From contig JALXAG010000200.1 of NCBI GenBank assembly GCA_026992315.1, positions 1-44,392 on the forward strand: DNA of 44,392 nt, written 5' to 3'. The notes below the pieces were generated by a model that searched no databases, had not been told where the DNA came from, and saw only the letters and a list, made by a program, of their open reading frames with translations. This document shows positions 1-44,392 of this stretch, piece after piece (within the stretch, counting starts at the first letter, position 1; each line of letters starts with the position of its first letter). A program made the translations under genes and the position numbers. Source of the DNA: Sneathiellales bacterium. Lineage in GTDB: Bacteria; Pseudomonadota; Alphaproteobacteria; Minwuiales; Minwuiaceae.

Positions 1-352
1 TTTGCGGCAATTGCGCCGCCACGGGAAAACGCATCGGATCGGACGATGCCAGTATCCGCCCGTCTGCCAGGGAAACGATCACTTCCTGAACGTTCAGCCC
101 TTGATATAGCTGGCGTGAACGGCTCAGCGCATCGAAGGTTTCCCAGACATCCCGGCGGATGACATGGGGCAGAACCGATGTCGCCACCCCATCGAGATAG
201 GCACTGGTCAGTTGATGCAGGCTTTTCTCCTGGTTCTCGGTCAGCCGCGCCATGACCACCTGGGAAATGATCACCGCAACGCAGACGGTAAGCGCCGCCA
301 CGATCACAGGCGCCTTCACACGCAGGGGCGTGCTTTTCCACAACTGCCTCAT
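1..352 (-). CDS. N-terminal part of a membrane sensor protein (probable histidine kinase or sensory membrane protein), truncated by the window edge
   Basis: Minus-strand translation from ATG at 352: MRQLWKSTPLRVKAPVIVAALTVCVAVIISQVVMARLTENQEKSLHQL...; N-terminal TM helix then extracytoplasmic region; start overlaps the upstream stop (ATGA at 349-352). Kinase domain not visible. Confidence 0.6.
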   Translation of the reverse strand, partial: MRQLWKSTPLRVKAPVIVAALTVCVAVIISQVVMARLTENQEKSLHQLTSAYLDGVATSVLPHVIRRDVWETFDALSRSRQLYQGLNVQEVIVSLADGRILASSDPMRFPVAAQLPQ

Positions 353-1242
353 ACCTGATCCCGCACGGTATCGACCAGCCGGGCAATACCGTCGAAAAGC
401 TCGCTCCTGCCGGGGGCAAAGCCATCCAGACGCAAACTGGCCAGAATTTCCCGGCCCAGCGGGTCGTCGTTCATCGTGAACAGGGCCTTTTTCAGATCGG
501 CGATCACGGGATCCCGTGCCAGTTCCCGCCGGCAGGCAACGGGCGGGAATCCGAACCAGCGCGATTTTCTGATCACCCGGGTTCTGGCGGTCAGTTTGGG
601 GTCGATATCGCGCATGACATCCCAGACATAACCGTCGACGCTGCCGCTATAGGCCAGGCCGGAGGCCACTGCCCTGATGACATTACGATGCCCGTAGGTA
701 TAGAAATAGCGGGAGAAAAAGCTTTCCGGCCGCTCCCCCATCCGCGCGAGCAGCGCCCGCGTCACCAGAAAACCGGAATTGCTGTCAGGGTCCGAAAAGG
801 CATGGATATCGCCGCGCAGATCGGCAATGGAACGCGCCTGTTTCTTGTGATTGACAATCAGATAGGACTGATAAAGGGGCTTGCCGTTATAAACCGGCAG
901 GGAAACCAGGGACAGCCGGCTTTCGTAGCGCACGAAGGGATAGCCGCAGATCCAGGCCGCATCCAGCCGGCCGGATAGCAGCATCGATGTGATTTCCTGA
1001 TAGGTGCGCTTCTTCACCAGCACCACGGGCCGGCGCATGCGTTCCTGCAGATAACGCTTCAGGCTTTTGAGAAGCTGCACATCGGAATCGAGGAAAACCG
1101 GCGTCAGGCCGAAAGTAAAGCCTGCACCGCGCGCCTGCCCCCATCCGGGCAGCGGCGCAAGCATGGGGATGCCCATCCCCGCCGCTGCCGTCAGAAAGCG
1201 TCGGCGCGTCATCGCGCCAGCCTGCCCGTCTCCCTTGCTCAT
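349..1242 (-). CDS. PhnD-like phosphate/phosphonate-type periplasmic substrate-binding protein with twin-arginine signal
   Basis: 297 aa; RRRFLTAAAGMGIPMLAPLPGWGQA Tat-like signal; PhnD-family pattern (FGLTPVFLDSDVQLLKSLKRYLQERMRRPVVLVKKRTYQEITSMLLSGRLDAAWICGYPFV). Confidence 0.8.
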   Translation of the reverse strand: MSKGDGQAGAMTRRRFLTAAAGMGIPMLAPLPGWGQARGAGFTFGLTPVFLDSDVQLLKSLKRYLQERMRRPVVLVKKRTYQEITSMLLSGRLDAAWICGYPFVRYESRLSLVSLPVYNGKPLYQSYLIVNHKKQARSIADLRGDIHAFSDPDSNSGFLVTRALLARMGERPESFFSRYFYTYGHRNVIRAVASGLAYSGSVDGYVWDVMRDIDPKLTARTRVIRKSRWFGFPPVACRRELARDPVIADLKKALFTMNDDPLGREILASLRLDGFAPGRSELFDGIARLVDTVRDQV

Positions 1243-1319
1243 CGTTCTTCCGTGGTGTTTCTTGTGAACCCATCGAAAGCATGATGCCTCAAAAGGGGCG
1301 GAGCGGCAAATCGGGAAGG

Positions 1320-3484
<2,165 letters not shown>

Positions 3485-3523
3485 GGTACCGTTCCAAAGC
3501 TGATGGCTGGAAAGGGCCCGGTT

Positions 3524-4033
3524 TTAGCCCCCGGCGCGTACCTTTTCAATGCGTTTGAGCAATTTATCCCGCAAGGCAGGGGAAACGAAGGCCTCGACCT
3601 CGCCGCCCAGCATGGCAATTTCCTTGACCAGACGCGAGGAAATGAACTGATGGTTGTCGGAGGCCATGAGAAAGACCGTCTCGATATCGGGATTGAGGCG
3701 GGAATTCATGCCCACCATCTGAAATTCGTATTCGAAATCGGAAACGGCGCGCAGCCCGCGGATGATGACCGAGGCATTGATCTCCATCGCATAATGCATC
3801 AGCAGGCTCTCGAAAGGGCGCACTTCGATATTCTCGCCATGGAGGCGGGCGACCTCGTCCTCGACCATTGCCACCCGCTCCTCGACGGTGAACAACGGCC
3901 CCTTGCCGGCATTGACGGCCACGCCGATCACCAGCTTGTCGACAATCCCCGCCGCCCGTTTGATGATATCGTAATGGCCCTTGTGAATGGGATCGAAAGT
4001 CCCCGGATACAGGCCTATGCGCTCCATCCCCAT
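3524..4033 (-). CDS. coaD: pantetheine-phosphate adenylyltransferase
   Basis: 169 aa; IGLYPGTFDPIHKGHYDIIKRA, IIRGLRAVSDFEYEFQM, SSRLVKEIAMLGG. Confidence 0.96.
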   Translation of the reverse strand: MGMERIGLYPGTFDPIHKGHYDIIKRAAGIVDKLVIGVAVNAGKGPLFTVEERVAMVEDEVARLHGENIEVRPFESLLMHYAMEINASVIIRGLRAVSDFEYEFQMVGMNSRLNPDIETVFLMASDNHQFISSRLVKEIAMLGGEVEAFVSPALRDKLLKRIEKVRAGG

Positions 4034-4060
4034 CTTTATCCCCCGTCGCTGTTGGGCCGC

Positions 4061-6877
4061 TCAGTCATCCGCCGGACCGTTTTCCGCATCGCCGGCGGAT
4101 GCCAAAGCTTCCCCTTGCACCGCATCGCCGCCGGCTTCTTCTGCGCCACCGTCGTTTTCATCGTCACCGGCTTCATCGTCATCCGTGCCGGCAATATCGG
4201 CAAGGCGGGTGACGGAGACCACGCGCTCGCCCTCGCCGACCCTGAACAGGGTAACCCCCTGGGTATGGCGTCCGGCAATGCGGATATCGAAAACGGGGCA
4301 ACGGATCAGCTTGCCGCCATCGGTCACCAGCATGATCTGATCGCTGTCCTCCACCGGACCGGACCAGATAACGGCGCCGTTGCGCGCCGAGGTGGCGATA
4401 TTGATGATCCCCTGCCCGCCGCGCCGGGTCAGACGGTATTCATAGGCAGAGCTGCGCTTGCCATAGCCGCGTTCGGTGATCGAGAGCACGAATTGCTCCG
4501 CCGCCGCCAGTTCCGCGAAACGTTCGGGGCTCAGATTCGTCGTTTCCCCTTCTTCCGCCGTGCCGGAATGGGCATCGCCCTCTTCGCCGGCATGACGGCG
4601 CAGGGCGGCGGCCTGACGCAGATAGGCGCGCATCTCCGCCGGATCGGCATCGACATGGCGCAGAACCGACATGGCGATCACCTCATCGCCTTCGGCCAGG
4701 CGGATGCCGCGCACTCCGGTCGAATCGCGCCCCTTGAACAGGCGCACGTCATCGGCACGGAAACGGATGCACTTGCCCCCGCGCGCCGAAAGCAGAATGT
4801 CGTCATCCTCGGTACAGATACGCACGGCAACGATGAATTCATCGGCATCGTCCAGACGCATGGCGATCTTGCCGTTCGATTTCACATTGGTGAAGTCGCT
4901 CAGCCTGTTGCGGCGCACGCCGCCGCGGTTGGTGGCGAACATGATCTGCAGATCGTCCCAGCTTTCCTCGTCTTCCGGCAGGGGCATCAGATTCTGGATC
5001 ACTTCGCCTTCGGCCAGCGGCAGCAGATTCTGCATCGGCTTGCCACGCGCCTGCGGCGCCGCCAGCGGCAGGCGGTAGGCCTTCAGCTTGTACACCCGCC
5101 CGAGATTGGAGAAGAACAGCAGCGGCTGATGGGTATTGACCACGAAGACACGGGCAACGAAATCCTCGTCCCGGGTGGACATGCCCGAGCGCCCCTTGCC
5201 GCCGCGCCGCTGCGGGCGATAGGTATCCAGGGGCACGCGCTTGATATAACCGCCATGGGATACGGTGACGACCATGTCCTCGCGCTTGATCAGGGCCTCT
5301 TCGTCCTGTTCGAATTCGGCATCCTCGATCGTGGTGCGCCGGGGGGTTGCAAAGCGGGCACGGATGTCGAGCAGTTCCTCCTTGAGGATCGACATCAGCC
5401 GCACACGGTCCTTCAGAATATCGAGGTAATCGACAATGCTGGCGCGCAGGGTTTCCAGCTCGTCCGAAATCTCCTCCTGCCCCAGGGCGGTCAGACGGTT
5501 CAGGCGCAGATCGAGAATGGCGCGGGCCTGTGCTTCCGACAGGCGATAGGCGCCATCGACCACCTTGTGGCCCGGATCGTCGATCAGGCGGATCAGCGCT
5601 TCGACATCCCGCGCCGGCCAGGCGCGATCCATCAGCTGACGCCGGGCTTCCTGCGGATTGGCAGCGCCCCGGATCAGGGCGATCACCTCATCGATATTGG
5701 CAACCGCGATCGCCATGCCGACCAGCACATGGGCACGATCCCGTGCCTTGCCCAGCAGATACCGGGTCCGCCGGCTGATGACTTCTTCGCGGAAATGGAC
5801 GAAGGCCTCGACCATATCGCGCAGGGTCATGGTCTGCGGGCGCCCGCCGTTGAGCGCCAGCATGTTGGCGCCGAAGGAAGTCTGAAGCTGGGTGTAGCGG
5901 TAAAGCTGGTTCAGCACCACTTCCGCCACTGCATCGCGCTTGATTTCGATGACCACGCGCACGCCGTCCCGGTCGCTTTCATCGCGCAGATCGGAAATGC
6001 CCTCGATACGCTTGGCCCGTACCGCCTCGGCAATGCGTTCCAGCAGAACCGACTTGTTCACCTGATAGGGTATCTCGGTAACGATGATCGCTTCGCGATC
6101 CTTGCGCACCTCTTCGATATGGGCCTTGGCCCGCATGACGATCGAACCGCGCCCGGTCAGATAGGCGCTGCGGATGCCGGAGCGGCCCAGAATGGTGCCC
6201 CCCGTCGGAAAATCGGGCCCCGGAACGATTTCGAGCATTGCCTCGTCGTCGATTTCCGGATCGTCGACATAGGCGCAGCAGGCATCGATCACTTCACCCA
6301 GATTGTGCGGCGGAATGTTCGTTGCCATGCCGACGGCAATACCGCCGGCACCGTTGACGAGGAGATTCGGAAACTGCGCCGGCAGGACCACCGGTTCTTC
6401 GAGGGTGCTGTCGTAATTGGGCTGGAAATCGACCGTGTCCTTGTCGATATCGGCCAGCAGCGCTTCCGCCGCCGGGGCCATGCGGATTTCGGTATAGCGC
6501 ATCGCCGCGGCCGGGTCGCCGTCCATGGAACCGAAATTGCCCTGACCGTCCAGCAGAGGCAGGCGCAGCGAAAAATCCTGCGCCATGCGCACCATGGCAT
6601 CGTAAATCGCCTGATCGCCATGGGGATGATACTTACCCATGACATCGCCGACCACGCGCGCCGATTTGCGATACGGCTTGTCGGAGGCATAGCCGTTCTC
6701 GTTCATCGAATAGAGAATGCGCCGGTGCACCGGCTTCAGCCCGTCGCGGACATCGGGCAGGGCGCGGGAGACGATCACGCTCATCGCGTAATCGAGATAG
6801 GCCTTCTCCATCTCCGTTTCGATGGCGATGGTATTCGTTTCCGGATGGCTGGCGGACGGGGTGGAGAGTTCAGACAA
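4061..6877 (-). CDS. gyrA: DNA gyrase subunit A
   Basis: 938 aa; [40 protein letters not shown] GyrA-box, acidic C-terminal tail. Confidence 0.97.
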
Positions 6878-7082
6878 TTTCCTGGCCCTGGGGGTTGCTG
6901 TTCATTATGCCGGTTTCTTGTTATGCCGTTGGCACGCATGCTCATGAACGAGTTACGGCCAACGCCCGGCCCGCCCGAATGACAGCGGCGCGGACCGTGG
7001 GCGGACTATACAGTCTGGAACCGGCAGCGGCAAGATATTGCGGCGCAACAGATACGGAAGGCGAAAGGGGAAAACGGCGGAC

Positions 7083-8207
7083 ATGACCTGCGATGTGCAA
7101 ACCATCATCATCGGTGCCGGCGTCATCGGCCTGAGTATTGCCCGGGAACTGGCCATGGCGGGGCATGAAGTCGTGATCCTCGAAGCCGCATCCCGTTATG
7201 GCGAGGGGATATCCTCCCGCTCATCGGAGGTGATCCATGCCGGACTGTATTATCCGCCCGGCAGCCTCAAGGCCCGGCTTTGCCTTCGCGGGCGGAAAAT
7301 GCTCTATGCCTATTGCAGGGAGCGGGGCATCGATCACCGGCGCACCGGCAAGCTGGTCACGGCCACCGCGGCCGATCAGATTCCCCGCCTGCGGGCCATC
7401 GCCGGACGGGCGACGGAAAACGGCGTCGAAGAGCTGACCCTGCTCGATGCGCGCCAGGCCCGGAACATGGAGCCGGCACTGCATTGCCATGGCGCACTGC
7501 ATGTGCCCGTGACCGGCATCGTCGACAGCCACGGGCTGATGACCGCCCTGCTCGGCGATGCCGAAAATCACGGCGCCGTGCTCTCCTGCGCCAGCCGGGT
7601 GCTGTCCCTCTCTCCGGTCACCGGCGGCATCCGCCTTGACATCCGCGACAAGGGCAGCGACATGCATCTGACAGCCCGCAATGTCGTCATCGCCGCCGGG
7701 CTCGAAGCGCCGGCCCTGACCGCCGGCCTGTGTGCCGCCGGCGGAGGAGGACGGCAGATTCCACGCGCCCGTTACGCCAAGGGCAATTATTTCGCCTATA
7801 TGGGCCAGATACCGTTCGGACGGCTGATATATCCCCTGCCCGAGCCCGGCGGTCTGGGCATCCACCTGACGCTGGATCTCGGCGGACAGGCCCGCTTCGG
7901 CCCCGATGTGCAGTGGATAAGCACCCCTGATTATGCGGTCGATGAAAGCCGCCGCGCAGCATTCCTGCGCGCCATCCGCGCCTATTGGCCCGATATCGAT
8001 GAATCGCGCCTGCAGCCCGCCTATGCCGGCATCCGGCCGAAAATCGTGCCCGAAGGGGCCGAAGCAGCGGACTTCGCCGTCTGGGGACCGCAAGAGCTGG
8101 GCATAGCGGGCGCGGTGGCCCTGCTCGGCATCGAAAGTCCGGGGCTGACGGCCAGCCTGGCCATTGCCGGCCATGTCCGGAAAACGATGATGCGGCGGGG
8201 GCACTGA
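7083..8207 (+). CDS. FAD-dependent oxidoreductase, L-2-hydroxyglutarate oxidase (LhgO)-like
   Basis: IIIGAGVIGLSIARELAMAGHEVVILEAASRYGEGISSRSSEVIHAGLYYPPGSLKARLC; dinucleotide fold and LhgO-like SSRSSEVIHAGLYY. Start ATG at 7083. Confidence 0.85.
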   Translation: MTCDVQTIIIGAGVIGLSIARELAMAGHEVVILEAASRYGEGISSRSSEVIHAGLYYPPGSLKARLCLRGRKMLYAYCRERGIDHRRTGKLVTATAADQIPRLRAIAGRATENGVEELTLLDARQARNMEPALHCHGALHVPVTGIVDSHGLMTALLGDAENHGAVLSCASRVLSLSPVTGGIRLDIRDKGSDMHLTARNVVIAAGLEAPALTAGLCAAGGGGRQIPRARYAKGNYFAYMGQIPFGRLIYPLPEPGGLGIHLTLDLGGQARFGPDVQWISTPDYAVDESRRAAFLRAIRAYWPDIDESRLQPAYAGIRPKIVPEGAEAADFAVWGPQELGIAGAVALLGIESPGLTASLAIAGHVRKTMMRRGH

Positions 8208-8228
8208 ACGACGACTGCGCCGCGGGGT

Positions 8229-9860
8229 TCATCCCTCCCTGCGTTCGCGCAGCAGATTGCGCATCAGGGTCATCAGCTTGGCGGCATCGACAGGCTTGTA
8301 GAGAAGCTGGCAGCGGGCGGCATGGGCACGGGTCAGATTGTCTTCCGCCGTATCGCCGGTGATGATGATCGCCGGGATATCGCGCCCGAAATAGCCGCGC
8401 ACGGCTTCCACCGACTGAAAACCGTCGAGCGCGCCATGCAGGCGATAATCGACAATCAGCAGATCGGGATCGAAAACCGTGCCGTCGCCGCCGCCCTGCC
8501 CCTGCTGCCATTCCTCAAGCGAGGATACCGGATACGCCGCCACGCCCCACATCTTCAGCAGCAGGATCGTCGCCTTGCGCACCATCGGGTCATCCTCGAT
8601 CAGCAGAACCTTGATGCCGGCAAGGTCGGCCGCCGCCGGGCGCGGCTGCGTTTCCGCCGCCTGCAGCTGCGCACCGCCCTCACCCAACGGAACCGTGACC
8701 GAAAACACCGTTCCCCTGCCGGGCCAGGAACGCACGCCGATCCTGTGCCCCAGCAGACGGGCCAGCCGTTCGGCGACCGCCAGTCCCAGCCCCAGCCCGT
8801 GATCGCGCTGACGGGCGGGATTGCCCAATTGCTGATAAGCCTCGAAGATATCGTCCAGCCGCTCGGCCGGGATACCTTTTCCCGTATCCCACACTTCAAT
8901 ACGGATGGCACCCGGCAGGTGACGACAACCGACAAGAATTCTGCCGCTGCCGGCATGGGCAATGGCATTGGAAATGAAGTTGCCGACAATGCGCGACAAC
9001 AATCCCGGATCAGAACGGATCACGGCCGATGAACGCACAACGGTCAGGGGCAGCCCTGCCTCGACGGCCTGCATGCGGTAATCGTTGGCCAGCCGGCGCA
9101 GCATGTTGCCGATGTGAAAATCGGCAATCTCGGGCGTGACCACCCCGGCATCGAGCTTGGAAATATCCAGAAGCTTGTTCAGCATATCGCGCATGACGCC
9201 AAGCGCGTTCTGCATATCGTTCAGAATGTCCTGTGCGGCATCGTCCCGGACGTGATCGGCCAACGCGCCGGTCAGCAGGTCCAGCGCATGCAGGGGCTGG
9301 CGCAGGTCGTGACTGACGGCGGCCAGAAAGCGGGTTTTTCCCTGACTGGCTTCATCGGCCTCGCGCCGGGCTTCCTCCAGCGCCGCTTCGGTGCGCTTCC
9401 ATGCCGTCGTGTCGAGCACCGTCAGCACATAGGCGTCCTGTCCGTCCTCGTCGCTGATCCGGGCCCATTCCGCCGCCACCGACATCCCGGCGGGCACCAG
9501 CAGATCGCGGGCACGGATGCGGGGCATGCGCCGCACCGCGGCGGGCGAGAAACTCTCTTCCAGAACCGGACGGGCCGCGTCATTCACCAGCACGGCCAGA
9601 GACGAGCCGACCATTGCCTTCTGATCGATGGCGAAGATGCTGGCGGCACTGGGATTGATGGAACGGATAATCCCGTTTGCATCGACGACGATCAGTCCCG
9701 CGCTGCTTTGCCGGGCGAAACTGTCGAAACGTTCCGGCGGGCGTTTCGGGGCATCGTCGTCGCCCGCGCCCCTGCGGCGACAGAAATAATGGCCGAATGC
9801 ATACCCCGCGCCAAATGCCAGCGCGGTCAGTCCAACCAGCAATGCGGCAGTCTCAGCCAT
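8229..9860 (-). CDS. hybrid sensor histidine kinase/response regulator (TM, PAS, HisKA, HATPase, REC)
   Basis: LAAVSHDLRQPLHALDLLTGAL H-box; GHGLGLGLAVAERLARLLG-type G-box region; REC VLLIEDDPMVRKA...LLIVDYRL. Start MAETAALLVGL at 9860. Confidence 0.9.
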   Translation of the reverse strand: MAETAALLVGLTALAFGAGYAFGHYFCRRRGAGDDDAPKRPPERFDSFARQSSAGLIVVDANGIIRSINPSAASIFAIDQKAMVGSSLAVLVNDAARPVLEESFSPAAVRRMPRIRARDLLVPAGMSVAAEWARISDEDGQDAYVLTVLDTTAWKRTEAALEEARREADEASQGKTRFLAAVSHDLRQPLHALDLLTGALADHVRDDAAQDILNDMQNALGVMRDMLNKLLDISKLDAGVVTPEIADFHIGNMLRRLANDYRMQAVEAGLPLTVVRSSAVIRSDPGLLSRIVGNFISNAIAHAGSGRILVGCRHLPGAIRIEVWDTGKGIPAERLDDIFEAYQQLGNPARQRDHGLGLGLAVAERLARLLGHRIGVRSWPGRGTVFSVTVPLGEGGAQLQAAETQPRPAAADLAGIKVLLIEDDPMVRKATILLLKMWGVAAYPVSSLEEWQQGQGGGDGTVFDPDLLIVDYRLHGALDGFQSVEAVRGYFGRDIPAIIITGDTAEDNLTRAHAARCQLLYKPVDAAKLMTLMRNLLRERREG

Positions 9861-9993
9861 GCCTCTCCCGGCGCCATTCCTGTCAAGGGATATGTGAAAA
9901 GCAGTATATGATAATGGCCGCAGGCACAATCCTTGCGCAGACGATGAGGCGCGAACAAGCGGCCGGAACCGGACAAAGGCCGCGAAGCGGCCG

Positions 9994-10842
9994 TCAATTG
10001 CCGCCGGCAAGCTCTCTCGAACGGGCGGCGGCGGCGGCAACCGCCCTTTTCATCAATGCAGCCAGACCGTCGGGCGCCATCAGCACCTCCAGCGCCGCCG
10101 CCGTGGTTCCGCCGGGGCTGGTCACGTTCCGGCGCAGCGTTGCCGCATCCTCATCGGAACGCCAGGCCAGTTCCCCGGCACCGCAAACGGTGGTGCGGGC
10201 CAGAAGGGCGGCGAGATCCTCCGGCAGGCCGGCATCCACCGCTGCTTCCGTCAGCGCCTCGATCATCAGAAACACATAAGCGGGGCCACTGCCGGAAACC
10301 GCCGTCACCGCATCCATGAGATTCTCGTCTCCGATCCAGGCCACCCGTCCCGATACCCGCATCAGGGCTTCGCACTGACTGCGCAGGGACGGCGGGACCG
10401 AGGGTCCGGCAAACAGAACGATCATGCCGCGGCCGATCGCCGCGGGCGTATTCGGCATGGCCCTGACAACATGAATGCCGCTGCCGAAATAGCCGGCCAG
10501 GGTATCGGCACGTATGCCAGCCGCAATCGACAGGACGCAGCCGCCGTCAGCCATCAGCGGCGGCAGGGGGGGCAGAGCTTCGGCAATGATCTGGGGCTTC
10601 ACGGCGATGACTGCCAGATCGGCCCGCCAGTCTTTTCCCCTGGCCGCCGCGGCATCCCGGGCGGAGGCCACGGCAATGATTCCCTGCCCGGCAAGCTGTG
10701 CCCTGACATCGGCGGAGGGTTCGATCACCAGCAGATCCTCAGCCGCGAGGATGCCGCCTTTAAGCCACCCCTCCAGCATGGCCCGGCCCATCTTGCCGCA
10801 GCCCAGCAACAATACCCGTTGGCGCTGTGGTGAATCCGTCAT
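9994..10842 (-). CDS. proC: pyrroline-5-carboxylate reductase
   Basis: 282 aa; LLLGCGKMGRAMLEGWL, VVRAMPNTPAAIGRGM, AVSGSGPAYVFLMIEALTEAAVDAGLP, NVTSPGGTTAAAL. Confidence 0.95.
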   Translation of the reverse strand: MTDSPQRQRVLLLGCGKMGRAMLEGWLKGGILAAEDLLVIEPSADVRAQLAGQGIIAVASARDAAAARGKDWRADLAVIAVKPQIIAEALPPLPPLMADGGCVLSIAAGIRADTLAGYFGSGIHVVRAMPNTPAAIGRGMIVLFAGPSVPPSLRSQCEALMRVSGRVAWIGDENLMDAVTAVSGSGPAYVFLMIEALTEAAVDAGLPEDLAALLARTTVCGAGELAWRSDEDAATLRRNVTSPGGTTAAALEVLMAPDGLAALMKRAVAAAAARSRELAGGN

Positions 10843-10898
10843 GCGTCCCTCCCCGCCCCGGCGATCTTTTCAAGCCGGGGCCGCCACCTGCGAAAGGA

Positions 10899-11402
10899 TC
10901 AGGCCATTCCGGCCGTTTCCAGCATCGCCAGTTCGACCGCCTCATCCGGCGTCTTTCCGCCCCAGAGAACATATTGCAGGGCCGGAAAGTAACGTTCGTT
11001 CTCGGCAACGGCGGTGTTCAGCAGATCCTCGAGCTGTTCTGCGCAAACCCCCGGCGTGCCCCGCAGCAACAGGGTATGACGGAACATCAGCACCCCATCG
11101 TCCTTCCACAGGTTGTAATGGCCGAAGGGCAGGGAATCGTTGATCCGCGACAGCAGGGTAAACAGCTCCCCGCGCCGGGCACCGGGAATCTTCACGTCAT
11201 ACGCGCAGGAAAACTGCAGTGCCTGGATGTCGTCCCGCCAGAGAAACCACAGATGATAATCGCACCAGCCGCCGGAAAGACCGGCGGTCAGCTCCTCTTC
11301 CGACACCCGCTCGAACGGCCATTCGTTATCAATGGCGTATTGTTCGATGATATCCAGCGGGTTGGCCGGTCTGGTTTCGATATTCTCAATCAGTTCTCGC
11401 AT
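10899..11402 (-). CDS. YbjN domain-containing protein
   Basis: 167 aa; YbjN/sensory-transduction-regulator-like pattern (WPFERVSEEELTAGLSGGWCDYHLWFLWRDDIQALQFSCAYD). Confidence 0.75.
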   Translation of the reverse strand: MRELIENIETRPANPLDIIEQYAIDNEWPFERVSEEELTAGLSGGWCDYHLWFLWRDDIQALQFSCAYDVKIPGARRGELFTLLSRINDSLPFGHYNLWKDDGVLMFRHTLLLRGTPGVCAEQLEDLLNTAVAENERYFPALQYVLWGGKTPDEAVELAMLETAGMA

Positions 11403-11575
11403 TGCGTTTACCTTGTTACCGGCAGCTTCCGCCGGCCGTGGTCACAACCGGCGGCGGCCCGCCGACAGCGCAGCTTCCGGGGCTGCTTTTTCGGCATGAG
11501 GCATAGCCACTACATATCGCGCCACAGCCCCATCAAACTACTATATACAGAAAGTCAATAAAAGGGCAGAGCGGA

Positions 11576-11935
11576 TTATCCTTGCTTGCCTTCGGTGGTT
11601 CCGGCGTTTCGCTTGCGCGTCGCCGTCCTGCGTGATGAGGCTTTCGCCTTGGCCGGGGTGGCGCGGCGGGTTTTTCTGAGGGCAGCGATTTCCTCCTCCA
11701 GGGTCTCCAGCCTTTGTGCGAGACGGATATTTTCCTCGCGCGCTGCCGCGGCCATGTCGCGCACGACTTCGAATTCCTCGCGGCTGACCAGATCCATATC
11801 GCCCAGAAGGCGCTGAAGATGGGCCTTCAGCATTTCTTCCATTTCCTTCTTGGCCCCCTGAAACGTGCCGAGCGCCCCAGTCGCCAGACGGGCGAAGTCA
11901 TCGAGAATGCGGTTTTCGCTTTGCATGGTATGCAC
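11576..11935 (-). CDS. UbiK/BMFP-type accessory factor
   Basis: 119 aa; LDDFARLATGALGTFQGAKKEMEEMLKAHLQRLLGDMDLVSREEFEVVRDMAAAAREEN coiled coil; Lys/Arg-rich C-terminus. Confidence 0.8.
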   Translation of the reverse strand: MHTMQSENRILDDFARLATGALGTFQGAKKEMEEMLKAHLQRLLGDMDLVSREEFEVVRDMAAAAREENIRLAQRLETLEEEIAALRKTRRATPAKAKASSRRTATRKRNAGTTEGKQG

Positions 11936-12174
11936 GCCTTACAGCAGATTTTCCGCCGCTGTCATCCCACCCGCCGGCCACTGGCGGTACAGCGGAAAAC
12001 GGGCAATTGTCACGGCGGCGGCAGGAATTCCAACGATCCAAGCGCAATATGGGGCGGGAGCGCCCTGAATGCAAGCCTGCAATCCCGCTCTTGCCTGCAG
12101 CGGCAGAAAACCGCATAAATACGGCGGCCACGGAAGAAACGTAACGCACGATCAAAAGCTGAGGAGTCCGTTCC

Positions 12175-12993
12175 ATGCCCCCCTTCCTTGCGGCCATACC
12201 CTTTCCCGCCATCGATCCCGTCATCTTCTCCATCGGGCCGCTGGCCATCCGCTGGTATGCATTGTCCTATATCCTGGGCATCGTCCTCGGCTGGCGGCTG
12301 CTGATGCGCATGGCCGACGATCCGGGCGCGGTTCTGGACCGCAAACAGGCCGACGATCTGGTCGTCTGGGTAACGCTGGGCGTCATCCTCGGCGGGCGCA
12401 TCGGTTATATCCTGTTCTATAATTTCGATTATTTCATCGCCAATCCGGGGGCCATGCTGCGGGTGTGGGAAGGCGGCATGTCGTTTCATGGCGGCCTGCT
12501 CGGCGTTATCGCCGCGATCGTTCTGTTCGCCCGCAGCCGCAAGGTCGCCTGGCTCGGCATTCTCGACATGGTGGCGGTGGTCACCCCGCTGGGGCTGCTG
12601 TTCGGGCGCATCGCCAATTTCATCAATGGCGAATTGTTCGGCCGCCCGACGGATGTGCCCTGGGCGGTGATCTTCCCGCGCGGCGGCGACCTGCCCCGCC
12701 ACCCCAGCCAGCTATACGAGGCCGCCCTCGAAGGGCTGGTGCTGTTCATCGTCCTCTATCTGGTGAAGCAGAAATACGGTTTTCTCAGGCGCGGTTTGAC
12801 CAGCGGCGTCTTTCTCACCGGCTATGCGCTGGCGCGCAGCTTCGTCGAACTGTTCCGCCAGCCCGATCCGCAGATCGGCTTTCTCTTCGGCGGCGCGACC
12901 ATGGGGCAGTTGCTGTCGCTGCCGATGCTGCTGCTGGGCCTGTGGCTGATCCATCGTGCCCTGCATGCACAGAACGCTGCGCCGCGCTCCTGA
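12175..12993 (+). CDS. lgt: prolipoprotein diacylglyceryl transferase
   Basis: 272 aa; multi-TM; GGRIGYILFYN, MSFHGGLLG, GRIANFINGELFGRPTDVPWAVIFP, HPSQLYEA. Confidence 0.96.
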   Translation: MPPFLAAIPFPAIDPVIFSIGPLAIRWYALSYILGIVLGWRLLMRMADDPGAVLDRKQADDLVVWVTLGVILGGRIGYILFYNFDYFIANPGAMLRVWEGGMSFHGGLLGVIAAIVLFARSRKVAWLGILDMVAVVTPLGLLFGRIANFINGELFGRPTDVPWAVIFPRGGDLPRHPSQLYEAALEGLVLFIVLYLVKQKYGFLRRGLTSGVFLTGYALARSFVELFRQPDPQIGFLFGGATMGQLLSLPMLLLGLWLIHRALHAQNAAPRS

Positions 12994-13017
12994 AAGAACA
13001 GCGACAGAGACGCCCCC

Positions 13018-14112
13018 ATGAATGCCCTTGAAACCCGGATCCGCCAGATCATCGTCGCATCGGGTCCCCTGACGGTGGGGCAATACATGGCCATGTGTCT
13101 GGGCGATCCGGAGCACGGCTATTACATGAAGCGCCCTCCCTTCGGGGCGGAGGGGGATTTCACCACGGCGCCGGAAGTCAGCCAGATATTCGGCGAGCTG
13201 ATCGGCCTGTGGGCGGCGGATTACTGGCAGCGCATGGGCGCGCCCGACCCCGTCATTCTGGCGGAATTCGGCCCCGGACGGGGCACGCTGATGCAGGATG
13301 CGCTGCGCGCCGCCCGTGCCCTGCCCGCCTTCCGCCAGGCCCTGCAGCCATGGCTGATCGAGACCAGCCCCCGGCTGCGGACCATACAGCAGCGTAATCT
13401 GGACGGCGAAAAGGTCCGATGGGGCGAATCGCTTGCCGACCTGCCCTCCGGGCCGATGATCGCCATTGCCAATGAATTCTTCGACGCCCTGCCCGTTCGC
13501 CAGTTCATCCGCCAGGCCGACGGCTGGCATGAACGCCTGGTCGGGCTGCAGGGCGAACGGCTGAGCTTCATGACCTCCCCCCGCCCGGACGAAAACATCC
13601 CCGACCTGCTGGCGGAGGGGCAGCTTTCAGCGGGTGAAGGGGAAATCGCCGAGATCTGCCCCGACGGCCAGCGCATCGCCGCTGAAATTGCCGCGCGGTT
13701 GCAGCGCCAGGACGGCGCCCTGCTGTTTTTCGATTACGGCCCCGCCCGTTCCGCCCCCGGCGACAGCCTGCAGGCCCTGCGCCGCCATCGTTTCCACGAT
13801 CCGCTTGCCGATCCCGGCGAAGCCGATATCACCGCCCATGTCGATTTTCAGCGCCTGCTGGAAAGTGCGCGCCTCAAGGGGGCCCGCACGGCGGGACCGC
13901 TGGCGCAGGGCGAATTTCTCAACCGCCTGGGCCTGCAGCAGCGTACCAGGGCGCTGGCGGGGCAGAACCCCGCCCGGGCCCGGGAGATCATGAGCGGGGC
14001 AAAGCGCCTGAGCGCGCCCGCGGAAATGGGAACGCTGTTCAAGGCCGCCGCCGTCTTCCGCCGGGACGGCCCCGTGCCTGCCGGATTTACCGAAGCGGAG
14101 TGCCAGCCATGA
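13018..14112 (+). CDS. SAM-dependent methyltransferase, MidA/NDUFAF7 family
   Basis: 364 aa; YYMKRPPFGAEGDFTTAPEVSQIFGELIGLW, ILAEFGPGRGTLMQDALR, ANEFFDALPVRQF. Confidence 0.9.
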   Translation: MNALETRIRQIIVASGPLTVGQYMAMCLGDPEHGYYMKRPPFGAEGDFTTAPEVSQIFGELIGLWAADYWQRMGAPDPVILAEFGPGRGTLMQDALRAARALPAFRQALQPWLIETSPRLRTIQQRNLDGEKVRWGESLADLPSGPMIAIANEFFDALPVRQFIRQADGWHERLVGLQGERLSFMTSPRPDENIPDLLAEGQLSAGEGEIAEICPDGQRIAAEIAARLQRQDGALLFFDYGPARSAPGDSLQALRRHRFHDPLADPGEADITAHVDFQRLLESARLKGARTAGPLAQGEFLNRLGLQQRTRALAGQNPARAREIMSGAKRLSAPAEMGTLFKAAAVFRRDGPVPAGFTEAECQP

Positions 14113-14903
14113 CCACCTCGCCCCTGAACATGCCGCCGAGAATACAATCCCCGCTGCTGGCCGGCCTGCCCGCGATAGCCCATGGCTTCTTTACCCGCCG
14201 GGGCGGTGTATCGTCCGGGATTTATGCCAGCCTCAACTGCGGCCCCGGCTCCGGCGACGATCCTGCCGCCGTGGCCGAGAACCGCCGCCGGGCGGCAGCG
14301 GCGCTGCAGCAAGGATGCGATGCACCGCTGAGCGTGCATCAGGTCCATGGCAATACCGCGATATATGCGACCGCCCCCTGGCCCGGAGAAGAACGCCCCA
14401 GGGCAGATGCCATGGTCACGGACCGGCCGGGTCTGGTGATCGGCGTGCTGACGGCCGATTGCGCCCCCGTTCTGATGGCCGATTCCGAAGCCGGAATCGT
14501 TGCCGCCGCCCATAGCGGCTGGAAAGGTGCCCTGGCCGGCATCGTCGAAGCCACCGTCGCCGTCATGGAAAGCCGCGGCGCCCGCCGGGAAAACATATAT
14601 GCGGTCATCGGTCCGTGCATCGGCCCCCGTTCCTATGAGGTCGGCCCCGAATTCCCCGGTCGCTTCGACGATCCGGATATCGAAAGGGATGCCTTCTTTC
14701 GCCCTGCCGCCACACCGGGGAAATGGCTGTTCGACCTGCCGGGCTTCGCCGCCTTCCGCCTGCGCCAGGCCGGCATCCGGCACGTGGCGGATGTTGGCCG
14801 CGACACCCTGGAAAACGAGGATCTTTTTTTCAGCTACCGCCGCGCCACCCTGCGCGGAGAAGCGGATTACGGACGGCAGATCTCGGCCATCTGCCTGACA
14901 TGA
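14109..14903 (+). CDS. pgeF: multicopper polyphenol oxidase/laccase-domain peptidoglycan editing factor, PgeF family
   Basis: HGFFTRRGGVSSGIYASLNCG, VHQVHGN, TADCAPVLMADSEAGIVAAAHSGWKGALAGIVEATV, GPCIGPRSYEVGPEF. ATGA overlap at 14109-14112. Confidence 0.92.
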   Translation: MTTSPLNMPPRIQSPLLAGLPAIAHGFFTRRGGVSSGIYASLNCGPGSGDDPAAVAENRRRAAAALQQGCDAPLSVHQVHGNTAIYATAPWPGEERPRADAMVTDRPGLVIGVLTADCAPVLMADSEAGIVAAAHSGWKGALAGIVEATVAVMESRGARRENIYAVIGPCIGPRSYEVGPEFPGRFDDPDIERDAFFRPAATPGKWLFDLPGFAAFRLRQAGIRHVADVGRDTLENEDLFFSYRRATLRGEADYGRQISAICLT

Positions 14904-14917
14904 GGGAAACAACCGAA

Positions 14918-14986
14918 ATGCCGCATCTGACCTTTTTCCTGTTGCTGAGCCTGCTGACCCTGCTGGCCACCTGTGCGCTGAGCTGA
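14918..14986 (+). CDS. candidate 22-aa hydrophobic microprotein (MPHLTFFLLLSLLTLLATCALS)
   Basis: ATG with GAGGG upstream; almost entirely hydrophobic single-TM-like peptide between pgeF and the lipoprotein-like gene. Confidence 0.3.
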   Translation: MPHLTFFLLLSLLTLLATCALS

Positions 14987-15005
14987 AGTGAGCTGAAGGC
15001 GGAAA

Positions 15006-15806
15006 ATGCTACGATCCTCCATGGCACGGCGAAGCCTGCTGCTGTCCCTGCTGGCACTCGGCGCCTGCGGACAGGTGCCCCGTCCGTTCCGGCCACGCGA
15101 GAAAAAGCCGCTGCCGCTGCGGGTCGGCCCGCGGGCAGCCCTTGCCGTCGATCTTTCGGCCATTCCCGCCCCCTGGCGCAAGCCGATGCTGGCAGCCCTG
15201 CGCCAGCGCGAAATCGCAGCCTTCGAAAGCAGCGCCCAGCCCCCCAATCGTTATTACGCCGTCGCCGGAGTGAAGGGCAGCGCCTTGCGCTGGCAGGTTT
15301 ACGATCCGGCAGGCCGGGAGATCGGCAGCAAGGAAATAACCGCGGCCGCCGCCGAAAACAAGCCATTGCCGCCCGTCATCGCCCGGCGGGCGGCCGTCGC
15401 ACTCGATAACGTTCTGCCCGGCATCCAGCGGGCCGCCACCGCATTGTACATCCCTCCCGTCGACGGGGCGCCGGGCGACGGCCGCATCAGCCTGACCGAT
15501 GCCCTGCGCGAACGCCTGCGGCGCAGCGGCTACCGGATCGCCCGCGATGTCGGCACCGCGGATTATATCCTGCTGGGCGCGGTCCGTCTGGATCCGCCCG
15601 CAGACGGGCGGCAGCACATCACCCTGACCTGGGCGCTGATCGCCCCCGACGGGCGGGAAATGGGCCGTGTCGAACAGCAGAACAGCATCCCTGCCGGGCA
15701 GCTGGACGGCCCCTGGGGTGCCATCGCCGCCGCCGCCGCCGAAGGTGCCGCAGCAGGCATGAACGATCTTCTGCGCCGCCTGCGCCCGGAGAGGGAAGCA
15801 CGCTGA
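15006..15806 (+). CDS. putative lipoprotein of unknown function
   Basis: 266 aa; signal peptide with lipobox (MARRSLLLSLLALGACGQ). No specific domain recognised. Confidence 0.7.
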   Translation: MLRSSMARRSLLLSLLALGACGQVPRPFRPREKKPLPLRVGPRAALAVDLSAIPAPWRKPMLAALRQREIAAFESSAQPPNRYYAVAGVKGSALRWQVYDPAGREIGSKEITAAAAENKPLPPVIARRAAVALDNVLPGIQRAATALYIPPVDGAPGDGRISLTDALRERLRRSGYRIARDVGTADYILLGAVRLDPPADGRQHITLTWALIAPDGREMGRVEQQNSIPAGQLDGPWGAIAAAAAEGAAAGMNDLLRRLRPEREAR

Positions 15807-15815
15807 TGCCTCCCA

Positions 15816-15883
15816 CGGCGGTAATTCGGCGTTTACAGCCAGAAACGCCGCTGATATAGACAGCGCGCAACATATTACCGCCG
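15816..15883. repeat. nested inverted repeats upstream of prs
   Basis: CGGCGGTAAT (15816-15825) / ATTACCGCCG (15874-15883), perfect 10 bp; inner CGGCGTTT (15827-15834) / AAACGCCG (15843-15850), perfect 8 bp. Confidence 0.75.
15832..15860 (+). promoter_or_regulatory. candidate sigma70-type promoter for prs
   Basis: TTTACA (15832-15837), 17-nt spacer, TATAGA (15855-15860). Confidence 0.45.
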
Positions 15884-15905
15884 AGCGATGTGAGCGAGGG
15901 TGCGC

Positions 15906-16862
15906 ATGGACAACAGGAATATGAAAATTCTATCCGGCAACAGCAACCGGTCCCTGGCCGATTCCATTTGCCGCTATCTCGACGTCAAGCCGGTCAAGGC
16001 CAAGATCAAGCGCTTCGCCGATATGGAAGTCTCGGTAGAGATCGACGACAATGTCCGCGGCGAGGATGTATTCCTGATTCAATCGACCTCGCGCCCGGCC
16101 AATGACAATCTGATGGAACTGCTGATCATCATCGATGCGCTCAAACGGGCCTCGGCGCGGCGGATCACCGCCGTGATTCCCTATTTCGGTTATGCCCGCC
16201 AAGACCGCAAGCCCCGCCCCCGCACCCCGATTTCCGCCAAGCTGGTCGCCAATCTGATTTCAACCGCCGGCGCCGACCGCGTTCTGACCCTGGATCTCCA
16301 TGCCGCGCAGATCCAGGGTTTTTTCGATATCCCGACCGATAATCTGTTCGCCGCCCCGGTTCTGGTGCGTCACATCAAGGAACGCTTCGCCGGAGAAAAC
16401 CTGGCGGAGCTGATGATCGTCTCGCCCGATGTCGGCGGCGTGGCGCGGGCCCGCCATTATGCCAAACGGCTTGACGCGGACCTTGCAATCGTGGATAAGC
16501 GGCGCGAACGGGCAGGCGTATCGGAAGTGATGAATGTGATCGGCGATGTACAGGACCGCCATTGCATCATCGTCGACGATATCGTGGACAGTGCCGGTAC
16601 ATTGTGCAATGCCGCCGCGGAGCTGATGAACCGCGGCGCCAAATCCGTTTCGGCCTACATTACCCATGGGGTTTTGTCGGGCGGGGCGGAAACACGCGTG
16701 TACAATTCGGCACTGGATCTGCTGGTGACCACCGATTCGATCGAAGCCGTCGCCGAAGTGCGGGCCTCGAAAAAGATCGAGCAGGTCTCGATCGCACCGC
16801 TGATCGGCGAAGCCATGCATCGTATCCACGACGAATTGTCGGTTTCCAGCCTGTTCGACTGA
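15906..16862 (+). CDS. prs: ribose-phosphate pyrophosphokinase
   Basis: [64 protein letters not shown]. Alternative start at 15921. Confidence 0.96.
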
Positions 16863-16873
16863 TGCAGAAACGC

Positions 16874-16951
16874 CCGCGGCATGCCGCGGACGCGTGCGGC
16901 ACCCCTGGAGGCCGCACGGAGAAGGCGCCCTGGCGAAGACTGCCCGGGCGC
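16874..16951 (+). other. three consecutive inverted repeats in the prs-rplY intergenic region (possible rplY leader)
   Basis: CCGCGGCA/TGCCGCGG 16874-16889; CGTGCGGC/GCCGCACG 16893-16918 (10-nt loop); GCGCCC 16925-16930 / GGGCGC 16946-16951. Confidence 0.55.
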
Positions 16952-16971
16952 GGGTATATTAGGAGATAGAA

Positions 16972-17598
16972 ATGAGCGAAGTGTACAAGATTGTCGCGCA
17001 GTCCCGGTCTCGGGCAGGTAAGGGGGTCTCCCGGGCACTGCGTCGCGAAGGGTTCGTCCCCGGTGTCATTTACGGCGGCAAGAAGAAGCCCCAGCCCATC
17101 AGCGTCGACCGCCGCCTGATCTTCAAGGGCCTGGAACGGGGCAACTTCCTGTCGATGGTCTGCGATGTCGAGGTCGACGGCAAGACCGAACGCTGCCTGC
17201 CGCGCGAAGTGCAGCTGCACCCTGTCAGCGACTTTCCGATGCATGTGGATTTTCTGCGCGTTACCGCCAAATCGACCGTCGAGATCATGGTGCCGGTCGA
17301 TTTCCAGAACGAAGAGGATTCGCCCGGTCTGAAGCGCGGCGGCGTGCTCAATATCGTCCGTCATGAAGTGGAGCTGAGCTGCCCGGCCGATTCGATCCCC
17401 GAGAAGCTGGTCGTCGACCTGTCGGGAACGGATATCGGCGATTCCATCCATATCAGCCACGTCGAACTGCCCAAGGGCGCCAAGCCGACGATCACCGACC
17501 GCGACTTCACCATCGTCACCATCGCCGCGCCTTCCGGCATGAGCGAGAGCACCGGCGAGGAAGAGGAAGAAGCCGCCGAGGAGGAAGGGGAAGAATAA
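16972..17598 (+). CDS. rplY: 50S ribosomal protein L25/general stress protein Ctc
   Basis: 208 aa; [36 protein letters not shown]; acidic C-terminal tail; SD AGGAG upstream. Confidence 0.95.
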
Positions 17599-17613
17599 CC
17601 CCTTTATCCCAGG

Positions 17614-18201
17614 ATGCTGCTTATCGTCGGGCTGGGCAATCCGGGCTCCCGGTACGCCGCCAACCGGCACAATATCGGCTTCATGGCGGTGGACGAAATC
17701 GTCCGCCGCCATTGCTTTTCTCCCTGGCGCCAGCGTTTTCAGGGCGATGTTGCCGAAGGCCGGCTGGACGGCGAAAAAACCATGGCCCTGAAGCCCCGGA
17801 CATATATGAACGAATCCGGCCGCGCCGTCGGCGAGGCCATGCGCTTTTTCAAGCTGCGCCCCGAGGATGTCGTCGTCTTTCATGACGAACTGGATCTGGC
17901 CCCGGGAAAGCTGCGCGTCAAACGCGGCGGCGGCCATGCCGGACATAACGGCCTGCGTTCGATCATTGCCCATATCGGCCCCGATTTCCGCCGGGTACGT
18001 ATCGGCATCGGTCATCCGGGCGATCCGGCGCGGGTCACCGGCTATGTACTGGGCGATTTCGCCAAATCCGATCGCGAGTGGAGCGAACCGCTGCTGGAAG
18101 CCATCGGCGAAGCGGCTCCGCTGCTGGCCTCCGGCCGCCAGGATAACGATTTCGCCGCCCGTATCGGGCAGGCCTGCAAGAACCTTCGCCAGGGTCAGTA
18201 A
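17614..18201 (+). CDS. pth: peptidyl-tRNA hydrolase
   Basis: [67 protein letters not shown]. Confidence 0.97.
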
Positions 18202-18221
18202 ATCAATCGAGGAAGATCACC

Positions 18222-19322
18222 ATGGGTTTCAAATGCGGTATCGTCGGCCTGCCCAATGTCGGCAAATCGACCCTGTTCAACGCGCTGACCCAAACGGCAC
18301 AGGCCCAGGCGGCGAATTACCCCTTCTGCACGATCGAGCCCAATACCGGCCAGGTCGCCGTTCCCGATCCGCGACTGGAAAAACTGGCCGCAATCGCCGG
18401 ATCGAAGGAGTTGATCCCGACCCAGCTCACCTTCGTCGATATCGCCGGGCTGGTGCGCGGCGCCTCCAAGGGCGAGGGACTCGGCAACCAGTTCCTGGCC
18501 AATATCCGCGAGGTCGATGCCATCGTCCATGTCCTGCGCTGTTTCGAGGATGACGACATCACTCATGTCGATGGCCGCATCGACCCGCTGGCCGATGCCG
18601 AAACCATCGAAACGGAGCTGATGCTTGCCGATCTGGAAAGCCTGGAAAAACGCCGCGATCCCCTGATCAAGAAAATCCGCGGCGGCGACAAGGAAGCGAA
18701 ATCCCGCCTGGAGCTGATCGACCGCGTGCTGGAACTGCTGCGCGAAGGCCGCCCCGCGCGCATGCTGGAGCGGGCGCCGGAGGATGAAAAACCCTTCAGG
18801 GAGCTTCAGCTTCTCTCCTCGAAACCGGTTTTGTACGTCTGTAATGTCGATGAGGATTCCGCCGCCGCCGGCAATGCATTCTCGCGGCAGGTGGGTGAGC
18901 GGGCCGCGGCCGAAGGCGCCGGTTTCGTCGTCATCTCCGCGGCGATCGAGGCCGAAGTCGCCCTGCTCGAGGACGATGAGGAACGGCTGGCCTTCCTCGC
19001 CGATATCGGCATCGGCGAAACGGGCTTGTCCCGCATCATCCGCGCCGGATACGAACTGCTCGATCTGATCACCTTCTTCACCGTCGGCCCCAAGGAAGCC
19101 CATGCCTGGACAGTGAAGAAAGGGGCCACCGCCCCCCAGGCGGCCGGCGTCATCCATACGGATTTCGAAAAAGGATTCATCCGGGCCGAAACGATCTCCT
19201 ATGAAGATTACATTGCCTGCGGCGGTGAAAACGGCGCAAAAGAAGCAGGAAAAATGCGTCTGGAAGGGCGCGATTACCTGGTTCAGGATGGCGATGTCCT
19301 GCATTTCAGGTTCAACGCCTGA
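18222..19322 (+). CDS. ychF: redox-regulated ATPase YchF
   Basis: 366 aa; [59 protein letters not shown]-terminal TGS-like domain. Confidence 0.97.
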
Positions 19323-19336
19323 TTAAATCACTTGGT

Positions 19337-19399
19337 ATTACTTTGCCTTTCCCCTCCACTTCATGCTATAACTATCGTCAATAAAAAGGCAAAGGTAAT
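19337..19399. repeat. long imperfect inverted repeat upstream of the MaoC gene
   Basis: ATTACTTTGCCTTT (19337-19350) versus AAAGGCAAAGGTAAT (19385-19399): 14 pairs with one bulged G, 34-nt spacer. Confidence 0.7.
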
Positions 19400-19437
19400 G
19401 CGGAAAAACATAATGCGGGGGCATCGGGTGAGGGGAT

Positions 19438-19896
19438 GTGCGGGATATGCGTTATTTCGAAGATTTCCGGATTGGCGAGGTTATGGAGACCGGCCCGGCC
19501 ACGGTCAGTGAAGAAGAAATCATAACCTTTGCCCGGCAGTTCGATCCGCAACCCTTTCACATCGATCCGGCTGCGGCCCGGAAATCCTTTTATGGCGGGC
19601 TGATCGCCTCCGGCTGGCATACCGCCGCCATCGCCATGCGCCTGATGGTCGATGGCTTTATCGGTAATTATGCAAGCATGGGGTCTCCGGGGCTGGATGA
19701 ATTACGCTGGCTGAAGCCCGTGCGCCCCGGCGATACCCTGAAGGTACGCAGCACCTGCATCGGCAAAAAAAGGTCGGACAAACGCCCTGACATGGGCGCC
19801 TGCCGCTTCAGCACGGAGGTGATCAATCAGAATGAAGAGGTGGTCCTCTCCATGATCAATATCGGTCTGATCCGCTGCCGCAAAGACGCCATCTGA
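19438..19896 (+). CDS. MaoC family dehydratase
   Basis: [65 protein letters not shown] (hotdog hydratase motif). GTG start at 19438 or ATG at 19447. Confidence 0.9.
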
Positions 19897-19984
19897 TCCG
19901 AAGCCCGGAAGGGCACCACATCAAGGCCGGTCGTGCCCCCGGCCCCTTGGACAGGATGCCGGGCAACTCTATCCGCAAGCGTGC

Positions 19985-20854
19985 CTATCCGCCAACAGAC
20001 GGGCGCATCGCATGCAGTTCCAGCAGCACGCCATGGGCCTCCTGCGGCGGCAGGCGCAGAATGCCGTCGATATCCCTGACATAGTCGATACCAGCCTCGC
20101 GCAGGACTTTTTCCGCCTTCTCGGAATCCCTCACCGTAACGGAAACGGCGCCGATATAGGGCGGCTGTTGCTTGCGATCGCCGAATCGCACCCCCGGATT
20201 GAGCACGCGCAGATCGTCCGGGGTGACGAAGAACAGGGCAGAGGAGCCAATGAACACCGAAAGCGTGTCATCGGTCATCGCCGTGCTTCCCGCCCCGAAC
20301 AACGTATCGAAATGATCCTGCAGGGCGGGCGGATCCTCGACCACAATGGTAATGCCATGAATGCCGCTTGCCGTGTTTTCGTGTTCCAGCCATTCCGGGC
20401 GGCGCAGACGATCGGCACTCAGATGCTGGCAGATGAACGGATCGGCCCCCGGTACCGTTTCAGGCGGCAGATCCGCAACCCTGAAACGCAAGGGATCGCG
20501 CATGCCTTCGACCAGGCGGCTGACATCGCGGGGCTCCCCGGCCTCTATACCCTGCGCGCGCAGGGCCTTGACCGTTGCATCGACATCCTGGCTGGCAAAA
20601 ACCAGTCTTAGCGGACCTTCCCCCTTGCGTTCCAGCAGATCTTCGAAATTGAAGCCCGGCAAGGAAGAATCGACCAGCCCCATCAATTCGAGATAATCGT
20701 CGGGAAACATGATGCAGAAGTTTCCCGTACCCAGGCCTTCATGACGCCCCAGAGGCGTCAGCGTGAACCCCAGGCGCCGAAAGGTTTCATACCCCCGTTC
20801 AAGCGCCCCCAGACCGAGGACGACATGATCTATACCGGTCAAGCCATTGGCCAT
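19985..20854 (-). CDS. VOC family (glyoxalase-like) protein
   Basis: 289 aa; GIDHVVLGLGALERGYETFRRLGFTLTPLGRHEGLGTGNFCIMFPDDYLELMGLVD. Confidence 0.85.
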   Translation of the reverse strand: MANGLTGIDHVVLGLGALERGYETFRRLGFTLTPLGRHEGLGTGNFCIMFPDDYLELMGLVDSSLPGFNFEDLLERKGEGPLRLVFASQDVDATVKALRAQGIEAGEPRDVSRLVEGMRDPLRFRVADLPPETVPGADPFICQHLSADRLRRPEWLEHENTASGIHGITIVVEDPPALQDHFDTLFGAGSTAMTDDTLSVFIGSSALFFVTPDDLRVLNPGVRFGDRKQQPPYIGAVSVTVRDSEKAEKVLREAGIDYVRDIDGILRLPPQEAHGVLLELHAMRPSVGG

Positions 20855-20960
20855 GATACCCGCCTGTTATTGTTATTGCCGCGGGGCGGTGCGCGTCACC
20901 TTCCCCTTTTGAACTATAGCAGATAATGGCCCGGGGCCGTAAATGCGGCCCGGCGTCACA

Positions 20961-21494
20961 TCAATGTCCGCTGAAGGCACACAGACAGTTGACGTCGATC
21001 CCCATGGCCTCGAGCTTTTCCCGGCCGCCCAGTTCCGGCAGTTCGACGATGCACACCGCACCGACAATATTACCACCCGCCGCCCTGATCAGGCGCACGG
21101 CCCCTTCCAGCGTTCCGCCGGTGGCGAGAAGGTCGTCGACAATCAGGATATTCTCCCCTTCACCGACCGCATCGACATGCATCTCGATCACATCGGTGCC
21201 GTATTCGAGGGTGTATTCCTGGCGCAGCGTATCATAGGGCAGCTTGCCGGCCTTGCGTACCGGCACGAAACCGACCGAAAGCTGGTGGGCCACCGCACCG
21301 CCAAGCACGAAGCCGCGCGCCTCGAGCCCCGCGACCTTGTCGATCTGAACCCCGGCATAGGGCTGCACCAAAGCATCCACCGCCATGCGGAAACCCTGCG
21401 CATCCTGCCACAGCGTCGTCATGTCGCGGAATTGTATGCCCGGTTTCGGGTAATCGGGAATCGTCCTGATCTTGTTTTTGATCCTGTCCATCAC
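20961..21494 (-). CDS. apt: adenine phosphoribosyltransferase
   Basis: [60 protein letters not shown]. Confidence 0.96.
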
Positions 21495-21510
21495 GCCCTC
21501 TTTCCGCTAC

Positions 21511-22398
21511 TCAGTCTTCCTGTTTCAAAACCCGCCCGGCCACCGCGTCCAGACGCGCCAGCGCCTCCGTGCCGCGCTTTGCCGGGTCGGTGATCAGCGC
21601 ATGATCCAGGGCGCGGTCGCAACCCCTGTCGCAGCACGGGCGCGGCTGCGCCAGCTTTGGCACGATCGCCGCCACCAGATCCCTGGCGGCAGCGGCATTA
21701 TCGTGCAGATGGCGAATTACCTCCTGCACATCGACGGCGCCATGATCCTCGTGCCAGCAATCGAAATCCGTCACCATGGCGACAGTGGCGTAGCACATCT
21801 CGGCCTCACGGGCGAGCTTGGCCTCCGGCATATTGGTCATGCCGATGACATCGCAGCCCCATTGCCGGTACAGCCGGCTTTCCGCCAGGGTAGAAAACTG
21901 CGGTCCCTCCATGACCAGATAGGTACCGCCGCGATGATGGGCGATGCCCCTTTCGCGGGCCGTCCGCTCCAGCGCATCGCCCAGACGGCCGCAGACCGGA
22001 TCGGCCATGGAAACATGCGCGACCAGACCGCCGGTAAAAAAGCTTTTCTCACGGGCAAAGCTACGGTCGATGAACTGATCGACGATGACGAAGGTGCCGG
22101 GCGGCAGATCCTCGCGCAGGGAACCGCAGGCCGAGACCGAGAGAATATCCGTACATCCGGCCCGCTTCAGCGCATCGATATTCGCCCGGTAATTGATTTC
22201 GCTGGGCGAAAGCACATGCCCGCGTCCATGGCGGGGCAAAAACACCAGTTGAGCATCGCCCAAACGACCGAACAGAAGCTCATCCGACGGTTCGCCGAAA
22301 GGGCTGTCGACCTTCTGCCACCTGACATCCTCCAGCCCGTCCAGCTCGTAAACGCCGCTGCCGCCGATAATGCCGATAACCGGTTCGATCTCCGTCAT
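21511..22398 (-). CDS. mtnP: S-methyl-5'-thioadenosine phosphorylase
   Basis: VIGIIGGSGVYELDGLEDVRW, LPRHGRGHVLSPSEINYRANIDALKRAGCTDILSVSACGSLRE. ORF extends to 22446; start MTEIEP at 22398 preferred. Confidence 0.93.
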   Translation of the reverse strand: MTEIEPVIGIIGGSGVYELDGLEDVRWQKVDSPFGEPSDELLFGRLGDAQLVFLPRHGRGHVLSPSEINYRANIDALKRAGCTDILSVSACGSLREDLPPGTFVIVDQFIDRSFAREKSFFTGGLVAHVSMADPVCGRLGDALERTARERGIAHHRGGTYLVMEGPQFSTLAESRLYRQWGCDVIGMTNMPEAKLAREAEMCYATVAMVTDFDCWHEDHGAVDVQEVIRHLHDNAAAARDLVAAIVPKLAQPRPCCDRGCDRALDHALITDPAKRGTEALARLDAVAGRVLKQED

Positions 22399-22444
22399 CC
22401 CTTCCCTCATGTCTTTCCGACAATTCCCACATGCAGGACGGCAC

Positions 22445-22476
22445 AAAAAAGGCCGCGCATATGCTGCGCGGCCTTT
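22445..22476 (-). terminator. Rho-independent terminator of the bc1 operon
   Basis: AAAGGCCGCGCA (22448-22459), loop TATGC, TGCGCGGCCTTT (22465-22476): perfect 12-bp stem; on the minus strand it is followed by a T run (A6 at 22445-22450). Confidence 0.9.
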
Positions 22477-22494
22477 GCAACAGATCCGGCCGGA

Positions 22495-23256
22495 TCAGTG
22501 GTCGACCCGGGCCCAAACCCGCCGGTAGATCCCGTAGAGGAGGCCGATCAGGATCACGAGAAAGATCACGACGCGAAGCCCGATCCTCTTGCGTTCCTCC
22601 ATCTTCGGCTCGGCGGCCCAGGACAGGAAGTTGACAACGTCCTTGGCCATCTGCTCAACCGTCGCCGGCGTGCCGTCAGCATATTCGACGGCATCCTCGC
22701 TCAATGGCGGCGGCATGGCAATCACATTCCCCGGAAAGGCACTATTGTAATGGCCGCCTTCGGGAACGGTGAAGCCGTCCGGAGCCTCTTCATATCCTGT
22801 AAGGATAGAATAGACATAATCCTCCCGTCCGCGTCGCGCTTTCACGATCAGGGAAAGATCGGGGGGCACCGCCCCGCCATTGGCGGCCGCAGCAGCCTTT
22901 TCATTCGGGAATGGCGAGGGGAAATAATCGTAAGGCGCGCCCGGACGGGTGAACATCTCGCCCTCCTCGTCCGGCCCGTCCTCGAACTCGTATTCGGCGG
23001 CGATCTTCTTGACCTGATCCATGGTGAAGCCGAGATCGGTCAGGGTGCGGAAGGCAACCCGCTTCAGCCCATGACAAGAGGCGCAGACCTGCTGATAGAC
23101 CTGCAGCCCCCGCTGCAGCGATGCCCGGTCATAGGTGCCGAAAATGCCATCCTGCGGCCAATCGAGACGCTTGATATGCCCGCCTTCCGACGCCATGGCA
23201 GGTGCCGCCGTCACAACACCGAGCGAAAGCGCGGCTGTCAGAAAGAATTTACGCAT
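22495..23256 (-). CDS. cytochrome c1
   Basis: Signal [40 protein letters not shown] heme site; C-terminal TM anchor. Start at 23256 overlaps cytochrome b end. Confidence 0.93.
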
Positions 23257-24484
23257 CTGCGCTCTCCTTCGCTTTCTTGTCTGCCAGAACGGCATCGTGG
23301 ATGCTGGCTGGCACCGGCAGCGGTTTTTCGAACCAGCCGACCAGCGGCATGATGACCAGGAAGTGCAGGAAGTAATAGGCCGTTGCCAGGCGTCCAATCA
23401 GAATCAAGGCTCCTTCCGGCGGTTGCGAACCGACATAGCCCAGCACCAGGCAATCGAACACCAGCACCCAGAACCACCACTTGTAGACGGGGCGGAAACG
23501 GGCCGAACGGACCTTCGAAGTATCCAGCCAGGGAATGACGAACAGCACCAGAATGGCACCGAACATCAACAACACGCCGCCCAGTTTGTCCGGCACCGCA
23601 CGCAGGATGGCATAGAAGGGCAGGAAGTACCATTCAGGCACGATATGCGGCGGCGTCTTCAGCGGGTTGGCCGGAATGTAATTATCCGGCTCGCCGAAGA
23701 AGTCGGGTGAGTAAAAGATGAAAATCGAGAATACCAGGGCGAACACGGCAAAGCCGAGCATATCCTTGGCGGTGTAATAGGGCTGGAAGGGAATCCAGTC
23801 CTTCTTGCCCTTGATCTCCACCCCCGCCGGGTTGTTGGAACCCGAGGTATGAAGCGCCCACAGATGCACGACCACGGCACCCAGAATGACGAAAGGCAGC
23901 AGGTAATGCAGGCTGAAGAAACGGTTCAGGGTCGGATTGCCGACAGTGAATCCCCCCCACAGCCAGGTCACCAGGGCTTCGCCGATCACGGGAAAGGCGG
24001 AAAACAGATTGGTGATCACCGTCGCGCCCCAGAAGCTCATCTGTCCCCAGGGCAGCACATAGCCCATGAAGGCGGTCGCCATCATCAGCAGCAGGATAAC
24101 CAGGCCGATCATCCAGATCAGCTCGCGCGGCTGCTTGTAGGAGCCGTAATAGAGTCCGCGGAAGATGTGAATATAGACGGCGATAAAGAACATCGAGGCG
24201 CCATTGGCATGCATATAGCGCATCAGCCAGCCATAGTTGACGTCACGCATGATTTTCTCGACCGAATCGAAAGCAAGCTCCGTATTCGGCGTATAATGCA
24301 TTACCAGCACGACACCGGTGATGATCTGCAGCATCAGGATGATGCCTGCCAGCGAACCGAACGTGTACCACCAGTTGAGATTTTTCGGCACCTGATACTC
24401 ATAGAGTTCATGGTGCATCATCGAAAAAATCGGCAAGCGGCGATCTATCCACTTGACGATCTTACTATTGGTTTGAAAAGCCAT
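23249..24484 (-). CDS. petB: cytochrome b of the bc1 complex
   Basis: 411 aa; [62 protein letters not shown]. Confidence 0.97.
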
Positions 24485-24497
24485 TTCTTGCCGTCCC

Positions 24498-25034
24498 TCA
24501 GCCGATCTTGATCAATGTATCGCTCAAAAACTTATATGGCGGCAGATACAGATTTTTGGGCGCCGGTCCCTTGCGGATACGCGCGGCCGTATCGTAATGC
24601 GATCCATGGCAGGGGCAGAACCATCCGCCATAATCACCCTGATAACGCAAGGGAATGCAGCCCAGATGGGTGCAGATGCCGATAACGATCAGCCACTCGG
24701 GCCGCTGCACACGGGCGGCATCGGTTTCCGGATCGATCAGATCGGGATTGTTGTCATCGGCACGGGCCTTGGCGATTTCCTCTTCGGTCCGGTGACGGAT
24801 GAAGATCGGCTTGCCGCGCCAGGTCGCCGTGATTTCCTGACCGACGGGAATGCCGGAAATATCGATCTCGGCCGAAGACAACGCCAGCACATCGGCCGAC
24901 GGATTCATCTGGTCGATGAACGGCCACGCCGCCCCTGCTATGCCGACACCGGCGAAGGCCGTTGTCGCAATCGTAAGGAAATCGCGCCGTTCGACGCCTT
25001 CCCCCTTGCTTTCATCCGGATTTGTCGCAGCCAT
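24498..25034 (-). CDS. petA: ubiquinol-cytochrome c reductase Rieske iron-sulfur subunit
   Basis: [40 protein letters not shown] and CPCHGSHYD cluster ligands. Confidence 0.97.
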
Positions 25035-25205
25035 TTTGTCCTACCTAAATGATGCGTTGGTGATTCCACGCGCGGAGTATTTGCACTTTCCATGGGGATT
25101 GTCTACCCAAATGGCGCAAACGGGCGAACCACACCGCCGCTCAAGCGGCCGGTGTTTTCTGCCCGGTGCAGCCTTGTTATCACAGGATAGTTAATCGTTT
25201 CAACA

Positions 25206-25667
25206 ATGCGCCTCGCTCTCTATCAACCGGACATGCCCGCCAATCTGGGCACCGTCATCCGCTCCGCCGCCTGTCTCGGCATCGCCGTCGATATCATCGA
25301 GCCCTGCGGCTTTCCCCTCGATCACCGGGCGCTGAAACGGGCCCTGATGGATTATGCCGATGCCGCGACCATCACCCGGCACCGCAATTTTACGGAATTC
25401 ATGGCTGCCCGCCCGGGCAGGGTCATCCTGCTGAGCACCCGCGCCGCCACCCCCTATTGCGATTTCGCTTTCAGTCGGGAAGATACCCTGCTGCTGGGCC
25501 GTGAAAGCGCCGGCGTGCCCGAGGAAGTACACCGACAGGCCGATTGCCGCGTCATTATTCCGATGCGCCGCGGGATGCGATCCCTTAATATCGCCCAGGC
25601 GGCGGCGATGGTTCTGGGCGAGGCCATGCGCCAGACCGGCGCATTTGGGCGAATGGGAGATGCTTGA
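25206..25667 (+). CDS. trmL: tRNA (cytidine(34)-2'-O)-methyltransferase
   Basis: MRLALYQPDMPANLGTVIRSAACLGIAVDIIEPCGFP, LLLGRESAGVPEEV, RSLNIAQAAAMVLGEA (SPOUT). Confidence 0.93.
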   Translation: MRLALYQPDMPANLGTVIRSAACLGIAVDIIEPCGFPLDHRALKRALMDYADAATITRHRNFTEFMAARPGRVILLSTRAATPYCDFAFSREDTLLLGRESAGVPEEVHRQADCRVIIPMRRGMRSLNIAQAAAMVLGEAMRQTGAFGRMGDA

Positions 25668-25670
25668 GGC

Positions 25671-26516
25671 ATGGCGGAAACACAAAAACAGCAACAGGCG
25701 AAAGAGTGGTTCGAAAGCTTAAGGGAACGCATCTGCGCCGCCTTCGAGAAAATCGAGGATGACTATGACGGACCGCTGAGCGACCGCCCGGCCGGGCGTT
25801 TCAGCCGCCGCCCCTGGGATCGCAAGGACGGCGGCGGCGGTGTCAGCGCCGTGATGCGCGGGCGCGTTTTCGAAAAGGTCGGCGTCAATGTCTCCACCGT
25901 CTGGGGAACGTTTTCGGAGGAATTCCGCAGCCGCATTCCCGGCGCCGAAAAGGACGGGCGCTTCTGGGCCAGCGGCATATCGCTGGTTGCGCATATGCAA
26001 TCGCCCCTGGTGCCCGCGGTGCATATGAACACCCGTCACATCGTCACCGGCAAATCGTGGTTCGGCGGCGGCGCCGACCTGACCCCGGCCTATCCGGATG
26101 AAGAGGATACCAGGCATTTCCATGCGGTGCTGAAATCGGCCTGCGATCGCCACGATGCCGATTATTACCCGCGTTTCAAGCAATGGTGCGACGAATATTT
26201 CTTCCTGCCGCACCGTAACGAGCCCCGCGGCGTCGGCGGTATTTTCTACGATTATCTCGACACCGGCGACTGGGATGCCGATTTCGCCTTCACCCGCGAT
26301 GTCGGCCTGGCCTTTCTGGAAGCCTACGAGCACATCGTCCGCCGCCATATGAACACGCCATGGACGGCACAACAACGCGAACATCTGCTGGTGCGCCGCG
26401 GGCGTTATGTCGAATTCAACCTGCTTTACGACCGGGGCACGCAATTCGGCCTGAAGACCGGCGGCAATACCGACGCCATTCTGATGTCCATGCCGCCGGA
26501 GGTGAAATGGCCGTAG
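25671..26516 (+). CDS. hemF: oxygen-dependent coproporphyrinogen III oxidase
   Basis: 281 aa; [91 protein letters not shown]. Confidence 0.97.
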
Positions 26517-26525
26517 CCCGACCCG

Positions 26526-27758
26526 TCAGCGACTGGTAGCGAGTTCCTCGGCCAACCTGCCGAGGCAGGCATCGCGCTCCGGCGTGAAATCCCGTTCCGC
26601 CCACCAGGCCTCGACCCGGCGCAAGGCCGAACCGAGTGCAGGGCCGGGCACGGCACCGGCGGCAAGGGCATCCCGCCCCGATAAGGGGAAAAGCGGCGGG
26701 GTAAAGACGACGATATCCCGGCGCAGCGCCAGAAACCGCCGTTGTTCCGCCTGCCCTTCCATCCCTGCGGCACAGAAGGCCAGCGCATCGGCAACCGCCG
26801 GAGCGCCATGGAAATAGGCCAGCCGCCTCAGCCGCGCCTCGTCTGCCAATGCCCTGCAGCCGGTTGCGATCACCGGCAGGGAGGCCAGCAGCCGGCGGCG
26901 ATTGCGGTTGGACAGGCGCAGCCTTTCGCCGATCGTGCGACGGCAGGCTTCCTCAGCCGGCAACAGAGCACCGAAACGGGCCAGCGCATCGATGCCGTCC
27001 TCGTTATCGAGCGCGGTAATATCGCGCACCCGCACCCGGGGCAGCACAACGGCAAGGACGCCGCATTCCTCCATCAGGCGCACGCTTGCCGCCGGGGCGG
27101 GGGCGGCCAGCAGCTTCAGCCACTCCGCATGGATTCTCTCCCGGCTGAGGCGGCGCATGCCCGGGGCATGGCGCGCACAGGCTTCCAGGGCCTTGCTGTC
27201 GGCATCGCCCCGCCCGTACCAGGCATGAAAACGAAAGAAGCGCAGAATGCGCAGATAATCCTCGCGGATGCGGGCCTCGGCATCGCCGATGAAACGGATG
27301 CGCCGGGCCTCGATATCCGCCAGACCGCCGACATAATCGTAGATGCTGCCGTCGCGGTCCATATACAGGGCGTTCATGGTGAAATCGCGCCGGGTGGCGT
27401 CTTCCTCCCAGCGCCGGGAGAAACGCACGACGGCATGACGGCCGTCGGTGCGGATATCGGCGCGCAGGGTCGTGACTTCATAGACCCGCCCTTCCCGCAC
27501 GGCCGTGACCGTGCCGTGCGCGATACCGGTGGGAATAACCCTAAAACCCGCCGCGGACAGACGCTGCATCACCTCCTGCGGCGCAAGCGGCGTGGCGATA
27601 TCGATATCGGCTCCCGCCTCTTCCCGCTGCAGCAATACATCGCGGACACAACCGCCGACGAAACGCGCCTGCTCCTCCAGCGCCGCCCAAAGGCGGGCGG
27701 CCGTCTCCTCCGCCATCCAGGGGCGGGGCGGGATCCGCAGAACGGCTTCCGCCTTCAC
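26526..27758 (-). CDS. CCA tRNA nucleotidyltransferase / poly(A) polymerase family
   Basis: 410 aa; RFVGGCVRDVLLQREEAGADIDIATPL, RRDFTMNALYMDRDGSIYDYVGGLADIEARRIRFIGDAEARIREDYLRILRFFRFHA. Confidence 0.93.
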   Translation of the reverse strand: MKAEAVLRIPPRPWMAEETAARLWAALEEQARFVGGCVRDVLLQREEAGADIDIATPLAPQEVMQRLSAAGFRVIPTGIAHGTVTAVREGRVYEVTTLRADIRTDGRHAVVRFSRRWEEDATRRDFTMNALYMDRDGSIYDYVGGLADIEARRIRFIGDAEARIREDYLRILRFFRFHAWYGRGDADSKALEACARHAPGMRRLSRERIHAEWLKLLAAPAPAASVRLMEECGVLAVVLPRVRVRDITALDNEDGIDALARFGALLPAEEACRRTIGERLRLSNRNRRRLLASLPVIATGCRALADEARLRRLAYFHGAPAVADALAFCAAGMEGQAEQRRFLALRRDIVVFTPPLFPLSGRDALAAGAVPGPALGSALRRVEAWWAERDFTPERDACLGRLAEELATSR

Positions 27759-28015
27759 GGCCTGCTTTCGGCAGGAACGATCCTGCCATTTTCCACATGG
27801 GGCGGAATATAGGTATTGGCGATGCTGTCACCTTCGCTGAAGCGCAGCGCCAGCAAGGAGCCGATGGACAACATCGCCCCGATGGTCGCCAGGACCAGAA
27901 TATGAATGCGCTTTTCCGGCATTCGGCTCATCATCCGGGCAATGAGCAGAAAGAGGCCATAGGCGATGAATGGCAGCAGAAAGGGCAGTGCCGTCAGCAG
28001 GAAGGTCCTGAACAT
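27755..28015 (-). CDS. small membrane protein (DUF6111-like)
   Basis: 86 aa from MFRTFLLTALPFLLPFIAYGLFLLIARM; two TM helices; coupled between NUDIX and CCA genes. Confidence 0.6.
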   Translation of the reverse strand: MFRTFLLTALPFLLPFIAYGLFLLIARMMSRMPEKRIHILVLATIGAMLSIGSLLALRFSEGDSIANTYIPPHVENGRIVPAESRP

Positions 28016-28656
28016 AAGTCTCCGATCCTGTGGCTGAGATTGACGAGCATGCCCGCCGTCGCGCCCCAGATATAATATTCGCCATAAGGCATGGCGTACC
28101 ATTGCCGCCGCCGCCCATGTTTCCAGCCGCTGTGACAGACATGGTTGGCCGGATTCATCACAAAGGACAGCGGCACCTCGAACACCTCCGACACCTCGCC
28201 CGGGTCGGGGGCGAGCGGGAATCCCGGTGCGAGAAAACCCAGAACCGGCGTAACCGCAAAGCCCGTCGACGTTTCGTATATATCGAGAATGCCCGCCGGT
28301 TCGATCCAGTCGCGGGTGATTCCGGTCTCCTCCTCGGTTTCGCGCAGGGCGGTGGCGATGACATCCGCATCATCCTCCTCCACCCGGCCGCCGGGAAAGG
28401 CGATCTGCCCGGCATGGGCCTTCAGATGGGCCGTGCGCCGGGTCAGCAGAACCGCTGGCTCATCCGGGTAATCGATGATCGGCACCAGCACCGCCGCCGG
28501 TTTCAGCACCCGTCCCGTACCCGGATGAAGTTCGGGGTTGAGATGGAAATCGCTTCTCGGTGCCGCCGGATCCGGCCCCGCCGCCAGGCGTTCGCGCAGC
28601 CTGCGGCGGAATTCGCCCTGCCGCGCTGCCTGTCCGCACCGCTTCGGATCGTTCAT
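27994..28656 (-). CDS. NUDIX hydrolase, CoA pyrophosphatase-like
   Basis: 220 aa; IAFPGGRVEEDDADVIATALRETEEETGI; VLLTRRTAHLKAHAGQIAFPGG. Confidence 0.9.
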   Translation of the reverse strand: MNDPKRCGQAARQGEFRRRLRERLAAGPDPAAPRSDFHLNPELHPGTGRVLKPAAVLVPIIDYPDEPAVLLTRRTAHLKAHAGQIAFPGGRVEEDDADVIATALRETEEETGITRDWIEPAGILDIYETSTGFAVTPVLGFLAPGFPLAPDPGEVSEVFEVPLSFVMNPANHVCHSGWKHGRRRQWYAMPYGEYYIWGATAGMLVNLSHRIGDLCSGPSC

Positions 28657-28701
28657 GCCGGCACCGCCCCGTTTCCATCACAAGCCATCATCGCCGCTCC
28701 C

Positions 28702-29286
28702 TCACCCATCCGCATCGTCAGGGCTGCCCAGTGCGTAAAACACGCCGCAGCTCGTCACCCCCAGAACGGGCCTGCCATCGATATGGCGTTCCGTGGCCAT
28801 TTCCACAAGATCGTAAAAAACGGAACGGACGATCAGCGCATCCAGATTGCCGCGCACACGGATCAAAGGCACCGGTTCGCCGCGCCTGCCGTCCTGCTCG
28901 ACGCGCAGCGGATGATCCGGGCCCAGAACGATGACATCGTCGACATTGGTGCGGAACAGGATCTGGCGTTCGTCCCCCTGATCGCGGGTGAACATTTCAA
29001 CGGCAAAAAACGGCGCGACATCGACCTGGATGCCGACCTTCTCGACCGGCGTCACCAGAAAGTAATCGTCCCCTTCCCGTTTCAGAACGCTGGAAAACAA
29101 CCTGACCATGGCCTTGCGCCCGATCGGCGAGCCCATGTAATACCACTGTCCGTCGCGGGCGATGCGCATGTCGATATCGCCGCAGAAGGGCGGATTCCAT
29201 TTATCGACCGGCGGCAGGGACTTGCCGTCCTGATCCGCCAGCAGCGCCGCCAGGCGATTGGGATCGAATGCCGGTTGCTTGTTCAT
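28702..29286 (-). CDS. DUF1285 domain-containing protein
   Basis: 194 aa; PPVDKWNPPFCGDIDMRIARDGQWYYMGSPIGRKAMVRLFSSVLKREGDDYFLVTPVEKVGIQVDVAPFFAVEM. Confidence 0.85.
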   Translation of the reverse strand: MNKQPAFDPNRLAALLADQDGKSLPPVDKWNPPFCGDIDMRIARDGQWYYMGSPIGRKAMVRLFSSVLKREGDDYFLVTPVEKVGIQVDVAPFFAVEMFTRDQGDERQILFRTNVDDVIVLGPDHPLRVEQDGRRGEPVPLIRVRGNLDALIVRSVFYDLVEMATERHIDGRPVLGVTSCGVFYALGSPDDADG

Positions 29287-29393
29287 CTGATCCTCGGTTC
29301 TTCTTCAGGGGCCTGTCACGACAAAACCACCACATAATCGCCACGATCCCCTCACAGGCTGGGACCATGCCTCCGGGAGGGGGCAAGAGAGCC

Positions 29394-29423
29394 TTGGCGA
29401 CTTTTCCGTCAAACACTTATATA
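29394..29423 (+). promoter_or_regulatory. candidate promoter immediately upstream of the MoxR gene
   Basis: TTGGCG (29394-29399), 18-nt spacer, TATATA (29418-29423), or TATACT at 29420-29425; only 7-9 nt before the ATG. Confidence 0.35.
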
Positions 29424-29432
29424 CTGATTCTC

Positions 29433-30452
29433 ATGCGAACGGTAACCGATACGCCCCCGCCATTGCCTGAACGCATAGAAACGCTGGGCGAACGCCTGGG
29501 CGATCTGCGCACCGCACTGGGAAACGTCATCTTCGGGCAGGAACAGGCCATCGATCTGGCGCTGATCGCCATTCTTGCCGGCGGGCATGCCCTGCTGATC
29601 GGCGTGCCGGGCCTGGCCAAGACCCTGCTGGTCGAAAGCCTGGGCCGGGCCTTGTCGCTCAGCCACAAGCGCATTCAGTTCACCCCCGATCTGATGCCCG
29701 CCGACATCATCGGCTCCGAGGTGCTAGAGGAAGGGGAGGACGGGCGGCGCCATTTCCGCTTTATCAAAGGGCCCGTATTCTGCCAGCTTCTGATGGCCGA
29801 TGAAATCAACCGTGCCAGCCCCCGTACCCAATCGGCGCTTCTGCAGGCGATGCAGGAACACGAAATCACCGTCGCCGGGCAGACCCATCCCCTGCCGCGT
29901 CCCTTTCATGTCCTGGCAACGCAGAACCCGCTGGAACAGGAGGGCACCTACCCCCTGCCCGAGGCGCAGCTCGACCGTTTTCTGCTGCAGATCGATGTGG
30001 ATTACCCGGAGCGGGAGGCGGAGCGGCGCATGCTGCTGGCCACCACCGGCACGGAAGAGACGGCGCTGCCGCCGATGCTGAATGCCGCCGAGCTGAGCGA
30101 AGCCCAGCAAATCGTCCGCCGGATGCCCATAGGCAACGCCCTGACGGACGCCATCCTCGATCTGGTGCGCCGTGCCCGCCCCGGTCAGGAAGAATCGGCG
30201 GATATGGCCCGGTACATCGAATGGGGGCCGGGGCCGCGCGCCAGCCAGGCCCTGGCCCTGGCCGTGCGCTGCCGGGCCCTGATGCATGGCCGCCCGGCAC
30301 CGGATATGAGCGATCTTGCCGCCCTGGCCGCGCCGGTGCTGCGCCATCGCATGGCCCTGACCTATGCGGCGCAGGCCGAAGGCATCGCCATTGCCGATAT
30401 CATCGCCCGCCTGCTGCGACATGACGGCGGGGAAGGCCGGGAAAGCCGCTGA
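29433..30452 (+). CDS. MoxR family AAA+ ATPase
   Basis: HALLIGVPGLAKTLLVESLGRALSLSHKRIQFTPDLMPADIIGSEVL; NRASPRTQSALLQAMQEHEITV; TQNPLEQEGTYPLPEAQLDRFLL. Confidence 0.95.
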   Translation: MRTVTDTPPPLPERIETLGERLGDLRTALGNVIFGQEQAIDLALIAILAGGHALLIGVPGLAKTLLVESLGRALSLSHKRIQFTPDLMPADIIGSEVLEEGEDGRRHFRFIKGPVFCQLLMADEINRASPRTQSALLQAMQEHEITVAGQTHPLPRPFHVLATQNPLEQEGTYPLPEAQLDRFLLQIDVDYPEREAERRMLLATTGTEETALPPMLNAAELSEAQQIVRRMPIGNALTDAILDLVRRARPGQEESADMARYIEWGPGPRASQALALAVRCRALMHGRPAPDMSDLAALAAPVLRHRMALTYAAQAEGIAIADIIARLLRHDGGEGRESR

Positions 30453-30475
30453 ACCGCCATGGACCGCCCCCCGCC

Positions 30476-31351
30476 ATGACCGGAAACCTGACCGGCAGCG
30501 AAGCGGCCAGCCTGGCCGCGCATATGGAACCGCTTGTCCTTGCCGCCCGGCGCCTTGCGGCATCCATGGCCCAGGGCCGCCACAACCGCCGCCGCCCCGG
30601 CCCTGGCGAAGGATTTCTTCAGCATCGCCCCTACCGGCCGGGCGATTCGCCGCGCCTGATCGACTGGCGCGCCAGCGCCCGGCACGACCGCCCCTTCATC
30701 CGCGAATACGAATGGGATACCGCCCGGACCCTGTTGCTGTGGCGCGATGGCAGCGCCTCGATGGAGTTTCGCTCTGCCCCAGGGCTGCATAGCAAGAAAG
30801 AACAGGCGGATATTCTGTTGATGGCGCTGAGCATTCTGGCCCTTAACGCCGATGAAAAGGTGTTGTGGCTGGAAGGGGAGAACCGCTGCCCGATACGGCA
30901 TTTCAACGATCTGGCCGCCGCGATCGCCGTCAGCGGACACCAGGCTCCGCTGCCTGCCGCTTCCTTTCCCCTCCGCCCGGGCATGGCGATGGTGCTGGCC
31001 GGCGATTTTCTCGATCCGCTGGAAGAAACCGCAGCGCTTCTCGACCGGCTGAACGCCCGGGGCCTCTGCGGCGTTCTCCTGCAGGTGCTGGACCCGGCCG
31101 AATATACGCTGCCCCATCGCGGGGCGGTATTGTTCGAGGATCCGGAAAGTTCCGCCCGCCTCGGCATCGACAGGGTGCAGGAAGTGGCCGGGCGTTACAG
31201 AACCCGCATGCAGGCCCGTTGCAACAGTTTGCGCACGCTGTGCCGGAACCGGGGCTTCACCGCCCTTCTGCACAGAACCGATCACGCCCTGCCGCCCACC
31301 TTGCTGGCCCTGTACCGGGCCCTTTCCCATGATCGGACGGGCAGGCCATGA
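30476..31351 (+). CDS. DUF58 domain-containing protein
   Basis: 291 aa; EGFLQHRPYRPGDSPRLIDWRASARHDRPFIREYEWDTARTLLLWRDGSASM. Confidence 0.9.
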   Translation: MTGNLTGSEAASLAAHMEPLVLAARRLAASMAQGRHNRRRPGPGEGFLQHRPYRPGDSPRLIDWRASARHDRPFIREYEWDTARTLLLWRDGSASMEFRSAPGLHSKKEQADILLMALSILALNADEKVLWLEGENRCPIRHFNDLAAAIAVSGHQAPLPAASFPLRPGMAMVLAGDFLDPLEETAALLDRLNARGLCGVLLQVLDPAEYTLPHRGAVLFEDPESSARLGIDRVQEVAGRYRTRMQARCNSLRTLCRNRGFTALLHRTDHALPPTLLALYRALSHDRTGRP

Positions 31352-34056
31352 TGAATTCGCTGCCGCTCGCCTTTCTGTTTCCCTGGGCGCTGGCGGCCCT
31401 GCCGCTGCTGGCGGTATTATGGTGGATCATTCGCCGCCATCCCCCGCGCCCGGCCCGGCATGTGTTCCCGGCCCTGCGCATTCTGCGCGACCTGCAGCCC
31501 CGCCGCCGTCACAGCCAGAGCACGCCGCCATGGCTGCTGGCGCTGCGTCTGCTGATCGGGGTTCTCGCCATTCTGGCCGCGGCCCGCCCCGTCTACCGGC
31601 CCGCCCCGGATGCAACGACGGCCCCGGCGCTGATCGTCGTCGTCAATGACTGGACCAGCGCCGCCAACTGGCAGAACTGGGTGCAAAACCTGCACAGCCT
31701 CACCGCCAGGATCCTGCGACGCGATCAGGTGCTGAACGTCCTTGCCCTCGATGACAGGGCGCCATTCGTCCGCCTCTCTCCCGTTGCCGATATGGCCGCC
31801 GCGCAAGCCCTTATCGGCAAGCTGCGTCCCCTTCCCTGGCCTGCTGATTACGGCGCCTTGGCCCAAGCCGTCGCCCGCTGGCAGAACGCGACAGGGGGGC
31901 CTGGGCAGATTCTGTGGCTCAGCAGCGGCCTTGGCGATGAAACCGCGGATATGGAGGGTTTCTATGCCCGCCTGAGCCGGGCAGCCGCGGCCCGCATGAT
32001 CGTTCCGGCAGGCGATACGCCGCTGCTGCTTTCCGCCGCCATCGATGGCGGAGGCCCGCGAATACGGCTGCAACGGCCCCTTCCGGCAGGTCAGGTGGAA
32101 ACCCACACCATTGTCGCCACAAACAGCGACGGCATTCCCCTGGCCAGCACCCGGCTGCAGATCGCCGCCGGCGCCAGGGAAGGCACGGCAAGGATTGATG
32201 TGGCGCGGCCTCTGGCGGCGCGCATCGCCCGGCTGTCGCTTGCCGGGCGGGAGGACGCCGCGACCACGGTGCTGATCGGCGACGGATGGCGCTATCCGGT
32301 CATCGGCCTGGCCGAGACTGCCGGCAATGGCACGGAGGCACCGCTTCTCGATCCCCGCTACTATCTGAAACGCGCCCTAAAGGGCATCGGCGCCCTGGCG
32401 GAGGGCGATCCCGCAACGCTTGTCGCACAGGGGGCCTCGGTCATCATATTGCCGGATGCCAGCCCGTTGAGCCCCGAGCGGCAGGGAACGCTGAAAAAAT
32501 GGGTCGAAGGGGGCGGGCTGCTGATCCGCTTTCCCGGCGCCCGCCCCTTCGGAAACGACGATCCGCTGCTGACCGTTCCCTTGCGCAGCGGCGAACGCCG
32601 TCTTGACGGCGCCCTGAACTGGACACGGCCGCAGGGCCTGGCCCCTTTCCCGCCCCGCTCGCCCTTTTACGGGCTGACGATACCGCCCGATATCCGCATC
32701 CGCCGCCAGATATTGGCCCGGCCCTCCATGACACTGGAGGAGGCGAGCTGGGCAACGCTGAGCGACGGCACACCGCTGGTCACGGCCCGGCGCATGGGAA
32801 AGGGCACCGTCGTTCTGTTCCACATCACCGCCGACAGCGAATGGTCGAACCTGCCGCAATCGGGCCTGTTCGTCGCCATGCTGGAAAGCCTGAGCAATCT
32901 TGGCGCCCCCCTGATGCGGCAGAACGGGGACACCCTTCCCCCGCTGCCCGCCCGGCGGCTGCTCGACGGTTTCGGACGCCTGTTCCCCGCCCCGGTGCCG
33001 CCGCCGCTGTTGCCCGGCGCGGCAGATCGGCGCCGTATCGGCCCTACCACGCCGCCCGGCCTGTATGGGAACGAAAAACAACGCATTGCCTTCAACCTTG
33101 CCGCTAACCTGCCCCCGCAGGCCGCCATCGTTCCGCCGACCGGCATCGCAATCAGCAAACCCGATACCGGAATTGGAAGCGAAACCGACCTGACCCCCTG
33201 GCTGGTGGCGCTGGCCCTTTTATTCGCCTGCCTCGATGCCCTGCTTCTGGCCGTATTCTACCCCCGGCGCAGCGCCGCCATGGCGATGCTGCTGCCGGTG
33301 CTGTTGCTGCCGGCCGGCGGCCCGCCGCTGCACGCCCAGGAAAACACGGCCATTCCCCCGGCGGCGATGGAAACCCGCTTTGCCTATATCCTCACCGGCG
33401 ACGAGGCGCGCGACCGCATGAGCGCGGCGGGGCTGCAGGGCCTGTCGCGCATCGCCGCCCGGCGCAGCTCCATCGAACCGGGGCCGCCCGATGCGGTCGA
33501 TCCGGCGCGGGACGAACTGATTTTCTACCCCTTTCTTTACTGGCCCTTCGGGGCGGATCAGGCGGACATCAGCGAACGGGCGGCGGAAAACCTGCGCAGC
33601 TATATGCGTCTCGGCGGCACCCTTGTGATCGACACCGCCGATGCCGCCGGCCCCCTTTCGCTGCGGCGGCAGGATACGGATCGCGCCCTGCGCCGCCTGT
33701 TGCGCCGGCTGCGCGCCCCCGCCCTGCGCCCGCTGCCCGCCGATCATGTGCTGCTGCGCAGTTTCTATCTGCTGCAGAGCTTTCCCGGCCGCTGGAATTC
33801 GTCCTCGCTGTGGATCGGCGACGAGCGCGCAGGCAGAAGCGACGGTGTCGCCACCCTCATCGTCGGTAACAACGACTGGGCCGCAGCCTGGGCCATGGAT
33901 GAGGACGGCCTGCCGCTGGCCGCCACGGGCGGCAATGCGCGACAGCGGGAACTGGCCTTCCGGTTCGGCATCAATCTCGCCTCCTACACCCTGACCGGCA
34001 ATTACAAGGCCGATCAGGTGCATATCCCGGCAATTCTGAAACGGTTGAGCCAATGA
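31348..34056 (+). CDS. BatA N-terminal/DUF4159 domain-containing membrane protein
   Basis: 902 aa; N-terminal MNSLPLAFLFPWALAALPLLAVLWWIIRRHPPRPARHVFPALRIL; C-terminal DUF4159-like FYPFLYWPFGADQADISERAAENLRSYMRLGGTLVIDT. Confidence 0.88.
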   Translation: MMNSLPLAFLFPWALAALPLLAVLWWIIRRHPPRPARHVFPALRILRDLQPRRRHSQSTPPWLLALRLLIGVLAILAAARPVYRPAPDATTAPALIVVVNDWTSAANWQNWVQNLHSLTARILRRDQVLNVLALDDRAPFVRLSPVADMAAAQALIGKLRPLPWPADYGALAQAVARWQNATGGPGQILWLSSGLGDETADMEGFYARLSRAAAARMIVPAGDTPLLLSAAIDGGGPRIRLQRPLPAGQVETHTIVATNSDGIPLASTRLQIAAGAREGTARIDVARPLAARIARLSLAGREDAATTVLIGDGWRYPVIGLAETAGNGTEAPLLDPRYYLKRALKGIGALAEGDPATLVAQGASVIILPDASPLSPERQGTLKKWVEGGGLLIRFPGARPFGNDDPLLTVPLRSGERRLDGALNWTRPQGLAPFPPRSPFYGLTIPPDIRIRRQILARPSMTLEEASWATLSDGTPLVTARRMGKGTVVLFHITADSEWSNLPQSGLFVAMLESLSNLGAPLMRQNGDTLPPLPARRLLDGFGRLFPAPVPPPLLPGAADRRRIGPTTPPGLYGNEKQRIAFNLAANLPPQAAIVPPTGIAISKPDTGIGSETDLTPWLVALALLFACLDALLLAVFYPRRSAAMAMLLPVLLLPAGGPPLHAQENTAIPPAAMETRFAYILTGDEARDRMSAAGLQGLSRIAARRSSIEPGPPDAVDPARDELIFYPFLYWPFGADQADISERAAENLRSYMRLGGTLVIDTADAAGPLSLRRQDTDRALRRLLRRLRAPALRPLPADHVLLRSFYLLQSFPGRWNSSSLWIGDERAGRSDGVATLIVGNNDWAAAWAMDEDGLPLAATGGNARQRELAFRFGINLASYTLTGNYKADQVHIPAILKRLSQ

Positions 34057-36161
34057 CCGCGCTGCTGGCCCGCATCGGCTTTTCACCGCTGCTGCCCCTG
34101 TGGCTGCTGCTGCTTCTGGCCGTCATCGTCATCCTTGTTCTCGTCATTCTTACCTGGCGGGGGCACACCCCCCTGTGGCGGGGCCTGGCGATGGCGCTGG
34201 CGCTGCTGGTGCTGGCCAATCCGGTTTTCATCGAGGAACGGCGACAGGATCTTCCCGATATTCTGCTGGTGCTGATCGACGATTCCCCCAGCATGGCCAT
34301 TGGCAAGCGCCGCCAGCAACGCGATGCCGCCCTGCAGAACCTGCGCCGGCAAAGCGCGGAGGAAAACGGGCTGCGCCTGGCCGAATACCGGGTCAGGGGA
34401 AGCCTGCGCGACGGCACGGCCATGGCCGCCACGTTACGCGAGGCCCTGAGCGCGATCCCCGCCGAACGGCTGGGCGGGGTCGTTGTCATCAGCGACGGGC
34501 AGGTCAGCGACGGGGTGGCGATGGCGCGGCTGGCCCTGAAGGTGCCGGTGCATGTTCTGCTTGTGGGGGACCGGAGCGCCCGCGATCCGCGCATCGCCAT
34601 CACCAGGGCACCGCGTTTCGCCATTCTCGGCGAGGAACAGAAAATTGGCCTGCGTATCGAGGATGAAGGTCATGACCGTGCCGTGACGCTCACCCTTTCC
34701 CTGAACGGGGAAAAGCGGCGGATCGCCCTGCCGACAAACCGTGATATCAGCCTGCCCTTCAGGCTGAAGCGGGCAGGCGGCAACATCATATCCCTGTCCA
34801 TTCCCGCCACGGAGGGAGAGCTTTCAACCGCCAATAACCGTGCCCTTGTCACGGTCAACGGTGTGCGCGACCGGCTGAAGGTCTTGCTGGTATCCGGCCT
34901 GCCCTATGCGGGGGAACGGGTGTGGCGAAACCTTCTGAAGGCCGATCCGACCGTCGATCTGATCCATTTTACCATTTTGCGCCCGCCGCAGAAACAGGAT
35001 ACGACCCCGATCCGCGAACTGGCGCTGATCGCCTTTCCCATCCGCGAACTGTTCGAACTGAAGCTGGACAAATTCGATCTGGTGATCTTCGACCGCTATT
35101 CCCGCCGCGGCGTGTTGCCGCAATTCTATCTGGCCAATATCGTCCGCTATGTCATGGACGGCGGAGCGCTGCTGGATGTCGCCGGGCCGCGTTTCGCCAG
35201 CGCGCTCAGCCTCTATAACAGCCCGCTGGCCGAACTGCTGCCCGCCCGGCCGACCGGCATGATCCTCAACCGGCCCTTCCGCCCCGAACCGACGCGGACA
35301 GGCCGCCGCCACCCTGTCACAGCCGGCCTGCCCGAACCCTGGGGCCGCTGGTACCGTCAGGCGGAAGCGGAAATCGCCCCCGCCATGGCCGGGGAAACGC
35401 AAACCCTGCTCAGCGGTAACGGCGGCAGGCCGCTGCTGGTGCTGCGCCGGGCCGGAAAGGGGCGGGTCGCGCAGTTGCTCAGCGATCAGATATGGCTGTG
35501 GGCCAGGAGCCATGACGGAGGCGGGCCGCATGCCCTGCTGCTGCGCCGCCTGATTCACTGGCTGATGCAGGAACCGGCGCTGGAAGAAGAAGACCTGAAG
35601 CTTGCCATCGCCAATAATCGTCTGACCGTAACCCGCCCCAGCCTGCAACCGCGGGATACTGCCGCCGTCATCGAAACGCCTTCGGGCAAACGCATGAACA
35701 TCACCCTGAAGACCGACGGCAAGGCACCGGCCGCGGCGACACTGCCCGTCGACGAGCCGGGCGTTTATCGTGTCAGCGCCGATGGCCTTACCCGCCTGAT
35801 CGCCCATGACGCCGGTACTTCGGGCGAAATGCGTAACCTGAAGCCCACGGCGGCGCATCTGAAGGCGCTTGCCGCCAGAACCGGCGGCGCCATTCTCTGG
35901 CCGGATGACGGCCAGCCCCGCCTCAGAGGAATGCGCAGCCCCCGATGGCAGGGGGCAGGCTGGATCGGCTACAGACGCAACGAGCAGAGCAGGATCAGCG
36001 GTCTGCGCCGTTTCGCCCCCGCAGCACCGGCAATGATGCTGCCGGTCCTGCTGCTGCTGATCCTGTCCTGGTGGCGGGAAGCCCGCGATGCGGGACCAGT
36101 GCGGGGACCTGTGCGTCAGGGATCGGCGGGGCGCAGATCGCCGCGCAACCGCCCGAGGTAA
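34053..36161 (+). CDS. large membrane protein with VWA-like/glutamine-amidotransferase-like region
   Basis: 702 aa; two N-terminal TM helices, LVLIDDSPSM, VLLVSGLPYAGERVWRNLLKADP, C-terminal TM; coupled to the preceding gene. Confidence 0.8.
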   Translation: MTALLARIGFSPLLPLWLLLLLAVIVILVLVILTWRGHTPLWRGLAMALALLVLANPVFIEERRQDLPDILLVLIDDSPSMAIGKRRQQRDAALQNLRRQSAEENGLRLAEYRVRGSLRDGTAMAATLREALSAIPAERLGGVVVISDGQVSDGVAMARLALKVPVHVLLVGDRSARDPRIAITRAPRFAILGEEQKIGLRIEDEGHDRAVTLTLSLNGEKRRIALPTNRDISLPFRLKRAGGNIISLSIPATEGELSTANNRALVTVNGVRDRLKVLLVSGLPYAGERVWRNLLKADPTVDLIHFTILRPPQKQDTTPIRELALIAFPIRELFELKLDKFDLVIFDRYSRRGVLPQFYLANIVRYVMDGGALLDVAGPRFASALSLYNSPLAELLPARPTGMILNRPFRPEPTRTGRRHPVTAGLPEPWGRWYRQAEAEIAPAMAGETQTLLSGNGGRPLLVLRRAGKGRVAQLLSDQIWLWARSHDGGGPHALLLRRLIHWLMQEPALEEEDLKLAIANNRLTVTRPSLQPRDTAAVIETPSGKRMNITLKTDGKAPAAATLPVDEPGVYRVSADGLTRLIAHDAGTSGEMRNLKPTAAHLKALAARTGGAILWPDDGQPRLRGMRSPRWQGAGWIGYRRNEQSRISGLRRFAPAAPAMMLPVLLLLILSWWREARDAGPVRGPVRQGSAGRRSPRNRPR

Positions 36162-36610
36162 CCGGGGCGGATTTCCCGCAATTGCAGCCGCGCCGGATCC
36201 TCCCCGGGCATGAAAATGTCGTGCGGCGCTGCCGGTTCGAAGCCAAAGCGGCCATAATAGGCGGGGTCGCCGACCAGCAAAACCAGCCCATAGCCCCGCG
36301 CCCGCGCCCGCTTCAACCCCTCGGCAATCAGGGCACGGCCGATCCCCTCTCCCTGATGATCGGGATCGACGGCCAGAGGGCCGAGCAACAGCACCTCCTC
36401 GCCATCCAGCAGGGCCGGCCAGAAGCGGATATTGCCGAGAAGGGTTCCCTGCTCGCGGGCGCGGGCGGATACCGACAACCCGTCCACGGGGCCGCGATCG
36501 CGGCGATAGGCATAGGAACGCTTGCCGTGGCGGTCGCAGCCAAAGCATTTATCGAGAAGCCGTTCGATGGCCGCGCCATCCGCGGGCCGTTCGTCACTCA
36601 GAATGAACAT
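36116..36610 (-). CDS. GNAT family N-acetyltransferase
   Basis: 164 aa; LLGPLAVDPDHQGEGIGRALIAEGLKRARARGYGLVLLVGDPAYYGRFGFEPA. Confidence 0.92.
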   Translation of the reverse strand: MFILSDERPADGAAIERLLDKCFGCDRHGKRSYAYRRDRGPVDGLSVSARAREQGTLLGNIRFWPALLDGEEVLLLGPLAVDPDHQGEGIGRALIAEGLKRARARGYGLVLLVGDPAYYGRFGFEPAAPHDIFMPGEDPARLQLREIRPGYLGRLRGDLRPADP

Positions 36611-37009
36611 GAAAACACCGATAAGCAGAAAATGGCCGAAAGCAGGGGATGCGGCCCGGCCACCCTTATCGGCTTATCGCAGCGGCAGGGGGGCGGACGG
36701 CATCGGGGGCGCGCCGGTCAGGGACGCGCGCAACCTTCGTCGCGCCTCGCCCATGCGCGCCGCCGCCACGGTGCCGTGTCCGTATTCCGCCTCTACCGAC
36801 CAAATGCAGAGCATGTCCCATCCGCGTCATCCGGGCGGGACGCGTCGTCCCGCCGCTCTTTTCTTCCGTTTGCCTAACCCTTCGTTCCGCCGATGTCAAT
36901 TTTCCCTTTGATCTTTTCGTCCCGAGGCACCATTTTCCCAGGCGGAGGCGCGGACCGGAGAGCGGCGCCCATGTGCAAGCCCGGCCCCAGGCATTAGCGG
37001 AAGACAGAT

Positions 37010-37627
37010 ATGTATTATACGACCGACAAGCATCACGGCCTGAAACACAACCCCTTCAATGCGCTGATCGTTCCCCGGCCGATCGGCTGGATTTCGACGA
37101 TCGCGGCCAATGGCGATGTCAATCTGGCGCCCTTTTCCTTCTTCAATGCCGTGGCCTACACGCCGCCCATGGTCATGTTCGCCTGCAACGGGCCGCATGC
37201 CGAGGGGGGGATCAAGGACAGCCTGCACAACATTCGCGAAACCGGGGAATTCGTCGTCAATATCGTCAGCTACGATCAGCGCCACGCCATGAATGCCACA
37301 TCGGCGCCGGCCGCGCGCAATGTGGATGAATTCGGCCTTGCCGGGCTCGAAGCCCTGCCTTCGAACACGGTCAGCCCGCCCAGGGTCGCGGGCAGCCCGG
37401 CGCATCTGGAATGCGTGCTGGAACAGATCGTCTCCCTGCCCTGCACGGCGGAGGATTCGAGCAACAACATGGTCATCGGCCGGGTCACGGCCATCCATAT
37501 CGACGATGCCGTCATCCGCGACGGGCGCGTCGATATTTCATTGATGCGCCCGCTCAGCCGTCTTGGCTATATGGATTATGCGGTGGTGGATGACAGCTTC
37601 GAACTGCAGCGGCCGGAGGGGGGATAA
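37010..37627 (+). CDS. flavin reductase-like / FMN-binding split-barrel protein
   Basis: 205 aa; HNPFNALIVPRPIGWISTIAANGDVNLAPFSFFNAVAYTPPMVMFAC, GEFVVNIVS. Confidence 0.9.
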   Translation: MYYTTDKHHGLKHNPFNALIVPRPIGWISTIAANGDVNLAPFSFFNAVAYTPPMVMFACNGPHAEGGIKDSLHNIRETGEFVVNIVSYDQRHAMNATSAPAARNVDEFGLAGLEALPSNTVSPPRVAGSPAHLECVLEQIVSLPCTAEDSSNNMVIGRVTAIHIDDAVIRDGRVDISLMRPLSRLGYMDYAVVDDSFELQRPEGG

Positions 37628-37653
37628 TCCCCCCGCAGCCCCTCGCTCCACCC

Positions 37654-38871
37654 TCAGCCGCCCTCGGCCGCCTGTCCGGCAAAGCGATTCATCCTGACCC
37701 AGCCGATGACGGTGACGGCGATCATCAGCAGGGTGATGAACTGCAGCAGCGCGCCAAGGCCGAAAACGACGATGATCGATGCGCCGGTGACGATAAAGAC
37801 CGTGTTGATGATCCCGAAAAAAATCTCCATCCGCGACAAGACATAAACGCGGTCGGCCGGGCTCATGGCGCCGAGGCCCAGATTCTCCAGGGAAATCGGC
37901 CGCACGCTGCCGGAACCGAAACCGAACAGTGCCGTCGCCACGGTCAGCGGATAGAGAAGCTCGTTGAAAAACCCCGGATTGGCGATGGTGAACCAGAACA
38001 GCAGAAACGACAGGATCATCGCCCCGGTCATCAGCGCATAGGTGGCATTGAGCCCGAAAAGGCTGACCAGCCTTCCGTAACGCAGCGCCGAGATGAAGGC
38101 AAACAGCGAATACAGGCTCAGCAGAATGCCGAAGAGATACGGATCCATCATCAGCTGGATGAAATAAAACGGCAGAAAGCACAGGAACGGCGCCAGGGAC
38201 AGGGAACGGACAATCGCATAATAGCTTGTCCAGAAAAGGGTTTTTCCGTCATTGACCGCGGCGCTGACGGCTGCTTTCTCCCTCCCATCGCCCGTGGCAT
38301 CAGCCGTCGCGGTGCTTTCCGTCCCCCCGATGAAGAGCAAAAGAATCAGGGTGGTGGCGATCCCGGCGAGGACAGAGGCATAAAAGGGCAAATGCTCGTC
38401 ATGGGCATACAGAACGACACCGGCGAAACCGGAAAGGAAGGTGCTGACGAACATCAGCCCCTGCGAATTGGACAGGATGGTGGCCAGCCGGCCCGATTCC
38501 GTGACCGACTTGTCCCCGGTCATGATCTCCGTATCCCGGGAAATGCAGAAACCGAAGCCCAGCCCGCCAAGCGCCTGCCCCAGGGCCACGGTTGCGAAAC
38601 TGACCCCGGCCTGTTCCGTACCGGCGATAATGAGATAAACCCCCAGCAGCTTGCACGTCTCGCCAAAAACCAAGGCGGGCTTGCAGGGAAGGCGATGCCG
38701 TAATGCACTCGAAGCCGTGGCGGAAAAAGAGATGACCAGACCGTAAATAGAGATCAGTACGGAAGAATAAAAAAGCCCGAACCCCACCTGATAAAGAAAA
38801 ATAAAAAGAATGATAACATGAAAATACATGCGGGAAAAAATACGGTAAATATAGAAAATGTAGACATTCAT
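37654..38871 (-). CDS. MFS-type transporter
   Basis: About 12 hydrophobic segments; GLGFGFCISRDTEIMTGD; AT-rich 5' coding region. ATG at 38871 preferred (track uses TTG at 38883). Confidence 0.8.
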   Translation of the reverse strand: MNVYIFYIYRIFSRMYFHVIILFIFLYQVGFGLFYSSVLISIYGLVISFSATASSALRHRLPCKPALVFGETCKLLGVYLIIAGTEQAGVSFATVALGQALGGLGFGFCISRDTEIMTGDKSVTESGRLATILSNSQGLMFVSTFLSGFAGVVLYAHDEHLPFYASVLAGIATTLILLLFIGGTESTATADATGDGREKAAVSAAVNDGKTLFWTSYYAIVRSLSLAPFLCFLPFYFIQLMMDPYLFGILLSLYSLFAFISALRYGRLVSLFGLNATYALMTGAMILSFLLFWFTIANPGFFNELLYPLTVATALFGFGSGSVRPISLENLGLGAMSPADRVYVLSRMEIFFGIINTVFIVTGASIIVVFGLGALLQFITLLMIAVTVIGWVRMNRFAGQAAEGG

Positions 38872-39324
38872 AATACGAAACAACCGCCTTTATCCAAAGC
38901 CGTTCCCAGGATTCAGATCCTAGACGCCCCCTCCCGCACCTTACCACCGGCTGCCATAGCCATGGCATCGCCCCGCCAAACGGCCAGACAAGCTTCAGAC
39001 ACCATTTTTACGGCGCTTTCTATACCTTTGTATATATTTTTTGGCCAGGTGAGGCAACAGCCTGTCAAGCCTGCAAAAACATATCCGGAAAACAACAAAA
39101 CGATAAACATGCACATACACAAATATTAATCATACATATGTCATCATTAATTTTAATACATAAAAATATAAATACGTGTATTTGCAAATATATACAATAG
39201 TATTTAAACCTTCATTAACATGTCAAGCTCTGCGATATATGACTTCGTAGCATAAAAACAAATATTTACTGCCTGAAATCATCAAAAACACAGGCAAAAG
39301 GCGATTGAGACAGGGAGCATCATT
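38800..39324. promoter_or_regulatory. AT-rich divergent control region with palindromes
   Basis: 39121-39180 contains 9 G/C of 60 (hand count). Palindromes: ACATATGT 39134-39141; AAATAC-GT-GTATTT 39170-39183; TATTTGCAAATA 39179-39190. Confidence 0.7.
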
Positions 39325-39990
39325 ATGGATGCAGCAAACCACCATTCCTTGAACACGGATTCCGGCCATGCTGCCGGCCATCACTCCGCTACCGCCTGGT
39401 CCGACACCGGAGCGCCGGATTTCATTCATCCGCCACTGACGAGCTATAGCGAAACCAGGGGCGAGGCTGCCTATCGCAGCGTTTCCACCCTTGGTCCCGA
39501 ACGCACCAACAGCCACGATGCCGCACTGAGCTTTCTGCTCTCGCGCGGCGGCAGCGGCCAGCCGCTTCTTTGCCGCACGGCCGAGGATTCGATCGAAGCC
39601 CTGCTCGATGGCAAGGTCGATGGCTGCGTCGTCTGCAACCTCTATCCCGATATTCACAAGCTCTATCTGCCGAACCTTCACCGCATCTATGCCGCCGATG
39701 TCTTTCTGTATACGGCGGAAATGGGCCTTTTCGCCCGCGATGAAGCACAGACCATCCGCACCGTCGCCGCCCCGCCGACATCGACCGCCTTCATTCAGGA
39801 CGATCTTGCAAGCGACAATTTCGAATGGATCTGGGCGCCCAGCAATACCGAAGCCGCACGCATGTGCCGGCGCGGGGAAGTTGACGGCGCCGTCGGCACC
39901 GATGCCTCCGCGGAAGAAGAAGAACTTATAAAAATCAGGGACTTCGGCGCATTTTCAGTCCCTTACACCGTTTTCCGCCTGAAACGATAA
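39325..39990 (+). CDS. prephenate-dehydratase-fold protein, BacA/prephenate-decarboxylase-like
   Basis: 221 aa; VSTLGPERTNSHDAALSFL resembles the PDT N-terminal motif; SNTEAARMCRRGEVDGAVGTDASAEEEELIKIRDFGAFSVPYTVFRLK; no ACT domain; SD AGGGAG upstream. Confidence 0.65.
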   Translation: MDAANHHSLNTDSGHAAGHHSATAWSDTGAPDFIHPPLTSYSETRGEAAYRSVSTLGPERTNSHDAALSFLLSRGGSGQPLLCRTAEDSIEALLDGKVDGCVVCNLYPDIHKLYLPNLHRIYAADVFLYTAEMGLFARDEAQTIRTVAAPPTSTAFIQDDLASDNFEWIWAPSNTEAARMCRRGEVDGAVGTDASAEEEELIKIRDFGAFSVPYTVFRLKR

Positions 39991-40015
39991 CCACAAAATA
40001 TCAGGAGCGCCGATC

Positions 40016-41713
40016 ATGGAGATGGCCGTTCAACCAAGAATTTCGGACAGCCCGGCAAAACTGGACAGGGCCCTGCGCCTGCGCGGACGGCGCGGCATAT
40101 CCATTCATATGATCTCGGTGCCGACACCGGTTCTGCTGCGCGCCGATCAGCCCATATCCCCCAACAGGACCAATTACTTTCCCACCCCGCAACTGATGCT
40201 GGCAAGCGCCGTTCAAACCCGCTTCGAACGCGAAGACATCCCCTGGGACGTGCATTTCAGCGACTTCAAGAGCATTCCGGATATGAACGCATGGGATGCC
40301 GATCTGCGCCCGTACGAGGAGTTCGTCTATGGCGGGCATACAGTAACCAAATGCTTCGTCGGCGACGGTCTCGAACGCCTGGAAGAGGAATTGCAGGAAG
40401 CGGATATCGTCTGCATCACCGCCAATTTCACCCTCGAAGCCCGGCCCGTGGTCGAAGCGATCGCCGCCCTGCGGCGCATGGAAAAGGACAAGCTGATCCT
40501 TGTCGGCGGCCGCGATGCCATGGCGCGCCCGGATTATTTTCTGCGCATGGGGGCGGATCTCGTCGCCTATGGCGATGCCGACCTCGCCCTGCCGGAACTG
40601 CTGGTGCGCATTTACCGCGGCGGGGATCTGACGGGCCTGGTACAGGGCGGAAGGCTTCTGCCCGCTGCCGGGCGGATCGTGCTCGACGAACTGCCGCTGA
40701 TACGCTTCGGTTTTCTCCGCCGTCCCCTCACCCATTATTGCGAAAGCGGCGGCGGCCAGTTCCTGCCGAGCATTCTGGAAAAGGGCGGCGTCGCCTATTT
40801 CGAAACATCCCGCGGCTGCTTCCGCGAATGCAATTTCTGCACCGAACGCCTGACCAGGCGCAGCGAAATGAGCCTTGCCCGCTTCAGGGAGGAAGTGGAC
40901 TGGTACCGCGCCAACGGCGTCAACACCATCATGCTGTCGGACGACAATCTGCTGCAGCGACTCAACCACGCCGAACGCGGCGAGCGCGAACTGATCGCGA
41001 TGTTCGAATATCTCCATGAACGGCAGATGGTCTGGGAATTCCCGGTCGGCATCGAAATCGGACGCCTGATGCGCAGGGACAGCCAGGAATTCCACGAACG
41101 CCTGTTCGATCTGATGTTCTGGAACAACGACGATCCGGACGATTTCGCCGGCGCCTTCCGCAGCCTGATCCCCTTCGAGAACGTTCTGCGTGCCGACGAC
41201 AGCGCGCTCAGGCTCAAAAAAATGCGCTCGATCAATGAAAACTTCCGCATCCTGAGCCGGGTCATCGCCTCGGGCATACCGCAAGTCAATCTGGCGGTCA
41301 TGATCGGTTTTCCTCATGACACCGAAGCCTCGCTTGCCGATACCCGGCGTAATCTCGAGGAAATTTCCAGGCTGCGCCGGGAAATCGCCGACGCCTCGCC
41401 CAGAACCATAAAAACGCATATCAACTTCAGCCTGTTCACCGCCACCCCCTATCCGGGCACGCCCTATTTCACCGAAGCGCTGCGCGAAAGGCGCATGGAA
41501 TACGATATCGAGGAACATCCCGAATTGTGGAACCTCTATACCTCCGTGGTGCGCGGGGACACGTTCAGCGCCGCCCGTACGACGGAAAACCGCCTCGAAC
41601 TTCTGGAACTGACCCGCTCGCATCATGTCAGCGGCAAGGTCAAGCTCCATCTCGCGGATGAGGCCCTGCCCCGCAGCACACCGCCCGCCGCCACCGTGAC
41701 GGAGGTGGCCTGA
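40016..41713 (+). CDS. radical SAM protein with cobalamin-binding-like N-terminal domain
   Basis: 565 aa; ETSRGCFRECNFC (CxxxCxxC); NTIMLSDDNLLQ; N-terminal Rossmann-like DIVCITANFTLEARPVVEAIAALRRMEKDKLILVGGRDAMARPDYFLRMGADLVAYGDADLALPELL; SD AGGAG. Confidence 0.88.
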   Translation: MEMAVQPRISDSPAKLDRALRLRGRRGISIHMISVPTPVLLRADQPISPNRTNYFPTPQLMLASAVQTRFEREDIPWDVHFSDFKSIPDMNAWDADLRPYEEFVYGGHTVTKCFVGDGLERLEEELQEADIVCITANFTLEARPVVEAIAALRRMEKDKLILVGGRDAMARPDYFLRMGADLVAYGDADLALPELLVRIYRGGDLTGLVQGGRLLPAAGRIVLDELPLIRFGFLRRPLTHYCESGGGQFLPSILEKGGVAYFETSRGCFRECNFCTERLTRRSEMSLARFREEVDWYRANGVNTIMLSDDNLLQRLNHAERGERELIAMFEYLHERQMVWEFPVGIEIGRLMRRDSQEFHERLFDLMFWNNDDPDDFAGAFRSLIPFENVLRADDSALRLKKMRSINENFRILSRVIASGIPQVNLAVMIGFPHDTEASLADTRRNLEEISRLRREIADASPRTIKTHINFSLFTATPYPGTPYFTEALRERRMEYDIEEHPELWNLYTSVVRGDTFSAARTTENRLELLELTRSHHVSGKVKLHLADEALPRSTPPAATVTEVA

Positions 41714-42699
41714 TGTCCATTCAGCAACCGCCCATTCTGATCGTCAGCACCGGCCGCTGCGGCTCGACGCTGTTATCGCAACTTCTGCGTGAACACGACG
41801 ATGTTCTGAGCCTGTCGGAATTCTGGCCCAACCGGGTAAACCTGCCGCAACTCTTCGCCACCGAACCGATCTGCGGATCGGATTACTGGCAGTTGCTCAG
41901 CGTTCCCATGGCCGGGGACATTTACCGCATCGCCCTTGGCGGCAAGATTTCGCAAGTGCCCAAACGCACCCTGCACGAACGCAACTACATGCGCCGTATC
42001 GCCCTGCCATCGCTGGTCGACGATTACGAGTCGCTGTTCAGGGAAATCGAGTTGTTCATGCAGGCCCGACCGACCGCCCGGCCGGCGGAGCATGTAAAGG
42101 CCATGTTCGGTTTCATTGCCGAACGTCTGGGCAAGCAGGTCTGGGTCGAACGCACGGGGGCCAGTATCGAATATCTGCCGCTATGGCTGAAAATGTGGCC
42201 GGAAATGAAGGTGGTGCACATGTACCGCGACGGGCGCAACACCGCCCTGTCGATGAGCAAACACCATGCCTTCCGCCTGATGATCATGCGCGCCGAGGCC
42301 GACCCCGAAAGCTCGTGGCTGCATATTCGCCCGCTGCCGGACGATACGCTCGATCTCGATGCCTTCTATGCCCGGGAAATTCCCCTCGCATCCTTCGGAC
42401 GGTTGTGGAACCGGATGATCTGCGAAGGCGTTGCCCATCTGCGCCAGTTGCCCGCGGCCCAGCAGCACTGGCTGCGCTACGAGGATCTTCTGGCGGCGCC
42501 GGAACGAACGCTGAGCGAGCTTCTGGCCTTCATCGATCCGATGCTTCCGGCACGGGAATGGGCAGAGCGATGCGCACGGAGCCTTCACCCCCCGCGTAAT
42601 GACTGGCGCGCGCTCGATCCCGCTCAGCGCCGGGAACTGCAGGCCGCCTGCCGCGAAGGGCTGAACATCCTCGGCTACAAGGAAGAGGAGGCAGCCTGA
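41713..42699 (+). CDS. sulfotransferase family protein
   Basis: 328 aa; PPILIVSTGRCGSTLLSQLLREH (5'-PSB loop); VVHMYRDGRNTALSMSKHHAF (3'-PB motif). TGATG overlap with upstream gene. Confidence 0.85.
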   Translation: MSIQQPPILIVSTGRCGSTLLSQLLREHDDVLSLSEFWPNRVNLPQLFATEPICGSDYWQLLSVPMAGDIYRIALGGKISQVPKRTLHERNYMRRIALPSLVDDYESLFREIELFMQARPTARPAEHVKAMFGFIAERLGKQVWVERTGASIEYLPLWLKMWPEMKVVHMYRDGRNTALSMSKHHAFRLMIMRAEADPESSWLHIRPLPDDTLDLDAFYAREIPLASFGRLWNRMICEGVAHLRQLPAAQQHWLRYEDLLAAPERTLSELLAFIDPMLPAREWAERCARSLHPPRNDWRALDPAQRRELQAACREGLNILGYKEEEAA

Positions 42700-44015
42700 T
42701 GCCCGCCCTGAATAACGGCATCCGCCGCGAAAGCCATGAAAGCGCCGGACTGATCCATGACTGGAACGAAGAACCGGCCGCCACTGCCCATCGCGTGCAG
42801 GTACTGGATGACACCATCCGCGACGGGCTGCAATCGCCCTCGGTCCGCGATCCGGAGCTTGAGGAAAAGCAGGAACTGCTGCGTCTGGCCCATCGCGTCG
42901 GCGTCGATGGCGTGGTGCTGGGACTGCCCGGCGCCGGCCCGCGCGCCTGCGCCGAAGTGGCGGCGCTGGCCGGCTTTCTGCAGCGCGAACGCCTCTCGCC
43001 GGAGCCGGTGACCGGGGTCAGAACCCACAAAGACGACATTCACGCCCATCTGAACGCCTGCGAACAAAGCGGCAGCGCCATGACGGCCGGCATGTTCCTG
43101 GGTTCATCGCCCATGCGGCTGTTCGCCGAAGGGTGGGAGATGCGCGATCTGGTCAGGCTGACGGCGGATTCCGTCGCCCTCGCCGTCAGGGGCGGCGCAC
43201 CGGTCATGTTCATCACCGAAGACACCACGCGTTCACGCCCCGAAGACCTGCGCGATCTGTACCGCGCCGCGCTCGATGCCGGGGCGGCGCGCCTCTGCCT
43301 GGCCGATACGGTCGGTCACGCCGAACCTTCCGCTGTGCGGGCACTGATCCGCTTCGCCCGGGACCTGATCGAGGAAAGCGGCACCGGTGCCGCGCTGGAC
43401 TGGCACGGTCACAACGATCGCGGGCTGGCGCTGGCCAATGCGCTGGCCGCCGCCGATGCGGGGGCGGACCGCATTCACGCCACCTGCCTGGGAATAGGGG
43501 AGCGCATCGGCAATACCGCCCTGGATCAGTTGCTGGTCAATCTGGAACTGCGCGGCGAACCGACCGGACGCAATCTGGATGCCCTGCCGGAATACTGCAG
43601 GCGCGTGCATGAATGGTGCAACGCCCCCCTCCCGGTCAATTACCCGATGTTGGGATCCGACGCCTTCCGCACCGCCACCGGCGTCCATGCCGCGGCCATC
43701 GTCAAGGCACTGGATCAGGGCGATCCGTGGCTTGCCGACCGGGTCTATTCGGCGGTGCCGGCCTCGTTGCTCGGCCGTGAACAGCAGATCGAAATCGGTT
43801 TCATGTCCGGACGCAACAATGTCCTGTACTGGTTGCGCCGGCATTACCCGCAGATGGCGGAAGATCTGCGCGAGTGCTGCATGGACCGGATTCTGGCCGC
43901 CGCCAAGTCCGCGCGCGCCCTGCTCGATGACGAAAAATTACACCATATCGTCCATGAAACCTGCCAGCAGGCTGCACCGGCAAAGGCATCCGCCACCAGC
44001 GCGGGGGCGGCGTAA
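42699..44015 (+). CDS. HMGL-like (2-isopropylmalate/homocitrate synthase family) enzyme
   Basis: 438 aa; VLDDTIRDGLQS; FITEDTTRSRPEDL; LADTVGHAEPSAV; DWHGHNDRGLALANALAAADAGADRIHATCLGIGERIGNTALDQLLVNL. TGATG overlap with upstream gene. Confidence 0.9.
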   Translation: MPALNNGIRRESHESAGLIHDWNEEPAATAHRVQVLDDTIRDGLQSPSVRDPELEEKQELLRLAHRVGVDGVVLGLPGAGPRACAEVAALAGFLQRERLSPEPVTGVRTHKDDIHAHLNACEQSGSAMTAGMFLGSSPMRLFAEGWEMRDLVRLTADSVALAVRGGAPVMFITEDTTRSRPEDLRDLYRAALDAGAARLCLADTVGHAEPSAVRALIRFARDLIEESGTGAALDWHGHNDRGLALANALAAADAGADRIHATCLGIGERIGNTALDQLLVNLELRGEPTGRNLDALPEYCRRVHEWCNAPLPVNYPMLGSDAFRTATGVHAAAIVKALDQGDPWLADRVYSAVPASLLGREQQIEIGFMSGRNNVLYWLRRHYPQMAEDLRECCMDRILAAAKSARALLDDEKLHHIVHETCQQAAPAKASATSAGAA

Positions 44016-44392
44016 TGAAACCGGCGCTGACCCTGACCCAGAAGATACTGGCCCGCCACCAGCGCGGCGGCGGCCTGCCGCTGCCGGGCAACAGCATCCG
44101 TATCGGCGTCGACTGGATCATGGCCTCGGAACTGGCGCTGAACGGCATGATGAACACGTTTCAGCGCCTGAACAATCCGCCCCTGCGCGATCCGGCGCAT
44201 TTTTACCTTGCCATCGACCATACGGTCGATCCGGTCACGGTGGCGCAGAATCCCGCCACGCAACGCCTGGTACGCCTGTCGCGCGATTTCGCCGCCCGTC
44301 ACGGGCTCACGGCCTTTTACGATGCCAATGAAACGATCATGCATACCCGTTTCTATCGCGATCACTGCCTGCCCGGGCAGATCGTCGTCGGG
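44015..44392 (+). CDS. aconitase/3-isopropylmalate dehydratase large-subunit-like protein, truncated by the window edge
   Basis: 126 codons visible: MKPALTLTQKILARH...FYLAIDHTVDPVTVAQNPATQRLVRLSRDFAARHGLTAFYDANETIMHTRFYRDHCLPGQIVVG, matching the LeuC N-terminal pattern. TAATG overlap with upstream gene. Confidence 0.75.
   Translation, partial: MKPALTLTQKILARHQRGGGLPLPGNSIRIGVDWIMASELALNGMMNTFQRLNNPPLRDPAHFYLAIDHTVDPVTVAQNPATQRLVRLSRDFAARHGLTAFYDANETIMHTRFYRDHCLPGQIVVG

Follow-up and report, generated by a model that had tools for sequence, protein, structure and literature searches.

A conserved ten-gene operon with a putative role in making and exporting a small molecule in an alphaproteobacterium

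The window, a stretch of 44,392 nucleotides that forms contig C200 of a Sneathiellales bacterium assembly, ends in five open reading frames on the same strand. The coordinates and junctions given for them in a first-pass annotation are exact. The last four frames are joined by 1-nt overlaps of stop and start codons (TGATG at 41711 and at 42697, TAATG at 44013). That annotation also held that the operon continues beyond the window edge, and this is borne out by neighbouring contigs of the same genome. C200 overlaps C270 by 138 b at the window end with 1 mismatch, and C270 overlaps C96 by 127 b with 0 mismatches. Joining the three contigs brings the operon to ten genes, listed here in order after two neighbours; coordinates beyond the window are those of the joined sequence.

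37010-37627: flavin reductase, adjoining the operon
37654-38883, minus strand: MFS transporter, divergent from the operon (weak PF07690 match; 60% identity to an MFS protein near the operon of genome G712, see below)
39325-39990, plus strand: PDT-like protein of the TdaC type, 221 aa (PF00800, E=4.4e-7)
40016-41713, plus strand: B12-binding radical SAM protein (PF04055, PF02310; CxxxCxxC at residues 268-275)
41713-42699, plus strand: sulfotransferase (Sulfotransfer_3, E=1.2e-19)
42699-44015, plus strand: IPMS/homocitrate-synthase-like enzyme (HMGL family)
44015-44392, plus strand: start of a LeuC-LeuD fusion, 664 aa in full, ending at L004:1755 (joined position 46009)
46022-46720, joined: YrdC-like protein 1
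46778-47503, joined: predicted heme-oxygenase-like dimetal oxidase (HDO)
47519-48712, joined: PF04909 ("amidohydrolase") oxygenase-like protein
48723-49442, joined: YrdC-like protein 2
49474-50688, joined: HlyD-like adaptor protein

A search for a cobalamin riboswitch or other RNA gave no Rfam match within the operon, the sole match being a tRNA in L133.

The ten genes form a genuine operon that is conserved and subject to purifying selection. Genome G712, a single 4.36-Mb contig from another family of the same class, has all ten genes with order and strand kept, so the co-occurrence on which the first-pass proposal depended holds for the whole set. Each of the ten proteins is 50-78% identical between the two genomes, with pN/pS of 0.24-0.55. 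This gene-for-gene copy under constraint shows that the arrangement is not due to chance. One additional gene is inserted in the G712 operon, and its MFS homologue lies nearby with a citrate-synthase-like gene between. The LeuA-type enzymes of G712 are only 29-32% identical in the comparison with the window genome, and LeuA is therefore unusable as a housekeeping baseline for these identities.

The leading gene encodes a protein that scores above the PF00800 gathering threshold, as expected from its first description as PDT-like. However, the TRF motif, which is catalytic in prephenate dehydratase, reads TVF here and in the G712 homologue (68% identity). With the Arg lost, true prephenate dehydratase activity is improbable. 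Its other relatives are a protein on a Serpentinimonas plasmid (38%) and the prephenate-dehydratase-like protein of the Phaeobacter tda cluster (30%). It is closest to the type of TdaC, a protein of tropodithietic acid biosynthesis. Both have a short PDT-like domain without an ACT domain and both have lost TRF, but they share only 30% identity, and the other tda-type genes are absent from the operon.

The next two assignments of the first-pass annotation also stand. The radical SAM domain of the second protein is recognised by PF04055 (E=4.4e-7). The PF02310 match (E=8.8e-6) reaches 26 of the 32.1 bits needed and by itself falls under the gathering cut-off; together, the CxxxCxxC motif and the B12-binding domain place the protein among the B12-dependent radical SAM enzymes. 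A single relative was found in the PDB, the methyltransferase TokK, and the match is weak (E=2.8e-4). The G712 homologue is 69% identical and keeps the Cys motif. The sulfotransferase (76% identical to that of G712) has both PAPS-binding motifs in both genomes, namely the PAPS-loop GRCGSTLL and the 3' loop RDGRNxALSMS.

The IPMS-like and LeuC-like pair was likewise correctly recognised. The former has an HMGL-like domain (E=6e-42) with the catalytic motifs DDTIRDG, HGHND and GERxGN intact, and the DxTxRDG and HxHND metal-binding motifs put it in the DRE-TIM IPMS/homocitrate synthase family. It is not a leuA equivalog, scoring 144 bits against the NCBIfam cut-off of 598.7. Instead it belongs to a clade common to Myxococcota and Acidobacteriota (44-54% identity), and is 68% identical to its G712 homologue and 26% to the host genome's own LeuA. 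The LeuC family match of the open-ended last frame resolves, on rightward extension, into a fusion with the LeuD-like partner that had been predicted. The fusion belongs to the aconitase/LeuCD family, having both domains, the [4Fe-4S] cysteines and the ACTTTEE and CHLC motifs, and is 69% identical to the G712 protein and 52-55% to fused LeuCD of Myxococcota-type genomes.

The second half of the operon shifts the likely product towards one that is oxidised, exported and non-peptidic. The best HMM and PDB match of the HDO is of the CADD type. One possibility was that it is a self-sacrificing pABA synthase like CADD/PabS, which shares the same fold family. This was rejected, since the sacrificial Tyr27 is replaced by Thr or Val and Lys152 by Val or Met in the HDO copies of the operon and of contig C139 (see below). 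The E/H and E ligand positions of helices 1-2 are conserved. Helix 3 of the window and G712 proteins reads HxxDxxH or HxxxDxH, one residue short of the standard HxxxDxxH, whereas the C139 and G685 copies have the standard form.

The neighbouring PF04909 protein is probably an amidohydrolase-related dinuclear oxygenase, judging from its residues. Its best PDB match is PtmU3 (E=1e-21), and D13, H15, H212, E264, D332 and H335, present in 5/5 homologues, correspond to the AibH2 ligands D25, H27, H211, E265, D337 and H340. This match and the DxH...H...E...DxxH set make a hydrolase less likely. What sets the protein apart from the PtmU3/AibH2/SfbO oxygenases is that the operon has no Rieske partner gene and that the second-sphere AibH2 Asp342 (PtmU3 Glu313) is a His in the window, G712, C139 and G685 proteins. 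Mononuclear AibH1 likewise has no Asp at this position.

YrdC-like 1 is not a canonical TsaC/Sua5 protein (36.6 bits against the TIGR00057 cut-off of 123.2). The pair shares the PF01300 fold and the K-x-R and S-x-N motifs with TC-AMP synthases of the YrdC/Sua5 type and with the YrdC domains found in TobZ, GdmN and HypF, but consists of two stand-alone paralogues, and the operon encodes no Kae1-like domain. Contig C139 of the same genome has a second module, YrdC1-HDO-PF04909-MFS-YrdC2, whose proteins are 30-43% identical, which shows that the second half of the operon forms a unit. The YrdC1-HDO-PF04909 core also recurs in another genus. On Skermanella plasmid pSM-2, a YrdC-HlyD-MFS set adjoins biosynthetic FAS-like genes and LeuC/LeuD, and this ties YrdC to export. 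The MFS homologues there and in the C139 module lie with a YrdC-like gene, and the divergent MFS protein of the operon is a probable exporter.

What might the operon make? It seems fairly likely that the ten genes make and export one small molecule with a substituted malate or maleate core that is oxidised, methylated, sulfated and possibly carbamoylated. The IPMS-like enzyme would condense acetyl-CoA with an alpha-keto acid to give a 2-substituted malate, which the LeuCD fusion would dehydrate or isomerise to a maleate or a 3-substituted malate. The PDT-like protein may provide the keto acid, starting from a shikimate-derived compound, or it may be a repurposed binding or lyase fold. The HDO and the PF04909 protein could then use O2 for an oxidation, a desaturation or the cleavage of a C-C bond, the predicted B12-radical SAM enzyme could methylate an unactivated carbon, and the sulfotransferase would sulfate a hydroxyl. 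The two YrdC-like proteins are candidates for forming and/or transferring a carbamoyl- or acyl-adenylate, with HlyD and the divergent MFS presumably exporting the product. As the operon lacks an IPMDH, the skeleton would probably remain a dicarboxylate, which is also the proposal for pantaphos. Weighing against this reading are the shortened helix 3 motif of the HDO, the His at the Asp342 position of the PF04909 protein and the citrate-synthase-like gene that parts the MFS gene of G712 from its operon.

In Pantoea ananatis, the operon for pantaphos (hvr) offers a close parallel for this part of the route. According to the available parts of its description (PMC7858074), it combines an IPMS homologue, isopropylmalate-dehydratase homologues and an MFS exporter, and the proposed route has no IPMDH step. 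The flavin reductase beside the operon and a flavin monooxygenase in the G712 copy add to the likeness. However, no PEP mutase (HvrA) was found in the operon or the fetched flanking sequence of either genome, and those parts of the hvr description include no radical SAM, sulfotransferase, HDO, PF04909 or YrdC genes (PMC7858074).

The main alternative is the one originally proposed, in which the IPMS and LeuCD activities lengthen a keto acid derived from prephenate or an arylpyruvate. Transamination would then give an unusual amino acid, later methylated and sulfated, with LeuB and an aminotransferase encoded elsewhere. The IPMS-like and LeuCD-like motifs are intact, as in elongation of the LeuA/HphA type (leucine, homophenylalanine), and a PDT-like gene leads the operon. 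LeuA and LeuCD of these types lie with an IPMDH-like gene in Myxococcota, so full chain elongation through an unlinked LeuB is conceivable, and the NRPS/PKS cluster of Streptomyces KN37 carries LeuA, aconitase and IPMDH. The operon differs from LeuA/HphA-type systems in its fused LeuCD and in the distinct clade of its IPMS-like enzyme. However, both complete copies lack the genes that had been predicted for IPMDH, an aminotransferase, an NRPS and an ATP-grasp enzyme, so the end product is probably not a homologated amino acid. The lost TRF motif and the unaccounted-for enzymes of the second half also speak against this alternative, leaving it unlikely.

More doubtful still is a catabolic or assimilation operon in which LeuCD, the YrdC-like proteins and the PF04909 protein process a branched dicarboxylate derived from plants or soil, with the MFS as an importer. 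Variovorax does have two YrdC-like genes with LeuC, LeuD, isocitrate-lyase/PEP-mutase-family and tripartite tricarboxylate transporter genes, and in G712 a substrate-binding protein and tripartite-type membrane genes lie about 1.6 kb downstream of the operon, past a LysR gene. No importer-type transporter is present within the operon, though, and the sulfotransferase, the B12-radical SAM methyltransferase-like protein, the acetyl-CoA-consuming IPMS-like enzyme and HlyD point to building and export. It is very improbable that the genes are a set for primary metabolism (leucine, homocitrate or Re-citrate) acquired from a donor akin to Myxococcota, next to unrelated neighbours. The closest relatives of LeuA and LeuCD do occur widely in Myxococcota and Acidobacteriota, but the ten genes show translational packing and are conserved together in G712. 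Moreover, the genome has two other LeuA-type enzymes, a LeuA adjoining ilvC and one resembling CimA. The operon is therefore not its sole route to leucine, and one of the conditions that would have refuted the first-pass proposal does not hold. A misjoin of C200, C270 and C96 can be dismissed, as the joins depend on short contig-end overlaps but open reading frames align across both and the same order runs unbroken through the single G712 contig.

No paper describing this combination of genes was found in the literature, in line with the first-pass view of an undescribed biosynthetic operon. A query with the radical SAM protein found nothing close in 95 class relatives, 299 phylum genomes, 39 LeuA-bearing genomes, or viral and phage sequences. 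Six exact 8-residue probes from it had no match in genome contigs either; as 0/6 fit even the G712 protein, that miss is not evidence of absence. The LeuA alignment scan returned the broad Myxococcota/Acidobacteriota clade and no further operon copy.

A bolder idea, which we regard as possible rather than likely, is that the operon represents a new class of small molecules that are neither PKS, NRPS nor RiPP products. Such molecules would have a substituted malate or maleate core, worked on by two different dimetal oxygenases, C-methylated by the B12-radical SAM enzyme and sulfated. The YrdC paralogues, standing alone and lacking a Kae1 partner, would add carbamoyl- or acyl-adenylate chemistry unconnected with tRNA modification. 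Enzyme combinations of this kind likely escape standard cluster finders. Here two predicted dimetal oxygenase families, a B12-radical SAM protein, a malate-forming condensation and two YrdC paralogues meet in one short, conserved pathway with export. Because the YrdC-HDO-PF04909 core recurs in the same genome and in another genus, working out what the operon does would also explain the role of this recurring module. The complete copy on one G712 contig makes it directly clonable and testable.

The operon is real and conserved. Its first five genes, which the first-pass annotation had recognized at the right edge of the window, are present where it placed them, and the three 1-nt stop/start overlaps joining the last four are exact; the B12-binding radical SAM (rSAM) gene starts 25 nt after the PDT-like gene. 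Pfam and NCBIfam agree with its description of these genes: the first four are PDT-like, B12/radical-SAM, sulfotransferase and HMGL/IPMS-like, and the last, open-ended one has an N-terminus of LeuC type. The operon had also been expected to run past the window edge, and it does. The window is contig C200 of an assembly of 3.15 Mb in 284 contigs. Its right end shares 138 b (99%) with C270, which in turn shares 127 b (100%) with C96. The joined sequence carries ten genes, separated by -1 to 57 nt, in the order PDT-like, B12-rSAM, sulfotransferase, IPMS-like (LeuA), LeuC-LeuD, YrdC-like 1, heme-oxygenase-like dimetal oxidase (HDO), PF04909, YrdC-like 2 and HlyD-type adaptor. The LeuD-like gene sought to the right is there, fused to LeuC (LeuCD, 664 aa). 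One transporter gene lies on the other side:

37654-38883, divergent from the operon: MFS gene, its start 441 nt upstream

A flavin reductase-like gene (37010-37627) is convergent with the MFS gene. It could be an electron source for an oxygenase and is only a putative part of the operon.

A PF04909 profile search across 367 genomes of the class uncovered a second complete copy in G712, a genome of a different family assembled as a single 4.36 Mb contig. All ten genes are present with order and strand unchanged, so co-occurrence in another genome is borne out, and given this copy the contig joins are beyond doubt. Identities are 68% (PDT), 69% (rSAM), 76% (sulfotransferase), 68% (LeuA), 69% (LeuCD), 65% (YrdC1), 72% (HDO), 78% (PF04909), 65% (YrdC2), 50% (HlyD) and 60% (MFS). 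Because pN/pS is 0.24-0.55 (rough values, synonymous sites being near saturation), every operon gene is under purifying selection. The G712 copy has one additional gene, a flavin monooxygenase, after LeuCD and before YrdC1, and its MFS gene is separated from the operon by a citrate-synthase-like gene (both labeled from translated sequence, not HMM). Copies of the ten-gene operon are rare: among 182 relatives of G712, a search with an rSAM profile turned up no further one. No description of it was found in the literature and collections searched.

What does it make? Beyond the gene families we can only infer a mechanism, and product and substrate are putative. The IPMS/LeuC-like genes are not the sole leucine pathway enzymes. 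The genome's own LeuA adjoins ilvC on contig C58, and contig C52 encodes a CimA-like enzyme, which makes the operon pair a third set distinct from both. The nearest relatives of both proteins are in Myxococcota, Acidobacteriota and others (44-54% identity for LeuA, a clade; 52-55% for LeuCD). At two Myxococcota-type loci, LeuA and fused LeuCD occur together with IPMDH-like and thiolase-like genes (L071:4489-11212; labels from translated ORFs) and with a thiolase-like gene (L031:5829-11278); this LeuA clade is widespread. The first-pass annotation predicted a homologated amino acid, a product that now finds little support: neither copy of the operon contains an IPMDH or an aminotransferase gene, both of which had been sought. 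The closest published logic is the hvr pathway for pantaphos. There an IPMS homologue forms a substituted malate, which LeuCD homologues are proposed to take no further than the maleate; this is oxidized by a flavin monooxygenase, and an MFS protein serves as exporter (PMC7858074). Given this precedent and the missing genes, we favor a dicarboxylate core over a homologated amino acid.

The PDT-like protein matches PF00800. Its closest match is a protein from a Serpentinimonas plasmid (38%), and it is 30% identical to the PDT-like protein of a Phaeobacter gene set, identified as tda from neighboring genes; the TRF arginine is absent from all of them. On Serpentinimonas pSMB1 (L016:3502-5785) a PDT-like gene shares an operon with genes for DUF6421 and NTF2-like proteins. 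In the rSAM the CxxxCxxC motif is intact, and the PDB yields a single match, the B12-dependent methyltransferase TokK (E=2.8e-4). The sulfotransferase keeps both PAPS-binding loops.

A partial copy of the downstream module, YrdC1-HDO-PF04909-MFS-YrdC2, lies elsewhere in the same genome (contig C139, L115:3950-8740; proteins 30-43% identical). Another genus has three genomes (G685, G059 and G755; L135, L136 and L137) in which YrdC1 and HDO occur together, with PF04909 and LeuA-like genes close. The LeuA-like protein of this small cluster lacks the catalytic HxH (lost in G685) and RDG and is possibly a pseudoenzyme; a citrate-synthase-like gene (label from sequence) is near it in G685.

The best match of HDO is CADD, whose sacrificial residues are Tyr27 and Lys152 (PMC11965152). 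Because these are Thr and Val in HDO, a self-sacrificing pABA synthase is ruled out. Characterized HDOs act mostly on fatty or amino acids (PMC13108848). In both full operons the third helix of HDO has a motif shortened by one residue, a change that may affect metal binding; the C139 and G685 copies have the standard motif.

Despite its amidohydrolase annotation, the PF04909 protein has PtmU3 as its best solved relative (E=1e-21), followed by matches including structures from the SfbO paper, AibH2 and ACMSD. The family also includes decarboxylases, hydratases and hydrolases, with amidohydrolase-related dinuclear oxygenases a defined class within it (PMC10811679). All six AibH2 metal ligands (PMC7782822) are kept in the window, G712, C139, G685 and a cyanobacterial homologue. 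The second-sphere Asp342 of AibH2 is His in the first four. We read the protein as a probable dinuclear oxygenase. PF04909 proteins with the same ligand set adjoin TOMM-type peptide maturation genes on Gloeothece plasmids (L110, L111).

The closest matches of YrdC2 are threonylcarbamoyl-AMP synthases. YrdC1 is a remote homologue, scoring 36.6 bits against a cut-off of 123.2. In known carbamoyltransferases a YrdC-like domain is reported to form carbamoyl-AMP and a Kae1-like domain to transfer the carbamoyl group (PMC9633730). No Kae1-like gene is among the ten of the operon. On Skermanella mucosa plasmid pSM-2 (L113:2024-17100), FAS-like biosynthetic genes are followed by YrdC-HlyD-MFS, and the region also contains LeuC and LeuD. 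This arrangement supports a function that includes export and suggests a link between export and YrdC chemistry. The pSM-2 locus also has an AMP-ligase, and its exporter genes have relatives in the window operon. Another YrdC-LeuCD association is found on a Variovorax plasmid (L019:5339-13551), where two consecutive YrdC-like genes accompany LeuC, LeuD, an isocitrate-lyase/PEP-mutase-family gene, an acyl-CoA ligase and CapA.
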